NCBI GenBank assembly: GCA_003132145.1
Contig: PKWU01000037.1
Coordinates: 30,325 to 94,324, forward strand
Direction of reading: 5' to 3'
DNA length: 64,000 nt
DNA from: Granulicella sp.
Lineage (GTDB): Bacteria > Acidobacteriota > Terriglobia > Terriglobales > Acidobacteriaceae
Below, in pieces: positions 1 through 64,000 of this stretch. A program made the translations under genes and the position numbers. Position 1 is the first letter of the stretch. Every line of letters begins with the position of its first letter. Below the pieces are notes generated by a model. That model saw only the letters and a program-made list of their open reading frames with translations. It did not search any database and was not told the DNA's origin.

Positions 1-24
1 AGTGAAGGACCCCTGTATTTGCTT

Positions 25-52
25 TTGTTCCCTGACCCCTGTTCCCTGCTCC
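25..52. repeat. Heptamer tandem repeat (4 units)
   Basis: Four consecutive 7-bp units, ttgttcc-ctgaccc-ctgttcc-ctgctcc, end one base before the ATG at 54. The same heptamers recur inside murI (12461-12502). The array occupies the place where a ribosome binding site would be expected for the following small gene. Confidence 0.75.
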
Positions 53-53
53 T

Positions 54-278
54 ATGCAACCAGACACCCGCCAACTCTTCCGCATCGGCCTCGGCCTCTT
101 CCTTTCGGGAGCGATTGCCGCCGTGCTTGCGCTCACCGTCTGCGGCGGGATGGGCCACCAGGGTCCGCGCACCAACTCCGGCTGGCTGGCCCTGATGGTC
201 GCCATGGCCTGCCTGCCACTCGGCACGCTCACCCTCGCACTCGCCCTCGCCAAGCTCGCCGGCCGCCGCAAACGCTAG
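54..278 (+). CDS. Small two-helix membrane protein, unknown function
   Basis: Encodes 74 residues. There are two hydrophobic segments, at about 10-30 and 44-66, separated by a short polar loop, and the protein ends in a basic tail (GRRKR) that would be cytoplasmic by the positive-inside rule. I recognise no family. It overlaps the convergent gene at 275-694 by four bases at the stop codons. No Shine-Dalgarno sequence is visible: a heptamer array lies directly upstream, so either translation is leaderless-like or the gene is weakly expressed. The reading is supported by membrane-protein composition only. Confidence 0.5.
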   Translation: MQPDTRQLFRIGLGLFLSGAIAAVLALTVCGGMGHQGPRTNSGWLALMVAMACLPLGTLTLALALAKLAGRRKR

Positions 279-694
279 TCGTCGCTATCCTCCCACAGTG
301 CTCCACAGGCGTCACAGGACCATGTGTCGCCATGAGCCGGCTGCGGGACGCCAGAGAGCAGAGAAGCGGCGCTAACTCGTCTAGAACTGCATGCGGGACA
401 GCGGGGCTGTTCAAAGCTCTTGCCCACATCGAACGCAATTGAATCGGGAACAGACTGTGCCAGTACCTCACTCGCGCTCTGCTCGTCCATCTCTTCCACC
501 TGTAACCGGATGCCTCCCAGCGGGCTTCGGATCAGTCGCGCAACCGTTACATCGCACAGGATCGCATGTATCCCAACAGACTCCAACACGGACAACGCGA
601 CAGTTGCCTCAGCGAGGTCGTTGTAGACGCCAACCGTAACTAGGCCGGGACCACTGGAAGAATTAGCGCCGAACTCTGGATGCATCGACTCCAT
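275..694 (-). CDS. DUF2007-like putative signal-transducing protein with C-terminal zinc ribbon
   Basis: 139 residues. Residues ~18-80 match the small DUF2007 alpha/beta fold (a VTVGVYNDLAEA start, then alternating short strands and helices), usually annotated as a putative signal-transducing protein with no defined reaction. The C-terminus carries two CxxC pairs (CPACSS near residue 98 and CDACG near 127), arranged like a zinc ribbon. No membrane segment is seen, so it should be cytosolic. The gene is convergent with the small membrane protein upstream and divergent from ssb. Partner and ligand are unknown. Confidence 0.65.
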   Translation of the reverse strand: MESMHPEFGANSSSGPGLVTVGVYNDLAEATVALSVLESVGIHAILCDVTVARLIRSPLGGIRLQVEEMDEQSASEVLAQSVPDSIAFDVGKSFEQPRCPACSSRRVSAASLLSGVPQPAHGDTWSCDACGALWEDSDD

Positions 695-804
695 GGCCCA
701 AGATGGTAGCAGAAGTCCGCTTCATTCCAAATTTCCCGCCTGCCCGGTTCGCCGATCTGCTATTCTCATCCTTCGCAGACACAGCACCACTGGAGCGTAG
801 ACAA

Positions 805-1275
805 ATGGCAAAAGGCGTCAACAAAGTATTTCTCCTCGGCAACGTAGGCAAAGACCCCGAAATGAAGTCCACCGCAGGCGGTATGACCATCGCCAACTTC
901 ACTCTCGCCACCGCCGACCGTATTAAAGGTGCGGACGGCCAGTACACCGATCGCACCGAGTGGCACAACCTGGTGGCCTTCCAGCGTACCGCGGAGATCG
1001 TCCGCGACTACGTCAAGAAGGGCACCCAGCTCTTCATCGAGGGCAAGATCCAGTCGCGCTCGTGGGACGACAAGGAGACCGGTCAAAAGCGCTACAAGAC
1101 CGAGATCCTGGTCAATGAGCTTTCGCTGCTCGGAAAGCCCGGCGGCGGCAGCGGCGAAGGCGGCGGCAGCCATGCCAAGTCCAACACCGCTCCCTACACG
1201 GCCACAGGTGCCGCGCCCGCCGCAGCGCCCGACTACGCCGACCAGGGCATCACCGACGACGACATTCCCTTCTAG
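805..1275 (+). CDS. ssb: Single-stranded DNA-binding protein SSB
   Basis: 156 residues. Residues 3-110 form the OB-fold of bacterial SSB (VNKVFLLGNVGKDPE, then TEWHNLVAF and FIEGKIQSRSW). A Gly/Ala/Pro-rich linker follows, then the acidic tail DDDIPF, which is the conserved docking peptide for replication and repair proteins. SSB coats ssDNA as a tetramer during replication, recombination and repair. I chose the ATG at 805 because the protein then begins MAKGVNKV like other SSBs and a GGAG lies at 792-795; an in-frame start at 703 would add 34 residues unlike the family. The gene stands alone, not beside rpsF/rpsR. Confidence 0.96.
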   Translation: MAKGVNKVFLLGNVGKDPEMKSTAGGMTIANFTLATADRIKGADGQYTDRTEWHNLVAFQRTAEIVRDYVKKGTQLFIEGKIQSRSWDDKETGQKRYKTEILVNELSLLGKPGGGSGEGGGSHAKSNTAPYTATGAAPAAAPDYADQGITDDDIPF

Positions 1276-1373
1276 CCTGGTTGCAGCGGAAGATCACAGG
1301 TGCCCCATCCTTCGCAGTCGTATCGCGATGGGTGGGATTCTCGCTCTCTCGCTGGAACCGCTACACTAGACCC

Positions 1374-1718
1374 ATGATCGACGAAGCCACCTTCCGCAGC
1401 GAATCCGACCACGCCCTCGAGTCCCTCAAGCAGGCCGTCATCGCCGCCGAGGACGCATCCGGCAGCTTCGAGTTCGACGACAACAATGGCGCGAGCAACA
1501 TCCTCTTCGAGGACGGATCGAGCAAGTTCGTCGTCACGCCCAACACGCCCGTCCGCCAGATCTGGATCTCCGCGCTCTCCACCAGCTTCAAGCTGGATTG
1601 GGACGAGGCCGCGGACGCGTTCGTGCTGGCGAAGACCGGCGAGCCGCTGATCCGGCTCATCGAGCGCCTGCTGCGTGAGCACCTCGGCGACGCGTCGATC
1701 ACGCTGGAACCGGTATAG
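1374..1718 (+). CDS. cyaY: Frataxin/CyaY family iron-binding protein
   Basis: 114 residues, the usual CyaY length. An acidic first helix (EATFRSESDHALESLKQAV...EDAS) is followed by strands with the frataxin signature TPVRQIWISA and FKLDWDE, then a C-terminal helix with LIRLIERLLREHLG. Frataxins bind iron on the acidic ridge and modulate cysteine desulfurase in Fe-S cluster assembly. No isc or suf genes lie nearby. The start at 1374 gives a family-like N-terminus (MIDEATF). Assignment is from recognised motifs; activator versus inhibitor behaviour cannot be read from sequence. Confidence 0.88.
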   Translation: MIDEATFRSESDHALESLKQAVIAAEDASGSFEFDDNNGASNILFEDGSSKFVVTPNTPVRQIWISALSTSFKLDWDEAADAFVLAKTGEPLIRLIERLLREHLGDASITLEPV

Positions 1719-1789
1719 ACTGCTCTCAATCGCAGCATCCTGAAATTCAGCGCCATGAGCGCGCAAAACGGGGAGGGACTATTACGCCA

Positions 1790-2584
1790 ATGCAGCAGAC
1801 GCTCTCCGTCGCCATCATCACAAAAAACGAGGAGGCGAACCTCGCGCGCACCCTGGCCAGCGTGCAGTTCGTCGGCCAGATCGTGGTGCTGGACTCCGGC
1901 TCGACCGACCGCACCATCGAGATCGCGCGCGCCGCGAACGCCACGGTCTACGAGGAGCCATGGGCGGGATTTGCCGCGGCCAAGAACTCCGCCATCGCAA
2001 AATGTACCGGCGCATGGGTCCTCTCGCTCGACGCCGACGAGGAGCTGACCCCGGAGTTGCAGACCGAGATTCATGCGCTGCTGTCTTCGGACCCACCTGC
2101 CGACGCGTACTTCATCCGCCGCCGCAACCTCTTCCTCGGGCGCTGGATCAGGCACGGCGGGTTCTACCCGGACCCCAAGCTGCGCCTCTTCCGCCGCGCC
2201 TCCGCCAGCTTCACCACTCCGCCGCAATTTGAGGATCGCCCCGTCCACGAGACCATCGCATTCGAGGGCAAGGCCGCCACGCTCGACCACGACCTCATCC
2301 ACCACGCCTACCCGACGCTGGAAAACTACATCGAGCACATGGACCGATACAGCACGCTGGGCAGCGAACTGCTGGTCGCCTCCGGCAAGGTCAGTCGCTC
2401 GTGGCCCGCGTTCGTCTGCAATGTTGTGACGATTCCGAAGCTTTCATTTCTGTGGAACTACGTCTTCCGCCTCGGATTTCTGGATGGCCGCGAGGGCCTG
2501 CTGCTGCACCTCTACCAGGCCGCGTACACCAGTTGGAAGTACGCCAAGGCGTGGCAGGCCGCGCGCACTTCGCGCGAGTCCTGA
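1790..2584 (+). CDS. Family 2 glycosyltransferase, WaaE/KdtX-like
   Basis: 264 residues. The N-terminal GT-A domain begins SVAIITKNEEANL, contains VVLDSGSTDRT (nucleotide binding, 33-42) and the metal-binding DAD at 81-83, as in the LPS core glycosyltransferases WaaE/KdtX that move a hexose from UDP-sugar. The C-terminal third has amphipathic and hydrophobic stretches (FVCNVVTIPKLSFLWNYVFRLGF) that would bind the inner membrane surface. A GGAGG lies about 13 bases before the ATG. No other LPS gene is adjacent, so the exact acceptor sugar is unknown. Confidence 0.85.
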   Translation: MQQTLSVAIITKNEEANLARTLASVQFVGQIVVLDSGSTDRTIEIARAANATVYEEPWAGFAAAKNSAIAKCTGAWVLSLDADEELTPELQTEIHALLSSDPPADAYFIRRRNLFLGRWIRHGGFYPDPKLRLFRRASASFTTPPQFEDRPVHETIAFEGKAATLDHDLIHHAYPTLENYIEHMDRYSTLGSELLVASGKVSRSWPAFVCNVVTIPKLSFLWNYVFRLGFLDGREGLLLHLYQAAYTSWKYAKAWQAARTSRES

Positions 2585-2628
2585 ATCCGCGATCCTCTAA
2601 CGGGTCGATGACGCGCTGACCGGCTGAC

Positions 2629-3372
2629 TTACCATGGCAGCGCGTCTTCCAGGTGGAAGTAGCCGCCGGTCGGGCCGTCGTCGGCGAGCGTGGCCAGACG
2701 CACGCTGGTCTTTGCGCCGTCGACGATCTTCATCGGCGCGCCCTCGCCGCCCAACTCCGTCTTCACCCAGCCGGGATGCGCCGAGTTGACCTTGATCTTT
2801 GTGTCTTTCAGCGCATGGGCCAGGTGGATGGTGTACGCGTTCAGCGCGGTCTTCGATGCGTCGTAGGCAAACATCTTCGCGCCGTAGATGGGCGAGCCGG
2901 GGGTTGCATGCAGCGTGAGCGAGCCCAGAATGCTTGACAGGTTCACGATCCGTCCCGCCGCGCTCTTGCGCAGCAGCGGCAGCAGCGCGCCGGTCAGCGC
3001 GATGACCGCGAAGAAGTTGGTCTCGAAGATCTTGCGCAACGTCTCCTCCGAGGTGGTCAGCGTGCTGTTCGAGCTCATGTCTTCGGTTGCGATTCCGGCG
3101 TTATTGACCAGAATGTCGAGCCGCCCGAAGTCGCGCCCGATCGCCTCCGCCGCGGCTTTTCGATCGCCGTCATCGACCACGTCCAGCTTCAGCGCGCGCG
3201 CGTCGATGCTTTCCCGCTTCAACTCCGCCGCGGCCGCCTCGCCGCGCTTCAAGTCGCGCGCGCCAACCAGCACCGTGATACCCAGCGCGCCCAACTGCCG
3301 CGCCGTCTCAAACCCGATCCCCTTGTTCGCGCCGGTAATCAGCGCAACCTTCGCCACAGTCGCTTCGCTCAT
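2629..3372 (-). CDS. Short-chain dehydrogenase/reductase (carbonyl-reductase-like)
   Basis: 247 residues. Shows the classical SDR features: a TGANKGIG cofactor loop at 13-20, LVNNAGIATED near residue 90, a Ser in NLSSILGS and the catalytic YDASK. After the active site the sequence ends HPGWVKTELGG..., as in carbonyl-reductase-like SDRs using NADPH. I chose ATG 3372 rather than an in-frame ATG at 3393, since an AGGGAG motif then sits at normal spacing. The substrate is not predictable. It runs in the same direction as the thioesterase gene upstream (3431-3886), which is 58 bases away. Confidence 0.88.
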   Translation of the reverse strand: MSEATVAKVALITGANKGIGFETARQLGALGITVLVGARDLKRGEAAAAELKRESIDARALKLDVVDDGDRKAAAEAIGRDFGRLDILVNNAGIATEDMSSNSTLTTSEETLRKIFETNFFAVIALTGALLPLLRKSAAGRIVNLSSILGSLTLHATPGSPIYGAKMFAYDASKTALNAYTIHLAHALKDTKIKVNSAHPGWVKTELGGEGAPMKIVDGAKTSVRLATLADDGPTGGYFHLEDALPW

Positions 3373-3430
3373 CGAATCTCGTCTCCCTGCCATCTGAAGT
3401 TTCAGGCCTATAAATGAGATGCTTCAGCGG

Positions 3431-3886
3431 CTAATCGGATGCCGCCGCGCCATGGGATGCAGCGGCGCTCAGAAGCGCCGCAACCTTCTTCGGCATGGGA
3501 CGCCGCTTCATGTCGCGGCCAACCACCACATGCACGGTCTCGCCCTCGCACAGCAGAAGCCCGTCCGCGGCGCGCAGGACGCGGTAACTGAAGCGCACCA
3601 CCGGGCCGCGCACGCCGGTCACCGTGGTCTCGACGATCAGTTCCTCGTCGTATCGCGCGGGTGCCTTGTAGCGCGCCGTGGCCTCCACCACGGCCATAAG
3701 GCAGCCATCTTCTATCTCCATCTGCCTGTAGTCGAGGCCGCGCTGGCGCATCAACTCCGCGCGGCCCACCTCGAACCACACCAGGTAGTTCGCGTAGTAG
3801 ACCACGCCCATCTGGTCGGTCTCCGCATAGCGCACGCGTAAGCGCGTCTCGCCCACAACCCTCCGCACAGCACCGTCTTTGCTCAT
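3431..3886 (-). CDS. YbgC-like acyl-CoA thioesterase (4HBT hotdog fold)
   Basis: 151 residues. The hotdog-fold thioesterase signature is clear: RYAETDQMGVVYYANYLVWFE, with the catalytic-type Asp at residue 24 and the conserved GVVYYANY helix. The family hydrolyses acyl-CoA thioesters; in proteobacteria YbgC belongs to the Tol-Pal operon, but no tol genes are here. The last ~20 residues are Ala/Ser-rich and likely disordered. It may be cotranscribed with the SDR downstream. Confidence 0.88.
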   Translation of the reverse strand: MSKDGAVRRVVGETRLRVRYAETDQMGVVYYANYLVWFEVGRAELMRQRGLDYRQMEIEDGCLMAVVEATARYKAPARYDEELIVETTVTGVRGPVVRFSYRVLRAADGLLLCEGETVHVVVGRDMKRRPMPKKVAALLSAAASHGAAASD

Positions 3887-3976
3887 GCCTCCAGTCTACC
3901 GAAAGCGCGCCGCGCAGCCGTAGGGAGAAGCCCCTTCAACGAATCCGTGTCGCGTTGCGTTAGCATCTTATGCAAG

Positions 3977-4612
3977 ATGCATATCATTCAACCCACGGAC
4001 GCGCTGCTGGTCATCGACCTGCAGAACGACTTCTGCCCCGGCGGCGCGCTGGCCATCGCAGGCGGCGACGAGATCGTTCCCCTCGTCAACGCGCTGGCGC
4101 GGGCCTTCCCCCACGTCCTTCTCACGCAGGATTGGCATCCGGCTGGGCACATCTCGTTTGCCAGCGCGCACCCCGGCGCGAAGCCGTATCAGACCATCAC
4201 CACGCCCTACGGCACGCAAACGCTCTGGCCCGACCACTGCGTGCAGAACACGCGCGGCGCGAAGTTCCATCCCGCGCTCGATATTCCCCACGCCGAGCTG
4301 GTTCTGCGCAAAGGCTTTCGCGCCAACATCGACTCCTACTCCGCATTTCTGGAGAACGACCACTTCACTCCCACCGGCCTGGCCGGCTATCTGCGCGAGC
4401 GCGGGCTGACGCGGCTCTTCCTCTGCGGACTGGCCTACGACTTCTGCGTCCGCTTCTCCGCCGTCGACGGCACCGCGCTCGACTTCGAGTGCCTTGTCAT
4501 TGAAGACGCCACCCGCGCGGTCAAGCTGCCCGGCAGCATCGACGCCACCCGCCGGGCCTTCGCTGAAGCGGGGATTCAGCGCATCCAGTCGGAAGAGATC
4601 CTGGGCGGCTAG
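3977..4612 (+). CDS. pncA: Nicotinamidase
   Basis: 211 residues of the isochorismatase-like fold. The catalytic triad is visible: Asp14 in VIDLQNDFCPGG, Lys112 in LRKGF, and Cys157 in AYDFCV. The metal ligands Asp52, His54 and His58 are in TQDWHPAGH. The enzyme hydrolyses nicotinamide to nicotinate and ammonia in the cytosol for NAD salvage. The ATG at 3977 gives the family N-terminus; an ATG seven bases earlier is out of frame. No pncB or nadE is in the window. Length and all key residues are standard, so confidence is high. Confidence 0.95.
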   Translation: MHIIQPTDALLVIDLQNDFCPGGALAIAGGDEIVPLVNALARAFPHVLLTQDWHPAGHISFASAHPGAKPYQTITTPYGTQTLWPDHCVQNTRGAKFHPALDIPHAELVLRKGFRANIDSYSAFLENDHFTPTGLAGYLRERGLTRLFLCGLAYDFCVRFSAVDGTALDFECLVIEDATRAVKLPGSIDATRRAFAEAGIQRIQSEEILGG

Positions 4613-4814
4613 CAACACGCCGCAGAGTTCCGAACCCTGTCCACTGTTAACTCCCGTGGTTCCACTTTGGCTTTCTTCCGGTTTTCATCGGGAATCTTCG
4701 GCAATACCTCTTGACTCCGGCGATACCCGGTGTCACTCTAGGTGCATCGCAAACCTCCGTTATCGGACGTGAGCGCCGCGGTCCTTGCTCTGGGCCCGCC
4801 CGCAACTACAACTT

Positions 4815-5351
4815 ATGGCAACCATGATGGCGTCCGTCGAACAACGGGAGGTACTCCGTTGCGACTTTTGCAGTCTGGTGCAATTCCGCACAGCCAACTC
4901 GCTCTGCCGGCGCTGCCACAAGTGCCTTGAGGTGGAGTTGCCCGTCGCCGAACCGGCGCCGCTCACGCTCGTCCCTCCGCAAACCGAGAAGAAGGATGGC
5001 ACCATACAGGTTGCCACCGCGGTGCGCGACCTGCGCCATGTGCGCAACCTTTCGCAGCGCCAACTGGCGGCGAGGATGGGAGTGCCGCGCACCTACATCT
5101 CGAAGATCGAGAACGGCAAGGCGATGCCCACGCTGGGCTCGCTCGACCGCCTGGCGCGCGCCCTCAAGGTGGACATCAGTGCCCTGCTGCGCGACGCCAA
5201 CATGCGCCACTCCGACGAGACCGCCGTACTCACCGCCGACCCGTTCCTGGCCGAGATCGCCGCCTACACCTCGCAGCTCACCGAGCTGCAGCGCTCCATC
5301 TTCCTCAACCACGTCCGCGAACTGGCCGCAGGCCGTCGCCGCACCGCCTGA
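4815..5351 (+). CDS. XRE-family transcriptional regulator with N-terminal zinc-finger-like module
   Basis: 178 residues from this start. Residues ~12-35 hold CDFC...CRRCHKC, two CxxC-type pairs that suggest a small zinc finger. Residues ~65-125 form a Cro/CI helix-turn-helix (RQLAARMGVPRTYISKIENGKAMP, LARALKV). The C-terminal ~45 residues are helical and could dimerise. A zinc module ahead of an XRE domain is uncommon. Start choice is uncertain (4785, 4815 and 4824 are all in frame, with no good ribosome binding site). It stands just upstream of uppS on the same strand but with a ~107-bp gap. Target genes are unknown. Confidence 0.8.
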   Translation: MATMMASVEQREVLRCDFCSLVQFRTANSLCRRCHKCLEVELPVAEPAPLTLVPPQTEKKDGTIQVATAVRDLRHVRNLSQRQLAARMGVPRTYISKIENGKAMPTLGSLDRLARALKVDISALLRDANMRHSDETAVLTADPFLAEIAAYTSQLTELQRSIFLNHVRELAAGRRRTA

Positions 5352-5458
5352 AGGCCACGCAGCGAGACTTACAGAGTGCCAGGACAACGCCTCCCCGTAA
5401 TTCATTGCACGGGCCGAAGGGGGTATGCTAGTTTCATACCCTGCGAGGTCGCTTTCGC

Positions 5459-6400
5459 TTGCGCGCACACACATCCAGGCCGGTCTTTGAACCCTGCTCC
5501 CGCCTCCACGAGCTCTCGGCGGAGGAGGCTGCGATTTACCGCCAGCTCGACCCGGCAAAGATTCCGCAGCACGTTGCCATCATCATGGACGGCAACGGCC
5601 GCTGGGCAGGTAAGCGCGCACTGAAGCGCTTCCTCGGCCACCAGCAGGGCGCCGAGAGCGTGCACTTCGTCATGGAGACGGCCTCGCGCATCAACCTTCC
5701 CTTCATCACGCTCTATGCCTTCTCGCTGGAGAACAACCTGCGCCGGCCGAAGTCCGAGGTCAACTTCCTGATGAAGCTGCTCAGAAGCTACCTGGTGGGC
5801 AACGTCCAGCGCATGAACGACAACAATGTGCGCATGACCTACATCGGGCGCATCCACGAGCTGCCCTCTGAAGTCCAGGAGACGATGCAGTGGGCGACCG
5901 AATCCACCGCCAGGAACACCGGCACCACGCTCACCCTCGCGCTCAACTACGGCTCGCGCTCGGAGATCGTCGATGCGGCGCGCTCGATCCTCAGTGACCT
6001 GATCGCCGAGGCGCACCAGCGCGGCTGCTCGCTGGAAGACCTGCTGCAGGTCGACGGCATCGAAGCGCGGCTGGATGAGCACCACATCACGGATGCGCTC
6101 TACACCCGACTGACGCCCGATCCCGACCTGGTGATCCGCACCTCGGGCGAACAGCGCATCTCGAACTTCCTGCTATGGCAGATCGCCTACTCGGAGATCT
6201 TCATCACCGACCGCCTTTGGCCGGACTTCCGCGGCATTCACCTGCTGGAGGCAATCCAGAACTACCAGCATCGCGAGCGCCGCTTCGGGGGCCTGGGCGA
6301 GAGCTTCACCGACGAAGACCTGGACGCGCTGGAGCCCGCCACCGAGGTCGCCGAAGAGATCGTCACCAAGCTCACTCCCAAGCAACTCGCGCCTCGCTGA
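5459..6400 (+). CDS. uppS: Isoprenyl (undecaprenyl) diphosphate synthase
   Basis: 313 residues. The cis-prenyltransferase signature IIMDGNGRWA (catalytic Asp44) opens the core. The C-terminal substrate motif RTSGEQRISNFLLWQIAYSE follows, then FITDRLWPDF. UppS condenses IPP units on farnesyl-PP to make the C55 lipid carrier for peptidoglycan and O-antigen. The protein is longer than the usual ~250 residues, with ~35 extra at the N-terminus and an acidic tail. The only in-frame upstream start I see is TTG at 5459, with a weak GAGG 11 bases before it; a later non-standard start is possible. Confidence 0.92.
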   Translation: MRAHTSRPVFEPCSRLHELSAEEAAIYRQLDPAKIPQHVAIIMDGNGRWAGKRALKRFLGHQQGAESVHFVMETASRINLPFITLYAFSLENNLRRPKSEVNFLMKLLRSYLVGNVQRMNDNNVRMTYIGRIHELPSEVQETMQWATESTARNTGTTLTLALNYGSRSEIVDAARSILSDLIAEAHQRGCSLEDLLQVDGIEARLDEHHITDALYTRLTPDPDLVIRTSGEQRISNFLLWQIAYSEIFITDRLWPDFRGIHLLEAIQNYQHRERRFGGLGESFTDEDLDALEPATEVAEEIVTKLTPKQLAPR

Positions 6401-6402
6401 GG

Positions 6403-7134
6403 CTACAACCGTCCATCGCGGCGCGCAGCATCGTAGAGCGATAGCCCAATGAGCGTTTTGCCGTCGTGGATCTTGCCCTCGGCGATCATCCGCATCGCCT
6501 GCGACAGAGGCACGCGCACGATCTCGATCTGCTCGTCCAACTCGGGCGTCGCGGTACCCTCGCGCAGGTCGCGGGCCAGGTAGATCTGCATCCACTCGCC
6601 GAGGAAGCCGGGGCTGGCGAAGTAGCGCAGAAGCATCGTCCAGCGCCGGGCGCGGAAGCCGGTCTCCTCGATCAGCTCGCGCTTGGCCGCGGCCAGCGGT
6701 GCCTCGTTGGGCTCGCGGCTGCCGGCAGGAAGTTCCAGCAGAAACTGCCCGGCGGCGTGGCGATACTGCCGCTCCAGAATTACGTCGGGATCGGCGGGAT
6801 TCGTCCGCTCATCCACCGCCATCATCACTACCGAGCCATTGTGCCGGATCACATCGCGCGTGTTGCGGTGACCGCCCGGCTCGACGAGTGTGTCGGTGAA
6901 GACGTTGAAGACCTTGCCCTTGTAGGCGAGCTTCGAGCGGATGAGCTTCGCCTTGGCGGCGCGCGGCTTCGTTGCAACAGCCTTCTTCGCGGCGGGCTTC
7001 TTTGCGGCAGGCTTCTTCGTGATGGACTTCTTCGCGGCGGGCTTGGCTGTGGATGCGGTCTTCACGGCCTTGACTGGCGCGGGCTTTGTCTTGGTAGAGA
7101 GGAACTTTTGGAATTTGTTTGAATGTGCGGCCAT
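6403..7134 (-). CDS. Nudix hydrolase (ADP-ribose pyrophosphatase-like) with Lys/Ala-rich tail
   Basis: 243 residues. The Nudix box lies at ~138-160 (AGSREPNE, then KRELIEETGF), preceded by LERQYRHAAGQFLLELPAG, which is typical of ADP-ribose pyrophosphatases (NudF type) that split ADP-ribose to AMP and ribose-5-phosphate with Mg2+. The first ~65 residues are very different: repeats of KKPAAKK type with Pro, like the C-terminal tail of histone H1 or bacterial H1-like proteins. That tail probably binds nucleic acid or is disordered. It converges with uppS, with only two bases between stop codons. Confidence 0.88.
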   Translation of the reverse strand: MAAHSNKFQKFLSTKTKPAPVKAVKTASTAKPAAKKSITKKPAAKKPAAKKAVATKPRAAKAKLIRSKLAYKGKVFNVFTDTLVEPGGHRNTRDVIRHNGSVVMMAVDERTNPADPDVILERQYRHAAGQFLLELPAGSREPNEAPLAAAKRELIEETGFRARRWTMLLRYFASPGFLGEWMQIYLARDLREGTATPELDEQIEIVRVPLSQAMRMIAEGKIHDGKTLIGLSLYDAARRDGRL

Positions 7135-7307
7135 GGGTCTACGGTATCATCCAGCATCGTGGCCGCAGAAGCTGCATCCAATCGAAGGAATCTCTCGCGC
7201 CAAGGGAGAGCCGCGCGTTTGATCCGCGCACGCCGCGCGCCGCGCCGAGTGCAGTCAAGCTAACATGGAAGCTGGCCCAGGGATGTGTCCCGCGGTTTGA
7301 GGAATTG

Positions 7308-8987
7308 ATGAGCACCGAGTGTTATCCCATCGCAACGCTGCCGCACACCACAAGGCTCTTCCGCGACTTCCTCGCGATGGGCGCGAGCGCAGCCGCCTCG
7401 CCGCTGCGCCAGTGGTATGGGGCGGAGCCGCTGGGCAGCGCGTGGATGTTTTCGCCGCGTCCGAATGCCGCACGCACAAACGCAGCAGCGCTGGCCGATG
7501 CGCTGGAGCGCCAGAGCCTTGCATTCGGCGCGGGCGCGGCCACGCTCGCCAACATCTCGAAGCTGCGCGATGGCGCACGCGCCATCGTTACCGGCCAGCA
7601 GGTCGGCTTACTGGGAGGGCCGCTGCTCACGCTGCTCAAGGCCGCGTCTGCTGTTGCGCGCGCAAAACAAGCGACCGTTGTAACGGGCATAGAACACGTC
7701 CCAATCTTCTGGCTGGCGACGGAGGACCACGACCTTGAAGAGGTAGACCAGGTCTCGCTGCTGAGCAAGTCGTCGGTCGAAACGCTGCACCTCAACGCCA
7801 GGGCGCATGCCGCGCCCGTCGGCAACATTCCTTTCGACGCCAGCATCGACGCGCTGCTCGATCGGGCCAGCGAGCTGCTCCACCACGCACCGATCTGCGA
7901 GCTGCTGCGCGAGTGCTATGCATCCCACTCCGCGAACAACGGAGCACCAACCTTCGCCGGTGCCTTTGCGCGGCTGATGACGCGCCTCTTCGCCAGCCAC
8001 GGCCTCATTGTGATGGACGCCGCGGGCCGCGACTTCCACGCGCTCGGAGCGTCCACGCTACGCTTCGCCGTCGAGCACGCGGAGGAACTGGAGGCGGCGC
8101 TGCTGGCGCGCACGGCTGAGCTGGAGGCCGCGGGCTACCACGCGCAGGTGCTGGTCAAGCCGGGAGCATCCCTTCTGTTCCTGGTCAACGAGGTCGAAGG
8201 CGCGCAGAACCGCCAGGCCCTGCACCGCATGCCCGACGGAAGCTGGAAGGCCGGAACAGGAAACTCGGCGACCTCCTACGCGACCGCCGAGCTGCTGGCG
8301 ATTCTCGATGCAGCGCCCGAGCGGCTCAGCCCCAACGCGCTCCTCCGCCCGGTCTTTCAGGACACAATCCTGCCGACGACGGCCTACATCGGAGGCCCGG
8401 CCGAAGTCGCATACTTCGCGCAGAGCGCCGTGCTGTACCAGCGAATTCTGGGCCACATCACGCCGATCCTGCCGCGCCTGTCGGCCACGCTGGTCGAGCC
8501 AGCCATCGGCGCAATCATGGCGCAGCACGAGATCAGCCTGCCCGACGCGATGCACTCCGCCGAAGAACTCGCCCAACAACTCGGCGCGCGCGCCCTGCCC
8601 ATCGAGGCCAAGCGCCGCCTGGCCGACGCGGGCAACGCGCTCGACCACGCGCTCGCCGCCGCGCACGACTACCTCGGCGCGCTCGACCCCAGCCTTGCCC
8701 GCTCCGCCGAGGTCTCCGCCTCCAAGATGCGCTACCAGATGGGCCGGCTGCGCCGCCTGGCCGCAACCTTCGAGCTGCACCGCGAAGCCAGCCTGCGCAA
8801 GCACGCCGAGGCCATCTCGCTGCACCTCTTCCCCAACGCCCATCCGCAGGAGCGCGTGCTGGCCGGCGTCTGGTTCCTGGCCGCGTGGGAGTCCGCGCAC
8901 GGCGAAGGCCTCGGCACAGGCCTAATCGCGCGCCTGGTCGAAGAGGCCTCCAGCCAGCAGCCCGACCACCTCGTCATCCGGCTTTGA
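7308..8987 (+). CDS. bshC: Bacillithiol biosynthesis cysteine-adding enzyme BshC
   Basis: 559 residues. Recognised by the order ATGQQVGLLGGPLLTLLKA (written here AIVTGQQVGLLGGP), WLATEDHDLEEV, LRPVFQDTILPTTAYIGGPAEVAYFAQ and a C-terminal helical region ending RLFPNxxPQER-like (LFPNAHPQERVL). BshC adds cysteine to glucosaminyl-malate, the last step of bacillithiol synthesis. I chose ATG 7308 because a GAGG precedes it and the protein then starts like the family; the frame is open further upstream. No bshA or bshB is in the window. Confidence 0.92.
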   Translation: MSTECYPIATLPHTTRLFRDFLAMGASAAASPLRQWYGAEPLGSAWMFSPRPNAARTNAAALADALERQSLAFGAGAATLANISKLRDGARAIVTGQQVGLLGGPLLTLLKAASAVARAKQATVVTGIEHVPIFWLATEDHDLEEVDQVSLLSKSSVETLHLNARAHAAPVGNIPFDASIDALLDRASELLHHAPICELLRECYASHSANNGAPTFAGAFARLMTRLFASHGLIVMDAAGRDFHALGASTLRFAVEHAEELEAALLARTAELEAAGYHAQVLVKPGASLLFLVNEVEGAQNRQALHRMPDGSWKAGTGNSATSYATAELLAILDAAPERLSPNALLRPVFQDTILPTTAYIGGPAEVAYFAQSAVLYQRILGHITPILPRLSATLVEPAIGAIMAQHEISLPDAMHSAEELAQQLGARALPIEAKRRLADAGNALDHALAAAHDYLGALDPSLARSAEVSASKMRYQMGRLRRLAATFELHREASLRKHAEAISLHLFPNAHPQERVLAGVWFLAAWESAHGEGLGTGLIARLVEEASSQQPDHLVIRL

Positions 8988-9002
8988 TTTTTTTGCTTTT
9001 AT

Positions 9003-9030
9003 CAACCAGCAACCAACAACCAGCAACCGT
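9003..9030. repeat. Heptamer tandem repeat (4 units)
   Basis: Units caaccag-caaccaa-caaccag-caaccgt with strict 7-bp period, lying in the 74-bp gap between bshC and the next small gene. The heptamer differs from those at 25-52 and 12461-12502 but has the same period. Confidence 0.75.
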
Positions 9031-9061
9031 TCTAAAATGGTTCCCGTAGAGGTGATTCAAC

Positions 9062-9370
9062 ATGGGCCTGAGCGACGATGCGTTTGAAGTAACTTGCCCC
9101 GACTGCGGAGCGATGCTGAAGGTCGATCCCGTAACGCGCGCCATCATCAGCCACACGCCCGCGCCGCGCAAGCGCATGTTCGAGGACTTCACCGACGCCG
9201 CCCGCGCCGCCCGCGAGGCCGACGCACGCCGCGACTCCATCTTCGCGCAGAGTGTCGACGCGCAGAAGAACAAGGACGATTTGATGGCCAAGAAGTTCGC
9301 CGAAGCGGTAAAGAAGGCGAAGGAGAAGCCGCTCGGCGAGAGGCCCCTGCGCGACTTTGACCTGGACTAA
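9062..9370 (+). CDS. Conserved-looking small acidic/basic protein with one CxxC, unknown function
   Basis: 102 residues. An N-terminal CPDC (residues 12-15) sits in a short beta-like segment (FEVTCPDCGAMLKVDPVTRAII); the rest is a strongly charged helix rich in Ala, Lys, Asp and Arg (residues 40-100). It resembles small zinc-ribbon-plus-helix proteins, but one CxxC alone would need a dimer to hold zinc. A GAGGTG ribosome site lies before the ATG. It follows bshC on the same strand across a heptamer array. I do not recognise a named family. Confidence 0.7.
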   Translation: MGLSDDAFEVTCPDCGAMLKVDPVTRAIISHTPAPRKRMFEDFTDAARAAREADARRDSIFAQSVDAQKNKDDLMAKKFAEAVKKAKEKPLGERPLRDFDLD

Positions 9371-9449
9371 AGGCCGCCGTTGACGGGCCCTACGCCGACT
9401 GGACCGAGCTGACCGAGAAGGCCGGCTAGCGAACCTGTGGCGCGAGGGT

Positions 9450-9749
9450 CTATTGCTGCGCGGGGTTCGCCGTATGCGGCTTGCGGCCGAGCTGCTTCCA
9501 GTGGGTCTCCGTCATCTCCACGCCAAACTTCTTCGCCGCGGCCTGGATGTGATGGAAGGCCTCTTCGCGTTCGCTGTCGGTGACATCCTTCACCTGGTCG
9601 AAGCGCGCGATTGCGTTGCGCACATGCGAGGCATTGTTGAGCGGCTCCTTGCGCTGCGCCGGAAACGCATACGTTGAACTCTTCATCTGCTTGCGGTCTT
9701 CGGTCGAAAGGTCGTGCGGAGAATCTTGAGATTTGTGTGCCGTTGCCAT
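9450..9749 (-). CDS. DUF6582-like small protein
   Basis: 99 residues. The core (STYAFPAQRKEPLNNASHVRNAIARFDQVKDVTDSEREEAFHHIQAAAKKFGV) matches small proteins annotated DUF6582, found in soil bacteria and often next to stress functions; no activity is known. The chosen ATG at 9749 starts MATAHKS, where similarity begins; an open frame upstream to 9926 looks non-coding. It is a soluble, helical and hydrophilic protein. Confidence 0.75.
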   Translation of the reverse strand: MATAHKSQDSPHDLSTEDRKQMKSSTYAFPAQRKEPLNNASHVRNAIARFDQVKDVTDSEREEAFHHIQAAAKKFGVEMTETHWKQLGRKPHTANPAQQ

Positions 9750-9948
9750 CGCTGTACTCCCGGTTGAAGGTTCGTCCTGTGGCCCTGATCTTCGCCACCA
9801 CCGGGTTAGATGATGAATTGACACCCGGCGTTGGCAGGCAATGCGACTGAATAATCCAGGCGAACGAATGCTGTCGTTGCGGCGCGATGCTGCTTGAACT
9901 TGAAACTCTTCTTGTGAGATTGGCAATGCGTCTTGCGCAACGAAGGCG

Positions 9949-10458
9949 CTACGGTTTGAAGGGCTCGTCGGCCGATGGGCCGTAGAGTCCCGGCACGGGA
10001 ACGTCGTTCAAGCGCAGATAGACGCCGAGCTGCGCGCGATGGTGGATGAGGTGGTTGAAGAACATGTGCCGAAAGGCCAGCGAGCGCGGGCTGTTGGAGA
10101 TCACCTTGTCGCCGAAGGAGAACTTCCACGTCGCGGCCAGGTCAGAGTCGGAGGCGGCGGCCAACGCGGCGCGGGCTTCGGCTGCGGCTGCGTCGAAGGC
10201 GGCCAGGGCGATCTCGCGGGTGCGGAAGGTCATGTCGGGATGCGGCACGCTGGGGTGGGCCAGATCGAGGCTGGGTGTGGTGAGGATGGTCTTGCCGAAG
10301 GCGGGCAGCGTGGCCACATGCATGGTCAGCTTGCCCATGGCCATGGACTTCTCATGCGGTTTGTAGTCGGGCTTGTCTTCCGGGACGCGCTCCAATGTGC
10401 GGCGCGTCATGCCCATCTCCATGTCATAGTCCTGAAGCAGAAGTTCCGCGGTGGTCAT
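9949..10458 (-). CDS. DinB-family protein (putative metal-dependent four-helix enzyme)
   Basis: 169 residues. Pattern of the DinB/YfiT four-helix bundle: a His in KLTMHVATLP and a C-terminal FNHLIHHRAQLGVYLR supply the usual metal-binding histidine triad. Some family members transfer or hydrolyse low-molecular-weight thiol conjugates (bacillithiol or mycothiol S-transferases), which is worth noting because bshC lies ~1 kb away. The specific substrate is not known. A strong AAAGGAG lies ahead of ATG 10458, so I did not use the upstream in-frame start at 10545. Confidence 0.82.
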   Translation of the reverse strand: MTTAELLLQDYDMEMGMTRRTLERVPEDKPDYKPHEKSMAMGKLTMHVATLPAFGKTILTTPSLDLAHPSVPHPDMTFRTREIALAAFDAAAAEARAALAAASDSDLAATWKFSFGDKVISNSPRSLAFRHMFFNHLIHHRAQLGVYLRLNDVPVPGLYGPSADEPFKP

Positions 10459-10517
10459 CTGGGGTCTCCTTTGCGCTTTAGATTCCTGAAACTCCGCATT
10501 CGATGCCGGTAATATTT

Positions 10518-11300
10518 TTAGACGCCGGTGATGTTGAAGCCGCAATCGACGAATGTGATCTCGCCGGTGATGCCGCTGGCCAGCGGCGAGCAGAGGAAGA
10601 GCGCGGTGTTGCCGACCTCGATCTGCTCCACGTTGCGGTGCAGCGGAGCGCGCAGCGTGACGGCGTCCAGAATCTGGTTGAAGTCGCCGATGCCACGCGC
10701 GGCCAGTGTGCGGATCGGCCCGGCGGAGACAGCGTTGACGCGGATGTTTTTCGCGCCCAGCGATGCCGCCAGATAGCGCACCGTGGACTCCAGCGCGGCC
10801 TTGGCCACGCCCATCACATTGTAGTTGGGGAAGACTTTTTCGCCGCCGTAGTAGGTCAGCGTCAAAATCGATCCGCCGTCGGTCATCAGCGGCGCGGCAC
10901 CGCGTGCCAGCGCAATCAGCGAGTAGACGCTGATGTCGTGCGCGATGCGGAAGTCCTCGCGGCTGGTGAGCAGAAAATCGTTCCTCAGCGCGTCAGCCGG
11001 CGCGAACGCGACCGAGTGGATGAGAATGTCGATCTTCGGAATCGGAAACGCGGCCGCAATCTGCGCGAAGACCGCGTCGATCTCCTCGTCGCGCGATACG
11101 TCGCACTGAAAGGCGCGCCCAACGCCGGTCTGGCCCAGGTCTTCCAGTAACTCTTCGGCCTCGCGCTGCAGCCGCTCCGACTGGTAGGACAGCACCAGGG
11201 TCGCTCCCGCCTCGGCCAGCTTCTGCGCCACGCTGTAGGCGATGCTGCGTTTATTGGCCAGGCCGAAGACGACGGCCACTTTGCCCTTCAGATCGATCAT
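10518..11300 (-). CDS. fabI: Enoyl-[acyl-carrier-protein] reductase FabI
   Basis: 260 residues. The N-terminal NAD site is the FabI form (GLANKRSIAYSVAQKL), not a classical TGxxxGIG. The catalytic Tyr-x6-Lys is in PNYNVMGVAKAALE and the substrate loop in AGPIRTLAARGI. The enzyme reduces trans-2-enoyl-ACP in the last step of type II fatty acid elongation and is the triclosan target class. AAGGAG precedes ATG 11300. The gene is not in a fab cluster. Confidence 0.95.
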   Translation of the reverse strand: MIDLKGKVAVVFGLANKRSIAYSVAQKLAEAGATLVLSYQSERLQREAEELLEDLGQTGVGRAFQCDVSRDEEIDAVFAQIAAAFPIPKIDILIHSVAFAPADALRNDFLLTSREDFRIAHDISVYSLIALARGAAPLMTDGGSILTLTYYGGEKVFPNYNVMGVAKAALESTVRYLAASLGAKNIRVNAVSAGPIRTLAARGIGDFNQILDAVTLRAPLHRNVEQIEVGNTALFLCSPLASGITGEITFVDCGFNITGV

Positions 11301-11378
11301 GCAACTCCTTGAAATCTTCCAAGAGATTCCAATCAATAGGATAGCAGCGGCAGGCGGGTCCTGCGTCCGTGCGACGCT

Positions 11379-11759
11379 TCAGCCGCGCGTCAGCCAATCG
11401 TACTGCTCGTCGGTCAGCGGAACCACCGAGAGCCGAAACTGGCGAAACAGGATCGACCCTTGAAAGACTCCCGCCGCGCGAATCTCGGCCAGCGGCCTCT
11501 CGCGCTGCAACCTCTTCCCTGGTTTGATGCGCACAATGGGATTGCGGGCGTCGCTCGCGTCCACCGACACTACTTTCGCCGTTCCCACAGCAGCCTTGCC
11601 CACGTTCGAGTGGTAGATCACGCACCGCTCGCCCTTCTTCATATTGCGCAGGGTCATCAGGGCCTGGTTGTTGGCGATGCCGTCCCAGACGGTCTCGCCA
11701 TCGCGCACCAGATCGTCGAAGGAGTACTTCCCAGGTTCCGTCTTCAGTAGATAAGGCAT
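11379..11759 (-). CDS. EVE-domain protein (PUA-like)
   Basis: 126 residues. The EVE fold of the thymocyte nuclear protein 1 family is recognisable: YLLKTEPGKYSFDDLVRDGETVWDGIANNQA, then KKGERCVIYHS and LFRQFRLSVVPLTDEQYDWL. These PUA/YTH-like domains bind modified bases in DNA or RNA, and in bacteria are linked to modification-dependent restriction or translation. No restriction genes are here. AGGAG precedes ATG 11759, just 14 bases from a heptamer array. It is slightly shorter than the usual ~140-150 residues. Confidence 0.88.
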   Translation of the reverse strand: MPYLLKTEPGKYSFDDLVRDGETVWDGIANNQALMTLRNMKKGERCVIYHSNVGKAAVGTAKVVSVDASDARNPIVRIKPGKRLQRERPLAEIRAAGVFQGSILFRQFRLSVVPLTDEQYDWLTRG

Positions 11760-11773
11760 AGGCTCCTGCGAGG

Positions 11774-11815
11774 TTCGAGGTTCGTGATTCGTGATTCGTG
11801 ATTCGTGATTCGTGA
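11774..11815. repeat. Heptamer tandem repeat (6 units)
   Basis: One ttcgagg unit followed by five perfect ttcgtga units, fading into related units (tgagaga, tgcgagg, cgcgagg) to ~11836. It lies immediately upstream of the EVE gene start, so it could sit in its 5' leader or promoter. Confidence 0.85.
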
Positions 11816-11880
11816 TGAGAGATGCGAGGCGCGAGGGATAAGGTGCACGATTCGAGGATTGAATTGGCGAAAATTTCCAC

Positions 11881-11908
11881 TGACCACTCATCCCTGACCA
11901 CTGATCCC
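11881..11908. repeat. Heptamer tandem repeat (4 units)
   Basis: Units tgaccac-tcatccc-tgaccac-tgatccc, a 14-bp direct repeat made of two alternating heptamers, five bases beyond the murI stop codon. Confidence 0.75.
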
Positions 11909-11912
11909 TTGC

Positions 11913-12824
11913 TTACCCGCCCAGATCGACGAGTTGAACTTTACCGACGGGGCGGCCGAGAAAGCGCGAGCCGAGCCGCTCGAACTTCCGCACGGAGTCG
12001 GTGGCGAAGAACTCGCAGGTGGCCTCGCCAACTTCAGCCAACGCTCCGTTCGCCTCGCAAACTCCCGCTAGACCACCGCGCGCGATGCCGTTCTCAGATA
12101 AAACTCTCGCCACCACACGCGCCGTCGCCTGCGCCGAGTCGATGACGCGCAGTGGCCGGCCAAGCTCCACCAGCGTGCGTTCGATGGCTGGCCGCAGCAG
12201 CGGGTAGTGGGTGCAGCCAAGCAGCAGCGCGCGGCTCTCGGGCGCGTCCCGTAGCGCCTCGCCAAGATAGATGCGCAGCACCTGCGCGGTCACGGAAGCC
12301 CGTGCCGCATCGCCATCCTCGCCAATCCATCCCTCCTCCACCAGCGGCACCAGCAGCGGACAGGCCTTCTCGGTCGCTTTCAGCCCGAGCGCCGCGCAGG
12401 CCCGCGCGTATGCGTGCGATTCGATGGTCGCCTGCGTGGCCAGCACCAGCACGCCGGCCGTTGTTCCTTGTTCCCTATGACCTGGCCCCTGTTCCCTGCA
12501 TGCGTCTGCCGCGGCCTCGGCGCCCGGCTGGATCACTCCCACCACCGGGATAGGCAGCGCCTCGCGCAGCTCGTCGAGCGCCAGCGCTGTCGCGGTATTG
12601 CAGGCCACCACCAGCAACTGCGCTCCACGCTGCTGTAGGAAGCGCGCGCTGGAGAGCGCATAGCGAACAATTGTCTCCCGCGACTTCGATCCATAGGGCA
12701 GGCGTGCCGTATCGCCCAGATAGACGAAGTGAGAGCCGGGAACCAGAGGCAGCAGCTCGCGCAGCACAGTCAGCCCGCCGAAGCCGGAGTCGAAGACGCC
12801 GATGGTCAAACCCTTCGCGCCCAT
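11913..12824 (-). CDS. murI: Glutamate racemase MurI
   Basis: 303 residues. Converts L- to D-glutamate for peptidoglycan in the cytosol. The two catalytic cysteines are present: Cys75 in VVACNTATA and Cys204 in LLGCTHYPLL, and the N-terminal FDSGFGGLTVL is standard. Residues ~108-122 (REQGPGHREQG region) are an in-frame insertion coded by six heptamers (12461-12502); most MurI proteins go almost directly from IQPGAEAA to a GVLATxATI-like strand, so the insert should form a surface loop. The start codon overlaps the stop of the GerMN gene (TGATG), indicating translational coupling. Confidence 0.95.
   Translation of the reverse strand: MGAKGLTIGVFDSGFGGLTVLRELLPLVPGSHFVYLGDTARLPYGSKSRETIVRYALSSARFLQQRGAQLLVVACNTATALALDELREALPIPVVGVIQPGAEAAADACREQGPGHREQGTTAGVLVLATQATIESHAYARACAALGLKATEKACPLLVPLVEEGWIGEDGDAARASVTAQVLRIYLGEALRDAPESRALLLGCTHYPLLRPAIERTLVELGRPLRVIDSAQATARVVARVLSENGIARGGLAGVCEANGALAEVGEATCEFFATDSVRKFERLGSRFLGRPVGKVQLVDLGG
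12461..12502. repeat. Heptamer array inside murI (6 units)
   Basis: Six units, ttgttcc-ttgttcc-ctatgac-ctggccc-ctgttcc-ctgcatg, 42 bp in all and therefore 14 codons in frame. Unit sequences match the array at 25-52. Confidence 0.8.
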
Positions 12825-13600
12825 CAGCGGCCCTCCTCCGTGGCCGGCTGCGCGGACCCGGTCGCAGTATCGACCACGTCGTATGTGCGCATCAGGTCGG
12901 CGTGTCCGTTCAGCGTCTCGCGCGGCTGGCCGTCCACCAGGAAGCGCACCTGCTCGATGCTCGGAAAGTTTGCGTAGAGCGTGCCCAGGATCGAGTCAAT
13001 GGTCAGCGTCTCCGCCTCGATGCCCGAGGGATGGTGGTCGGCAAAGCTGCCGTGCAGATTCACCACCGCCAGCTTGCCGCCGGGAATGCGCGGCCCGGGG
13101 TTCTGGTCGGCGTTGGAGGGAGGGCCGTCGGGCGCGCTCCAGCCCGGAACCACGGAGCGGTCCTTGCGCGCCGCCGCGTTCTTTCCCACCGCCGGTTTCT
13201 CTGCCTCCGCCGGTTTGCCGCCGGGCGCGACCGGCGTGTGCAGCGGCAGGTCGAGCAGAAAGACGTCGTCCACAGCCGGGCCGCTCTCCAGCGGATGGGC
13301 GGATCCTTTGTAGGAATACTCTGCGATCAGCCGCGTCAGCAAGGCGCGCGCGCGGGCCGTCGTCTCCACCGGCAGCGCAACATCGCGTTTCACCAAAGTG
13401 ATGGAGCCGGTGGCGTCGTTGGCCAGCGCCAGATGGACCGTCTCGCTGGGCGTGGCCACGGGCGCGGCCAGCGGCGTCTCGTCGCGGTGCCGGGTCAGCT
13501 TTTCGCGCGTCTGCTCGCAGCCGCGCAGCAGCACCAGCGCCATCACAAGGATCGCGCCGCTCAGGCACCAGAAGAGAACGCGCTGGTAGCGGGGAATCAT
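12824..13600 (-). CDS. GerMN-domain membrane-anchored protein
   Basis: 258 residues. An N-terminal transmembrane anchor (~7-26) ends in a Cys (LLRGCEQ) that could be a lipobox-like lipid site. The GerMN-type core follows (VHLALANDATGSITLVKRDVALP, ARALLTRLI, then TIDSILGTLYANFPSIEQVRFLVDGQ). GerMN domains occur in spore germination and envelope proteins and are thought to bind ligands. Residues ~120-165 are a Pro/Ala/Lys-rich insertion splitting the domain. It overlaps the amidase upstream by four bases and murI downstream by one, so it is part of a cell-wall operon. Confidence 0.82.
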   Translation of the reverse strand: MIPRYQRVLFWCLSGAILVMALVLLRGCEQTREKLTRHRDETPLAAPVATPSETVHLALANDATGSITLVKRDVALPVETTARARALLTRLIAEYSYKGSAHPLESGPAVDDVFLLDLPLHTPVAPGGKPAEAEKPAVGKNAAARKDRSVVPGWSAPDGPPSNADQNPGPRIPGGKLAVVNLHGSFADHHPSGIEAETLTIDSILGTLYANFPSIEQVRFLVDGQPRETLNGHADLMRTYDVVDTATGSAQPATEEGR

Positions 13601-14715
13601 TGGCCCCCCCCTGCCGTCGCCGGGCTGTCGCCTGACCCGCTGGAGGAACTCGCGGGTGCGGCCTTGCCAGCGCTGTTCGCCTTGTCCTTGTTCGCCGCAC
13701 CACGACTGCCGGCCTGACTCCCCGCTTGACTGGCCGCTTGACTGGCCGCTGGAGTGCCAGCCGGAACGCCGAGCGGCGCATGGGCTTTGGCCGCCGCGAG
13801 CCTGGCCGCTGCACGCCCGGAAGCCTCGGCCGCCGCGCGCGCAGCCTGAGCCGCCGCCTGTGCCTGCGCCGCCGGATCGGCTGTACCCGCACCGCCAGCG
13901 CTGGTTGCCGCTGAATTAGGGGCCGTTGGGTCCACATCGTTGCGCCAAGCCTGTAGCGCCGCAGTCAGCGTGGCGGCGACCCGCTGCTGGTAGTCCGCAT
14001 CCGTCACCGGCGTCGCGTCGCTGCCTGCAACCGGCAGCGGGGCCAGCTCGATAGCCACCGCCGGACACTGCAAATTGTCCAATGGCCGCACCGGCTCACG
14101 TCCAGCCAGCAGCGGAAGGTTCGCCTTGCCCAGCGCCGCGCTCAGGTCGCCGGCAAGACGCAGGCTCTGACTGACAGAGGCGGCCTGCGCCATCTCCCAC
14201 GGCACCGGGACGAATGCAACGCGCGGGGTGAGCGGAACGTTCGCGCTCGAGTCCTCCTGCGGCGGCTGCAACGCCGAGGTGTAGAGATGCAGGCCCGATC
14301 CGCTGGCCGTGGCATGAATCACAATGCAGGCCAGCGCGTGCGCGCGGTTGGCGATCTCGGCGCGCTGGTCGCCGGTCAGCGGAGTGGCGGGGTCAGCATC
14401 GCGCGTCGAGACCACGGTGAACCCGGCAGCCGTCAACGTCGCGCGCATCCGCGCCGCAATCGCCAGGGTCACGTCCTTCTCTAAGATCTTGTCGCCCAGC
14501 GTTGCGCCGGCATCCTGCCCGCCGTGCGCCGGGTCCAGCACCACCAGATTGCGGTCCATCTGCGACGCGGCGGGGCTCTGCGCCTGCCTGGAATTTGCGT
14601 TCTGCCCCTGCGTCTGCGCCCGCAGGTAGAACGCAGCAACAGCCGCGCCCGCCAGAATGACGAGAAGGACAGCGGCGAACTGGCGAGAAGGGATCAACGG
14701 TTTTTCTTCAACCAA
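13597..14715 (-). CDS. N-acetylmuramoyl-L-alanine amidase (Amidase_3 family), membrane-anchored
   Basis: 372 residues. One N-terminal transmembrane segment (~12-31) is followed by the zinc-amidase core: LDPAHGGQDAG (His ligand), LEKDVTLAI (Glu ligand), VIHATASG (second His) and AIELAPL (catalytic-type Glu). It cleaves the amide between MurNAc and L-Ala in the periplasm. The last ~110 residues are low-complexity Ala/Gln/Ser with a 12-bp repeat near 13708-13752 (AASQ units). The VIHATASG and AIELAP motifs deviate a little from the usual SIHANA and vE(lg)F, so activity is probable but not certain. It is the first gene of the operon leading to murI. Confidence 0.85.
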   Translation of the reverse strand: MVEEKPLIPSRQFAAVLLVILAGAAVAAFYLRAQTQGQNANSRQAQSPAASQMDRNLVVLDPAHGGQDAGATLGDKILEKDVTLAIAARMRATLTAAGFTVVSTRDADPATPLTGDQRAEIANRAHALACIVIHATASGSGLHLYTSALQPPQEDSSANVPLTPRVAFVPVPWEMAQAASVSQSLRLAGDLSAALGKANLPLLAGREPVRPLDNLQCPAVAIELAPLPVAGSDATPVTDADYQQRVAATLTAALQAWRNDVDPTAPNSAATSAGGAGTADPAAQAQAAAQAARAAAEASGRAAARLAAAKAHAPLGVPAGTPAASQAASQAGSQAGSRGAANKDKANSAGKAAPASSSSGSGDSPATAGGGQ

Positions 14716-14766
14716 ATCTTAGACCGATGGAGGTGCCCCTGCTCCATCCATCCAGCAAATGACGTC

Positions 14767-16188
14767 TCAATCCAGCGCATAGATTGCCAGCCCGCTCAGC
14801 AGTTTGGGATAAAAGTCCGTCGACTTCTGCGGCATCACGTCGCCGGAGAGCGATACATCGCGCAACTGGTCGAGCGTGACCGGCTTGATGAGGAAGGCAA
14901 CGTCGGCCTCGCCCGCATGCACCTGCTCGACTGCCTCGGTCGCCTCGCGGATGAAGCGCACATTGCCAAGCTGCGTGATCCTCTCCTGCGAGAGGCCGAG
15001 AATCCGGTCCAGCAGAATGCTGTGCAACTGCACCACGTCGAGCTGCGCCTGGCGCGCGGGAACACCGGCCAGCGCGGCTTTGACCGCCTCCGGCCTGGCC
15101 CGCAGCAGATAATTCCCATCGCGCGTCACCACCAGAAACGCCGTACCCGCGGATTCAGTCAATGGCTTCAGGTCGGACGAATCCATCGGTGTTACCGTGA
15201 AGAACTCCTCGGCCTTGGCAAGAAACTCTGCGGTCTTGAAGTCCTTCAGCCCAAAGACCACGCGGTGGGTGGGCAGAATTGTGATTCCCGGCGCGTCCAT
15301 ATTCACGAATGTCATCATCATCGCGGCCTCGGGAAAGGGCGGCGCGGGCAGGCGGCCTGTGCCCAGCTTCTGCTCCGGATCGCGCGGCTCGCCCAACGGC
15401 AGCTTCAACTGCGCCGACCGCTCCTTGGCGTAGGCCACCGAGGTCTCATAGCGATGGTGGCCGTCCGCGATGATCAGCTTCTTGTCCGCCATCGCGGTCA
15501 GGATGGGGTTGATCAGCGCCGGGTCGGTCAGCTTCCACACGCGATGCACCACGCCGTACTCGTCCGTGATGGCCAGGTCCGCTGGCCTGGTGTCTTTACC
15601 GTCCTTGCCTGCTCCCTCGCTGTTGCCTTTGGTACCGAAGATCAGCTTCTCCGCCGTGAACGCCGGGTCCGAGTAGAGCATATAGATCTGCTCGCAGCAG
15701 GCGCGGGTCGCCTTGAACAGAGCCAGCCGGTCGCTCTTGTGCTTGGGGAAGGTCTGCTCGTGCCGGTAGACCACCTTGTCCGCGTACTCGTAGAGATGCC
15801 CCAGCGCGATGAACCCTCGCCGTTCGCGCACTTGCTGGCCACCAGCCGCGGCGCTTGTATGCGGCACGGTGTAGGTCTGCGAGTAGCCGTAGAGCGCGGG
15901 CTCGGCCTCCTCGGCCAGGACCCCCTCCCTGCGCCACTCGCGCAGCCACTCCGCCGCGCGCGTGTAGACGTTGTGCGCCTCCGAGCCTGCGGGCAGAAAC
16001 TCCTCGGCCTCGGTGTCGTCCGGCTCATGCTTGCCCAGAATGATGCGCACCAGGTTGTACGGACTCGCCTCGTAGTAGCGCTGCTGCATCTCGGGGGTGA
16101 TCTTGTCGTAGGGCTGGGTGACCACGTCCTCCATCCGGACGCGGCTGGTGTCGTAGCGAAGTGCGCGGAACGGATAGATGCGGGCCAT
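14767..16188 (-). CDS. DUF1015 family protein
   Basis: 473 residues. Begins MARIYPFRALRY and has TQPYDKITPEMQQRYYEASPYNLVRI, then a central IADGHHRYETSVAY motif and a C-terminal KPVTLDQLRDVSLSGDVMPQKSTDFYPK; this is the DUF1015 signature. The family is cytosolic, with no proven reaction; the DGHHRYE motif resembles a ParB/CTPase-like or kinase-like active site in annotations, which I treat as unproven. I chose ATG 16188 for its family-like N-terminus; 16224 and 16323 are in-frame alternatives. No operon partner. Confidence 0.9.
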   Translation of the reverse strand: MARIYPFRALRYDTSRVRMEDVVTQPYDKITPEMQQRYYEASPYNLVRIILGKHEPDDTEAEEFLPAGSEAHNVYTRAAEWLREWRREGVLAEEAEPALYGYSQTYTVPHTSAAAGGQQVRERRGFIALGHLYEYADKVVYRHEQTFPKHKSDRLALFKATRACCEQIYMLYSDPAFTAEKLIFGTKGNSEGAGKDGKDTRPADLAITDEYGVVHRVWKLTDPALINPILTAMADKKLIIADGHHRYETSVAYAKERSAQLKLPLGEPRDPEQKLGTGRLPAPPFPEAAMMMTFVNMDAPGITILPTHRVVFGLKDFKTAEFLAKAEEFFTVTPMDSSDLKPLTESAGTAFLVVTRDGNYLLRARPEAVKAALAGVPARQAQLDVVQLHSILLDRILGLSQERITQLGNVRFIREATEAVEQVHAGEADVAFLIKPVTLDQLRDVSLSGDVMPQKSTDFYPKLLSGLAIYALD

Positions 16189-16505
16189 GCGGTGTCTCGG
16201 CGCTCCTGAAAAATGCTCTGCCATCGATTGTACGGGGTACACGTTGCCGCCGCTGCCTTCGTCCAGTTCTGGGAGTACCGCCAGCGCCGCTGCATCCCTG
16301 CCCTGCGATGCGGAGTCTAACAAGACGAGAGGGACTGCGAGATGATATAAGTCGCGCAGGTGTGACGAGGTCGATCATGCTGGTTCCGGCAGGCAGAACA
16401 GGCAGAGCGAGCCGAAGCGCGACGGAAGCTGGCGTAAACTCAAGGTGAAGCTCGCGCCCCCGCCCGGCCTTCCGCCACTGACCGTACACTTCCGCGAGGG
16501 ATACT
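16189..16505. other. Divergent intergenic region
   Basis: 317 bp between the divergent DUF1015 and VWA genes. It should contain promoters for both, but I see no convincing -35/-10 pair, operator or repeat. A GAGGG at 16496-16500 serves as ribosome site for the VWA gene. Confidence 0.5.
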
Positions 16506-17465
16506 ATGCGCCGTCACAGTAGGAGAAAGATGCTCTCGGGTGTACCCAACGGATTCGCCGCCGCGCTCCTGTCGCTGACCCTCTGCGCTCCCATCGCGCA
16601 CGGTCAGACTGACCTTTCCGCATGGCCGCAAGTGAGCGCCGGGATTTTTGTCACCAACGCCAAAGGCGGTTCACTCACTGGACTCACTGCGGATGCCTTT
16701 CTCGTGAAGGAGAATGGACGGCCTCAGACCGTTACAAGCTTAAGCACGATAACGGAGCCGCAGAGCGTATGCGTTCTCATCGACACCTCAGGATCGATGT
16801 TTCAGCGCACAGCGATAGTGATGTCTGCGGCGTCCCGTTTCATCGAAAAGCTGCCTGCGGAAGACGAAGTCTGTGTAGCGACCTTCGCGTTTCGGCTGAA
16901 GATGGAGCAGGGACTCACTACAGACCGCAGCCGAGCACTGACAGCTGTGAGCCATGCTGGATGGGCAAATGGAGGTTCCACCATATACGACTCTGTCGCG
17001 CAGTTGGCGAACTATATGCAAAATTCGTCCCGGTTTGACAGCCGGGCAATATTGCTCTTGAGTGACGGAGTGGACAATGCATCGAATGGAAGCCCGAACC
17101 AGGACGCGTTCGACCGGTTAAGGGTCCAATTGGAACGCAACCGCAGTTCTGTCCTCCACATAATTCGCATCGCCACCGACGACAATGAAAACTGGGGCGA
17201 GAAACGTTCAGCGGAGAAGGCTGTAATGGCTATGACTGCGATTGGCGGGGGCTTGCCGTATTTTCCGCGCAATCAACGCGACTTGGACGCGGATGTAGAC
17301 GATTTGAGCCAAGCGATGAAGACGCGAACCATGCTGGTATACACATCGGACAATCCCGCGAAGGATGGGCAGGCACGGCATGTCGAAGTGGTGGTGGACA
17401 AGGCGCACGGCGGGAAAAAGCTGAAAGTACGCGCACCTGAGGGGTACTATGTGCCTTCGGAATAG
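16506..17465 (+). CDS. Exported VWFA-domain protein (TIGR03436-like)
   Basis: 319 residues. An Arg-rich N-terminus and hydrophobic segment ending AHG (~10-33) form a signal peptide. A short beta domain precedes the VWA domain, whose MIDAS motif is DTSGS at 93-97, with later ASP ligands in LLLSDGVDNAS. The protein ends LVYTSDNPAKDG...KVRAPEGYYVPSE, typical of the VWFA-related acidobacterial group. Such proteins bind metal and protein ligands outside the inner membrane. GC is lower here than in the next gene. Its last 17 bases overlap the second VWA gene. Confidence 0.88.
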   Translation: MRRHSRRKMLSGVPNGFAAALLSLTLCAPIAHGQTDLSAWPQVSAGIFVTNAKGGSLTGLTADAFLVKENGRPQTVTSLSTITEPQSVCVLIDTSGSMFQRTAIVMSAASRFIEKLPAEDEVCVATFAFRLKMEQGLTTDRSRALTAVSHAGWANGGSTIYDSVAQLANYMQNSSRFDSRAILLLSDGVDNASNGSPNQDAFDRLRVQLERNRSSVLHIIRIATDDNENWGEKRSAEKAVMAMTAIGGGLPYFPRNQRDLDADVDDLSQAMKTRTMLVYTSDNPAKDGQARHVEVVVDKAHGGKKLKVRAPEGYYVPSE

Positions 17466-18549
17466 AGAAAACAGGCTTCGACGTATCGGCTTAGGTGTTG
17501 CCGCTGCTACCCTTTTGCTGGTTGCGGTCGCGCCAGCCCGCGCCCAGCAGTCCGCGCCCGCGCAGCCTGCCGCGCCTACACCGGCAACTTCGCCGCAGCC
17601 CGCCGACAGCCAGCAAGGCACTCCCCTCAATCCCATCCAGCGCAGCGCAGGCGGCCAGTTCACGCTGCGCGCCAACGCCTACGAGGTCCGCCTCAACGCC
17701 ACCGTCCTCGACAGCTCCGGCCGCAGCGTGCAAACCCTCGACAAGGACGCCTTCCACGTCTTCGAGGACAACGTCCCGCAGACCATCGCCAGCTTCCGCC
17801 ACGAGGACCTCCCCGTCTCGCTGGGCATCCTCATCGACAGCTCCGGCTCCATGTACGACAAGCGCACCGCCGTCGATGCGGCCTCGCTCGACCTGGTCAA
17901 GCTCTCCAACCCGGAGGACGAGGCATTCCTCGTCGACTTCTCCTGGGAGGCCTTCATCGACCAGGACTTCACCAGCAACATCGACAAGCTCCAGCAGGGC
18001 CTCAGCTACATCAAGTCCAGTGGCGGCACCGCCATCTACGACGCGTTGGTCGCCTCCGCCGACTACCTTTCCAAGAACGCCAAGCACCCCAAGCAGGTCC
18101 TGCTTGTCATCACCGACGGCGAGGACAACGCATCCAGCGCCACGCTCGAACAGGCCATCCGCCGCATCCAGGACTTCGACGGCCCGGTGGTCTACTGCAT
18201 CGGCCTGCTCTTCGGCGACGACACCACTAAGGACGAGGCGCGCCACGCCCGCCGCGTGCTCGAAACCCTCTCCGAACAGACCGGCGGCGCGGCCTACTTT
18301 CCCAAATCGGTGAAAGATGTAGACGCCATCACCAAAGAAGTGGCCAACGACATCCGCACCCAGTACACCATCGCCTACCGCTCCACCAAGCCGCCTGAAC
18401 TGGGCGGCTACCGCGTGGTGCGCGTAGAGGCCAGGGACAAGGGCTACGGCAAACTCTCCGTGCGCACGCGCAGCGGCTACTACCCTCGCGTCACCCCCGC
18501 CATAAATTCCGCGCCCGCCGCTACGGCGAAGCCAGACGCCCCCCAGTAG
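17449..18549 (+). CDS. Exported VWFA-domain protein (TIGR03436-like), second copy
   Basis: 366 residues. A signal peptide (~10-32, ending ARA-QQ) and a Pro/Ala-rich linker to ~60 precede the same beta domain (FHVFEDNVPQTIASF) and a VWA domain with MIDAS DSSGS at 130-134 and ITDGEDNASS. The C-terminus (TIAYRSTKPPELGGYR... RSGYYPR) is the acidobacterial TIGR03436 ending. It starts inside the end of the first VWA gene, so the two are surely cotranscribed and may act together. Codon use is much more GC-rich than in its neighbour, so the pair is not a recent tandem duplicate. Confidence 0.9.
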   Translation: MCLRNRENRLRRIGLGVAAATLLLVAVAPARAQQSAPAQPAAPTPATSPQPADSQQGTPLNPIQRSAGGQFTLRANAYEVRLNATVLDSSGRSVQTLDKDAFHVFEDNVPQTIASFRHEDLPVSLGILIDSSGSMYDKRTAVDAASLDLVKLSNPEDEAFLVDFSWEAFIDQDFTSNIDKLQQGLSYIKSSGGTAIYDALVASADYLSKNAKHPKQVLLVITDGEDNASSATLEQAIRRIQDFDGPVVYCIGLLFGDDTTKDEARHARRVLETLSEQTGGAAYFPKSVKDVDAITKEVANDIRTQYTIAYRSTKPPELGGYRVVRVEARDKGYGKLSVRTRSGYYPRVTPAINSAPAATAKPDAPQ

Positions 18550-18560
18550 CAACACAATCG

Positions 18561-18649
18561 CTAGTATCCTGAGTCATTGATTCGCCGCTCAAAACCAAGG
18601 GCCAAAGGCCCGATCTATTTTTTAGCAAACTTCTGACTCAGGACACTTG
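18561..18649. terminator. Inverted repeat with nested terminator-like hairpin after the VWA operon
   Basis: Outer arms ctagtatcctgagtca (18561-18576) and tgactcaggacacttg (18634-18649) are complementary at 14 of 16 positions. Between them a gggcc-aaa-ggccc hairpin (18599-18611) is followed by six Ts at 18618-18623. The inner part looks like an intrinsic terminator for the plus-strand VWA genes; the outer arms would enclose it. Confidence 0.55.
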
Positions 18650-18671
18650 AGTAAAATCAGCCCTGGCTGTT

Positions 18672-18788
18672 TAGAGCGGAACCAGAGTAACAGTGCCCAA
18701 GCGAAGAGCATCGAAGGTAGCTTTTTCTTGAGGAAAAAGCCACTCGGAGGGATTGCCCCCGGGGTATACCTACTCTGGTTCCGCTCTA
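18672..18788 (-). repeat. Stop-codon-anchored nested inverted-repeat element, copy 1
   Basis: 117 bp. Terminal arms tagagcggaaccagagta (18672-18689) and its perfect reverse complement (18771-18788). In the middle a second palindrome, gctttttc-ttgag-gaaaaagc (~18719-18739). On the minus strand the element begins exactly at the TAG stop codon of the EamA gene. A second copy lies at 63093-63207 with the same layout, the same eight terminal bases and the same central core, while most other arm bases differ but still pair. Confidence 0.85.
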
Positions 18789-19205
18789 GCCCATCACAAT
18801 CACGATGGCTCCAGCCGTGATGAGTAGTCCGCCGATCAGCGAGGAAGGGGTAAGCTTTTCGCCCAGTAGCAGCCATGCAAAGACCATGACCAGCGGCACG
18901 CTGAGTTTGTCCAGCGGAGCCACGCGTGAGGCCGGTCCCAACTGCAGAGCGCGAAAGTAGCACAGCCACGACAGTCCTGTGGCCAGTCCCGAGAGGGTGA
19001 GAAAGAGCAGCGTGCGCCGGTCAATGGAACGAATCTCGCCGTGTTTGCCCAAGGCCAGCGCAATGCTCCATGCAAAGATCAGCACCACAGTGGTGCGCAG
19101 CGCCATGGCCAGATTCGAGTCCACATGCTCCACGCCCACCTTGGCCAGCAAGGCAGTGGCGGCAGCAAAGGCCGCAGACAGCAGTGCCCATCCAATCCAG
19201 CTCAT
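18786..19205 (-). CDS. EamA-domain (DMT superfamily) half-size membrane protein
   Basis: 139 residues with five predicted membrane helices, equal to one EamA repeat (ends PLDKLSVPLVMVFAWLLLGEKLTPSSLIGGLLITAGAIVIV, the DMT signature). Most EamA transporters carry two repeats in ~290 residues, so this one must dimerise, as in SMR-like or ancestral DMT proteins. Substrate unknown. Its TAG stop lies inside the inverted-repeat element. Confidence 0.86.
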   Translation of the reverse strand: MSWIGWALLSAAFAAATALLAKVGVEHVDSNLAMALRTTVVLIFAWSIALALGKHGEIRSIDRRTLLFLTLSGLATGLSWLCYFRALQLGPASRVAPLDKLSVPLVMVFAWLLLGEKLTPSSLIGGLLITAGAIVIVMG

Positions 19206-19247
19206 AGGCTCATCATACGTGGCCCGTGCAGCGTTGAAGGTGAAAGG

Positions 19248-21527
19248 CTAGATCTTCTCGTCGATCTGCAACGACTCGATCTTGCTTGCCAAATCGTCCT
19301 TGGCCGCCTGTAGAGCAGCTTGCGCCGTGGTCAGCTCCTTCTGCGCGCTCGCAATCTGGTCCTCGGTCGCGTTCAGGTCGCGCACAAACCGCTCGCGTGA
19401 GCTCTTGTCCGCATTGGCCAGCGCGGTGATGTTGGCCCGCTGCCGCTCCTCATCCGAGTGCAGCGCAGTCATCCGCTCGTTCACCTTGTCGAGCGCCGTC
19501 TGCAGTTCGGCCACATGCCGCCGCGCATCCAGAATCGGCTCCAGCGCCTGCTTGATCTTCTCGTTGTTGCCGGTCTGGTTGAGGATGAACGTGAGCTGGT
19601 TGTCGTCGAAGTTGGTGAGCCGGTAGCTGACGGTGCTCCTGCGGTGTTCGCTGACGTGCAGCCGCGCCGTCTCGCCCGCCGCCGCACTCACGCGGAAGCG
19701 ATAGACGGTGGGCGTGGTCTCCTCCGGCTTGGGGTCCTTGCTGTCTTTGTCACCGGCGTTGTCCAGTTCAAAGCCCTGCCGGATGGGATGCTCAATCACC
19801 ACCGTGCGCCCGTCCGTGGCCGCGTTGTGTATAACGTACATGATCTCGGAGGTCTGCGTGTGGTGCAACACCATCACGCCCTTGGCCGCGGTCAGCGCGG
19901 TCGCCTGCGTGTTGCCGTTCTGCTCCTCGAAGGTCACGCGCACGGCCTGGTCCACCGCGTAGGAGAGCAGCCGCTTCTCGTCGGGATGGATCGGTTCCAG
20001 CAGCCCCTCGCCGCCGAAGTTCCCGTCCTCGACAATCGAGAACGAGCCGCGGTCCAGCGTCAGCTTCGACGTGTTGGTGATCCACAGCGCGCGCAACGGC
20101 GTCGGCTGCCGCTGCGACCACAGCGTCACCCGCTCGGCATCGATCTTGGTCTGCAGGATTGGCACCAGCGCCGACTCGTTCTTGCGAATCGTAATCGGCT
20201 CCGTCAGGTTGTACGCAAAGTAATCGTCGAAGGTAGCCGTAGTGGTATTGGGTGCGATGGAGTTCACTGCGTCCTCGCTGAGCGCATCTATCGAAACACC
20301 ATTTGCGATTTGCATGCCTGCGACGTAGTTTGAGTTCAGGCTCGTTTGGCCGGTGCCGCCATAGATTCCGCCAGCGACGCCACCCACATAGCCGGAACCA
20401 GTGCCAGTGCCAACGCCTTTAGCAGAGTTCATTACTCTCATTTCAGTCGGAATCTTCGTCGGCGCATGCAATCCACTATCCATCTCACTAACTAATTCGC
20501 CGCTCTCATGCGTCTGCGGCGTCAGCTGCGCCTCCTGCGGCAGCCCAATCTCCGGCCTGCGCGAGTAGTACGGCACCGAGAGCGGCTGGATGAAGCTCTG
20601 CGGCGCACCCGCAATCAGCGAGAGCTGCACGTTGATCCAGTCCGCGCCCGTCGTGTTGTCCACCACCGACCATCCCTGCAACGTCGCGGTCTGCTTCGTG
20701 GAAGCAGTGGAATCGTTCGCCGCAGCGCCCGCCGCCTTCGGCTCGGTAAAGAGAATCCGGTAGGTTGACTTCCAGATCGGCACCTCGCTGATGTAGCTGA
20801 CGCGCAGCTCGCGCGTGCCCGTCCCGTTGTCCTTGATCGTCAAGTGCCGCAGTCCCTGATTGCGCGTGCTGGCCAGCAGTTCGAGATAGCGCGTCACGTC
20901 CTGGTGCAGGTCTGCGTCCAGTAGCGTCACCGAGGTCGCCGTTGTCAGCTCCACCGTGTGTACCTCGCCGCCCTCGCCGATGACGGTGATGAGCCGCTTC
21001 TCCAGTGCGGGCTTGTTATCGCCCTCGGGAGTATTGACCTCTTCGATGTTCAGCAGCCGCCCGGTAATCGTGGTCGTACCGGATCGCACTTCAATCCGCG
21101 CGCCGCGGATGGCGTTGTAGAAGTCCACCGCTGTGGCGTCTTCGCCCAGTGCCAGAGGCAGCGCCTTGAGCTGCTGATCCAGCGGCGTGGTCGAGTTGTA
21201 CCCCGCGCCCGCGATGCGCCCGCCGTTCAGGTCGATCGCGGTCAGCGATTGCAGCACGTCGTTCAACTGCGCCGTGGTGAAGTCGATGGTCACAGACTGG
21301 TCGCCCGTCACTCTCCCCGCGTGCTCGAAGAAGCCCACGCCGTTCTTGTATAGCGCAACCCGCGTGACGGGAAGCTCGGTCGAAGTCGCCGCCTCCGAGC
21401 GCGCCGCCTTTGCTGTCGGCTTCGCGGCGGACTTTGCAGCGGCCTGTTTCGCGACGAGTTGCTGCGCGCCTGCGGTAAGAGTGAGAGTAAGAAGAAAGAG
21501 AGAGGAGAAGCCGATTGCCTTGCGCAT
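19248..21527 (-). CDS. Exported DUF4139-domain protein
   Basis: 759 residues. Signal peptide at 1-21 (ends TAGAQQ), then a low-complexity Ala/Lys linker and a first beta domain (VTRVALYKNGVGFFEHAGRVTG). The DUF4139 region runs through the middle and later part (SYISEVPIWKSTYRI, QGWSVVDNTTGADWINVQLSLIAGAP, RALWITNTSKLTLDRGSFSIVEDG). The last ~90 residues are a coiled coil (HVAELQTALDKVNERMTALHSDEERQ...). Members are secreted envelope proteins of unknown role. A Gly-rich stretch (GTGTGSGYVGGVAGGIYGGTG, near 370-390) of lower GC has been inserted into the domain. Divergent from the LuxR regulator. Confidence 0.85.
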   Translation of the reverse strand: MRKAIGFSSLFLLTLTLTAGAQQLVAKQAAAKSAAKPTAKAARSEAATSTELPVTRVALYKNGVGFFEHAGRVTGDQSVTIDFTTAQLNDVLQSLTAIDLNGGRIAGAGYNSTTPLDQQLKALPLALGEDATAVDFYNAIRGARIEVRSGTTTITGRLLNIEEVNTPEGDNKPALEKRLITVIGEGGEVHTVELTTATSVTLLDADLHQDVTRYLELLASTRNQGLRHLTIKDNGTGTRELRVSYISEVPIWKSTYRILFTEPKAAGAAANDSTASTKQTATLQGWSVVDNTTGADWINVQLSLIAGAPQSFIQPLSVPYYSRRPEIGLPQEAQLTPQTHESGELVSEMDSGLHAPTKIPTEMRVMNSAKGVGTGTGSGYVGGVAGGIYGGTGQTSLNSNYVAGMQIANGVSIDALSEDAVNSIAPNTTTATFDDYFAYNLTEPITIRKNESALVPILQTKIDAERVTLWSQRQPTPLRALWITNTSKLTLDRGSFSIVEDGNFGGEGLLEPIHPDEKRLLSYAVDQAVRVTFEEQNGNTQATALTAAKGVMVLHHTQTSEIMYVIHNAATDGRTVVIEHPIRQGFELDNAGDKDSKDPKPEETTPTVYRFRVSAAAGETARLHVSEHRRSTVSYRLTNFDDNQLTFILNQTGNNEKIKQALEPILDARRHVAELQTALDKVNERMTALHSDEERQRANITALANADKSSRERFVRDLNATEDQIASAQKELTTAQAALQAAKDDLASKIESLQIDEKI

Positions 21528-22007
21528 GCTGGTTGTTCCTTCCCGACTGAAGAGGTGTCACTGCGTAGGGACTGCGACTGAGCTTGGAGCGCGACCCGCA
21601 AGCGTGATCTGCACGCGGCCTGCAAGCGCGACCAGGAAAGAAACCGCGCAGGAAAAATCCCCGCAGGTTTCCGCCTGCCATGATAGACCCCGCTCAGCAG
21701 CAATTTGTTCCCAGAACAGAATTAAGCCGCGGAATTGCAGCATTTACAGCAAAAGCCCCACGCCTCGACGGGAGTCGTGGCCCACGGGATGTCGCGGCAT
21801 CCGTGCATCTCGAGGCGGCCGGACGGCATGCCCTGGCCGATTCCATCCCATAACCGCCCCGCCCGCTCTATCCTTGTGTCTGGACCTGTACTGGACTCTG
21901 GCCCACAGTCCGAATGCTGTACGAATTGTAGACACCCCGCTCCCATCGCGCGGCCGTCGCCGATGAGAGGAGTGGCGGCACATTGTCGTCCAAGGAGGCC
22001 CATTCCG
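21528..22007. other. Divergent intergenic region, no gene seen
   Basis: 480 bp between DUF4139 and the LuxR-type regulator. Open frames here have no coding character. The right end has AAGGAGG at 21991-21997, the ribosome site of the regulator. A short ggact/agtcc dyad near 21890-21910 is too weak to call an operator. Confidence 0.5.
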
Positions 22008-22667
22008 ATGAACCGAATCATCCTTGCCGACAATCAGGCGATCTTCCGGGCGGGCGCGGCCCGAGTCCTCGCGCTGGAAGACGACATGCGCATCGTGGCC
22101 CAATGTGAAGACCTCGCGCGCCTCTCCAACGCCATCGACACCTGGCGCGGCGCCATTCTTCTCTTCTCCTCCAGCATGCAACTGGACGTCAACGCCGTCA
22201 TCGCCCACACCCGGGCGGCCGGCATCCGAACCATATACATCGCCGAAAACGGCTCGGAGGTCCCCGATGAGCTTGCCCGCGCGCTGGATGGCGTGCTCTT
22301 TCGCAATGTTGCAGGCCCCGGCCTGCTGGAGTGCATCCGCCGCGTCGCCGCCGGACAACACTCCTTCCAGCACTCCAACGTCACCTCCATACTGGCGCAG
22401 GATTCTGTTGGAGCCCGCGTCCGCGACCGCCTCACCCCCCAGGAGATTCAGATCGTCGCCCTCATCGTCCAGGGATGCAAGAACAAGCTCATCGCCACCC
22501 AGCTCAACACCAAGGAGCAGGTCATCAAGAACTACCTGCGCAGCATCTACGACAAGACCGGGGTCAGCGACCGCCTGGAACTCGCCCTCTTCACCATCCA
22601 CCACCGCGTCCTGGCCGAAGCCGCCGCCCACGCCAGCGACCTCCTGCAGCAGGCCAAGTCCGCCTGA
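22008..22667 (+). CDS. LuxR/NarL-type regulator with degenerate receiver domain
   Basis: 219 residues. The N-terminal half is a receiver fold (MNRIILADNQAIFRAG start). The C-terminal LuxR helix-turn-helix is intact: RLTPQEIQIVALIVQGCKNKLIATQLNTKEQVIKNYLRSIYDKTGVSDRLEL. Key receiver residues are lost. The phosphorylation site LLD becomes LLF (AILLFSSS), the acidic pair has one Asp changed to Asn (ADN), and the conserved Lys appears as Arg (LFRN). It therefore should work without phosphorylation, perhaps by ligand or by dimer level. No sensor kinase is nearby. Start chosen by AAGGAGG 11 bases upstream. Confidence 0.88.
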   Translation: MNRIILADNQAIFRAGAARVLALEDDMRIVAQCEDLARLSNAIDTWRGAILLFSSSMQLDVNAVIAHTRAAGIRTIYIAENGSEVPDELARALDGVLFRNVAGPGLLECIRRVAAGQHSFQHSNVTSILAQDSVGARVRDRLTPQEIQIVALIVQGCKNKLIATQLNTKEQVIKNYLRSIYDKTGVSDRLELALFTIHHRVLAEAAAHASDLLQQAKSA

Positions 22668-22727
22668 ACCATCTGCGCGCAACCGGCAGTTGCGCGGACC
22701 TTCGCCGTGCGGTCCCGACCGGCAATC

Positions 22728-24749
22728 TCATCGCTGCGTCGCGCGCTTGAGCTCCTCCCACGTCCCCGATCGAACGACGCGGCCCTCCTCCATCTCGAAG
22801 ATGCGGTCGGCGCGGCAGACCGCGCTTGGCCGGTGCGCAATCATCAGCACCGTAAGTGCGCCACGGCCCCCTTGTTTCGAGTTCAGCTCCGCCTGCTTCG
22901 TGCTTCGCACCGCCTCGCGGATTGCGTCCAGAACGCGCGCCTCATTCTCCACATCCAGAGCATTGGTCGCCTCGTCCAGAATCAGCAGCGTGGGCTTGCG
23001 CAGCAGCGCCCGCGCCAGCGAGATGCGCTGCCTCTCGCCGCTGGAGAGCAGCACTCCTCGATCGCCCACAATCGTCTCCAGCCCGCCCCTCCCCGCCGCG
23101 CCCGGCAGCTCGTAGACAAATCCCGCCGATGCCATCTCCAGCGCCTCGCGCAGCTCATCGTCGCTCGCATCCGGCTTGGCCCACAGCAGGTTCTCTCTCA
23201 CGCTCCGGTGGAAGAGCACCGTCTCCTGGCCCACATATCCCACCTGGCGCCGCCACTGCCGAAGCTCGGCCTGCATCAGCGCGCGCCCGTCCAGCAGCAG
23301 CCGTCCGCGCGTCGGCAGCAGAAGCCCGTTGACCAGGTCGGCAATCGTGCTCTTGCCCGCGCCCGACGGCCCAACCACCGCCGTCAGAACTCCCGCCTCG
23401 ATCGCCAGATCGGTCCCGCGCAGAACAAACTCCGGCTCTTCGCACGCCTGGTAGGCGAACCACACATCCGCCAGCCGCAGCTCGCGTTCCAGGCTGAGCC
23501 GCCCCGTCGCAGCCGATTCCTCTGCACCGGCTTCGAGCTCACACGGCTCCGCGTGGGCCGCGCACTCCGCCTCGATCGCCAGCACGTGGTCGAACGACGG
23601 CAGAACGCCGGCAAGCTGGTGCGTCTCACTCTGTATACTGGCCAGTTGCGGCATCAGCCGGGTGAAGATTGCCAGCAGCATCAGCATGGTTGCCGCCTGC
23701 ACATGCAGCACGCCCAGCGCCAGAAAGATCACCGCGCCCAGCGCCGCCAGCGTTCCCACCTCGAAGCGGAAGGTCGAAGCCGCCTGCTGCTTCGCGTTGC
23801 CCACGGCGTGGCGCGCCATCTCCCCGCACAGCTCGGCGAACTGCCGCACCTCGCGCTCCTCGGCATCGTAGGTCTTCACGCTCTTCAGGTTGCTCAGGTG
23901 CTCCTCGGTCGCCGCGTAGACCTCGCCCACGCTCTGGGAGAAGTCTTTGCCGCTCGCCCTCATGCGCCCTAGCGAACGCCGCTCCAGCAGCAGCAGCGCG
24001 CCGCCCATCGCCAGCACCAGCCCCGTCATCGCCGCCGACAGCTTCAGCGCGATCCCCAGATACAGCAGCGTCAGGCAGCCCAGATTGATCAGCGAGAGCG
24101 CGAGGCTGATCGAGTCTTCCACGTTGCGCAACTCCGCGGTCAGCAGGTGCGTCAACCGCCCTGCTCTCTGCCGCACCAGGAACCCCCACTGCGCCCTCAC
24201 CATCGACTCGTACACTCGCCGGCTCAGCGCCAGATGCACCCGCGTCGTCGTGGTGAAGACCAGCATCGACTGCGAGCGGCGCAGCATGGAGCGCAGCGCG
24301 CCCGTCGCCAGAAAGACGCCCAGCACCACCGGCAGCCACAGCCCGTGCGGCACGCCTGCGGTCGCCAGCAGCCGCTGCGAAGCATTGCTCAACCGGCTGG
24401 CCGCCGACGGGCCGTTGAAGTTCATTCCCGCCACCGACAGCAGGGGCAGCAGAAGCACCAGCCCTGCGCCCTCGGTCAGCGATCCGGCCAGCGCCGTGGC
24501 CACGGTCAGCGCGAACGCGCGCGCGTCCACTGCAATCGAGAAGCGCAGCAGCCGCAGCGCCGTCCGCCAGGTCGAGCCAGCCGCTCCGCTCGCCTGCGCC
24601 GCAGCCTCCGCACTCCCGCTCGCACCCGCAGCCATATCTCCGCCTGCACTCGCACCCGCACGCTCTCCCGCAACCGTGTTGTCGGGCCTCGGAGTGGCGG
24701 ATGGCTGCATGGTTGCTACGTTACCACTCCCGCCGCGCGCTGCCATCAT
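22728..24749 (-). CDS. ABC exporter, fused permease and ATPase (type IV, MsbA-like)
   Basis: 673 residues. A ~60-residue Ala/Gly-rich cytosolic leader precedes six transmembrane helices (from ~75 to ~370; begins with LTEGAGLVLLLPLLS). The nucleotide-binding domain follows, with Walker A GPSGAGKST near 460, the ABC signature LSSGERQRISLARALL, Walker B LLILDEATNALD and the switch His in IAHRPSA. Half-transporters of this layout dimerise and export lipids, peptides or drugs. A 16-residue insertion (TKQAELNSKQGGRGA) lies between Walker B and the H-loop. No substrate gene is adjacent. ATG 24746 is an equal start candidate. Confidence 0.9.
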   Translation of the reverse strand: MMAARGGSGNVATMQPSATPRPDNTVAGERAGASAGGDMAAGASGSAEAAAQASGAAGSTWRTALRLLRFSIAVDARAFALTVATALAGSLTEGAGLVLLLPLLSVAGMNFNGPSAASRLSNASQRLLATAGVPHGLWLPVVLGVFLATGALRSMLRRSQSMLVFTTTTRVHLALSRRVYESMVRAQWGFLVRQRAGRLTHLLTAELRNVEDSISLALSLINLGCLTLLYLGIALKLSAAMTGLVLAMGGALLLLERRSLGRMRASGKDFSQSVGEVYAATEEHLSNLKSVKTYDAEEREVRQFAELCGEMARHAVGNAKQQAASTFRFEVGTLAALGAVIFLALGVLHVQAATMLMLLAIFTRLMPQLASIQSETHQLAGVLPSFDHVLAIEAECAAHAEPCELEAGAEESAATGRLSLERELRLADVWFAYQACEEPEFVLRGTDLAIEAGVLTAVVGPSGAGKSTIADLVNGLLLPTRGRLLLDGRALMQAELRQWRRQVGYVGQETVLFHRSVRENLLWAKPDASDDELREALEMASAGFVYELPGAAGRGGLETIVGDRGVLLSSGERQRISLARALLRKPTLLILDEATNALDVENEARVLDAIREAVRSTKQAELNSKQGGRGALTVLMIAHRPSAVCRADRIFEMEEGRVVRSGTWEELKRATQR

Positions 24750-24856
24750 TCCTCCTGCGACTCCAACCCCATATACTTAATAGACCGCGTCTGCATCCTG
24801 CTTCGCCGCCGGGCTGCCGTCGCTGAAACCACCAGAACCAGGAGAACCAGAGCTTC

Positions 24857-25432
24857 ATGGCCGCACTGATCGATGCAATCGAAGTCAAGCGCAAGGCGCT
24901 CTTCGAGTTTGAGAATACCCCCTACGCCTGCCTGGACGCCGAAGTGAACACGCCCACCGCGCGCGGCGGTCAGACGCTCGTCCGCCTCAAGATGCGCAAC
25001 CTGCTCACCGGCGCCGTCTTCGACAAGACCTTCAAGGCCAACGACAAGTTCAAGGAGCCCGACCTCGTCCTGGTCCCCGCCACCTACCTCTACAGCGACA
25101 AGGACGGCTCCTACTTCCTCGATCAGGAGAGCTACGAGACCCTCAACCTGACCGGCCAGATGCTGGGCACGGCGCTCGACTTCCTCACCGACGGCCTCAT
25201 GGTCCAACTGCACAAGTACAACGGCAACCCCATCGGCCTGCAACTTCCCATCTTCGTCGAGTTGGACGTCGTCCACACCGAGCCCGCCGTGCGCGGAGAC
25301 ACCTCCAGCGGCAGCGTCACCAAATCCGCCCGCCTCCAGACCGGCCTTGAAATTCGCGTCCCGCTCTTCATCAAAGAGGGCGAAAAGGTCAAGGTCTCCA
25401 CCGAGACCCGCGAGTTCGCCGGCCGCGCCTGA
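24857..25432 (+). CDS. efp: Elongation factor P family protein with EfpL/YeiP-like tip loop
   Basis: 191 residues, full EF-P length with KOW-like N-domain and two OB domains (ends GLEIRVPLFIKEGEKVKVSTETREF). EF-P enters the ribosomal E site and relieves stalling at proline runs. The tip loop that carries the modified Lys or Arg in standard EF-P (PGKG or PGRN) reads TPTARGGQTLVRLKMR here, closer to the SARG loop of E. coli YeiP/EfpL. No EpmA, EarP or YmfI gene is nearby. Whether the organism has another EF-P cannot be seen. Confidence 0.9.
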   Translation: MAALIDAIEVKRKALFEFENTPYACLDAEVNTPTARGGQTLVRLKMRNLLTGAVFDKTFKANDKFKEPDLVLVPATYLYSDKDGSYFLDQESYETLNLTGQMLGTALDFLTDGLMVQLHKYNGNPIGLQLPIFVELDVVHTEPAVRGDTSSGSVTKSARLQTGLEIRVPLFIKEGEKVKVSTETREFAGRA

Positions 25433-25717
25433 TCCACCCCCTCGACCCCCCGGTACCCCAACTCGCCGCACTCAAGAAATTGAAAACGCAAGGCCGCCTC
25501 GTGGAGTGTAACCAGTACTCCCTCCAGCCAACCCAGCCCATTTGTGGGGTTCCAACCTCCTTATCCACAAGATGTAGAGTTTAGGTTGTTGATACCGCCC
25601 CCGCGAGCCGCTAAATTGGAAGTTGTGCGGCTCATCCAATCCGTACGGCGCGCGGCGCAGTTGAAAGTCTGCCTCGCGCTCTTCGCTGAGTCTGGCCGTG
25701 GTCCCCGGAGGTGTGGT

Positions 25718-28700
25718 TTGCTCAAGCTCAAAAAGGTCCAGATGCTCGGCTTCAAGTCGTTCTGCGACCGCACGGAGATCCATCTCCCAGGTGACGGCAT
25801 CGCCGCCGTGGTCGGCCCCAACGGCTGCGGCAAGTCCAACATCTCCGACGCCATCATGTGGGTGCTGGGCGAGCAGTCCGCCAAAAGCCTGCGCGGCATC
25901 CGCATGGAGGACATCATCTTCGCCGGCACCCGCGAGCGCAAGCCCACCGGAATGGCCGAGGTCTCGCTCACCCTGGTCGATCCCGAGGTCTACGACGACG
26001 CTTCCCTGCCCGGCGAAGACGGCGGCGACTGGTCGAGCGACGGTTCCAGCGAACGCAGTCAGGATCAGGCCCGCGCCCTGAATCTCGCCGGAGACTGGGA
26101 CGAGACCCGGCTCCGCCGGCAGAAGGCCGAGGAGACCGAAGAGGCCGTTCGCGATGCGCAACCCGGAGTCGTCATCGGCATCGACGGAAGCGTGGTGGAT
26201 GCAGGGCAACTGGACCGCGACCAGATCGACGAGAGCGAGACCGACGACGAGCCCGCGCCCGCCGAGGCCGCAAAAGAAGCCGTCCCCGGAGTCGTCCTCA
26301 AGGTCCGCCGCCGCCGGTTTGGCCGCTCCCCGGTCCGCGCCGGTGAGGTCACCATCACCCGCCGCCTCTTCCGTTCCGGCGACTCCGAGTACCTGCTCAA
26401 CGGCAAAATCTGCCGCCTGCGCGACATACAGGACATCTTCATGGGTACCGGCCTGGGCGGAGAGACCTACGCCATCATCAGTCAGGAGCGCATCGGCCAG
26501 ATCCTCAGCTCCAAGCCCATGGACCGCCGGGCCATTCTCGAAGAGGCCGCCGGAATCACCCGCTTCAAGACCAAGAAGCGCCTCGCCGAGCTGCGCCTGG
26601 AGTCGGCCAAGGTGAATCTCTCGCGCGTCAACGACATCTTCGAGGAGGTCACGCGCCAGATGAACTCGCTCAAGCGCCAGGCCTCCAAGGCCGAGCGTTA
26701 CGGCCTTCTGCGCGACGACCTGCGCGGCCGTCTGCGTGTCGTCCTGGCCAGCCGCATCTCCCAGCTCGACGCCGAGCAGTCCGCCGTCGCCTCCCAGATC
26801 GCCGTCCTCGCCGCCCAGATCGCCGAGCAGTCAGCCTCCGTCGACGCAATGGACGCAGAGCACACCGCCGGGGTCGAGCAGGGCTACGAATTCGACCAGC
26901 AGGTCCGCGAGGCTGGCGCGCGGGCCAACCACTCCGCCGTCGAGCTGGAGCGCGTCACCGCCCGCATGGCCGCCAACACCGATCGCGTCGCCGAACTCAC
27001 CGCGCGCATCACCTCCGGCGGCAACGACCTCGACCAGGCGCGCGAGCAGCTCCGCGTCCTCTCCGGCGAGTTGGAATCGCAGCGCAGCTTCCTCGAAAAC
27101 GCCACGGCCGAGGCAACCGTCTCGCGCGAGGCCGCCGAGGCACAGCAGCAGCGCGCGCAGCAGGCCGTCCGCGCCGTCGCCGCCAGCGAGCAGCAGACCG
27201 AGCAGAACCGCCGCACGGGCCTCCAATTGCTCGAGCGCGCCAGCCAGAGCCGCAACCAGCAGGCGCAGGCCGAAGTCGCCCTCGCCGGCCTCGACCGCGA
27301 ATCCGAGCGCCTGGTCGCCGAGTCCGACGGAGCGCGCCGTGAGCTGGCCGAGCTGGGATTCGAGCGCGGCCAGGTCGCCACCACCTTCGGCAATGTCACC
27401 GAGCGGCTCAAGACGCTGGAGACCGAGATCGCCCAGTTGCAGCGCAGCATCGACGAGGCCCGCGCCGCCGAATCCACCGCCCGGCGTCGCGGAGACCAGT
27501 TGCGCTCCGAGCGTGCCGCGCTCCAGGGCCGTCGCACCTCCATCGAGGGCCTCGTCCGCGAGCACAGCTACTCCACAGACACGGTAAAGAACATCTTCAA
27601 GGCCAACTCCGCCGGCCCCGCAACCAACGCGCTCTCGCCCATCGGCACCCTCGCCGACTTCCTCGAAGTCGACGGCCAGTACGAGGGCGTCGTCGATGAG
27701 TTCCTGCGCGACGAACTGAACTACGTCGTCGTCAACAGCTGGGACGCGGCCGACGCCGGCGTGCGTCTGCTCTCCTCCGAGGTCGCCGGCCGCGCTACAT
27801 TCCTCGTTCACGGCGAGAATCCAGCCAGCCTGCAACAGAAGATCGCCAACAGCCTGCCGGTGCCCGAGGGTGTCGTCGCATTGAAGGACTGCGTGCGCGT
27901 GCTCAACGGCTTTGGCACATCGCTGGAAGAGCTGCTGCCCAGGCTGGGCGACGGATTCATCGCGCCCGATGCCGCCTCCGCGCGCAGGCTGGCGGAGCAG
28001 CATCCGCGCGGCTTCTTCCTCAGCCCCACCGGCGAGGCCTTCCACAACTCCACCGTCACCGGGGGCCATGTGCGCGCGCAGGGGCCGCTCGCCCTGAAGC
28101 GCGAGCTGAACGAGGTCGAGCGCAAGCTCGACGCCACCGAAGTTGAACTCGCGCAGGCCGAGCAGGAGGCCTCAGCCCGCGAACGCGAGGCCCGCGAACT
28201 CACCGCCGCGCTCGACGCCAAGACCCAGGAGTGCCGCGACGCCGAGCGCGAATCCGCCAACTCCGGCGCCGCCCTCCGCCAGATGGAGCAGGAGACCGCG
28301 CGCATCGAGCGCCGCCTGGAGGAGTGGGCGCAGGCCGCCGAGCGCAACCGCGAGGCCCGCGCGCAGAAGCAGGACGCAATCGCCCGCCTCCAGCAGGAGG
28401 CCGCCGCCTTCGAGAGCGAACGCGCCGCGCTGGAGTCGCAGTTGGCCGAACTGCAGCAGCAGCTCGACGCACTCCGCCAGCAGCGCGAAGCCTTGCAGCA
28501 GTCCGCCGCCGAAGCCTCCGCCGCGCTCGCCGGGTTGGAAGAGCGCCGCCGCAACGCACTCGCCACCTTCGAGCAGACCCGCCGCATGGCCGACGCGCAC
28601 TCCGCGCGCATCACGCAAATCGAGCAGCAACTCCAGTCCGCAGGCGCGGAAAAAGTCCGCCGCGAGCAGGAGACGGCCGGCCTCGCCACAGAGCACGGCT

Positions 28701-29659
28701 CGCTGGTCGAGACGCGCGCCGCCGCGCTGGCCGAGGGCGCACGCCTCACCGCCGAGGCCGCCGAACTGCGCACTCGCATGAGTGAGCTCGACGCCAAACT
28801 CCGCACCCTCCGCCACCACACCGAAGCCCTCCGCGAAGAGCGCGCCAACCTCACCGAGCGCGCCGCCAGGCTCGCCTCCGACATCGAGCACATCGATGCA
28901 ACCTGCCTCAACGACCTCGCCATCGAGGCCGCCCTCCTGCGCGCCGACGACGCCATCCTCCGCATCGACGGCGACGCCCTCGCCGCCGCCGAGGTGGAAT
29001 CGCGCGCCCTCAAGCAGCGCCTCGAAGCCATGGGCCCGGTCAACATGATGGCGCTGGAGGAGTACCACGAGACCGCCGCCCGCCACGGCTTCCTCGAAAC
29101 CCAGCGCCGCGACCTGCTCGAATCCATCGACAACACCCAGGCCTCCATCCGCGAGATCGACGAGGTCTCCCGCGTCAAGTTCGACGCCGCCTTCGAGGTC
29201 ATCAACCGCAACTTCGGCGCCACCTTCGCCAAGCTCTTCGGCGGAGGCCAGGCCTTCATGCGCCTCACCGACGAGGAGAACTCAGCCGAATCCGGCATCG
29301 ACATCGTCGCCTCGCCCCCGGGCAAGAAGCTGCAGAACATCCTGCTCCTCTCCGGCGGCGAGAAAGCACTCACCGCGCTCGCGCTCCTGGTCGGCATCTT
29401 CCAGTTCCAGCCCGCCCCCTTCTGTGTCCTCGACGAAGTCGACGCGCCGCTGGACGAGACCAACGTCGGCCGCTTCGCCCACATGATCACCGAGATGGCC
29501 TCCGGCACTCAGTTCGTCGTCATCACCCACTCCAAGCGCACCATGCAGATGGCCGACCTCATCTACGGCGTCACCATGCAGGAACCCGGTGTCTCCAAGA
29601 TCGTCAGCGTCAACCTCAACCGCCGCCAGGCCGCCCTCGAGAGCCGCGAAGTGGCATAG
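25718..29659 (+). CDS. smc: Chromosome segregation protein SMC
   Basis: 1313 residues from a TTG start. Head: KLKKVQMLGFKSFCDRTEI, Walker A GPNGCGKSN at 33-41. Then two long coiled coils around a hinge (~600-760, with IGTLADFLEVDGQYEGVVDEFLRDELNYVVV), and a C-terminal head with the signature LLSGGEKALTALALL and Walker B FCVLDEVDAPLDE. SMC dimers compact and segregate chromosomes with ScpAB. TTG 25718 is supported by CCGGAGG six bases earlier and by the family start. Residues ~91-205 are a long acidic insertion in the N-terminal head between two strands that are normally joined by ~20 residues. Confidence 0.95.
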   Translation: MLKLKKVQMLGFKSFCDRTEIHLPGDGIAAVVGPNGCGKSNISDAIMWVLGEQSAKSLRGIRMEDIIFAGTRERKPTGMAEVSLTLVDPEVYDDASLPGEDGGDWSSDGSSERSQDQARALNLAGDWDETRLRRQKAEETEEAVRDAQPGVVIGIDGSVVDAGQLDRDQIDESETDDEPAPAEAAKEAVPGVVLKVRRRRFGRSPVRAGEVTITRRLFRSGDSEYLLNGKICRLRDIQDIFMGTGLGGETYAIISQERIGQILSSKPMDRRAILEEAAGITRFKTKKRLAELRLESAKVNLSRVNDIFEEVTRQMNSLKRQASKAERYGLLRDDLRGRLRVVLASRISQLDAEQSAVASQIAVLAAQIAEQSASVDAMDAEHTAGVEQGYEFDQQVREAGARANHSAVELERVTARMAANTDRVAELTARITSGGNDLDQAREQLRVLSGELESQRSFLENATAEATVSREAAEAQQQRAQQAVRAVAASEQQTEQNRRTGLQLLERASQSRNQQAQAEVALAGLDRESERLVAESDGARRELAELGFERGQVATTFGNVTERLKTLETEIAQLQRSIDEARAAESTARRRGDQLRSERAALQGRRTSIEGLVREHSYSTDTVKNIFKANSAGPATNALSPIGTLADFLEVDGQYEGVVDEFLRDELNYVVVNSWDAADAGVRLLSSEVAGRATFLVHGENPASLQQKIANSLPVPEGVVALKDCVRVLNGFGTSLEELLPRLGDGFIAPDAASARRLAEQHPRGFFLSPTGEAFHNSTVTGGHVRAQGPLALKRELNEVERKLDATEVELAQAEQEASAREREARELTAALDAKTQECRDAERESANSGAALRQMEQETARIERRLEEWAQAAERNREARAQKQDAIARLQQEAAAFESERAALESQLAELQQQLDALRQQREALQQSAAEASAALAGLEERRRNALATFEQTRRMADAHSARITQIEQQLQSAGAEKVRREQETAGLATEHGSLVETRAAALAEGARLTAEAAELRTRMSELDAKLRTLRHHTEALREERANLTERAARLASDIEHIDATCLNDLAIEAALLRADDAILRIDGDALAAAEVESRALKQRLEAMGPVNMMALEEYHETAARHGFLETQRRDLLESIDNTQASIREIDEVSRVKFDAAFEVINRNFGATFAKLFGGGQAFMRLTDEENSAESGIDIVASPPGKKLQNILLLSGGEKALTALALLVGIFQFQPAPFCVLDEVDAPLDETNVGRFAHMITEMASGTQFVVITHSKRTMQMADLIYGVTMQEPGVSKIVSVNLNRRQAALESREVA

Positions 29660-29672
29660 AGAAGAAGTCGTC

Positions 29673-29732
29673 ATTCTGGCGAAGCTCACATAGGTCGTCA
29701 TTCTGGCCTGAGCGAAGTCGAAGGCCAGAATC
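29673..29732. repeat. Direct repeat and hairpin downstream of smc
   Basis: The 14-mer gtcgtcattctggc occurs twice, ~20 bases apart, and the second copy runs into a 9-bp hairpin (attctggcc ... ggccagaat) with a gaagtcgaa loop. It resembles REP-like intergenic sequences of acidobacteria, but no second site is in the window. Confidence 0.5.
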
Positions 29733-29800
29733 TCTGTATTTAGCTTTTTGCTTTCGCTTTTGCTTGTTCTTGCACGAACCGCACCATCCAACTTAGCGCA

Positions 29801-29838
29801 CGCTGGAGGAGCTTCATTCAGTCCTCCAGCGTTTTTTT
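29801..29838 (+). terminator. Rho-independent terminator of smc
   Basis: Ten-base stem cgctggagga / tcctccagcg with an 11-base loop, followed by seven Ts. It lies 142 bp after the smc stop codon and before the convergent radical SAM gene. Confidence 0.85.
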
Positions 29839-29916
29839 CGAACCGTCTACCGCCCGCCGCCCGCGCCTTCATCCGCAACCGCCGCATCGGCCTCACCCTC
29901 GCCTGATGCGTTATCG

Positions 29917-31068
29917 CTATGAATGGGATGTACGCACAGCCTCAGTCTTCGTCTCGTACGCGCAGAACGGATCGCTCTCCAGCGGATCGCCGGTATACGC
30001 GAATGCGCGCGCCCGCGATCCTCCGCACAGCCTCCGATACTCGCAGACTCCGCACTTCCCCTTGAAGTGGTTCGGCGTGTGCAGCTCGCGGAAGACCGGC
30101 GAGTTGCGGTAGACGTCCGCCAGCCGATTCGCCCGCACATTGCCCGTCACCAGCGGCAGAAATCCCGCCGGACAGATCTCGCCCGTGTTGGACACGAACA
30201 CGATCCCGTGTCCATCGCGGATCTCGAAGCCGCGATAGACCGGCGACTGCGCAATCTGCGCCCGCGTCCAGCCCTTTGCCCGCATCCGATCCAGGGCAAC
30301 GCGGCGATACGAAGGCGCCTCCGTAGTCGCCACCACAAACGGGGAAACCTGCGTCAGATCGAAGGACCACTTCATAATCTCCTCGCCGCGCTCGGCGGAG
30401 ACCGGCTTCAACAATTTGCCCCGGCCCACCGCGATCAGAAAAAAGAGGCTCCAGCGCATCACCGTGACGCTCTTCAGCAGCTCGTAGATCGCGGGCAGAT
30501 CGTCCTCGGTCTCTTGCGCAACCAGCGTATTGACCTGAATCGGTATTCCCAGTTTCGCCGCGTTCTTGGCCGCTTGAATCGTCCAGTCGAAGCAGCCTTC
30601 GACACCGCGCACTGCCTCATGCAACGCAGCCGTCGATCCGTCCAGGCTCAGTCCCAGGCTCTCGACTCCGTGCGCCTTCAGCTTGGCCAGCACGTCGTAG
30701 GTCAGGTCGCCGGTCGCGCTGGGCGTAACTGAAATCGTCAGCCCCAAACGGTGCGCTTCGTCGATCAGCTCATACAGATCGGCGCGCTTCAGCGGATCGC
30801 CGCCGGTCAGGATCAGGTGCGGCAGCGGATCGCCGAAGCTCGCAATCTGTTGCAGCAGATCCATGCTCTCGGCGTGCGTCAGTTCGTCGGGATGCGGCGT
30901 GGAGATCGCCTCTGCTCGGCAGTGGCGGCAGGCCAGTCCGCAGGCCTGCGTCATCTCCCAGTAGATATTCATCGGGTTACGCGAGTAGTCGTGGATCGCA
31001 ACACTGTGCGCGTGCGGGTGCGCGTGAGTCGTCGTTGCGGCAGTCGCTCCAATTTTGTTGGAAGGCAT
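29917..31068 (-). CDS. Radical SAM / SPASM-like protein next to hemG (TIGR04053-like)
   Basis: 383 residues. The SAM cluster cysteines are Cys43, Cys47 and Cys50 (CGLACRHC). The C-terminus has a further cysteine set (ICPAGF, CGVCEYRRLCGG, PFCAYE), as in SPASM-type maturases and in AhbD/NirJ-like heme enzymes. The His-rich leader (THAHPHAH) is odd and may bind metal. It is 13 bases downstream of hemG, with its AGGAG ribosome site between, so both are one operon; this supports a role in heme or modified tetrapyrrole formation, but the reaction is inferred. Confidence 0.85.
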   Translation of the reverse strand: MPSNKIGATAATTTHAHPHAHSVAIHDYSRNPMNIYWEMTQACGLACRHCRAEAISTPHPDELTHAESMDLLQQIASFGDPLPHLILTGGDPLKRADLYELIDEAHRLGLTISVTPSATGDLTYDVLAKLKAHGVESLGLSLDGSTAALHEAVRGVEGCFDWTIQAAKNAAKLGIPIQVNTLVAQETEDDLPAIYELLKSVTVMRWSLFFLIAVGRGKLLKPVSAERGEEIMKWSFDLTQVSPFVVATTEAPSYRRVALDRMRAKGWTRAQIAQSPVYRGFEIRDGHGIVFVSNTGEICPAGFLPLVTGNVRANRLADVYRNSPVFRELHTPNHFKGKCGVCEYRRLCGGSRARAFAYTGDPLESDPFCAYETKTEAVRTSHS

Positions 31069-31081
31069 TTGCTAGCTTCTC

Positions 31082-32536
31082 CTAAGATTCGATGCAGCAG
31101 GACGGCGCATCGCTTCGACAACTGTTTTCGCCTCGCGCCTGTCTCGCGGCGATTGCTTCTACAGCCTTAATCCCGCTCTGGATGCAGTCTGGAATGCCCG
31201 GCCCATGGTAGGCTGCCCCAGCCAAATGCAGGCCGGGAAGGTTGCCAAGCGACCGCTCGATCTCCGCGACACGCTCTTCGTGTCCAAGGTCGTACTGAGG
31301 ATTGGCCTTCGACCAGCGATAGGCCCTGGCCAGCACCGGCGTCGCAACGATTCCCAGGATCGCCTGCAACTCTTCGCGGGCCAGTTGTGTCAGCGCAGCC
31401 TCATCCTGCTCGGCGAGTTCCTCCGCCAGTGCGCCGCCGATGAAGACGCGCAGCAGAACGCAGTCCTCCGGCGCGCGATGCTGGAACTTCGCCGACGACC
31501 AGGAGCACGCCGTAATCCTTCGCCCTTCGCTGGGCGGCACGATGAAGCCCGCTCCCTGCAAGGGATGCGCGACCTCGCTGCGCCGGAACCCCAGCGAGAC
31601 CGTCGCGGTGGATACATAGCGGATCGCGCGCAACCGGGCCGCCAGCGTGGGATCGAGCTGCTCCACCAGATCGGCCGTCACAAACGATGGAGTCGCAAAG
31701 ACCACATCGTCCGCCAGAAGGGACGAACCATCGCTCAAGTCGACCCTGTACCGATCCGAATGACGGCTGACCGCGAGCGCGCGGCAGCCCGTCCGCAGAT
31801 TCGTCTCCGGCAACCGCGCCACCAGCGCATCGGAGAGCTGCTGCAAGCCGCCACGCAGGGACATAAACATCGGCGGACGCTTCGTCCCATGCGTCGCGCG
31901 CGGACGAGCGCGCTTCATCATCCCGCGCAGTAGGCTGCCATGCTTCTTCTCCATCTCCAGAAACGTCGGGAAGGTGCTCTTCAGGCTCAACCGCTCCGGG
32001 TCCGCCGCATAGATGCCTCCCATCAGCGGTCCCGCAATCTTGTTCAGCAACTCGTTGCCCAGCCGCCGCCGCACAAAGCCGGCCAGGCTCTCGTCCTCGT
32101 CGCCGCGCGCGCGGGGAATAAAAACCTCCAACCCCGCGCGCATCTTTCCCGGCCACGAGATCAGCCGCGAGCGCAGGAATGGAAGCACCATGGTCGGCGC
32201 CATCAGCATCATCCCCTCCGGCATTCGGTGCAGCCGCCCGCTGCTCCAGATGTAGGTCGCCGCAGACTTCCCGCTGTTGGAGCCGACCAACTGGTCCTCC
32301 AACCCGAGCCTGCGGCACAGCTCGATGGCCGCCGTCTTCTGGGTGAGGAACGAATCGGGCCCGCCCTCGATGGTGAATCCGTCCTCGTGGAAGGATGTGA
32401 TCTTCCCGCCCCAGCGCGGCGAGCTCTCGATCAACGTCGAGTCCGCCGAGCCGCGCTCCTGCAGGGTGAACGCAGTGGCCAGCCCACTGATGCCACCGCC
32501 AACAATCACCGTCCTCGTCATCGGGCCATCCCGCAT
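31082..32536 (-). CDS. hemG: Protoporphyrinogen/coproporphyrinogen oxidase (HemG/HemY type, FAD)
   Basis: 484 residues. FAD-binding VIVGGGISGLATAFTL at the N-terminus, GGPDSFLTQK, and the C-terminal LHLAGAAYHGPGIPDCIQSG dinucleotide contact are characteristic of HemY-type oxidases that use oxygen to make protoporphyrin IX or coproporphyrin III. Likely peripheral membrane protein. I give ATG 32536 because an AGGGGG lies ~12 bases before; ATG 32521 is closer to the family start and also possible. First gene of the pair with the radical SAM protein. Confidence 0.9.
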   Translation of the reverse strand: MRDGPMTRTVIVGGGISGLATAFTLQERGSADSTLIESSPRWGGKITSFHEDGFTIEGGPDSFLTQKTAAIELCRRLGLEDQLVGSNSGKSAATYIWSSGRLHRMPEGMMLMAPTMVLPFLRSRLISWPGKMRAGLEVFIPRARGDEDESLAGFVRRRLGNELLNKIAGPLMGGIYAADPERLSLKSTFPTFLEMEKKHGSLLRGMMKRARPRATHGTKRPPMFMSLRGGLQQLSDALVARLPETNLRTGCRALAVSRHSDRYRVDLSDGSSLLADDVVFATPSFVTADLVEQLDPTLAARLRAIRYVSTATVSLGFRRSEVAHPLQGAGFIVPPSEGRRITACSWSSAKFQHRAPEDCVLLRVFIGGALAEELAEQDEAALTQLAREELQAILGIVATPVLARAYRWSKANPQYDLGHEERVAEIERSLGNLPGLHLAGAAYHGPGIPDCIQSGIKAVEAIAARQARGENSCRSDAPSCCIES

Positions 32537-32787
32537 CGAATCAAGCTTCCCCCTGCGCAATCGTTCGCAGTGCCATCCCTGAGATCCAGCATCAAGTCGT
32601 GGCGCCTATAAGCATTATCAGGCAATTGGGTGGCTGGCGCTCTCGGATGGCCTCGTCCATTGGACATGAGGGTCGTTTGGAAATGTCCCTAAAAGCCATT
32701 CACAGCTATGGTTCAGACGAGGCGGGGCGATGAGGAGTTACAAAACTAATACGATTGGGCTTCTGGGCGGATGAAATAATTTTTAGT

Positions 32788-34299
32788 ATGAGTGAACCAG
32801 CAACGAGCGATCCATCGACGAGCAACCCAGTAATTATCCAAGGTGGAATGGGCGCGGGCGTATCGAATTGGCGGCTGGCGCAGGCTGTTTCGCGTCTCGG
32901 CCAGCTTGGGTTGGTCTCCGGCACGGCGCTGGACCCGATCCTGGCGCGGCGGTTGCAGGATGGCGATCCGGGCGGCCACATGCGCCGCGGACTGGATGCG
33001 TTTCCCTTCCCTGCAATGGCGGAGCGCGTCTGGCAGAAGTACTTTATCGCCGGGGGCAAGGCCGAGCGCACGCCATATATCTCTGTTCCGCAACTGGAGA
33101 AAGACATCTCTCGCGAGCTGAACGAGTTGTGCATCGTGGCCAACTTCGTCGAGGTCTATCTGGCCCGCCAGGGACACTCGAATCCGGTGGGCATCAATTA
33201 TCTGGAAAAGATTCAGATGGCTCACCTGTCGTGCATCTATGGCGCGATGCTGGCCGGCGTTGGATACGTCATCATGGGCGCGGGGATTCCGCTGAAAATT
33301 CCCGGCGTGCTCGACCGCTACGTCAACCACGAGCCTGCGGAGTATGCAATCCATGTCCACGGCTCGCAGGAGGGCGACGACGTCACCATGCACTTCGACC
33401 CGCGCGAGTACATGGAGGTGGAGCTTGGCCCGCTGACGCGACCGAAGTTCCTGCCCATCGTTAGCTCCAACACGCTGGCCACGACCATGCTCAAGAAGGC
33501 GAACGGGCGCGTGGACGGGCTGGTGATCGAGACGCGCACGGCCGGCGGACACAACGCGCCGCCGCGTGGCAAGCCGGTATTCTCCGAGATCGGCGAGCCG
33601 GTCTATGGCGAGCGGGACACAATCGACATTGCAAAGCTGCGTGAACTGGGCGTGCCATTCTGGCTGGCTGGAGGCTATGGCAGCGCGCAGATGCTGCGCG
33701 AGGCGCTGGCGCAAGGGGCCGCGGGCGTGCAGGTTGGCACGGCGTTCGAGTTCACCAACGAGAGCGGCCTGCGCGCGGACTACAAGAAGGCATTGATGGC
33801 CAAGGCCATCGCCGGCCAGGCGCGCGTCTTCACCGATCCGCTGGCATCGCCCACGGGATTCCCGTTCAAGGTCGCCCAGTTGGAAGGAACCTGTTCGCAG
33901 GCTGAAGTCTTCGCCGCGAGGCCACGCATCTGCGATCTCAGCTTCCTGCGTGAGCCGTATCGGACCGCGGAGGGCGGCATCGGCTATCGTTGCGCCTCCG
34001 AGCCGGTCACCCTCTTTGTCGCCAAGGGCGGCAAAGTGGAAGATACCGTGGGCAGAAAGTGCGTCTGCAATGGACTGATGGCCAACATCGGCTATCAGCA
34101 GGTGCGCAACGGCAGGCGCGAGGAGTATGGCCTGATTACGGCGGGCGACGATCTCGTCACCATCGCACGCTTTCTGCAGCCGGGCCGTACCGAGTACAGC
34201 GCCGCCGATGTCATCTCGCAACTCCTGAGTGGATGCGACGAGCTACAGATTGTCGCGCAGCAGGTTCTCGATCCATGCGACGACGTCTGCTTCGTGTAA
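32788..34299 (+). CDS. Nitronate monooxygenase / PfaD-like flavin oxidoreductase
   Basis: 503 residues. A TIM-barrel flavoprotein: VIIQGGMGAGVSNWRLAQAVS (start of barrel), ETRTAGGHNAPPRG (active-site loop) and PFWLAGGYGSAQMLREALAQGAAGVQVGTAFEFTNES (FMN phosphate site). The C-terminal ~90 residues (GRKCVCNGLMANIGYQQVR...) are seen in longer PfaD-type enoyl reductases and in soil-bacterial nitronate monooxygenases. With no polyketide genes near, oxidation of alkyl nitronates or a trans-acting reductase role are both possible. Lone gene. Confidence 0.85.
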   Translation: MSEPATSDPSTSNPVIIQGGMGAGVSNWRLAQAVSRLGQLGLVSGTALDPILARRLQDGDPGGHMRRGLDAFPFPAMAERVWQKYFIAGGKAERTPYISVPQLEKDISRELNELCIVANFVEVYLARQGHSNPVGINYLEKIQMAHLSCIYGAMLAGVGYVIMGAGIPLKIPGVLDRYVNHEPAEYAIHVHGSQEGDDVTMHFDPREYMEVELGPLTRPKFLPIVSSNTLATTMLKKANGRVDGLVIETRTAGGHNAPPRGKPVFSEIGEPVYGERDTIDIAKLRELGVPFWLAGGYGSAQMLREALAQGAAGVQVGTAFEFTNESGLRADYKKALMAKAIAGQARVFTDPLASPTGFPFKVAQLEGTCSQAEVFAARPRICDLSFLREPYRTAEGGIGYRCASEPVTLFVAKGGKVEDTVGRKCVCNGLMANIGYQQVRNGRREEYGLITAGDDLVTIARFLQPGRTEYSAADVISQLLSGCDELQIVAQQVLDPCDDVCFV

Positions 34300-34305
34300 G
34301 CAAGG

Positions 34306-34575
34306 TCAACTCCGCCTCAGGCGATAGAAGAGCGTCAGGAATGTGACAGTGCCGCATGTGATGAGGCTCGCCGCCATTCCCAGGATCAGGGAGCGATCGT
34401 GCTGATAGCATCCATGCACGATCCCGATCCCCTGCAGCACACTGAACCCGCCGAAGGTGAGCAGCGAGACCCCCTCGCTGTTCTTCTTGCGCCAGAGCGC
34501 CAGCACCTGCGGCACAAACAGCAGTGCGTTGCACAGCAATCCCAATCCAAAGGCCACAGCGACAAATTGCTTCAT
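34306..34575 (-). CDS. PQ-loop small membrane protein (SemiSWEET-like)
   Basis: 89 residues with three membrane helices. Helix 1 ends in the PQ-loop motif FVPQVLALWRKKNSEGVSLLTF, as in SemiSWEET sugar carriers, which work as dimers of three-helix units. A sugar substrate is likely but not shown. It is convergent with the nitronate monooxygenase gene, with 6 bases between. Confidence 0.8.
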   Translation of the reverse strand: MKQFVAVAFGLGLLCNALLFVPQVLALWRKKNSEGVSLLTFGGFSVLQGIGIVHGCYQHDRSLILGMAASLITCGTVTFLTLFYRLRRS

Positions 34576-34815
34576 GCGTGACTTCTCCCAACTGCACGGA
34601 ATGTCTACCCTTCTATCCTCTCACTCCCCTCTCACTCCAGGTGCAGTTGAACCTTTCGCGCTTGCGCTGGTTGAAGGGATGGACCGGCTTCCACGAGAAC
34701 TCCCGCAACCGGTCTGTGGAATGGTGCCATCTGCGGAGGGAGCCTGCGTCGGCTCTCGCAGCCGGGCGGGCAAACGAACCGGCGGCTGGCAAAATGGGAC
34801 GTGTAACCTAATGGA

Positions 34816-35841
34816 ATGAGTGACGGGACAAGAGCTGCGCCGGGCGCGATGACTGGTTCAGGAGCGGCTGCCGTGCTACATGCTGAATCGCGTACACAGG
34901 GAAACAGCCCTGCGCTGTCGCTATGCGGAGTGCGCAAGGCCTTCGCGGATGTGATTGCAGTCAATGGACTCGACCTTGAGATGGCGCGGGCGGAGTGCTT
35001 CGGGCTGCTGGGGCCGAATGGCGCGGGAAAGACAACCACCATTGAGATATGCGAGGGGCTGACCGCTCCCGATGAGGGGCAAGTGGAGTTGCTTGGGCTG
35101 AACTGGCGCAACGGCGCAGGGGAACTGCGTCAACGCATCGGCGTGCAACTGCAGGAGACTCAGTTCCCGGAGAAGCTGACGGTGGAGGAGGTGCTGCGGC
35201 TCTTCCGCAGCTTCTTTCGGCGCGGGATTCCGGTGGAGGAATCAATCCAGTCGGCGCAATTGGAAGAGAAGCGCGGCGCGCGCGTGGGAACGCTCTCCGG
35301 CGGCCAACGGCAGCGGCTGGCCATGGCCTGCGCGCTGGTGGGCGATCCCGAACTGCTCTTCCTGGATGAGCCGACCACGGGGCTCGATCCGCAGGCGCGG
35401 CGTCACCTGTGGGACCTGGTGGATCGGCTGAAGCAGGCGGGGCGCACCATCATCCTGACAACGCACTACATGGAGGAGGCCGAAAGGCTGTGCGACCGCG
35501 TGGCCATCATGGACCATGGGCGGATCCTTGCGCTGGGAACTCCGCAACAATTGATTGCCTCCATCGGTGGCGAGCACATTGTCGAGTTCGCCATCACCGG
35601 CCACGAGAGTGGAGTCGGAGTGGCGGATGTGGCCCGGCTGTACGCGATTCCGGGTGTGCAGTCGCACCGCTCGGACGCGGGGCTGCATCAGTTGTCGGTG
35701 CGCGAGCTGCATACGGTGGTGCCGCGCATCTTTGCCGAACTGGACCGCCAGGGTCTGCACATGAGCGAGTTTCGCACCCACTCGGCGACGCTGGAGGACG
35801 TATTCGTCGGGCTGACGGGAAGGAACCTGCGCGATGAATAA
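34816..35841 (+). CDS. ABC-2 type exporter ATPase subunit
   Basis: 341 residues. Walker A GPNGAGKTTT (~residue 69), signature LSGGQRQRLAMACAL, Walker B LLFLDEPTTGLD and the switch His in LTTHYMEEAERL are all intact. The C-terminal extension (HIVEFAITGHES...LHTVVPRIF...TLEDVFVGLTGRNL) is typical of DrrA/CcmA-type ATPases. The first ~35 residues are extra. The last eight bases overlap the permease gene, so the two are coupled. Substrate unknown. Confidence 0.92.
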   Translation: MSDGTRAAPGAMTGSGAAAVLHAESRTQGNSPALSLCGVRKAFADVIAVNGLDLEMARAECFGLLGPNGAGKTTTIEICEGLTAPDEGQVELLGLNWRNGAGELRQRIGVQLQETQFPEKLTVEEVLRLFRSFFRRGIPVEESIQSAQLEEKRGARVGTLSGGQRQRLAMACALVGDPELLFLDEPTTGLDPQARRHLWDLVDRLKQAGRTIILTTHYMEEAERLCDRVAIMDHGRILALGTPQQLIASIGGEHIVEFAITGHESGVGVADVARLYAIPGVQSHRSDAGLHQLSVRELHTVVPRIFAELDRQGLHMSEFRTHSATLEDVFVGLTGRNLRDE

Positions 35842-36865
35842 ACTCCAGCGGAGCAGTCTTTATCAACTCTCCATCATGCGTTTCCGGCTGACTCTGCGCG
35901 AACCGGAGGCTATCTTCTGGGTCTTCGTCTTTCCCATTCTGCTGACGGTGGGGTTGGGGATTGCGTTCCGGAATCGTCCCGCGGATGTGCTCCAGGTGGG
36001 AGCGACCACATCGCAGTTGACGCGGGCACTGGCTGCGGATGAGGGGCTGACGGCAACCACCATGGACGAGCCATCCGGCACTCACGCCTTGGCGACGGGC
36101 AGTATTCTGCTGCTTGCCATCCAGCAGCCGGACGGCGTGGTCTACAAGTACGACGACAGCAATCCCGACGCGCGGACGGCCCGTCTGCTGGCCAACCGCG
36201 CCATCCAGACGGCGGCAGGACGGCGCGACGCGATCCACGCCGAGAACCAGCAGATCCATGAGCCGGGAGCGCGCTATATCGACTTTGTTGTGCCGGGGTT
36301 GCTGGGAATGAACCTGATGGGTTCGGCGATCTGGGGGATCGGCTTTTCGATTGTCGAGGCGAGGCAGAAGAAACTGCTCAAACGCATGGTGGCTTCGCCC
36401 ATGCCGCGCTGGCAGTTTCTGGCGTCGTACCTGATCTCGCGGCTGGCGATGCTGATACTCGAGGTCGCGGCGTTTCTGGGGTTTGCGCGACTGATGTTCG
36501 CAGTGCCGTTTCGCGGGTCGCTGTGGCAACTGGCATTGCTCTGCGTGCTGGCTTCGCTCGCGTTCTCCGCGTTGGGGCTGTTGGTCTCTTCGCGGGCCAG
36601 AACCATGGAGGCCGCGTCAGGACTGATGAACCTGGTCATGCTTCCGATGTGGATCTTGTCCGGCGTCTTCTTCTCGGCGTCGCGCTTCCCGGCGGTGATT
36701 CAGCCCATAGTTCGCGCGTTGCCGCTGACGGCAGCCATCGATGCCCTGCGCGGAAACATGCTTCAGGGAATGAACCTGGGACAGATGATTGCCCCCATCG
36801 CAATCCTGCTCGCATGGGTGGCTGTGCCGTTTGCCGTATCGCTGCGCATCTTCCGATGGAGATAA
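35834..36865 (+). CDS. ABC-2 type exporter permease
   Basis: 343 residues. One N-terminal helix (~25-45), a ~120-residue extracytoplasmic domain and five C-terminal helices, with the ABC-2 signature region MLPMWILSGVFFSASRFPAVIQPIVRALPLTAAIDALRG. The layout is that of the YhgE/DrrB-like ABC-2 permeases with a large loop. Works with the preceding ATPase as an exporter of lipid, drug or glycan. Confidence 0.9.
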   Translation: MNKLQRSSLYQLSIMRFRLTLREPEAIFWVFVFPILLTVGLGIAFRNRPADVLQVGATTSQLTRALAADEGLTATTMDEPSGTHALATGSILLLAIQQPDGVVYKYDDSNPDARTARLLANRAIQTAAGRRDAIHAENQQIHEPGARYIDFVVPGLLGMNLMGSAIWGIGFSIVEARQKKLLKRMVASPMPRWQFLASYLISRLAMLILEVAAFLGFARLMFAVPFRGSLWQLALLCVLASLAFSALGLLVSSRARTMEAASGLMNLVMLPMWILSGVFFSASRFPAVIQPIVRALPLTAAIDALRGNMLQGMNLGQMIAPIAILLAWVAVPFAVSLRIFRWR

Positions 36866-36915
36866 ATGTGTCACTCTCACCTGCGTGCTGATGCGTTCCA
36901 TCTCCACTCTCTAGC

Positions 36916-37758
36916 CTACGGAATGCGCGCGGCGAGTTTTAAGGCTTGCGTTGCGGCTTCCTGCGCTGTGGGCAGGTTTGCATATCCTCCAATAGTTTTT
37001 CCCTTGCGAAAGATGCAGATTCCGTCCAGGTACTGCGCCTTGGCCTGAAACGCCTCGTCGCCAACCTTTGCGTCGGATGCGCCATCGAACCGCGCGCGCA
37101 GCTCCTTCAGCACCGCGGCGGCGGACTCAGCCGAGTTCTCCAGCACGATGAATGCCTGCCCCTGCTTGTACTTCGCCACATAGCCGCGCTTGAGCTGCTT
37201 CAGCCCAAGCACACTCTCGGGAACCAGTCCGGATGAGGTGAGGTTCTCTTGCGGAAACCACGCCAACGCCTCCGGTGGTGTCTCTCGCCCTTCGATGCGC
37301 TGCACCATCTTGTCGACAAGGGCCTGTAGCTCGGCAGTGTGAACGATGTTAGGATCGGCGGAGTTTACTACGATCTCCACGTAATACTTGCCCTTGGCGA
37401 AGGCGGCGCTCTGCGCTTGCACCTGCCCGCCCATCCCGATCTTTGCGACGGGCAGCCGGGGATCGCGGTTGGTGGCGAAGAGGCCGTACGCCGCGTCGGC
37501 GTCGTTCATCTCGGAGACGTCGATGGTCAGCGTGTTGTCGCCCGACTTGCAGTTGAGCGACTTCATGCCTGCGAAGCCGTAGATGAGGTAGCCTTCGGCG
37601 CCGCCGTCCTTGTAGTCGTAGAGGTTGTCCTCTGTGTACGAATGGACTGCCTCAGCCTGCGTCCATCCGGGCGCGAGCTGGCAACTGAGATAGTCCTGCG
37701 CGCGCGCCATCCCCGCCGTCAGCAGGATGGGCACCAGCGTCAGATGCGCAATCCTCAT
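36916..37758 (-). CDS. Exported DUF6599-like protein
   Basis: 280 residues. Signal peptide ~1-21 (MRIAHLTLVPILLTAGMARAQ), then a mixed alpha/beta protein (WTQAEAVHSYTEDNLYDYKDGGAEGYLIYGF; YAKGKYYVEIV-like segments), matching proteins annotated DUF6599 that accompany Fe-S oxidoreductases in acidobacteria. Function unknown. Its ATG overlaps the stop of the aldo/keto reductase gene upstream by four bases, so both are one operon and probably act in the same envelope process. Confidence 0.82.
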   Translation of the reverse strand: MRIAHLTLVPILLTAGMARAQDYLSCQLAPGWTQAEAVHSYTEDNLYDYKDGGAEGYLIYGFAGMKSLNCKSGDNTLTIDVSEMNDADAAYGLFATNRDPRLPVAKIGMGGQVQAQSAAFAKGKYYVEIVVNSADPNIVHTAELQALVDKMVQRIEGRETPPEALAWFPQENLTSSGLVPESVLGLKQLKRGYVAKYKQGQAFIVLENSAESAAAVLKELRARFDGASDAKVGDEAFQAKAQYLDGICIFRKGKTIGGYANLPTAQEAATQALKLAARIP

Positions 37759-38921
37759 GCAAACAGCTCCTGGGCACGCGCCATGCGGCGAGACACATGC
37801 ACGCCGAAGGGACACTTCACCGTGCATTCGACGCAGTCTCCGCAGCGCGCGGAGATCTGCTCGCTGGTCAACTGTAAAAATCTCTCCCGCCCCAGCGCGA
37901 ACTCGCCATATCCGTCGGCGTAGGTGAGGAAGCGCAGCACATCGGCCACCGGCAGGCCCTGTGCGCAGGTGCCTTCGCACTTGCCGCACATGCGGCAGTA
38001 GAGCGGCTGGATCAGCTCCAGATGCGCGGCCAGCAGTTTGTGGTCGTCCGCGGAAAGTGGACTCGCCATGGCCTTCACGTTCTCATCCAACTGGTCCATG
38101 TCCGTCATGCTGGGAACAGTGGTCGCAACGCTGGGATGATTGGCGACCCACTTCAGCGCCGCCAGCATGGCGCCTTGCTGCGCCAACTTCTGGTTGCGCG
38201 ATCCGCCGGCCATCACCTTCATCGCCACCACGCCCATGCCGGCCTTGGCGGCCGCATCGATGGCCTGCTCCACGGCCGGGTCCATGCTGAAGTTGAAGGC
38301 CGACAGCACAACGTCGAAGACGCCCTTCTGCACCATCCAGGGAATCAGTTGCTGCTGGTTGCTGTGCGTGCTGACGCCTACAAAACGCGCCTTGCCCTGT
38401 TGCTTGGCGAGCTGCAGCGCTTCGATCATGTCGTCGTGAATATCGTCCGGGCTGCTCTTGCCGTGGAGATACCATACGTCGATGTAATCCGTCTTCAGCT
38501 CGCTGAGGCTGGTGTCGAGTTCGGCCAACTGTCGCGCCTTGTCGCGCGCCTCCGTCTTGGTGGAGAGGACGACCTGCTTGCGCTTGCCGGCCAGCGCCGC
38601 GCCCACCATGCGTTCGTTGTTGCCGTTCTGATAGCTGCGCGCGGTGTCGAAGTAGGTGATGCCAAGATCGACCGCGCGCGTTACCACGCTGGGGTCCGAG
38701 GTAATCATGCACCCCATTCCCACCGAGGTCACCTTCAGACCGGTCTTGCCCAGGGTCTTGTAGCTGAGTTTGACGGGAGAGCTTTCCCTCCCAGCGGAAG
38801 CTGCGTTCCCCGCGTGTGATTGCGCGGAGAGATTCAAGATTCCCAGGCTGGAACCCGCACCGACGACAGGAAGAATCAGTCCGGCAGATAGAAAATCGCG
38901 GCGAGACGTTTTTGACTTCAT
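37755..38921 (-). CDS. Tat-exported aldo/keto reductase with C-terminal 2x[4Fe-4S] domain
   Basis: 388 residues. A Tat signal (SKTSRRDFLSAGLILPVVGAGSS) comes first. The aldo/keto reductase barrel follows (GKTGLKVTSVGMGCM, DTARSYQNGN with catalytic Tyr, STKTEARD with Lys, YIDVWYLHGKS with His). Near the end, CRMCGKCEGTC and CGDCVECTVKCPFG are two four-cysteine ferredoxin sets. Tat export fits a protein that carries cofactors before transport. It probably couples an aldehyde or ketone to periplasmic electron carriers. ATG 38921 has GGAGGG seven bases upstream. Confidence 0.9.
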   Translation of the reverse strand: MKSKTSRRDFLSAGLILPVVGAGSSLGILNLSAQSHAGNAASAGRESSPVKLSYKTLGKTGLKVTSVGMGCMITSDPSVVTRAVDLGITYFDTARSYQNGNNERMVGAALAGKRKQVVLSTKTEARDKARQLAELDTSLSELKTDYIDVWYLHGKSSPDDIHDDMIEALQLAKQQGKARFVGVSTHSNQQQLIPWMVQKGVFDVVLSAFNFSMDPAVEQAIDAAAKAGMGVVAMKVMAGGSRNQKLAQQGAMLAALKWVANHPSVATTVPSMTDMDQLDENVKAMASPLSADDHKLLAAHLELIQPLYCRMCGKCEGTCAQGLPVADVLRFLTYADGYGEFALGRERFLQLTSEQISARCGDCVECTVKCPFGVHVSRRMARAQELFA

Positions 38922-39035
38922 GAAAGGACCCTCCATTCACAGCCCGTATTCATATAATGCGCATTCTCCGCACAGGGATGTGACCTGTATCACGGATTCA
39001 GAGGCGAACCAGCTTCGCTTGCGAATGAGAGTTTC

Positions 39036-39090
39036 CGTTTGTTCGTCGTTTGTTCGTCATTTGCTCGCTGTTTATTCTCTATTTGTTCGC
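39036..39090. repeat. 11-bp tandem repeat (5 units)
   Basis: Five 11-base units: cgtttgttcgt twice, then catttgctcgc, tgtttattctc and tatttgttcgc, with decay from left to right. A C-rich tract (39097-39120) follows. The array lies in a 715-bp gene-free stretch. Confidence 0.75.
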
Positions 39091-39176
39091 TTTCGCCCAC
39101 CCCTCCCCCCATCCCCCCTTTCGGGTGAATTTCGTCCAAGTGGAATGGAATCTAGTGATTGCGGGGTGTGCTGGAC

Positions 39177-39495
39177 GCCAAAGTATTCATTGCAGAGACT
39201 TTACAGGTAAAGTATTAGAAACATTCGGGTTAGAGGTGGAAATTGGGCTTCAGCGGTTTGAATTTGTAAAGTATTCATCTATTTGACTTTCTGATAATGC
39301 GTTGATTCGGAACAGTTTGCGGTGGTGCGTTAAATGCGAAGACCCGGCTGATTGGCCAAGTCTGTTTGTTTGCTACTGCTTTAATTATACGCCGTGGAGC
39401 ATAACTACTATGCCAACTATTTTTCTGATGGATGTGATTGATGGGGTGGGAGTTATGGGGATTCTGGGGCTTCGAGGGGCTTGACAAGGCTATTT
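39177..39495 (+). repeat. Modular intergenic element with 29-bp repeats, hairpin and RBS-ATG box, copy A
   Basis: Four 29-bp units (39177, 39206, 39235, 39264) share the core taaagtatt (units 1, 2 and 4 clearest). 81 bases after unit 4 starts a 53-bp box (39373-39425) beginning ctactgctttaattatac and ending ggag...actactATGCCAACTAT. A hairpin (agac..ggc/gcc..gtct, 39340-39363) precedes the box, and cgaggggcttgaca lies 100 bases after the box start. All of these parts recur at the same spacing at 60263-60494. The possible peptide from the box ATG is only 24 codons. The surrounding 38922-39636 holds no gene I can support. Confidence 0.8.
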
Positions 39496-39636
39496 GCTGG
39501 GGTTTTTGCGGAGTGCCGAGGCGTTTTTTTGTTAGAGCGGTGAGCTTTGAGCTGTGGGCTATGAACGGGGGACCTGGGGGAGAAAGGGGCGGATCAATCG
39601 CGGCGCAGGGAGGCGGATGTGCGCCCCAAAAGTCAA

Positions 39637-40443
39637 TCACACAATCTTCGTGATGGTATCAATGACCAACTCAACCTCCGTGAAGATAGCCTCCAGCAGC
39701 GGACGGTAGGCAGTTCTATCGGCGTCGAAAGCAGTGTTTCCTTGACGCGGTTTATGTGGAAGGGAAATGTGCAATCCGATTTTGCTTTCTTTATCAAGTT
39801 TGATGCTGGGGTGAGGCGAAGGCAATTCGAAGAGAAACACTATTCTCCCGTCGTCGAGGTGCCCCTTGTAGACATCAAACGTTGCCTTCTCTCGCGCAGG
39901 ACTCTCGCCTACGAACTTTATGTCGTACGACCCAAATGTGGTCATCATTAAAGCGAGCAATTTATGCTTATTGCCGTTCGCCAACTCTCCCAGGATACCG
40001 AGGAGCGGCGGGAGTTCGGGGAGGGGACGGTTGATGGGCTGGAAACTCCGAACGGCATCGCGTACCACATTAGGAACACTGCACAACCTTTGCTTGGCGT
40101 CCTTCTCGAACCGGTCCAGATCATCCCTAATGATGAAGGCGGCGAGATGACTGCTTTCGGGTTTGGGACTGGTGGGAAGTTGAGCGATTCCATAGATGAG
40201 ATGATCCAAGGAGTCTCGCAGGTTCGTGACACAATCCCCAACCATGAGGCTCCAACGCTCGAAGTCGGGCTTCTCTCCACTGATATGGAGAGTCATCCAA
40301 AATTTGGTGAACTTTTCGTTTTGGTGGGATGCGAGACGGTAAGGGTTTGTGTTCAGCCATGCAGTGATTTCCGTGCTTACGGCATCGAAGTGACGGTGCG
40401 CCCAAGCTAGTTTCGCCCGAGTTCCTGTAAGGTCTAGCGGCAT
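39637..40443 (-). CDS. Hypothetical protein, no family recognised
   Basis: 268 residues. Mostly helical and soluble, with a middle segment WSLMVGDCVTNLRDSLDHLIYGIAQ and LGELANGNKHKLLALMM that suggests a four-helix bundle, as in HEPN-like or uncharacterised phage/defence-adjacent proteins (weak inference). Base composition is more AT-rich than the core genes, and an intergenic repeat element follows its 3' end. The start at 40443 is the only ATG near the family-unlike N-terminus. A foreign origin is likely. Confidence 0.7.
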   Translation of the reverse strand: MPLDLTGTRAKLAWAHRHFDAVSTEITAWLNTNPYRLASHQNEKFTKFWMTLHISGEKPDFERWSLMVGDCVTNLRDSLDHLIYGIAQLPTSPKPESSHLAAFIIRDDLDRFEKDAKQRLCSVPNVVRDAVRSFQPINRPLPELPPLLGILGELANGNKHKLLALMMTTFGSYDIKFVGESPAREKATFDVYKGHLDDGRIVFLFELPSPHPSIKLDKESKIGLHISLPHKPRQGNTAFDADRTAYRPLLEAIFTEVELVIDTITKIV

Positions 40444-40555
40444 CCCCCATCATAAATCGGAGTGAATCTGGTCGTGTCGTGGTTCCCTCCACTTACCGCC
40501 ATTTCTCGCCATATCCCGCGAGTCAGTCAAGTATGTTATTACCATTGCTATCTGA

Positions 40556-40585
40556 TTGATACCAATAATATTGGTGGCATACTCT
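40556..40585 (+). promoter_or_regulatory. Putative promoter with dyad operator upstream of the AmmeMemoRadiSam operon
   Basis: A perfect 7-bp dyad accaata-a-tattggt lies at 40561-40575. It sits between a TTGATA (40556-40561) and a weak TACTCT (40580-40585) with 18-bp spacing, so it could be an operator placed between -35 and -10. It is 97 bp before the DUF362 start. Sequence evidence only. Confidence 0.4.
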
Positions 40586-40671
40586 CTGCATCTCTGTATG
40601 GGCAGGAGTTGCGTTCGATGCTTCCGCAGACCGATTCTAATAGAGGGGTGTACCCTCAGCGGAGAAGCGCT

Positions 40672-41682
40672 ATGAGCGCAAAGCGTAGTGCGAGTCGCCG
40701 GGATTTTTTGAAGGAGTGTTTCAGCGGCGCTGCGCTTCTGCGCGCAAGCGGTACGATGGGACTGCTTGCGCCAGTACAACAAGCGGCGCTGCCCGCAAAG
40801 TCCAAAGTTGTTATTGCGCGCGACGAACTGCTGCGCGGCACGGGATCGACAGTGGATTCGCGCCGGATGCTGAGCCTGCTGGACCGCGCAATGCAGACCC
40901 TTTTCGATCGCGACCATGCAATCGAGGCCTGGAGCAAGCTGGTCCGCCCCGGAGAGACGGTGGGACTGAAGGTGAATACGCTTGGAGGGCGCGGGCTCTC
41001 CAGCAATCTGCAACTGGTCGAAGCCATCTGCGAGCGTTTACAGGAGGCCGGAACCAAGGCCGGAGACATCGTGGTCTGGGACCGAGACAGCAACGAACTG
41101 GAGCACTCAGGATTCCATCTGTCGACGGGCGCAAGCGGTGTTCAATGCTTTGGCACCGATCGCGTGGATTACGAACCGGAACTGGTTACGCATGGCAGTG
41201 TCGGCAGCCGGTTGTCCAGGATTCTCACCCAACGCTGCAATGTCCTGATCAATGTTCCCGTGCTGAAAGACCATGACGGCGCCGGCGTAACCATCGCGAT
41301 GAAGAACATGTATGGCGTCATTCACAACCCGAACAAGTACCACCCCAACGGCTGCAATCCGTACATTGCGGACCTGAATATGCTGCCCGAGATCCGGAGC
41401 AGGATGCGATTGACCATCTGCGACGCGACCACGGCGCAGTACGAAGGCGGCCCGGCGTTCAAGCCGGAGTACAGTTGGAGACACAATGCGCTGATCGTCT
41501 CGCAGGACCCGGTGGCGCTGGACTACACGGGCTGGCAGATCATCGAGCGCAAGCGGGCCGAAAAAGGGTTGAAGACACTGCAAGCCGAGGGACGCGCGCC
41601 ACACTACATCGCGACCGCTGCCGATGCCGGGCATCAATTGGGCACAAACGATCCCAGCAGAATCACGGTTGCCGAGGCGTAG
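40672..41682 (+). CDS. Tat-signal DUF362 protein, first gene of AmmeMemoRadiSam operon
   Basis: 336 residues. A Tat motif (SASRRDFLKECF) and short hydrophobic stretch lie at ~6-35. The DUF362 core has GLKVNTLGGRGLSSN, VWDRDSNELEHSGF and INVPVLKDHDGAGVTIAMKNMYGVIHNP, then ALIVSQDPVALDYTGWQII. There is no ferredoxin domain here, unlike many DUF362 proteins. The function of DUF362 is unknown. GGAGAAG lies just before ATG 40672. AmrS follows after 25 bases, so they are cotranscribed. Confidence 0.87.
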   Translation: MSAKRSASRRDFLKECFSGAALLRASGTMGLLAPVQQAALPAKSKVVIARDELLRGTGSTVDSRRMLSLLDRAMQTLFDRDHAIEAWSKLVRPGETVGLKVNTLGGRGLSSNLQLVEAICERLQEAGTKAGDIVVWDRDSNELEHSGFHLSTGASGVQCFGTDRVDYEPELVTHGSVGSRLSRILTQRCNVLINVPVLKDHDGAGVTIAMKNMYGVIHNPNKYHPNGCNPYIADLNMLPEIRSRMRLTICDATTAQYEGGPAFKPEYSWRHNALIVSQDPVALDYTGWQIIERKRAEKGLKTLQAEGRAPHYIATAADAGHQLGTNDPSRITVAEA

Positions 41683-41707
41683 GCGGACGTGGGATTGGGG
41701 GTTCAAC

Positions 41708-42877
41708 ATGGACCACGAACTTGATGTGCAAGGCAACGTAAACCGCCGTTCCTTCCTGAAGTGTGCGCTGGCGTCGGGAGCAGCTCTGGGGGTTGGCGAA
41801 TTCCCTGCTTCTCTTGCCGCCGCCCCATTGCCGGGCGGCGCACAGAAGCAGGACGATGCGCAGTTCACCGTCGAGGCGAAGTTCTACCAGAAACTCCAGA
41901 ATAAGAAGGTCAAGTGCAAGCTGTGTCCGCGCGAATGCACGGTGGGAGACCGCGAGCGCGGATATTGCGGCGTGCGGGAGAACCGCGGAGGGACCTACTA
42001 CTCGCTGGTGCATTCGAGGGTCTGCGCCGCGCACGTCGATCCCGTCGAGAAGAAGCCCCTGTTCCACTATCTGCCGGGAACCGTCGCCTTCTCGCTGGCC
42101 ACGGCCGGCTGCAACGTCAACTGCAAATTCTGCCAGAACTGGGACATCTCCCAGTCGCGCCCGGAGCAGGTTCCCGCCGATTTCATTCCACCGCGGCGGG
42201 TTGCCGAGTTGGCGAAGCAGTACGGTTGTCCGACGATTGCCTATACCTACAGCGAGCCGGTGGTCTTCAGCGAGTTCCTGATGGACGCCGCCGATGCCGG
42301 GCACGCGGCGGGGATTCGCAGCATTGTCGTGTCGAATGGCTACATGCAGCAGGAGTCGCTGAAGGCTGCGTACGGAAAGATGGACGCGGTCAAGATCGAC
42401 CTGAAATCGTTCACCGAGTCGTACTACAAGGATGTGGTGACCGGCCAGTTGAAGCCGGTGCTGGATTCGCTGGTCACGCTGCGCAAGATGGACAAGTGGA
42501 CGGAGATCGTCTACCTGGTGGTGCCGACGCTCAACGACGACGACGCCGGGTTCCAGGGCCTGGCGCGCTGGATCAAGACCAACCTGGGCCTAGACGTTCC
42601 GCTGCATTTCACGCAGTTCCATCCGGAGTACCTGCTGAAGAACCTGCCCATCACCCCAGTACCGACCCTGGAGCGGGCTAAGGCGATCGCCGACTCCGAG
42701 GGGCTGCACTACGTGTATATCGGGAATGTGCCGGGACATCCCGCGCAGAACACCTACTGCCCGAAATGCCACAAAATGCTGGTGGAACGCGTAGGGTTCA
42801 CGGCCAGCAAGAACCTGATCCGCAAGGACAGTTGCCCATTCTGCCAGCACCCGATCCCAGGCATCTGGCACACTTGA
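41708..42877 (+). CDS. amrS: AmmeMemoRadiSam system radical SAM enzyme (AmrS) with Tat-like signal
   Basis: 389 residues. NRRSFLKCALASGAALG at 12-28 with AxA-type end (LAAAP, 36-40) is a Tat-type signal. The AmrS N-motif CKLCPRECTVGDRERGYCGVREN follows. The radical SAM cluster is Cys135-Cys139-Cys142 (CNVNCKFC), and a C-terminal zinc ribbon has CPKCHK and CPFCQH. AmrS-type enzymes are of unknown reaction, always genetically linked to Memo and AMMECR1 proteins. Export of a radical SAM enzyme would be unusual. The next gene starts 22 bases downstream. Confidence 0.92.
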   Translation: MDHELDVQGNVNRRSFLKCALASGAALGVGEFPASLAAAPLPGGAQKQDDAQFTVEAKFYQKLQNKKVKCKLCPRECTVGDRERGYCGVRENRGGTYYSLVHSRVCAAHVDPVEKKPLFHYLPGTVAFSLATAGCNVNCKFCQNWDISQSRPEQVPADFIPPRRVAELAKQYGCPTIAYTYSEPVVFSEFLMDAADAGHAAGIRSIVVSNGYMQQESLKAAYGKMDAVKIDLKSFTESYYKDVVTGQLKPVLDSLVTLRKMDKWTEIVYLVVPTLNDDDAGFQGLARWIKTNLGLDVPLHFTQFHPEYLLKNLPITPVPTLERAKAIADSEGLHYVYIGNVPGHPAQNTYCPKCHKMLVERVGFTASKNLIRKDSCPFCQHPIPGIWHT

Positions 42878-42899
42878 GGGCGCAGAAGAGGTCTAGCAG

Positions 42900-44426
42900 A
42901 TGAACATCCAGAGGTTTCGCAACATGTGTTGGCTTAGAACTTCACTCGCCGCTCTACTGGCAATTGCGCCATTGCAGCAAGCCTCCGCTGCCAGTCCGCA
43001 GAAGGTCCGGCCGGCCGGGGTCGCCGGCAGCTTTTATCCAGCCGACCCAAAGGCGCTCTTGGCGATGATCGACGATATGCTGGCGCACGCGTCGCCGCCG
43101 CCGATCCACGACCCCATCCTCGCCGTGGTTGCGCCGCACGCCGGTTATCAGTTCTCCGGCCCCGTGGCCGCCACCACCTATGCGGCGCTGAAGGGTCGCA
43201 AATTTTCGCGTGTGGTTGTGATTGCGCCGTCGCACTACGAGGCCTTCGACTTCGCCTCTGTGTATGACGGCGACGCCTACGCGACACCGTTGGGAACGGT
43301 CCAGGTCGACAAAGCCTTTGCCAGACAGTTGGTCAAGCTGAGCCCAACCATGCGTCTCTCCAGCCAAGGGCACGATGCCACGCCGGCCGGCGCCGAGCAT
43401 GCGATCGAGGTGCAGTTGCCGTGGTTGCAACGTGTGCTGGGCGATTTTCAACTGGTGCCCATCGTCATGGGAGAACAGAGCTATGAGAACAGCCGCGCGT
43501 TGGGCGTGGCCCTGGCCAAGCTGATCGAGAACGAAAATAAGGGTGGCAACACGCTGATCGTGGCCAGCTCCGATCTGTCGCACTATCACACCTACGACGA
43601 AGCGGAAACAATCGACCATAAGACGCTGGGCGCGCTTGCGGTGTGGGACTACTTCAGTATGTCGCGCAACTTCCAGACGCGAGTTTGGGAGGCCTGCGGC
43701 GGCGCGCCCATTGTGGCCGCAATGATCGCCGCCGAGCGCATGGGGGCTAATCAGGCCCAGGTGCTGAAGTACGCCAACTCTGGCGACACCTCGGGCGACC
43801 GCTCGCGCGTGGTTGGATACAGCGCGGACGTCTTCGTGAAAGCTCCAAATGGAAAGGCGGTTGAAACGCCATTCTCACTCAGCGACCGCGACAAGAACGA
43901 ACTGCTCGCCCTGGCCCGCAAATCGGTCGAGCAGGCGGTCGGGCAGAGGAAGCAGTATGAGCCGGGCGCAACCGCAAGCGATGCGCTGAACCAGGACCGC
44001 GGCGCGTTTGTGACCCTGAGCGAAGCGGGAGAGCTGCGCGGGTGCATCGGTTATACCTCCGCGACCAAGCCCCTCTACCTGGCCGTGCGCGACACGGCCA
44101 CGTTGGCCGCCCTGCGCGATCCCCGGTTTCCTCCGGTTTCGTCCTCGGAGTTGCCGCAGCTCGAGTATGAGATCTCCGTGCTGTCGCCCCTGCGGCGCGT
44201 CGTGGACTTGCAACAGATCAAGATTGGCCAGGACGGCCTGTTGATGAAGAATGGCGATTACGAGGGCCTTTTCCTTCCCCAGGTTCCGGTGGAACAGAAA
44301 TGGGACCGGCAGAAGTATCTGGAAGAGACCTGCCACAAGGCTGGTATGCGCCCCGGCTGCTGGAAGGATGCGGATACAGACATCTTCCGTTTTACAGCGG
44401 TGGTATTCGGCGAACACAAGCCGTAA
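42900..44426 (+). CDS. AmrB-AmrA fusion (Memo-like + AMMECR1 domain), exported
   Basis: 508 residues. A Sec-type signal is at ~10-31 (LRTSLAALLAIAPLQQASA). The Memo-like domain (~38-318) has VAPHAGYQFSGP (His80), the IVASSDLSHYH motif and an ACGGAPI cysteine, matching the metal-site residues of Memo. The AMMECR1 domain (~325-505) has RGAFVTLSEAGELRGCIGY and YEISVLSPLRRV. The two are separate genes in many genomes; here they are fused, which supports a shared task. It ends 4 bases before the convergent spermidine-synthase-like gene. Confidence 0.92.
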   Translation: MNIQRFRNMCWLRTSLAALLAIAPLQQASAASPQKVRPAGVAGSFYPADPKALLAMIDDMLAHASPPPIHDPILAVVAPHAGYQFSGPVAATTYAALKGRKFSRVVVIAPSHYEAFDFASVYDGDAYATPLGTVQVDKAFARQLVKLSPTMRLSSQGHDATPAGAEHAIEVQLPWLQRVLGDFQLVPIVMGEQSYENSRALGVALAKLIENENKGGNTLIVASSDLSHYHTYDEAETIDHKTLGALAVWDYFSMSRNFQTRVWEACGGAPIVAAMIAAERMGANQAQVLKYANSGDTSGDRSRVVGYSADVFVKAPNGKAVETPFSLSDRDKNELLALARKSVEQAVGQRKQYEPGATASDALNQDRGAFVTLSEAGELRGCIGYTSATKPLYLAVRDTATLAALRDPRFPPVSSSELPQLEYEISVLSPLRRVVDLQQIKIGQDGLLMKNGDYEGLFLPQVPVEQKWDRQKYLEETCHKAGMRPGCWKDADTDIFRFTAVVFGEHKP

Positions 44427-44430
44427 TCGC

Positions 44431-46758
44431 TTATGTGCGCGACCTCTTCGCCTCCAGATATACGCGCGCGGCAAGCAGAGCAGGCCCCAGATTGATCCCC
44501 GCGCAGAGCCATGCGGTCTTCCAGAATCCAAATACCGGAATGAAGTAGCCGCTCACGACGAGCGCGCCCGCGCATCCGCCCAGCAGATCGATGGCATAGA
44601 GCGCACCCAGCTTCGGCCGGCTATTCCCGTCATGAAGGTAGATCTGGGTCGCGATGGGGAATTGATAGCCTCCCAGCATCCCAGAGAGCGCGGCCAATGC
44701 AGGGAAGACGAGCTCTGCCGCCAGCCACGTTGTTGCAACTCCTGAAATTCTGGCTAGCAGGCTGACAACAAATATCAGCGCAGGCGCGGAGAGGGCAAGC
44801 AGGAACTGCGCCGATGCCATGGCGCGGAAGGGTGAGCGATCGCCAACAAGAGTGCGGCGGATCCCCAGCCAGCTTCCCAAGGCAATGCCTGCCATGCACA
44901 GGCCGATCAGGATCGCGAGCTGGTAGTAGACGTACCCATAGATGGACTGGAAGGCCAACAGCAGAACGATCTGCAGCGTGATCAGCGTGAAGCCGGTTGT
45001 AGCCGCGCAATAAATTGCGGCGGACCGGGCGCGCCTCTCGCGAGTGCTCATCGACGCCAGAACCATCGCCACGAGCAACAAGGGCACAAGGACCGCAACG
45101 ATGACACTCATAAATCCGAAGTTCGCCGCGCTCCGAAACCAGTTGGAATGGCCCTCCTTGAACTGCGTACTCCACAACACAACGTCGAAGTAATAGGCAA
45201 TCGGCTCGAAATCGCGATTGACGGGCGTGGATGCCAGCGGACGCAGTTGTTCGTCGACCTGCGCCATGCGATCGGGCATCATGCGGAACGGGATGAAATA
45301 CTCCCGGACATACTGGGGCTGCAGGTTCCGCTCGCGCAGCCGTGAGATCAACGTTTGGGGATTGCCGGTCAGAACATCCGGCTGCTTCGCGGCAAAGAAG
45401 TGGATCGTATCGCCAGGGATGGCGACGACGTAGGGGAAAACTTCTTGCAGCGTGCGCCGAATGCAACGCAGAAACTCCGCCAGGTCGGGGCTGATGGTCT
45501 CCTCCGACGACCGCAGTTGCAATGCGAGCAATCCGCCCGGCGCCAGGTGATCGCGTGCGGAACGAAAGAACTCGGCCGTGTAGAAACGGTTTAACTGCGC
45601 GGTCTGCGGGTCGGGCACATTGACCAGAATCACGTCGAACCGGTCGACGGTCGTCCTCAGATAGTACCTGCCATCCGCGTAGTGCATGTGCACCCGCGGG
45701 TCGGAGACCACAGGAGCGGACTGCGCCGGAAAGAACCGGCGCGCCATATCGATGAGCGCTGGGTCCAGCTCGACGTAGTCGATCCGCTCGACCGTGGGAT
45801 GCTTCAGCGCCTCTGCGATACTGCCATTCACTCCGCCGCCGATCATCAGAACGCGCCGCGGCGCCGGGCTCTCCAGCAGCGCATAATCCACCGACTCTTC
45901 GGCCGCACTCTGGTCCGGTGCGTTGGCAAGGAGCACGCCGTTTTGATAGATGCTGCGGAGATTGCCCGTCCCGGTCACCGCCAGATTGCCATAGATTGAA
46001 TCGCGCGATCCTACCAGGCGGAAGCCTCGCCACAGACACGCCTGCGCGGACCGGTTCAACGACGGTGCAACAAACTTAATAAGAGGAACGGCAAATAACG
46101 CCGCTGCTACAGCCAACATCGCAGACTGCTTTCGACTCATTCGGAGCAACAGCACCGCTGCCATGCACAGGTTCAGCATGGCCACGATGGTTGCGATCTG
46201 GAAGGAATCGAGAAAGCGCAGCAACACCATGCTGGCAACAATCCCGCCCAGGCCGGAACCCGCGGCCTCCAGCAGATAAGCCGTGCTGGTAGCAACGCAA
46301 GCGGATACGGCGCACTCCGCTTCGACCATGCGTGCCGCAGCCACGAACAGCGCTCCGGAGACAAAGCAAAAAAGGCTCAGACATACCAGGGATATAAGGA
46401 TCAATGGTAGCGGTCCGACCAACTCACCCGGCACTGTTTGATAGATGGTTTTGCAGGCGGGCAACGCCCATATTGTCGGCAGCAGGCTGATGGCGAGAAG
46501 ACATTCGAGCGCAGCAACTGAGTGGCGAGCGTTGCTATCGCCAAGTGCAAAAACACTGCTCAGACTGCTACCGGCAGCGGTCCAGAACAGCCAGGTGGCT
46601 AACATGATCCCCAGCGAAATCTCGTTGCCGTTGAAGACGACAATGAGTTCCCGCATAAGAACGATCTGCCCGATGACCGCGCTGAACCCAATGAGCGTCA
46701 GGGCCGCTCGTATGGCAAACGCCGGTGGTCTTGCCTGCGCCATTGGGATGGACTGCAT
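44431..46758 (-). CDS. Fused spermidine-synthase-like membrane protein
   Basis: 775 residues. About seven membrane helices (start FSAVIGQIVLMRELIVVFNGNEISLGIMLATWLFW), then a soluble spermidine-synthase/SAM-type domain in the middle (VLMIGGGVNGSIAEALKHP, YVELDPALID, HYADGRYYLR, FDVILVNVPDPQTAQLNRFYT), then six more helices. The soluble domain would use decarboxylated SAM or SAM; the membrane parts are MFS/speE-N-like. GGAGG overlaps the upstream ATG at 46773, so I chose ATG 46758. It faces the Amr operon tail to tail. Confidence 0.87.
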   Translation of the reverse strand: MQSIPMAQARPPAFAIRAALTLIGFSAVIGQIVLMRELIVVFNGNEISLGIMLATWLFWTAAGSSLSSVFALGDSNARHSVAALECLLAISLLPTIWALPACKTIYQTVPGELVGPLPLILISLVCLSLFCFVSGALFVAAARMVEAECAVSACVATSTAYLLEAAGSGLGGIVASMVLLRFLDSFQIATIVAMLNLCMAAVLLLRMSRKQSAMLAVAAALFAVPLIKFVAPSLNRSAQACLWRGFRLVGSRDSIYGNLAVTGTGNLRSIYQNGVLLANAPDQSAAEESVDYALLESPAPRRVLMIGGGVNGSIAEALKHPTVERIDYVELDPALIDMARRFFPAQSAPVVSDPRVHMHYADGRYYLRTTVDRFDVILVNVPDPQTAQLNRFYTAEFFRSARDHLAPGGLLALQLRSSEETISPDLAEFLRCIRRTLQEVFPYVVAIPGDTIHFFAAKQPDVLTGNPQTLISRLRERNLQPQYVREYFIPFRMMPDRMAQVDEQLRPLASTPVNRDFEPIAYYFDVVLWSTQFKEGHSNWFRSAANFGFMSVIVAVLVPLLLVAMVLASMSTRERRARSAAIYCAATTGFTLITLQIVLLLAFQSIYGYVYYQLAILIGLCMAGIALGSWLGIRRTLVGDRSPFRAMASAQFLLALSAPALIFVVSLLARISGVATTWLAAELVFPALAALSGMLGGYQFPIATQIYLHDGNSRPKLGALYAIDLLGGCAGALVVSGYFIPVFGFWKTAWLCAGINLGPALLAARVYLEAKRSRT

Positions 46759-46958
46759 CGGTGCTGCCTCCATGAACTAGGATTCAGCCGTCGTCGAAAG
46801 CAAAGATGTCAATGCAGGTTGCCAAACCCCGTTGGAGGACATCGCATCCTGTCGAAACGCAAGTTTACACTTCTAGCACGCTGAGATGGCAGACCATGTA
46901 TATCCCCCGGTTGCGGCCGGAGCACGCGAACCACCTAGCAGCCCGTGGTGCAAGTTTT

Positions 46959-47969
46959 TTATTGCCGAGGAGACTCCCATTGACCGGTTTTGGCGGAGTT
47001 GAAGATGGCCTCGATGACAGACATGTTCTTGACGGCGTCTTCGATGGGAACGGGGACTTCCGTGTCTTCCAGGACAGCCTTGGAGAAGGCGTCGGCCTGC
47101 AGGGTGTATTGATCGCAGACGGGAAAGGTCTCCGTCGTGATACCGCTGCCGAAGAGGTCGCACCCGTCGTCGATGAAGAGGCGCGTGGAGCGGTCGGGAG
47201 GCGCGTTGAAGGAGATTTCCATCTCGATGCGCCCACGGGTGCCGAGAAATTGGATGCGCTGGTAGGGGACCAACTGCGTGCTGCAAGTGAAGATGGCTTG
47301 GCCGTTGGGAAAGTCGAGAATCGCCGAGGTGAGCCGGTCGGTATGCATCGCGGGATCCCGGTCGATGCGGGCGACTACTCGCGTGGGCTCCTCTGCAAAG
47401 GCAAAGCGGGATGCGTGGATGAGGTAGCAGCCGATGTCCATGAGAGCGCCACCGCCGCACTCTATCCGGTTGCGGATGTTGGCCGGGTTGATATTGAAGT
47501 AACTGTAAATGCCGACGATGGAGCGAAGCTCTCCGATGCGGCCCTCGCCGAGTAATTGGCGCAGACGAAGCCATTGGGGATGGCAGTCGACCATGAAGGC
47601 TTCACCGATCTTGACTCCTGTGCGTGCGCGAACGGCAAGAAGAGTTTTGGCCTCCGCGACGGTGAGACTGAGGGGCTTCTCGCATAGAACATGCTTCCCG
47701 GCTTCGGCGCCCTTGATGGTCCAGGGAACATGAAGGTGATTGGGAAGCGGATTGTAAATCGCGTCGACATTGGGATCGGCCAGAAGTTCCTCGTACGAAC
47801 CGTAGGCCGTGGGAATGCCAAGCGCAGTCGCCGCCTCTCGAGCCTTTGCAAGATCGCGCGATGCGATCGCGGCTAAAGTGGTGTATTGGCCCTTCTGCAT
47901 CGCTGGAAGGACTTTCTTGAGGCCGATGTTGGCGGTGCTGAGAACTCCCCAGCGGATTTTTTTGAACAT
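46959..47969 (-). CDS. Gfo/Idh/MocA-family oxidoreductase
   Basis: 336 residues. The N-terminal Rossmann domain has WGVLSTANIGLKKVLPAM and CEKPLSLTVAEA (the conserved Lys of EKP). The C-terminal alpha/beta domain has GGGALMDIGCYLIHASRF (catalytic-type Asp and His). Such enzymes oxidise or epimerise sugars and inositols with NAD(P). Several in-frame ATGs cluster at 47969-47996; I chose the one that gives the family N-terminus. No sugar operon is adjacent. Confidence 0.87.
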   Translation of the reverse strand: MFKKIRWGVLSTANIGLKKVLPAMQKGQYTTLAAIASRDLAKAREAATALGIPTAYGSYEELLADPNVDAIYNPLPNHLHVPWTIKGAEAGKHVLCEKPLSLTVAEAKTLLAVRARTGVKIGEAFMVDCHPQWLRLRQLLGEGRIGELRSIVGIYSYFNINPANIRNRIECGGGALMDIGCYLIHASRFAFAEEPTRVVARIDRDPAMHTDRLTSAILDFPNGQAIFTCSTQLVPYQRIQFLGTRGRIEMEISFNAPPDRSTRLFIDDGCDLFGSGITTETFPVCDQYTLQADAFSKAVLEDTEVPVPIEDAVKNMSVIEAIFNSAKTGQWESPRQ

Positions 47970-48046
47970 GATGATCATGATATAAGCACTAATCAAAAGT
48001 AGTACGCGAGGTCCTATCCTGCTTCCGCTGTTGAACAGGTGTGCTG

Positions 48047-48310
48047 CTACGCGACATTGCGCAGCAGATCCATCGTGCGTGAACGCAAGAGTACCTTCTT
48101 TTCAAGAAGCGATAAAGCGTTCTCCTGTGGCCCGACAAGGGCAACAATGCCCAGCCGCTCGGAAGTCTTATCATTCCAGATAAGCCAGCGGTCGAAGTCC
48201 GCGCAGTCCGGACGATGGTCGGCTCGATACGGCTCGAAGGATTCTACGACCGACAGTACTGCATTCGTCAGTTCATCGGTTGTTGCAACGATCTGTTCCT
48301 GATGGCTCAT
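48047..48310 (-). CDS. Small hypothetical protein
   Basis: 87 residues. Helical N-terminus (TTDELTNAVLSVVESFEPYRADH), a WLIWNDK centre and a basic end. GGGAG lies eight bases before ATG 48310. No family recognised; a regulatory or adaptor role is a guess. Lower-GC stretch, likely accessory. Confidence 0.55.
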   Translation of the reverse strand: MSHQEQIVATTDELTNAVLSVVESFEPYRADHRPDCADFDRWLIWNDKTSERLGIVALVGPQENALSLLEKKVLLRSRTMDLLRNVA

Positions 48311-48585
48311 GGACTATGCTCCCGAACACAGATTAAGCGGCGGTCCCGCATTCAGCAATGGTTTTGCACGAAAGGGATGGAACCATCTTTGGTACTCCCA
48401 GGCACTCCCAAATGAGGCCAGTATTAGCCACTTTCGAGCCGCGTGAGGATTTCTTGAACGCATCTTTTCCTGATACGCAACCTGCGTGACGATGGGAAGT
48501 AAGATTATCTTGTCTGAGCAGGCCGCTCGCCTTGCATCTCAATGACTGGTCAAGAAGGCCGTTTTGAAAAGGGAGAAGGAGATAA

Positions 48586-49581
<996 letters not shown>

Positions 49582-49640
49582 GCGACTGTTGTGTTTTCGA
49601 ATTCGTTCCTCACTGAAAGAAGACAAACACGGAGAGGCAA

Positions 49641-50642
49641 ATGCCGCATCGTACAGTTCCGAAAAAAGGCGCGATTGCTCTGGGCGGTGTGGCCGCACGC
49701 GACTCGAACAGTATCGCCAGCGCCACAGCCTCACAACGCAAATCCCAAGTGTTTTTTACAAGGGATATCAGCGTCAACGGATTGCTGAAAATCTACTCCA
49801 AAATCAAGGGAGGAATGACCGGCAAAATAGGCATCAAGCTGCACACCGGCGAGCCGCATGGGCCGAACCTGTTACCCATCGAATTCATTCAAGGCTTGCA
49901 GCTGCATATTCCCAACAGCACCATCGTGGAATGCAACGTCCTCTATCCAAGCCCGAGACAACATACAGCGACGCATCGCGAGACTCTGAAGACGAATGGA
50001 TTCACCTTCTGCCCGGTCGACATTATGGACGCCGACGGCGATGCGATGCTTCCGATTCCGGGCATGCGTGAGTTTCTTGATAAGTATTCATCACCCATGT
50101 TGACGGAGCACCCCTTCACTCCGGGGGTACATCTCACGGAGATCGCCGTCGGCAAAAGCCTTTTGAACTACGATTCCCTCTTCGTCTACACCCACTTCAA
50201 GGGTCACACGATGGGAGGTTTTGGCGGATCGCTTAAAAACATCGGCATCGGTTGTGCGTCCGGACAGGTGGGCAAGCGGCAGATTCACGGCGAGGGGTGG
50301 CCTAAAGGAACGCTCTTTCTGGAGCGCATGGTCGAGTCGGGCAAAGGGACCACCGAACATTTCGGTTCGCACATCACTTATATCAATGTCCTGAAGAATA
50401 TCTCCATAGACTGCGATTGCGATGCGCATGGCGTAAAACCTACCTGCAACGATATCGGAATCCTCGGTTCACGGGACATTTTGGCCATCGATAAGGCTTC
50501 CGTCGACATGGTCTATGCCCTTCCGGAACAGCAACGGCACGACATAGTGGAACGCATTGAGTCACGAAGCGGACTGCACCAGCTTGAATACATGAAGACC
50601 TTGCATATGGGCAATGATCAGTACGAACTGATTAAGCTCTGA
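49641..50642 (+). CDS. DUF362 protein, second copy
   Basis: 333 residues. DUF362 core as in anaerobe proteins (VFFTRDISVNGLLKIYSKIKGGMTGKIGIKLHTGEPHGPN; SLFVYTHFKGHTMGGFGGSLKNIGIGCASG; ISIDCDCDAHGVKP and LGSRDILAIDKASVD). No ferredoxin Cys set. The first ~35 residues look like a worn leader (KKGAIALGGVAARDS). GGAGAGG precedes the ATG. Codons are AT-richer than in core genes, so likely imported with the neighbouring genes. Not a close copy of the DUF362 at 40672. Confidence 0.87.
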   Translation: MPHRTVPKKGAIALGGVAARDSNSIASATASQRKSQVFFTRDISVNGLLKIYSKIKGGMTGKIGIKLHTGEPHGPNLLPIEFIQGLQLHIPNSTIVECNVLYPSPRQHTATHRETLKTNGFTFCPVDIMDADGDAMLPIPGMREFLDKYSSPMLTEHPFTPGVHLTEIAVGKSLLNYDSLFVYTHFKGHTMGGFGGSLKNIGIGCASGQVGKRQIHGEGWPKGTLFLERMVESGKGTTEHFGSHITYINVLKNISIDCDCDAHGVKPTCNDIGILGSRDILAIDKASVDMVYALPEQQRHDIVERIESRSGLHQLEYMKTLHMGNDQYELIKL

Positions 50643-50708
50643 GAGAAACTGTACTGAACAAATGAATTGCTTACAGTCATATTCATTGGCCCCGTTGGAG
50701 GAGGCTAA

Positions 50709-51245
50709 ATGAGCAAAAAAATACTGATCCTTTCCTCGAGTCCAAGAAAGCATGGAAATTCGAATGCCTTATGCGACCGGTTCATGGAAGGCGCAATCGA
50801 ATCCAGCCATCAGGTTGAAAAAGTGGTGTTGGCGGAAAAGAAGATCAACTACTGCACGGGTTGTTATGCCTGCAGGAGCAAGGGGCTATGCGCACAGAAG
50901 GATGATATGGCGCAGATCCTCGACAGCATGATTGCGGTCGACGTAATCGTTCTGGCGACGCCTATGTACTTCTATACGATGTGCGCCCAGATGAAGACCG
51001 CGATTGACCGGACCGTTGCACGCTATACGGAGATCATCAATAAGGATTTCTATTTCATCGTGACTGCGGCGGACAGCAACAAGGCCGCTTTGGAGCGAAC
51101 CATCGAGGGCCTCCGGGGATTTACTTCCTGTCTGCCAGGGGCAAAAGAAAAGGGCATCGTGTATGGCGCAGGCGCATGGGAGATAGGCGATATCCTGACA
51201 AGCCGTGCCATGAAACAAGCGTATGAAATGGGCAAGGCGCTGTAG
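50709..51245 (+). CDS. Iron-sulfur flavoprotein / NADPH-dependent FMN reductase-like protein
   Basis: 178 residues. Flavodoxin-like fold (ILILSSSPRKHGNSNALCDRF, FMN phosphate loop), then Cys49-Cys52-Cys55-Cys61 in a CX2CX2CX5C pattern like the compact [4Fe-4S] motif of Methanosarcina Isf. VLATPMYFYTMCAQMKTAIDR is typical of the family. It transfers electrons between Fe-S and flavin. GGAGGAG precedes the ATG. Low GC and sequence style point to an anaerobe donor. Confidence 0.87.
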   Translation: MSKKILILSSSPRKHGNSNALCDRFMEGAIESSHQVEKVVLAEKKINYCTGCYACRSKGLCAQKDDMAQILDSMIAVDVIVLATPMYFYTMCAQMKTAIDRTVARYTEIINKDFYFIVTAADSNKAALERTIEGLRGFTSCLPGAKEKGIVYGAGAWEIGDILTSRAMKQAYEMGKAL

Positions 51246-51328
51246 ATAGCCCGAAATAGGTTCACCGCGTCGAGCGGTTCATGCACTCGTACGGCCAAAT
51301 CGAAAAATAGTAAGCGAGGGAACCCATA

Positions 51329-51739
51329 ATGGAGATCAAGCGAATCGGCTCACAGCCTTCAGGAATAGGGCCGGCAGATTACTTTACGGGCGCGGTGCGG
51401 GTTGACAAGTTGTTCGATGCGCCCGATCCCGCCCGCGTCGTTGGTGCCAGCGTCACCTTTGAACCCGGCGCGCGGACTGCATGGCATACGCATCCTCTCG
51501 GGCAGACTCTGATCGTCACATCCGGTTGTGGCAGAGTGCAGCGTTGGGGCGGCCTCGTCGAGGAGATCCGGCCTGGCGATGTCATCTGGTTTCCACCCGG
51601 AGAGAAGCATTGGCATGGGGCGGCGCCAACGACGGCGATGACCCATATTGCCGTTCTGGAACATCTGAATGGCAAAACTGCCGACTGGATGGAGCAGGTG
51701 TCCGACGAGCAGTACCACGCAGTGCCGAGCGCGAGCTGA
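51329..51739 (+). CDS. Cupin-domain protein
   Basis: 136 residues. Cupin motif 1 [22 protein letters not shown] (His ligands) and motif 2 [19 protein letters not shown] are complete, as in small single-domain cupins found next to carboxymuconolactone decarboxylases or as (R)-mandelonitrile-lyase-like enzymes. Reaction unknown. It is the last intact gene of the cluster before the pseudogene. Confidence 0.88.
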
Positions 51740-51777
51740 CCGCGGTCAGCATGAGAGCTGCGTCCGGAGGAGAAGGA

Positions 51778-51913
51778 ATGCACATCGACCTGAGTGGCAA
51801 GACCGCTTTCGTCACCGGGGGTCCAAAGGCATCGGCAAGACCATCGCCGAGACACTGGCCGACTGCGGCGCGAATGTCGGCGTGATGGCTCGATGTAAGG
51901 AGGAGCTGGAGGG
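51778..51913 (+). pseudogene. Frameshifted N-terminal fragment of a short-chain dehydrogenase
   Basis: A GGAGGAGAAGG ribosome site and ATG 51778 start MHIDLSGKTAFVTGG. One base is missing near 51820-51826, after which the SDR sequence continues in another frame (GSKGIGKTIAETLADCGANVGVMARCKEELEG). Only ~43 codons of the ~250 remain, then the sequence changes to integrase. The NAD site was TGGSKGIG. A dead gene fragment. Confidence 0.8.
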
Positions 51914-52112
51914 TGTAGACCTGTACGCGGTGGGGCAGATTCTAGGCCACAAGACGCCACGCATGACGCAACGCTACGCACACCTGTCGCCCGATTACAT
52001 GGCCGGAGCGGTGGGCAAGCTGGACGGCATCATGGGCGGGATGATGCCCAAAGCCCTGCCAAGTGATCTTCATTTAGTCACCACAGAGTCACCAGAAAAT
52101 CGTGCCGCATAG
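51914..52112 (+). pseudogene. C-terminal remnant of a tyrosine recombinase (integrase)
   Basis: Encodes DLYAVGQILGHKTPRMTQRYAHLSPDYM, the last box of phage-type tyrosine recombinases, with the His of LGHK and the catalytic Tyr of QRYAHL. The N-terminal ~300 residues are absent; an SDR fragment is joined directly before it. It lies 29 bases from the 3' end of tRNA-Glu, the usual place of an integrase for an island inserted there. Confidence 0.82.
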
Positions 52113-52140
52113 GGCGACTCTGCTAACTTGCTGAATTGAT

Positions 52141-52215
52141 TGGTGTCCCCAACGGGACTCGAACCCGTGTTACCGCCGTGAAAGGGCGGTGTCCTAACCA
52201 CTGAACGATGGGGAC
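52141..52215 (-). tRNA. tRNA-Glu (anticodon TTC), CCA encoded
   Basis: Minus strand. Acceptor 5' gtcccca pairs with tggggac, then discriminator a and encoded cca. The anticodon arm is ccgcc-ctTTCac-ggcgg and the T arm carries ggttcgagtcc. Closely similar to E. coli tRNA-Glu. The only RNA gene I can support in the window. Confidence 0.95.
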
Positions 52216-52482
52216 CAGAGGCGGATTCCGGCCAGAATTGCGCTCCAACCCAAACTCCACGCTACCAACATCGAGGGCGAGAGTCAAAGGCGTCCCGGTG
52301 GATGGAGAAAGCCGGTTTGATGAGGGAGCGCGGGAAGAAAATGTCCCGGAAATCCACGGCGGGGTTGCGCGTAGGATGTTTCGAGGGGGCAGTCCGAAGT
52401 TGCACCCCGATTTTTCACACCACCGAGCAAAGGCACTCGTCGGGGACCCCGAATTTTTTGAAACCGTAAAGGCGTACGTATT

Positions 52483-53151
52483 ATGAACTCTTCCGCATCT
52501 GGCCGCAGTGAAGTGGGCCGCAATGAAGCTGGCCGCAGTGAAGTAGGGCGCATTGAAGTCATCACCGGGCCGATGTTCTCCGGCAAGAGCGAGGAGCTGA
52601 TCCGCCGCCTGAAGCGCGCGCGGATTGCGCGCCAGCGGGTGGCCTGCTTCAAGCCGGACATCGACCTGCGCTACCACCGCACGGCGATCGCGTCGCACAG
52701 CGCGCAGACGCATGAGGCGGTGACGGTGCCCAATGTGGCGCGATTGCGCGAGGCGATCTACGGACAGTTGCCCGAGGTTGAGGTGATCGGCATCGACGAG
52801 GCGCAGTTCTTCGACCAGTCGATTGTGCATCTGGTGGGCGAGCTGGTGCACATGGGCAAACGGATCCTGATCGCCGGGCTGGATACGACGTTTACGGGCG
52901 AGCCGTTTGGGCCGATTCCGGCGCTGATGGCCATCTCCGACGAGGTGACGAAGCTGTCGGCGGTGTGCATTGTGTGCGGCGCTCCGGCCATCCACACGCA
53001 GCGGCTGGGGGCGAGCCGCGAGCTGGTGGTGGTGGGCGCGGCGGGAGTGTACGAGGCGCGCTGCCGCGCCTGCTTCCGCCCCTACCTGAACGCGCCGGAG
53101 GGTGAGCAGATGGAGCTGCCCGACGCGGAGCAGTTGCGCGTCGCGCCGTAG
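52483..53151 (+). CDS. tdk: Thymidine kinase, type II
   Basis: 222 residues. P-loop GPMFSGKSEELIRR, DEAQFF (Walker B/catalytic Glu) and LDTTFTGEPFGPIP lid. A zinc site is built by CIVCG and CRAC. Phosphorylates thymidine with ATP (salvage). Before the kinase core lies a 4x5-residue repeat (GRSEV, GRNEA, GRSEV, GRIEV) coded by 15-bp units at 52501-52560; most TKs begin about at the last unit. Length and key residues otherwise normal. Confidence 0.94.
   Translation: MNSSASGRSEVGRNEAGRSEVGRIEVITGPMFSGKSEELIRRLKRARIARQRVACFKPDIDLRYHRTAIASHSAQTHEAVTVPNVARLREAIYGQLPEVEVIGIDEAQFFDQSIVHLVGELVHMGKRILIAGLDTTFTGEPFGPIPALMAISDEVTKLSAVCIVCGAPAIHTQRLGASRELVVVGAAGVYEARCRACFRPYLNAPEGEQMELPDAEQLRVAP
52501..52560. 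repeat. 15-bp tandem repeat at the 5' end of tdk (4 units)
   Basis: Units ggccgcagtgaagtg, ggccgcaatgaagct, ggccgcagtgaagta and gggcgcattgaagtc, all in frame, giving a GR(S/N/I)E(V/A) peptide repeat at thymidine kinase residues 7-26. Confidence 0.85.
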
Positions 53152-53214
53152 CAGCGCGATATTTTTCGCCTCTGCGGCGCGCTTATCTGCATCGAAATAG
53201 CAGGAGGAATTGCC

Positions 53215-53787
53215 ATGCGCCTCATGCGTCCCGTCTTTGCGGTCTCCGTCTCCGCTTTCTGCCTTCTCGCGTTCACCCTTCTCACCAGTTTCGTTCATGC
53301 CCAGTATGGGAACCATCCGGCGGCCCTGAAAACTCTGGTTGTTCCCATCAAAACTTCGACTGGGCAGGATGCCGGCAGCGCGACGTTCAAGGAGAGCAAG
53401 GACGGCAAGCAGCTCTCCATCACGGTGAAGCTGAAGAACCTGCCGTTTGGCGAACACGCCGTACACATCCACCAGAACCCGGTGTGCGACGCGCCCGACT
53501 TCAAGACTGCCGGCGGCCACTTCAACCCCGACGGCAAGCAGCACGGGATGTTGAACCCAATGGGCCACCACAACGGCGACATGCCGCAGAACATCTCCAT
53601 CGGCGAGAACCACACAGGCGAGATCACCTACAAGGTTGACTACCTGACGCTGGAGCCCGGCGCGCCGACCTCGGTGCTTGGGCGGTCGATCATGGTGCAT
53701 GAGAAGGCCGACGACATGAAGACCGATCCCACGGGAAACGCGGGCAACCGCATTGCGTGCGGTGTGATTCCGGCGCCGGCGATGTAA
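53215..53787 (+). CDS. sodC: Cu/Zn superoxide dismutase, exported
   Basis: 190 residues. Signal peptide ~1-28 (ends SFVHAQ). Metal ligands in FGEHAVHIHQNPVC, GGHFNPDGKQHG and the C-terminal RIACGVI cysteine for the disulfide. Converts superoxide to peroxide and oxygen in the periplasm. AGGAGGAATTGCC before the ATG is a strong ribosome site. No regulator adjacent. Confidence 0.94.
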   Translation: MRLMRPVFAVSVSAFCLLAFTLLTSFVHAQYGNHPAALKTLVVPIKTSTGQDAGSATFKESKDGKQLSITVKLKNLPFGEHAVHIHQNPVCDAPDFKTAGGHFNPDGKQHGMLNPMGHHNGDMPQNISIGENHTGEITYKVDYLTLEPGAPTSVLGRSIMVHEKADDMKTDPTGNAGNRIACGVIPAPAM

Positions 53788-53883
53788 TGGCGAGAAACGC
53801 GGTAAGGTAAGGCTCCAGCTTGCAAGCCTCATGGAACGAATCTGTGCGACAATTCGTATCGGTTCGCATGGGAGTTCTCGCAT

Positions 53884-54996
53884 ATGCCGCTTCATTCGCG
53901 TAGTTGGTTTGGACTTACCCTCTTTGTTGGACTCTTCCTGGTAGCCGGTGCGGCGATTGCGCAGACGGCCCCTGCTACGCAGACAGCCCCCACCGCGCAG
54001 ACTGCTCCCACCGCGCAGGCGGCTGCGAGCAGTGCGGCTCCGGCGGCGAGCGATCTTACGTTCGATGTGGCATCGGTGCGGCCTTCGGCTCCGCTAGACC
54101 CGGCAAAGTTGGCTGCGCAGATGCAGGCAGGCAAGATGCCTAACATGGGCATTCACATCAGTGGACTGCGGGCCGAGTATAACTACCTGACGCTGAAGGA
54201 ACTGATTACCGTAGCGTACGAGGTGAAGGACTATCAGATCACCGGGCCGTCGTGGCTGGCAGAGGAGCACTTCGACATTGTGGCGAAGATGCCGGAAGGA
54301 TCGACCAAGGACGACGCTCCGAAGATGCTGCAGGCGCTGCTGAAAGAGCGGTTCAAGCTGGAAGCTCATATAGAAAAACAGGAACATCCGGTGCTGGCGC
54401 TGGTGGTGGGCAAGGGCGGCCCGAAGCTACAGGCGTCGCCCGCGGCTCCTCAGCCGATCGATCCGGACGCGCCGCTGAAGGCCGGGGAGATGAAGATGGA
54501 CACCGCCGACGGGCCGGTCCGCATGACGACACGCGCCGATGGCTCCGCCACGATGAATATGGGAGCAAAGGGCACCTATCAAATAAAAATGGACGGGACG
54601 ACGATACATCTGGACGCCGACACGGTGACCATGGCGGGGTTTGCCGACATGTTGACACGCGTCATGCAGATGGGCGGCGGGGGCGGCAAGCCTGTGGTGG
54701 ACATGACCCAACTGAAGGGCAACTACCAGGTGGCCGTGGATCTTTCCATGGCGGACCTGATGGCCATGGCGCGCGCGCAGTTAGGGGACATGGGTATGAG
54801 CATGCCGGGGGGCACGGGTGCGGCAGGCGGCGGTGCGGGGAGCGGGGCAGCGAGCACAGCGGCGTCCGATCCGGGCGGGAGCGGAGCGACGGTGTATGCC
54901 TCGGTGGAGAAGCTCGGACTCAAACTGGAGTCGCGCAAGGCTCCGGTGGAGCAGGTGGTGGTGGACCGCATGGAGAAGACGCCCACGGAGAACTGA
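53884..54996 (+). CDS. TIGR03435 family exported protein
   Basis: 370 residues. Signal peptide ~8-27, then an 18-bp-repeat linker (QTAPATQTAPTAQTAPTAQ). The core LTFDVASVRPSA, the GGPSWLxEEHFDI-like ITGPSWLAEEHFDIVAKMPEG, and MLQALLKERFKLEAHIEKQEHPVLALVVGKGGPKL match TIGR03435, a family expanded in acidobacteria and related soil bacteria. The end KLGLKLESRKAPVEQVVVDRMEK is typical. Periplasmic, role unknown. A Met/Gly-rich stretch lies near 290-320. Confidence 0.9.
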   Translation: MPLHSRSWFGLTLFVGLFLVAGAAIAQTAPATQTAPTAQTAPTAQAAASSAAPAASDLTFDVASVRPSAPLDPAKLAAQMQAGKMPNMGIHISGLRAEYNYLTLKELITVAYEVKDYQITGPSWLAEEHFDIVAKMPEGSTKDDAPKMLQALLKERFKLEAHIEKQEHPVLALVVGKGGPKLQASPAAPQPIDPDAPLKAGEMKMDTADGPVRMTTRADGSATMNMGAKGTYQIKMDGTTIHLDADTVTMAGFADMLTRVMQMGGGGGKPVVDMTQLKGNYQVAVDLSMADLMAMARAQLGDMGMSMPGGTGAAGGGAGSGAASTAASDPGGSGATVYASVEKLGLKLESRKAPVEQVVVDRMEKTPTEN

Positions 54997-55245
54997 GAGA
55001 CTGGGTCAAGGTTCATGGTTTGAGGGTCGAGGGGCCGGGGGCGGGCCGGCTGGAACCAAGTGGAATGCGATTGCGTATAGATGCTGCATGGGCGTTCTGC
55101 AGATGGCGATGCCGATTGCGGGAGGCGACCTCGGGGTTCTGCGGGACGGGGCGGCCGGGAACGCCGCGCATCGGGACGCGGGGCAGACGGGCCCAACTGG
55201 CGGTACACTTCTGCCATTGGCCGAAGCAACTCCGCAGCGGTCCGG

Positions 55246-55293
55246 GCGGAATGTTCCACGGCTTACTCCGCGGAATGATCTACGGCTTACTCC
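55246..55293. repeat. 24-bp tandem repeat upstream of the ECF sigma gene
   Basis: Two 24-bp units, gcggaatgttccacggctta-ctcc and gcggaatgatctacggctta-ctcc, then partial gcggaact copies to ~55315. It lies 25-95 bp before the TTG start I chose. If a longer frame from ATG 55088 were used, this would code an eight-residue repeat instead. Rest of the 54997-55339 gap shows nothing clear. Confidence 0.75.
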
Positions 55294-55339
55294 GCGGAAC
55301 TCTTCGCGGAACTCACAACGGCCAAGGTACGAGGCTAGC

Positions 55340-55957
55340 TTGCAGCGCACACCGGAACAGGAAGCCGCGCAGGAGGCACTCGGCAGGCTGGTGCGGCGGT
55401 GCGTGGCGGGCGATCCCGAGGCATGGCAGGAGCTGGTGGTCTCGCAGCACAGGCGGATCTATGCGATCTGCTACCGGTTTACCGGGTCGGCGAGCGACGC
55501 CGAAGACCTGACGCAGGATGTCTTCCTGAGGCTGTACCGTAACCTGGCGAGCTTCGACGTGGAGCGGGGCAGCCTTCAGACGTGGATCACGACGCTGGCG
55601 CGCAATCTGCTGGTGGACCACTTCCGGCGGACGCGGCTGGAGCGGGCCACGGACTCGCTGGACGCGAGTTTTTCGGGCGACGACGACGCGACGCTGGCCG
55701 ACCGGATGGCCGACCCTCATCCCTCGCCGGAGGCGCACGCGTCGGGGATGGAGTTGCGGGTGAGTATCCAGCAGGGGCTGGCGCAACTGTCGCCGGAGCT
55801 GCGCGAGGCGGTGATCCTGCGCGACCTGGAAGATATGGACTACAAGGAGATTGCGCAGGTGCTGCGTATCCCCGAAGGCACGGTGAAGAGCCGCATCAGC
55901 CGGGGACGAGGGGAACTTGCAAGGCTTTTGCATCGTATAGAAGGGCAGGTGGTTTAA
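55340..55957 (+). CDS. ECF-type RNA polymerase sigma factor
   Basis: 205 residues. Region 2: RIYAICYRFTGSASDAEDLTQDVFLRLYRNLASFD and SLQTWITTLARNLLVDHFRR. Region 4: LAQLSPELREAVILRDLEDMDYKEIAQVLRIPEGTVKSRISRGRGELARLL. TTG 55340 has GAGG five bases before it and gives normal length; ATG 55088 in the same frame would add 84 residues containing the 24-bp repeat. The stop TAA is directly followed by the GTG of the anti-sigma gene, so translation is coupled. Confidence 0.92.
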   Translation: MQRTPEQEAAQEALGRLVRRCVAGDPEAWQELVVSQHRRIYAICYRFTGSASDAEDLTQDVFLRLYRNLASFDVERGSLQTWITTLARNLLVDHFRRTRLERATDSLDASFSGDDDATLADRMADPHPSPEAHASGMELRVSIQQGLAQLSPELREAVILRDLEDMDYKEIAQVLRIPEGTVKSRISRGRGELARLLHRIEGQVV

Positions 55958-56965
55958 GTGGCAGACGGAAGACAGTTCGGCAGCCCGAAGGTTTTGCGGT
56001 TCGGGGAGAAGAGCGCCGGGATGCGGGCGGGCGATGGCGGGCAGTGCGCCGAGTGCGAGGCCCGGCTGGCCGACGCTCTGGATGGGACGCTGACCGTGGA
56101 GCAGCAGAAGCTCTTCGCAGAGCATACGGCCGAGTGCGGGATGTGCAGCGAGACGCTGGCCGACGCGCGGCGCGGGGCCGCATGGCTGGAGATGCTGCGC
56201 GCGCCACGGCCAGAGCCTCCGGCGGAGCTGCTGGAACGGATTCTGGCCGAGATCAGCGGGGCACAGGGATTGGCAAACCCCGGCCGGGTGGTTTCCGAGC
56301 GCGCGGGAGCCGCGGGCGCAACTCTGGGCCGGCCGCCGCTGTTTGGCGGCGTGGCTGCTGTGGCGCCGGGCTACGGAATGCCCGCTGCGGCGGCGAGCTA
56401 TGGCAACGTGGTTCCCTTCCGCAGGCGCGTGGTCTCCACGATGCGGCGAAGCTCGTTCGGGCAGATTGTGTTTCAGCCGCGCTTTGCCATGACCGCTGCG
56501 ATGGCTTTCTTCTCCATCGCGCTGACCATGAACCTGACCGGCGTGCGCCTGCTGGACCTGAGGGCGAGCGACCTGCGGCCAAGCAGCCTGAAGCGTGACT
56601 ATCATGACGCGAACGCGCGCGTGGTGCGGTATTACGAAGGGCTGCGTGTGGTCTACGAGCTGGAGTCGCGGGTGCACGATTTTGAAGGCGCCACGGACAA
56701 CAACCTTCCCGCTGCGGGCCGGAGTTTGCCATCCAATCCCGGCCAGCCCGCCGTGCAAGCCCCATCCGCGCAGCCGGGTTCGGGAGGCCAGAAGGCCGCT
56801 CCTCCGGCTGACATAACGCAGCCCGATCGCAAGAGGCCCGCCCCCAACCCCGGCACCAGCCGCCGCGAAGAGCTCAACCCAAGCCGCCGCCTGGTCGCCG
56901 CAAGTCGATCCGGCAGAGGCTTTGGCAACCCGATTCACGCACACACAGAAAGGGGCATGGCATGA
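55958..56965 (+). CDS. Zinc-finger (zf-HC2) anti-sigma factor, membrane protein
   Basis: 335 residues, GTG start touching the sigma stop. Anti-sigma zinc module: Cys30, Cys33, then His56-x3-Cys60-x2-Cys63 (HTAECGMC). One transmembrane helix at ~170-190 (AMTAAMAFFSIALTMNLTG). A periplasmic Pro/Arg-rich tail follows. It should hold the preceding sigma factor at the membrane until a signal arrives. Overlaps the next gene by four bases. Confidence 0.88.
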   Translation: MADGRQFGSPKVLRFGEKSAGMRAGDGGQCAECEARLADALDGTLTVEQQKLFAEHTAECGMCSETLADARRGAAWLEMLRAPRPEPPAELLERILAEISGAQGLANPGRVVSERAGAAGATLGRPPLFGGVAAVAPGYGMPAAAASYGNVVPFRRRVVSTMRRSSFGQIVFQPRFAMTAAMAFFSIALTMNLTGVRLLDLRASDLRPSSLKRDYHDANARVVRYYEGLRVVYELESRVHDFEGATDNNLPAAGRSLPSNPGQPAVQAPSAQPGSGGQKAAPPADITQPDRKRPAPNPGTSRREELNPSRRLVAASRSGRGFGNPIHAHTERGMA

Positions 56966-58257
56966 ACTGCGCAAACCATCCCGATCGTGAAAATGCGGCC
57001 TTCTGCCAAAACTGCGGCAAGCCGGTCTGCAGCGAATGCGTCCGCAACGTGGGAAGCTCCATCTTCTGCGAACCCTGCCTGGCGGCGCGTGTTGCCGGCA
57101 GCGCTCCGCCCGCCGGCTACGGCTACACATCCTACACCGGCGGCGCGGGCTATCCGCCTGCCGGAGCGCCCGCCACGGGCGAGCCCAGCCCCGGACTGGC
57201 CGCGCTACTGGGATTTATTCCCGGCGTGGGCGCGATGTACAACGGGCAGTACGCCAAGGGACTGGCTCACCTGATCGTCTTCGCGGTTCTGGTATCGCTG
57301 CCCGGGATCTTCCACTTATTCATCTTGGGTTGGATCTTCTATATGGTCTTCGAGGCGTACCACACCGCGAAGGCGCGCCGCGAAGGCGCGCCGCTGCCCA
57401 ATCCGTTTGGGTTGAACGACCTCTCGGAGCGGCTGGGCTTCGGCAAGGCGTGGCCCGGTAGCGCACCGAACGTGGCTGTGTATCCAGCCGCGACAGGCCC
57501 CGATCCCGCGGCGCAACCCACAGGCGGTGCAGCGGCAGGCACGCCGTCGCAGGAACCCAACGCGCCTGGCCCATATGCTCCGCCTGTAAATCCCTACACG
57601 CCGCCTTATACTCCTCCCTACGCGCCGCCCTACGCACCGGCCTACACGCCGCCGTACAGCTATCCCTACGATCCGCCGGGTGCTCCGGCTGCTCCCGTGC
57701 CTCCCTACGCCGATGTCAAGGTTCCGTACTACCGCCGGTTTCCATCCGGAGCGATCTGGCTAATCGTTCTCGGCCTGATCTTTCTGGTGGGCGACAATGG
57801 CTTCTTCCACATCTTTCACCATCCTGTCTTCTGGCCAATTCTGACGATCGCCGTCGGGGTATGGATCTTCGTGCATAAGATGATCTGCTCCGGCCATGGG
57901 CTGGAGAACGACGGCAGCGCGTACTACCAGTGGTGCTTCGCGCGCGCCGTGCGCTGCTCTTTCTGGGTGATCCTGACTGGCGTGATCTGGCTGCTGGATG
58001 TGCTCGACATCCTCTCCTGGCGGCGCAGTTGGCCGCTGTTCCTCATCGCCGCGGGCGTGGTGCTCTTGTTCAAGCGCACCCTGTTTGGCGGATGTGGATA
58101 CGAACCCGGCGGCCATGGATCTGGCAGCGGCCAGCCGGGCAGCGCGCCGCCTGCGCCGCCGGTCACCAGCACTGACCCGGTCTCCGGCGAACCTTCGTAC
58201 GATCATTCCGGCAGCGACTCCGGCAACGACGCACACAACGATCCGGAAGGAAGGTAA
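56962..58257 (+). CDS. B-box zinc-finger / DUF5668 (LiaF-like) membrane protein
   Basis: 431 residues. N-terminal CANHPDRENAAFCQNCGKPVCSECV...CEPC (B-box zinc finger). Two helices at ~80-130 (LAALLGFIPGVGAMYNGQYAKGL). A Pro/Tyr-rich linker (PPYTPPY units) at ~205-240. A C-terminal set of LiaI/DUF5668 helices (AIWLIVLGLIFLVGDNGFF... LLDVLDILSWRRSWPLFLIAAGVVLLF). In Firmicutes LiaF senses envelope damage. Third gene of the sigma operon; starts inside the anti-sigma end. Confidence 0.85.
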   Translation: MNCANHPDRENAAFCQNCGKPVCSECVRNVGSSIFCEPCLAARVAGSAPPAGYGYTSYTGGAGYPPAGAPATGEPSPGLAALLGFIPGVGAMYNGQYAKGLAHLIVFAVLVSLPGIFHLFILGWIFYMVFEAYHTAKARREGAPLPNPFGLNDLSERLGFGKAWPGSAPNVAVYPAATGPDPAAQPTGGAAAGTPSQEPNAPGPYAPPVNPYTPPYTPPYAPPYAPAYTPPYSYPYDPPGAPAAPVPPYADVKVPYYRRFPSGAIWLIVLGLIFLVGDNGFFHIFHHPVFWPILTIAVGVWIFVHKMICSGHGLENDGSAYYQWCFARAVRCSFWVILTGVIWLLDVLDILSWRRSWPLFLIAAGVVLLFKRTLFGGCGYEPGGHGSGSGQPGSAPPAPPVTSTDPVSGEPSYDHSGSDSGNDAHNDPEGR

Positions 58258-58260
58258 ATC

Positions 58261-59895
58261 ATGGCGAGCTATCCTCCACCACCGCCTCCTCCACCGCCCG
58301 GTTACGATCCACGTGCGCAACGGCGGTTCTACCACGACCAGTTGCGCGCCCAGGTGCGCGCGCAGTGTAACGCGGCCCGCGCGCAGAGCTACCAGGTCCG
58401 CGCCCAGATGCGGGGAATGCGCCGCAGCTCCGTTCTCAGCCCCATCCTGCTGATCGCCGTTGGCGTTGTCTTTCTGCTGATTGAGACCGGACGCCTGGAC
58501 CACCAGATATTCTGGGGCTGGTACGGACATTGGTGGCCTCTGCTGCTGGTGGCGGCCGGCATTATTCTGCTGGCCGAGTGGACCTTCGACCAGGTCCATC
58601 TGCGCGATCCCCAGCGCAGACCCTACCGCCGCTGCATCGGCTTCGGCGTCTTCCTCATGCTGTTCTTTCTGGTGCTTGCCGGCGTCATCGGACATCACAT
58701 CACATCCGGAGAGCGATGGGACAACGGAGGCTGGCACTTCGATCAGGAGAACCTGGACGAGTTCTTCGGCGACAAGCACGAGAGCGATCAGACGCTGGAC
58801 CTCGCCTTCCCGGCCGGCGGCTCGCTTGCCGTGGTGAACCCGCGCGGCGATGTGACGATCGACGGCACCAGCGACGACGGACGCGTACACATCGCGGAGC
58901 ACAAGCAGGTCTACGCCCGCACCGACCCCGAAGCGGAGAGCAAGGCGCAGCAGCTTCGCCCTGTGCTGACTAACGAAGGTCTTGCATTCACGCTGACGGT
59001 GCCTTCGCTGGATGGCACCCGGGCCGATCTGGTAATTATGGTTCCAGCGGCGGCGGCAATCAATGTCAATGCCAACCGCGGCGACATCCACGTTGCGTCG
59101 ATCAAGGCCCCGGTTGCGGTAACGGCGAACCATGGGGAGGTTGAGCTGTCCGCCATCACCGGGCCGGCCACGGCGCACATCAACAACGGCGGTTCGTCGA
59201 TCTCCGCGCACAGCATGGGCGGCGGGATCGCTATCCAGGGACACGCACAGGATGTGACTCTCTCCGACATTGTGGGCACGGTGACGCTGGGAGGAGAGTT
59301 CTTCGGGACGACCCATCTGGAACGCATCAACGGGACCATTCACTTTCGCACCAGCCGCACCGACTTTCAGGTTGCCCGGCTGGACGGCGAGGCGGAGATC
59401 AGCCCCCACTCGGACCTGACGGTGAATCAGGCGCTGGGACCGCTTGTGCTGACCACCAGCAACCGCAACATCAGCCTCGACCGCATCAGCGGCGCCGTCG
59501 CCGTCACTGATCGCAATGGGACGATCGACCTGACGGCCGCGCCTCCGCTGGGCACAATCGACCTGGAAGACCGCAACGGCTCGGTGAAGCTGATCCTGCC
59601 CGAGCACGCAGGCTTCTCCGTCCAGGCCAACACCACCAATGGGGAGATCTATACGGACTTCCCGCTTCCCGCCTCGGGCAGCGAGAGCCATAAGAACATC
59701 AGCGGAACGGTGGGCGCAGGCGGGCCGATGGTCCACATCACAACCACCTATGGCGACCTCTCCATCGACAAGGGCATGGTCGCGCCGCTGCCTCCGCTGC
59801 CGCCCGCTCCGCCCAAACTGACACTCGCTCCAGGCCAGCCACCGCGCGCGCCGCATGTTGGCAAGGTAAAGGGTACGGGAGTGCCTGCGCCATAG
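58261..59895 (+). CDS. DUF5668 + DUF4097 envelope protein
   Basis: 544 residues. Proline-rich start, then helices of the LiaI/DUF5668 type (~55-135: ILLIAVGVVFLLIETGRLDHQ... WWPLLLVAAGIILLAEWTFD). The C-terminal 350 residues are a DUF4097 beta-helix (GGSLAVVNPRGDVTIDGTSDDG; repeated ...GEVELSAITG, ...RISGAVAVTDRNGTIDL), an adhesin-like periplasmic domain. Follows after 3 bases, so fourth gene of the operon. Probably reports or answers envelope stress with the sigma pair. Confidence 0.86.
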   Translation: MASYPPPPPPPPPGYDPRAQRRFYHDQLRAQVRAQCNAARAQSYQVRAQMRGMRRSSVLSPILLIAVGVVFLLIETGRLDHQIFWGWYGHWWPLLLVAAGIILLAEWTFDQVHLRDPQRRPYRRCIGFGVFLMLFFLVLAGVIGHHITSGERWDNGGWHFDQENLDEFFGDKHESDQTLDLAFPAGGSLAVVNPRGDVTIDGTSDDGRVHIAEHKQVYARTDPEAESKAQQLRPVLTNEGLAFTLTVPSLDGTRADLVIMVPAAAAINVNANRGDIHVASIKAPVAVTANHGEVELSAITGPATAHINNGGSSISAHSMGGGIAIQGHAQDVTLSDIVGTVTLGGEFFGTTHLERINGTIHFRTSRTDFQVARLDGEAEISPHSDLTVNQALGPLVLTTSNRNISLDRISGAVAVTDRNGTIDLTAAPPLGTIDLEDRNGSVKLILPEHAGFSVQANTTNGEIYTDFPLPASGSESHKNISGTVGAGGPMVHITTTYGDLSIDKGMVAPLPPLPPAPPKLTLAPGQPPRAPHVGKVKGTGVPAP

Positions 59896-59910
59896 GACGC
59901 GCCTACAGCG

Positions 59911-60075
59911 TTACTCCTGTGGTTTGGTCTGCGGGGGGTGGGGACGGAACTCCGGGGCAAAGCGGCCGTCGGGCGAGCGCGGGGTGGCCGGTTTGGACTG
60001 CGGGACGGTCTGGGTGCCGCGCGGGTTGGGGATGGGCTTGAGGGAGTGGGTCTGGCCTTCGGAATGAATCTGCAT
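59911..60075 (-). CDS. Small proline-rich protein, unknown
   Basis: 54 residues from ATG 60075, which has AAAGGAG seven bases upstream. Rich in Pro, Thr and Gln; no folded domain expected (MQIHSEGQTHSLKPIPNPRG start). Lies tail to tail with the DUF4097 gene, 15 bases away. No family recognised. Confidence 0.55.
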   Translation of the reverse strand: MQIHSEGQTHSLKPIPNPRGTQTVPQSKPATPRSPDGRFAPEFRPHPPQTKPQE

Positions 60076-60233
60076 TGTGATCTCCTTTGTGGTTGATGTT
60101 GCGTTGGTTAGAGCATTTTCACTCATGGTGTAGAGTGGCGAAACTGTTTGTTAACTTGTTAGTACCCTCCCTCCCCCCAGGGGGTATTTGGGAGTAAGTT
60201 CATTGTTATGATTCGTTTGCAGGGGGCTTGTGT

Positions 60234-60494
60234 CGGCAAATATTCGATAACAAAGGACTTACGGCTAAATATTTCAAAACAAACTGCTTATTTGGTATCC
60301 GTCAGCGATTTCGGTAGTGGATCAAAACGAGAGAAGCCCGGCGATATCGCCGGGCTTCTCTCTCTTCATCTCTACTGCTTTAATTATACGCGTTGGAGGG
60401 AAACTACTATGCCAACTATTTTTAATATTTAAGTTGTTTATATTGAGGAAGTTATCGAGAAAACGGAGGGACGAGGGTCTTGACAGGTTTTTGC
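60234..60494 (+). repeat. Modular intergenic element, copy B
   Basis: 29-bp units at 60234-60262 and 60263-60291 (cores gcaaatattc and gctaaatatt). 81 bases after the last unit, a 53-bp box (60372-60424) begins ctactgctttaattatac and ends ggagg...actactATGCCAACTAT. cgagggtcttgaca lies at +100. Same order and spacing as copy A (39177-39495). The box ATG would code only seven residues here. The stretch 60076-60509 holds no gene I can support. Confidence 0.8.
60329..60362. terminator. Perfect 34-nt palindrome within copy B
   Basis: A perfect palindrome centred on gcgatatcgc (arms gagagaagcccg / cgggcttctctc). In RNA it gives a strong hairpin. It lies 148 bp beyond the stop codon of the minus-strand AsmA gene and may act as a terminator on that strand, where cgttttg follows. 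Copy A has an imperfect hairpin at the same place. Confidence 0.55.
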
Positions 60495-60509
60495 CCGTTG
60501 CCCAAGTTG

Positions 60510-62333
60510 TCAGTCGCCGGTTCGATGGCGTGGGTGGGCGGGGGGTGGGGTGGTCTGGCGCCAGATCTGGGGGCCTCCCCATGCGCGGGTTGCGGTGAGG
60601 TCGATGTGGATGGGGTCGGCAGTGGGGGCGGATTTCTGGGGCTGAACGAGGTTGGCGTCAGCGGGGGAGGGTTCGAGGAGCGGGCGGAGGCCGTCGCCGA
60701 ACTGGGGGATGGTGTCGCCGAGGGCGAGCAGGCTGGAGAGCAGTGCGGAGCCGGTGAGGTGGAGGGTGTATCCGGTGGCGTCGAAGTGGCCTTCGAGGGT
60801 TGCGGGCTGTTTGCCGCCGAGGGGAAGCGCGATGGGAGCGAGGTCGAAGCTGGAGGACTGAGCGGGCGGCGGCGAGGCGCGGTGGCGCGGGGAGTGGACG
60901 GCGGGCGGCGGAGTGGATTGGAGCAGGAGATCGCCCAGCGGGATGGAACGGTGGTTGAGCGGGTCAATCTCCAGGGACTCGTTGGAGAACTCCAGTTCTC
61001 CGGTGAGGACGGGTTGGGCCGGAGTTGTTGATTCCCACCCCTTCCGCAAAGGACGCGGAATGGATGGGGCACCCGCTGTCTTTGAATCTGGCTGGAGTTG
61101 GTTCGTCGTTCCCCAGGCCAGGTTTGCGGCGAGGGTTCCGGGGCCAGTGAGGCCGGTGGGCGGGCGGGAGGTGGCGACGCCGAGCCAGTCGAGGAGTGTC
61201 TCGGCGGGCAACGCGGGGAAGGTGAGCGTGGCGGAGGCGGAGCTGGGCTGGCGGAGGTCGGGGAGGTTCGCGGTGAGGATGAGATTGCTGGGGCCGGAGG
61301 AGGTGGATGGAGGCCAATGGCACTCGACGTTGGAGAAGGCGTGGAAGAAGTTCAGGGCGGTGGCTTGGCAGTCGGCATCGATATAGAGCAGGCGGGGAGG
61401 GACGAAGTCGGCGCGGCGGGCATTGCTGAGTTGGGCCTCGGATGCGATGGAATTGTGGCCGAGGGTCCCGAGCAGGTTGACGCTGAGGGTGAGCTCTCCG
61501 CGCAGGCCGGCGTCGTCGGCGATCAAGAGCCGGCTGAGGCCTCCGAGCTGGACGTCCTGCCAGGTGGCGTGCAGGTCAATGGGAAGGTTGGCCAGCGAGG
61601 CGGAGAGGGCGTCGGCGGAGGTGTTGGCTGCCCCTGCATCGGGTGCGCCGAGGGTGGCTTCAACACGGAGGGTGCCGGTGTCCGCGGGGCTGGTGTCGGT
61701 GCGGACGGGGTGGGCTTCGAGGCGGAGTCGCCACTGGTGCGGCTGAGGCAGCCAGAGTGCGAAGTCGGCGTCGGTGAGCGAGAAGGGGGTCTTGACCTGG
61801 TCGAGCTTGAGGTTGAGGCGCGCGCCGGAGGCCTCAATGTATGGGAAGCGTAGCGCGGGGCCGGCAAAGCGCTGCGCGGTGGGCGCGGCGTTTGCCTCGG
61901 TGCGCGAGGCCTGGAGGAGAAGGCCCTGAATATTCCAATGGCCATCGGGGATGCGGACGAGGTTGACACTGGGGTCGGTGAGGACGATGCGGGAGAACTC
62001 GACGCGTCGGCTCCAGAGCGAGCGGAGGCGCAGGTTGGCGCGGACCTGGCTGGCGCGCAGGATGGGCTCAAAACCGAAGGCAGGGTCCTCGTCAACCACG
62101 AAGTTCTCCAGCGTGATGCCGGGGACGGGAAGCAGGTTGAGGCTGATCTTGTCGAAGTGGACGGGGCGGCCGAGCGCGGTGCCGATGTTGCGCGCTACGC
62201 GGCGCTGGTAGCGGCTGACGTTGATATAGGGAGGCAGAAACAGCGCGAGCAGAAGCGCGAGGCCGGCGGCAAGGAGGACGACGAGGCGGCGGCGGGATGG
62301 ACCGGGCTGCGCTGCTGATTGCGATTCACTCAT
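60510..62333 (-). CDS. AsmA-family protein
   Basis: 607 residues. One N-terminal helix (~17-35), then YQRRVARNIGTALGRPVHFDKISLNLLPVPGITLENFVVDEDPAFGFEPIL, the AsmA N-terminal motif, followed by long beta-rich repeats (LRASQVRANLRLRSL...; IVLTDPSVNLVRIPDGHWNI). AsmA-like proteins bridge or serve the envelope in phospholipid transport. Starts within the end of the DsbA-like gene (4-bp overlap). Confidence 0.85.
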   Translation of the reverse strand: MSESQSAAQPGPSRRRLVVLLAAGLALLLALFLPPYINVSRYQRRVARNIGTALGRPVHFDKISLNLLPVPGITLENFVVDEDPAFGFEPILRASQVRANLRLRSLWSRRVEFSRIVLTDPSVNLVRIPDGHWNIQGLLLQASRTEANAAPTAQRFAGPALRFPYIEASGARLNLKLDQVKTPFSLTDADFALWLPQPHQWRLRLEAHPVRTDTSPADTGTLRVEATLGAPDAGAANTSADALSASLANLPIDLHATWQDVQLGGLSRLLIADDAGLRGELTLSVNLLGTLGHNSIASEAQLSNARRADFVPPRLLYIDADCQATALNFFHAFSNVECHWPPSTSSGPSNLILTANLPDLRQPSSASATLTFPALPAETLLDWLGVATSRPPTGLTGPGTLAANLAWGTTNQLQPDSKTAGAPSIPRPLRKGWESTTPAQPVLTGELEFSNESLEIDPLNHRSIPLGDLLLQSTPPPAVHSPRHRASPPPAQSSSFDLAPIALPLGGKQPATLEGHFDATGYTLHLTGSALLSSLLALGDTIPQFGDGLRPLLEPSPADANLVQPQKSAPTADPIHIDLTATRAWGGPQIWRQTTPPPAHPRHRTGD

Positions 62334-62998
62334 TTCTTGGGCCGAGGCCCCGGCGCCGTTCGCGTCTTCTCAATTGCAGCGCGCAGGATGGGGACGAGTT
62401 GCATGGGGTCAAACAGTTCTTTTGTACCGCAGACAATCTGGTAGTTGTTGTTGGTGACGACGACGATGGTTGGGGTGAAGGTGACGTTGAGGCGCAACCC
62501 GAGATCGGAGTCGGCCTGGACCTTTGCGGCGAGCGCGCCGGTGGGATCAATCACGGACGGCATCTTCAGCCCGTGTTGCTGGAACCAGCGCTGGGCGAAC
62601 TGATGAAGGTCGTCCTTGCTGGCAATCGCCTGCTGGGAGACGAATACGGCGCTGCGAAACTCGCCGGCGAGTTTGGGGCTGACTTTGTCCTCGAGGTAGC
62701 GCGCGTAGACGGCACCCTCGAAGGTCCAGATATGCTGCGCTAGGGGAAAGTCACGGCGCATGATCGGGACGTGGAACTGCTCGGCGGCCTGAAGCTCAAT
62801 CGGATGGGCGCGAGCGCAGGCAGGACAGCCCAGGTCCTCGAAGACGATGATGGCGACCTTGCTGCCGGCGGGCGGGCGCAGGATGGTGGTGTCGCGGAAG
62901 TCGTCGTGCGTGGGCGCGCCGATGAACTGGGCTTGCAGCGCAGGCGCGGTGAGAGCGATTGCAACTAAAAATAACGCGGTGAGGTTCAATCTGCGCAT
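62330..62998 (-). CDS. Exported DsbA/thioredoxin-like protein
   Basis: 222 residues. Signal peptide ~1-22 (ends LQAQ). The active site CPAC lies in FEDLGCPACARAHP. VTFTPTIVVVTNN carries the cis-Pro loop. The helical insert between the halves is like DsbA/DsbG. Periplasmic thiol oxidoreductase. GGGAG precedes ATG 62998. Overlaps the AsmA gene, so the two are one operon. Confidence 0.86.
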   Translation of the reverse strand: MRRLNLTALFLVAIALTAPALQAQFIGAPTHDDFRDTTILRPPAGSKVAIIVFEDLGCPACARAHPIELQAAEQFHVPIMRRDFPLAQHIWTFEGAVYARYLEDKVSPKLAGEFRSAVFVSQQAIASKDDLHQFAQRWFQQHGLKMPSVIDPTGALAAKVQADSDLGLRLNVTFTPTIVVVTNNNYQIVCGTKELFDPMQLVPILRAAIEKTRTAPGPRPKK

Positions 62999-63092
62999 CG
63001 ATCTGTGCTCCCGAATGGGATGAGGCTGGGATTTGCGATTCACGATCATCTTATAGCAGTCGCAAGGGAGCGCCCTTGCGCGGGTTGCCGGC

Positions 63093-63207
63093 TAGAGCGG
63101 TTTCACCGCAACTGTTATCGCGCGAGAATTATTAAAGTGGTTTTTCTTGAGGAAAAACCACGCAAACGTTCTTCGCTCCTGTAAAGACCTGCGGTGGAAC
63201 CGCTCTA
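63093..63207 (-). repeat. Stop-codon-anchored nested inverted-repeat element, copy 2
   Basis: 115 bp. Arms tagagcggtttcaccgca (63093-63110) and tgcggtggaaccgctcta (63190-63207), 17 of 18 paired. Central hairpin gtggtttttc-ttgag-gaaaaaccac at ~63130-63154. On the minus strand it starts at the TAG stop codon of lepB. Same plan as 18672-18788. Confidence 0.85.
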
Positions 63208-64000
63208 GCGGACGATGTGGAAGGTGCGGCCCCAGCGGGTCTCGGAGAAGAAGTGGATGAGGATGTGGCCCATGAAACTTATGCGGTCGGCGAGCGCGGT
63301 CTTGTCGATCTGGTCGGCGGGGGTGAGGAAGGACCAGTAGACGAACAAGGGGCGACCGACGATGTTCTGGCGCGGGACGAAGCCCCAGAAGCGTCCGTCG
63401 AGGGACCGGGTACGGTTGTCGCCCATGGCGAAGACGGTGCCGGGCGGGACGACCAGGTCGCCATCGACGACGTGGTTGGGCAAGTCGATGGCCCACAGCG
63501 AGGCGTTGTTCTGGCTGGCCGCCTGCTCGATGCCGTCCAGGTCCGCGGGGAAGTCGTCGCGATAGGGGGTGTAGGCGTCCTCGGAGTCGCCATCGTCGCG
63601 GGGCATCTGGGCGTAAGGCTCATTCTGGGCCACGCCATTGAGGTATACGATGCCGTCGCGCAGATGGATGCGGTCGCCGGGGAGGCCGATGCAGCGCTTG
63701 ACCAGATAGAGGTCGGGGGTCTCGGGGTGGGGCTTGAGGAAGACGATGATGTCGCCGCGGCGGACGTCGCGGTAGTGGACGAAGGGTGCCCAATGCGATG
63801 GAGGCGCGAGCGAGATGCGGTCGACCAGGACGTGGTCTCCGATGAGCAGCGTCTTCTCCATGGAGGCGGAGGGGATCTCGAAGTTCTGGAAGACGAAGGT
63901 CATGACGAAGAGGCCGAGGGCGAGGACGAAACAGATGGAGGCGAGCGACTCGAGTGCGGTCTCGCGGTCCTCCTGCTCGGGCTGTTCGGGGGTGGTTGCG
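63205..64000 (-). CDS. lepB: Signal peptidase I (LepB), 5' end outside window
   Basis: At least 264 residues; the gene runs off the right edge, since the frame stays open with a membrane helix (LASICFVLALGLFVMTFVFQ) before the first internal ATG at 63903. Catalytic Ser in EIPSASMEKTL, catalytic Lys in YLVKRCIGLPGDRI, and the box GDNRTRSLDGRFWGFV. Cleaves signal peptides of exported proteins at the outer face of the membrane. Two extra segments (QASQNNASLWAIDLPN...) enlarge the domain. Its stop codon is the first triplet of the inverted-repeat element. Confidence 0.93.
   Translation of the reverse strand, partial: ATTPEQPEQEDRETALESLASICFVLALGLFVMTFVFQNFEIPSASMEKTLLIGDHVLVDRISLAPPSHWAPFVHYRDVRRGDIIVFLKPHPETPDLYLVKRCIGLPGDRIHLRDGIVYLNGVAQNEPYAQMPRDDGDSEDAYTPYRDDFPADLDGIEQAASQNNASLWAIDLPNHVVDGDLVVPPGTVFAMGDNRTRSLDGRFWGFVPRQNIVGRPLFVYWSFLTPADQIDKTALADRISFMGHILIHFFSETRWGRTFHIVR

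Follow-up and report, generated by a model that had tools for sequence, protein, structure and literature searches.

A dispersed, TA-flanked palindromic element of Acidobacteriaceae with a strong association with stop codons

The window analyzed here, a stretch of 64,000 nt of Granulicella DNA, contains two short palindromes of common layout, in which a single pair of terminal arms surrounds a single central hairpin, and each of them meets the end of a gene on the minus strand (Table 1). The Pfam EamA domain match ends at residue 137 of the 139-aa product of the first gene, and at lepB a longer open frame reaches 63999. An earlier sequence-only reading had the coordinates, the nested palindrome plan, the 18-bp arms and the length of ~116 bp right for both copies. 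It had also correctly recognized a minus-strand TAG stop as the first triplet of each, and had seen that both copies agree in their outer eight bases and in the core while much of the remaining arms differs on both sides. Its further suggestion, that the central stem swaps a C:G for a G:C pair, depends on the alignment chosen. The central stem-loop of both copies is TTTTTC-TTGAG-GAAAAA, and because the full stem measures 11 bp in type A (GTGGC-TTTTTC/GAAAAA-GCCAC; L002, L003, L004) and 10 bp in type B (GTGG-TTTTTC/GAAAAA-CCAC), a single additional pair in type A is the simpler reading.

Table 1. The two palindromes, their parts and the genes ending on them, in window positions.
Feature	Position	Strand	Description
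Copy 1 (type A subfamily)	18672..18788	no strand	117 bp, both ends TA
Left terminal arm of copy 1	18672..18689		TAGAGCGGAACCAGAGTA, 18 bp; paired in RNA folds
Right terminal arm of copy 1	18771..18788		final CTA is the TAG stop of the EamA gene (minus strand)
Central hairpin of copy 1	18717..18743		11 positions per side, one A.C mismatch; loop TTGAG 18728-18732
EamA-family gene	18786..19205	-	139 aa; Pfam EamA PF00892; stop is the first triplet of copy 1
Copy 2 (type B subfamily)	63093..63207	no strand	115 bp, both ends TA
Left terminal arm of copy 2	63093..63110		TAGAGCGGTTTCACCGCA, 18 bp; paired in RNA folds
Right terminal arm of copy 2	63190..63207		final CTA is the lepB TAG stop (minus strand)
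Central hairpin of copy 2	63137..63161		10 bp; loop TTGAG 63147-63151
lepB (signal peptidase I)	63205..63903	-	Pfam Peptidase_S26 PF10502; stop on copy 2

RNA folds of the two strands reached -60.9 and -62.8 kcal/mol for copy 1 and -49.2 and -55.8 kcal/mol for copy 2, energies that were matched by 0 of 200 shuffles on any of the four strands (z -6.35 to -9.40). A comparison of the window with 4,227 Rfam covariance models at gathering thresholds gave no match on the element, and the five sub-threshold matches (E up to 10) fell in five loci, all off the element. At the gathering thresholds, the window as a whole has a single Rfam match, a tRNA at 52144-52215 on the minus strand. We also observed a second palindromic repeat, TCCTGAGTCA..TGACTCAGGA, at 18559-18648, just upstream of copy 1, which has many partial matches in genomes G000, G305, G323 and G312.

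Both palindromes recur in the genome that carries them. Copy 2 has 26 distinct matching places there, some of them partial, and copy 1 has 7, one of them partial; plasmids searched with copy 2 gave no match. The exact end of the element is TAGAGCGGTT, and the exact-end pattern TAGAGCGG-N70-100-CCGCTCTA occurs at 11 places in this genome, compared with 0 for the same pattern read backward as a control, so the resemblance of copies 1 and 2 is not due to chance. Within the family Acidobacteriaceae the pattern was present in 13 of 300 genomes (11 of 79 genera), a count that is weak evidence on its own because the backward control yields one or two matches per genome in more than 13 of the 300. Five genomes (G000, G046, G058, G137 and G201) hold 3 to 11 true exact-end matches each, against a control maximum of 2, while the single matches at L035 and L042 are unlike the element in appearance.

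A covariance model, R1, was built from 11 diverse copies (alignment A3) and had matches in 14 of 297 genomes sampled across the phylum, all 14 within the same family; at most 12 candidates were scored per genome and stricter filters lose weak matches, so that the number of copies in each genome is a minimum. From 100 loci, the best 150 of 205 strand matches yielded 97 distinct elements, with seven weaker elements outside this collection. The length is 113-118 bp in 94 of the 97 collected elements (best 150 of 205 matches), and ~116 bp is too short for a transposase gene of its own. A looser end pattern found at least 117 stretches in named genomes, in Terriglobus, Granulicella and other Acidobacteria and also, among the matches listed, in Bradyrhizobium, Methylobacterium, Sphingomonas, Caulobacter, Planctomycetota and Opitutaceae. 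The first 80 and the other 37 of these stretches were analyzed separately, leaving out 7 and 3 loci, respectively, from other or unclear groups; the named acidobacterial loci overlap the 97 (e.g., G148, G116) and are not independent of them. Assembly gaps (NN) lie inside the element at L022, L023, L025, L026 and L027 (G000) and at L378, suggesting that the hairpins probably break assemblies and that copy numbers in drafts are too low. Elements also lie 7 to 14 nt before an mraY-like gene in three genomes (L006 in G000, L114 in G148, L118 in G128), through either an old shared insertion or repeated insertions.

Comparison of filled and empty sites documents movement. At the locus of a CYTH-domain gene the element is present in five genomes (G150, G221, G209, G257, G278), and the site is empty and reads CTAAAG in nine (G284, G331, G300, G337, G338, G317, G168, G332, G250), with four further aligned genomes (G130, G196, G316, G328) too diverged for reading. 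The filled site reads CTA-element-TAAAG, that is, a TA duplication inside a pre-existing TAA stop. The lepB site of copy 2 is filled in G340 (L095) and empty in G323 (L096), where the TAG stop is present; the empty site has one C more than the filled flank, and the duplication here is not base-perfect. The flanks of the empty site are 90% identical and those of the filled one 85%, and a closer relative that is empty together with a farther one that is filled requires that the element was lost, was replaced or entered this stop more than once. At the copy 1 locus, G323 (L434) reads CAACACAATCTAGCCCATC, with the stop present and the element absent; it also lacks ~110 bp beyond the element, and the neighboring repeat at 18559-18648 is absent as well. 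Sites free of the element are thus known from three loci, the two in the window and that of the CYTH gene. Of the 97 collected elements (best 150 of 205 matches), 70 have TA at both ends with complete flanks, and among these the left outer neighbor is Y in 65 and the right outer neighbor is R in 54. The target is thus YTAR with the TA duplicated, the duplication being seen at one locus with nine empty sites. By its structure, its copy number and its TA duplication, the element constitutes a dispersed MITE-like family.

The position of the two window copies at gene ends is shared by many of the collected elements. With genes called by our own codon model rather than a standard gene finder, a gene end falls exactly on the first triplet of 43 of the 97 collected elements, at 44 gene ends, and the other 54 elements lie away from stops (best 150 of 205 matches). 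After merging of shared loci from the same best 150 matches, 39 of 91 are stop linked, as are three of the seven weaker elements outside the 97 and 5 of 15 young type B copies. Other gene-end distances are scattered, with only two frames ending inside the element (+6 and +24) versus 44 at base 1. For a null expectation, 38 of 481 noncoding YTAR sites lie on stops (7.9%); when the comparison is limited to YTAR sites that follow a stop by 1-60 nt, the enrichment is smaller (odds ratio, 3.2; p 0.001). We rejected a longer target motif as the cause of the excess, as a flank weight matrix from non-stop copies predicts just 7.7% on stops (96 of the 97 elements with full flanks, 43 stop linked and 53 not, with the TA centered also for decayed ends). 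The original codon, read from the far flank, was TAA at 24 and TAG at 20 of the 44 gene ends and another codon at none, which indicates that stops stood there before insertion; gene disruption as a source of stop-linked ends was rejected on this basis and on that of the frame positions.

The same association extends to other sets of loci. Named acidobacterial loci, partly from the same genomes as the 97, are on stops in 9 of 20 cases versus a null of 18% and in 4 of 10 versus 7% (among the matches listed). Among the matches listed, alphaproteobacterial elements with the same ends are on stops in 26 of 55 cases versus a null of 11%, and the far codon in the first alphaproteobacterial set was TAA in 8, TAG in 21 and TAC in 1. 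The second alphaproteobacterial set gave 16 of 24 versus 9%, with far codons TAG in 15 and TAA in 3 (among the matches listed). A check for shared flanks covered the first 55 alphaproteobacterial elements and found none.

Full-length IS427-type elements behave differently, with 3 of 41 on stops once loci of short or duplicate flanks are dropped. With the same exclusion and equal 550-bp flanks, 2 of 33 IS427-type elements versus 38 of 92 of our elements are on stops (p 1.4e-4), a contrast explained in part by proximity to any gene end (9 of 33 versus 62 of 92). Because full-length IS427-type elements lack the enrichment, the stop excess is not a plain property of the YTAR target. The sequence-only reading had offered, as one possibility, a small mobile element with stop codons as its target, and this came close to what we find in a TA-flanked dispersed palindrome with empty sites and 43 of 97 copies on stops; stop codons are nonetheless not its sole target, since 54 of the 97 lie elsewhere. 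The many matches with covarying arms at gene ends that the same reading had named as support were found. Our literature search for stop-codon targeting with YTAR, or for elements overlapping stops, found no paper. The stop-codon habit of the element is unusually strong and measurable.

We regard it as highly probable that both palindromes are copies of a nonautonomous MITE-like element that inserts at YTAR, is mobilized by the IS427 group and is retained at stops. The outer 18-bp inverted repeats would serve as the transposon ends, on which an IS5 family/IS427 group transposase would act in trans, and insertion at YTAR would duplicate the TA, as seen at the CYTH locus. Of the 194 element ends in the collection (97 elements, best 150 of 205 matches), 137 begin with TAG and 15 with TAA. 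Because the target supplies TA and the third base of most element ends (152/194) is G or A, a TAA or TAG stop hit by an insertion would usually be restored at once and in either orientation, as it is observed to be, with TAG as the new stop or TAA where the end begins TAA; this leaves the protein unchanged, and copies could therefore accumulate at stop codons. A stop that follows a pyrimidine is a YTAR site and would be among the few at which an inserted element damages no protein and no promoter. We hypothesize that survival of such harmless insertions is the main cause of the stop excess. The threefold excess that remains over neighboring 3' sites, together with the contrast to full-length IS elements, possibly reflects how old the copies are, a target complex of another kind or an advantage that the hairpin confers. 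The central hairpin, whose sequence differs between subfamilies while its pairing is kept, probably stays perfect because propagation requires it or because sequence is copied from one side of the palindrome to the other, and not for the sake of the host gene.

With these results, a family of palindromic elements that duplicate TA, backed by empty sites, is described for the Acidobacteriaceae. They also sharpen the view that MITEs are intergenic: in each of two phyla, over 40% of copies lie exactly on stops, which the inserted element itself restores. As full-length IS427-type elements do not show this habit, whether it stems from retention, from target choice or from a benefit to the host can be tested directly.

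The paired changes noted between copies 1 and 2 bear on what maintains the palindrome. Among the 11 diverse copies, two-sided changes occur at 14 of 28 pairs, in 33 cells versus 10.6 in shuffles, and paired changes between subfamilies are real. In the 97 collected elements (best 150 of 205 matches), the central pairs comprise 882 Watson-Crick, 21 G.U and 21 mismatched cells, and the 1,729 scored arm cells comprise 1,524 Watson-Crick, 39 G.U and 166 mismatched, of which the innermost arm pair accounts for 59, leaving 107 without it. The youngest subfamily, type B (13 copies, with L024 and L095 excluded from the mutation counts), has 19 changed arm pairs, of which 17 are broken, 2 are G.U and none is compensated; 5 of the 17 broken pairs represent one state common to five copies. 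Its central 25 bases, by contrast, are unchanged, with 0 mutations in 325 site-copies versus 39 in 1,170 elsewhere (Fisher p 1e-4), and the central hairpin is identical in all 15 type B copies with a readable center, one more having an assembly gap there. Type B rows were first picked by an intact center, and a repeat pick by the arms alone gave the same center.

Since the arm breaks in type B are uncompensated, pairing is restored between element lineages and not at each locus. The breaks in young copies favor selection on, or copying within, a mobile palindrome over a host RNA function, and a host RNA role accounts for the data no better than selection for mobility or within-palindrome copying does. 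The selection for structure that had been proposed from the letters alone thus survives as paired changes between subfamilies, but not as selection on RNA at host loci, given the uncompensated changes in young arms and the lack of a G.U bias.

The paired changes might also have arisen with no selective cause, if, by template switching in an imperfect palindrome, one arm served as the template for the other. Template switching in palindromes makes two-sided changes in one step, and we consider this account unlikely, yet the most credible of the alternatives. Pair 17/99 of the arms, which is found as T:A, C.A and C:G among related copies, counts in its favor, as does the scarcity of G.U cells (39 and 21) relative to the 1,524 arm and 882 central Watson-Crick cells. 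The uncompensated breaks in young arms, however, imply that such copying is not fast, and the mismatch rate is lower in the center (21/924) than in the arms (107/1,632 without the innermost pair), where plain copying predicts otherwise.

A host-selected RNA element in 3' UTRs, retained because its hairpin, once transcribed, shields or processes the message of the gene ending on it, seems to us improbable. It would accommodate the over-representation at stops in two phyla (43/97, 26/55 and 16/24) that full-length IS elements do not share (3/41; 2/33 versus 38/92), the absence of mutations from the type B central hairpin, and one hairpin pair at the CYTH locus that reads T:A, C.A and C:G in three lineages. 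It does not sit well with the type B arms, in which 17 of 19 changed pairs are broken (5 of the 17 as one shared state), 2 are G.U and none is compensated, or with the 54 of 97 copies that are off stops (best 150 of 205 matches). We also judged selection at the RNA level from the sense strand of stop-linked copies and rejected it on this measure, as G.U is not significantly preferred over A.C either in the arms (18 versus 16, p 0.86) or in the center (13 versus 6, p 0.17).

The identity of the mobilizing transposase was approached through the ends of candidate elements. DUF4096 (IS427-type) loci from the same bacterial family have TA-bounded inverted repeats at 46 of 132, a number that includes weak and duplicate cases, and the elements are ~800-930 bp in most cases. 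Among the 46, 8 have ends that start with TAGAGC and 13 with TAGGGC; the TAGAGC-type end TAGAGCGTGTTTCA is found at L079, L239 and L142, and the end nearest to that of our element is TAGAGCTGGTTTCA at L244, one base longer. Two of the IS427-type elements with TA-bounded repeats (L142 and L145) are located in the relative G323, which is empty at both window loci. An autonomous IS with ends identical to those of the element was absent among the 46 TA-bounded elements of the 132 DUF4096 loci, and a DUF4096 match was absent in 7 of 14 genomes checked, including the element-rich G128 and G148; for these reasons we infer the mobilizer from shared features. The TA boundary, the YTAR target and the similar TAGAGC ends point to an IS427 group transposase of the IS5 family, to which IS711 also belongs, as the likely mobilizer in trans. 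IS427-group elements are tabulated with 2-bp direct repeats in all but one row (PMC3281130), and IS711 of Brucella is described as using a YTAR target with a preference for Bru-RS palindromes (PMC2266754).

Mobilization by an IS630/Tc1-mariner transposase instead of the IS427 group is a somewhat more doubtful prospect than a host RNA role. DDE_3 transposase matches occur in 7 of 11 element-bearing genomes. IS630 elements use and duplicate TA, as our element does. RUP, moreover, has been linked to IS630-Spn1 (PMC2229807). However, DDE_3 (IS630-type) loci have TA-bounded inverted repeats at 6 of 20, starting with TAGTAC, TAGTGG, TATAGA and TACACG, and the ends of IS427-type elements are much closer to those of our element. 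No TAGAGC ends were found at the 20 DDE_3 loci in the 11 genomes searched, and IS630 was rejected as the parent.

We give still less credence to the idea that the stop-linked copies are domesticated 3' elements whose hairpin couples translation termination to mRNA fate. With the stop in the outer stem, a terminating ribosome would hold the arms open, and its release would let the hairpin close. If this were true, selection for domestication would explain why short hairpins lie on stops in two phyla, unlike full-length IS elements with the same target.

An intrinsic transcription terminator that has spread to gene ends, another proposal of the sequence-only reading, is very improbable, even though strong hairpins are located at gene ends, two weak terminator-like matches in the sense of the EamA gene touch copy 1 (18761-18745 inside it and 18677-18660 over its downstream end) and the 901-bp region around copy 1 has 5 terminator-like sites versus 0.8 in shuffles. 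The region of copy 2 has no terminator-like match, the T-run of the internal match in copy 1 belongs to the central stem, and, reading along the gene, 0 of 44 stop-linked gene ends have 5 or more T among the 8 nt that immediately follow the element. Copies also lie inside co-directional gene strings, as in G128 and G148, where a Mur ligase gene (probably murF, with Pfam support for G128) is followed by the element and, after 7 nt, by mraY. In G128 (L118) a second element lies on the mraY stop. Beyond the element, a co-directional start follows within 250 nt at 15 of 44 stop-linked gene ends, and a convergent gene at 15 of 44. A strong terminator is accordingly unlikely.

Returning to the preferred reading of a mobile element retained at stops, several known systems provide points of comparison. 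The end sequences of Correia/NEMIS elements differ from those of the acidobacterial element. The company of short bacterial MITEs includes Correia/NEMIS, ERIC, RUP and CIR/Bru-RS as described (PMC2229807, PMC10969869, PMC2649163). Correia/NEMIS of Neisseria is presented as a short, palindromic, multicopy MITE with TA ends, as here, and, once transcribed, it can fold and become a substrate of RNase III (PMC2649163, PMC2229807); most CREE are given as 154-156 or 105-107 bp, unlike the acidobacterial element, and the term "stop codon" is absent from the main text of the Correia paper (PMC2649163). ERIC/IRU and RUP are described with a target duplication and TA termini, and it is by this description that we liken them to our element, although the linkage of RUP to IS630-Spn1 sets it apart from an element whose nearest ends are of the IS427 type (PMC2229807). 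QMITE2 of Coxiella burnetii is reported to occupy chiefly 3' UTRs and in some cases to touch the 3' end of a gene, but it differs in its length of 150-190 bp, its 7-11 nt direct repeats of varied sequence and the REP inside it (PMC5896051).

The alphaproteobacterial elements start with TAGAGC by virtue of the search pattern and have TA termini and a YTAR context, as in the acidobacterial element; they are mostly 103-106 bp (47/55, among the matches listed), whereas the acidobacterial ones are mostly 113-118 bp. GANTC is in excess in the former (45/55 versus 17.8 shuffled, among the matches listed) and not in the latter (25/97 versus 33.8 shuffled, best 150 of 205 matches). CIR is described as having TA termini, two long inverted repeats and a length of ~110 bp (PMC2229807), and Bru-RS as being 103-105 bp long (PMC2267715). 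From length, TA ends and GANTC, rather than from sequence comparison, the alphaproteobacterial elements are likely CIR/Bru-RS of Caulobacter, Brucella and relatives. CIR is characterized as strictly intergenic (PMC10969869), yet alphaproteobacterial TAGAGC palindromes (L316-L432) lie on stops. In layout, CIR/Bru-RS have two inverted repeats, and the acidobacterial element has 18-bp ends around one central hairpin. The IS427 group itself shares with the element a 2-bp duplication, the YTAR target and TA-bounded ends such as TAGAGCGTGTTTCA, and differs in being mostly ~800-930 bp long, in carrying its own transposase and in lying only rarely on stops (3/41).
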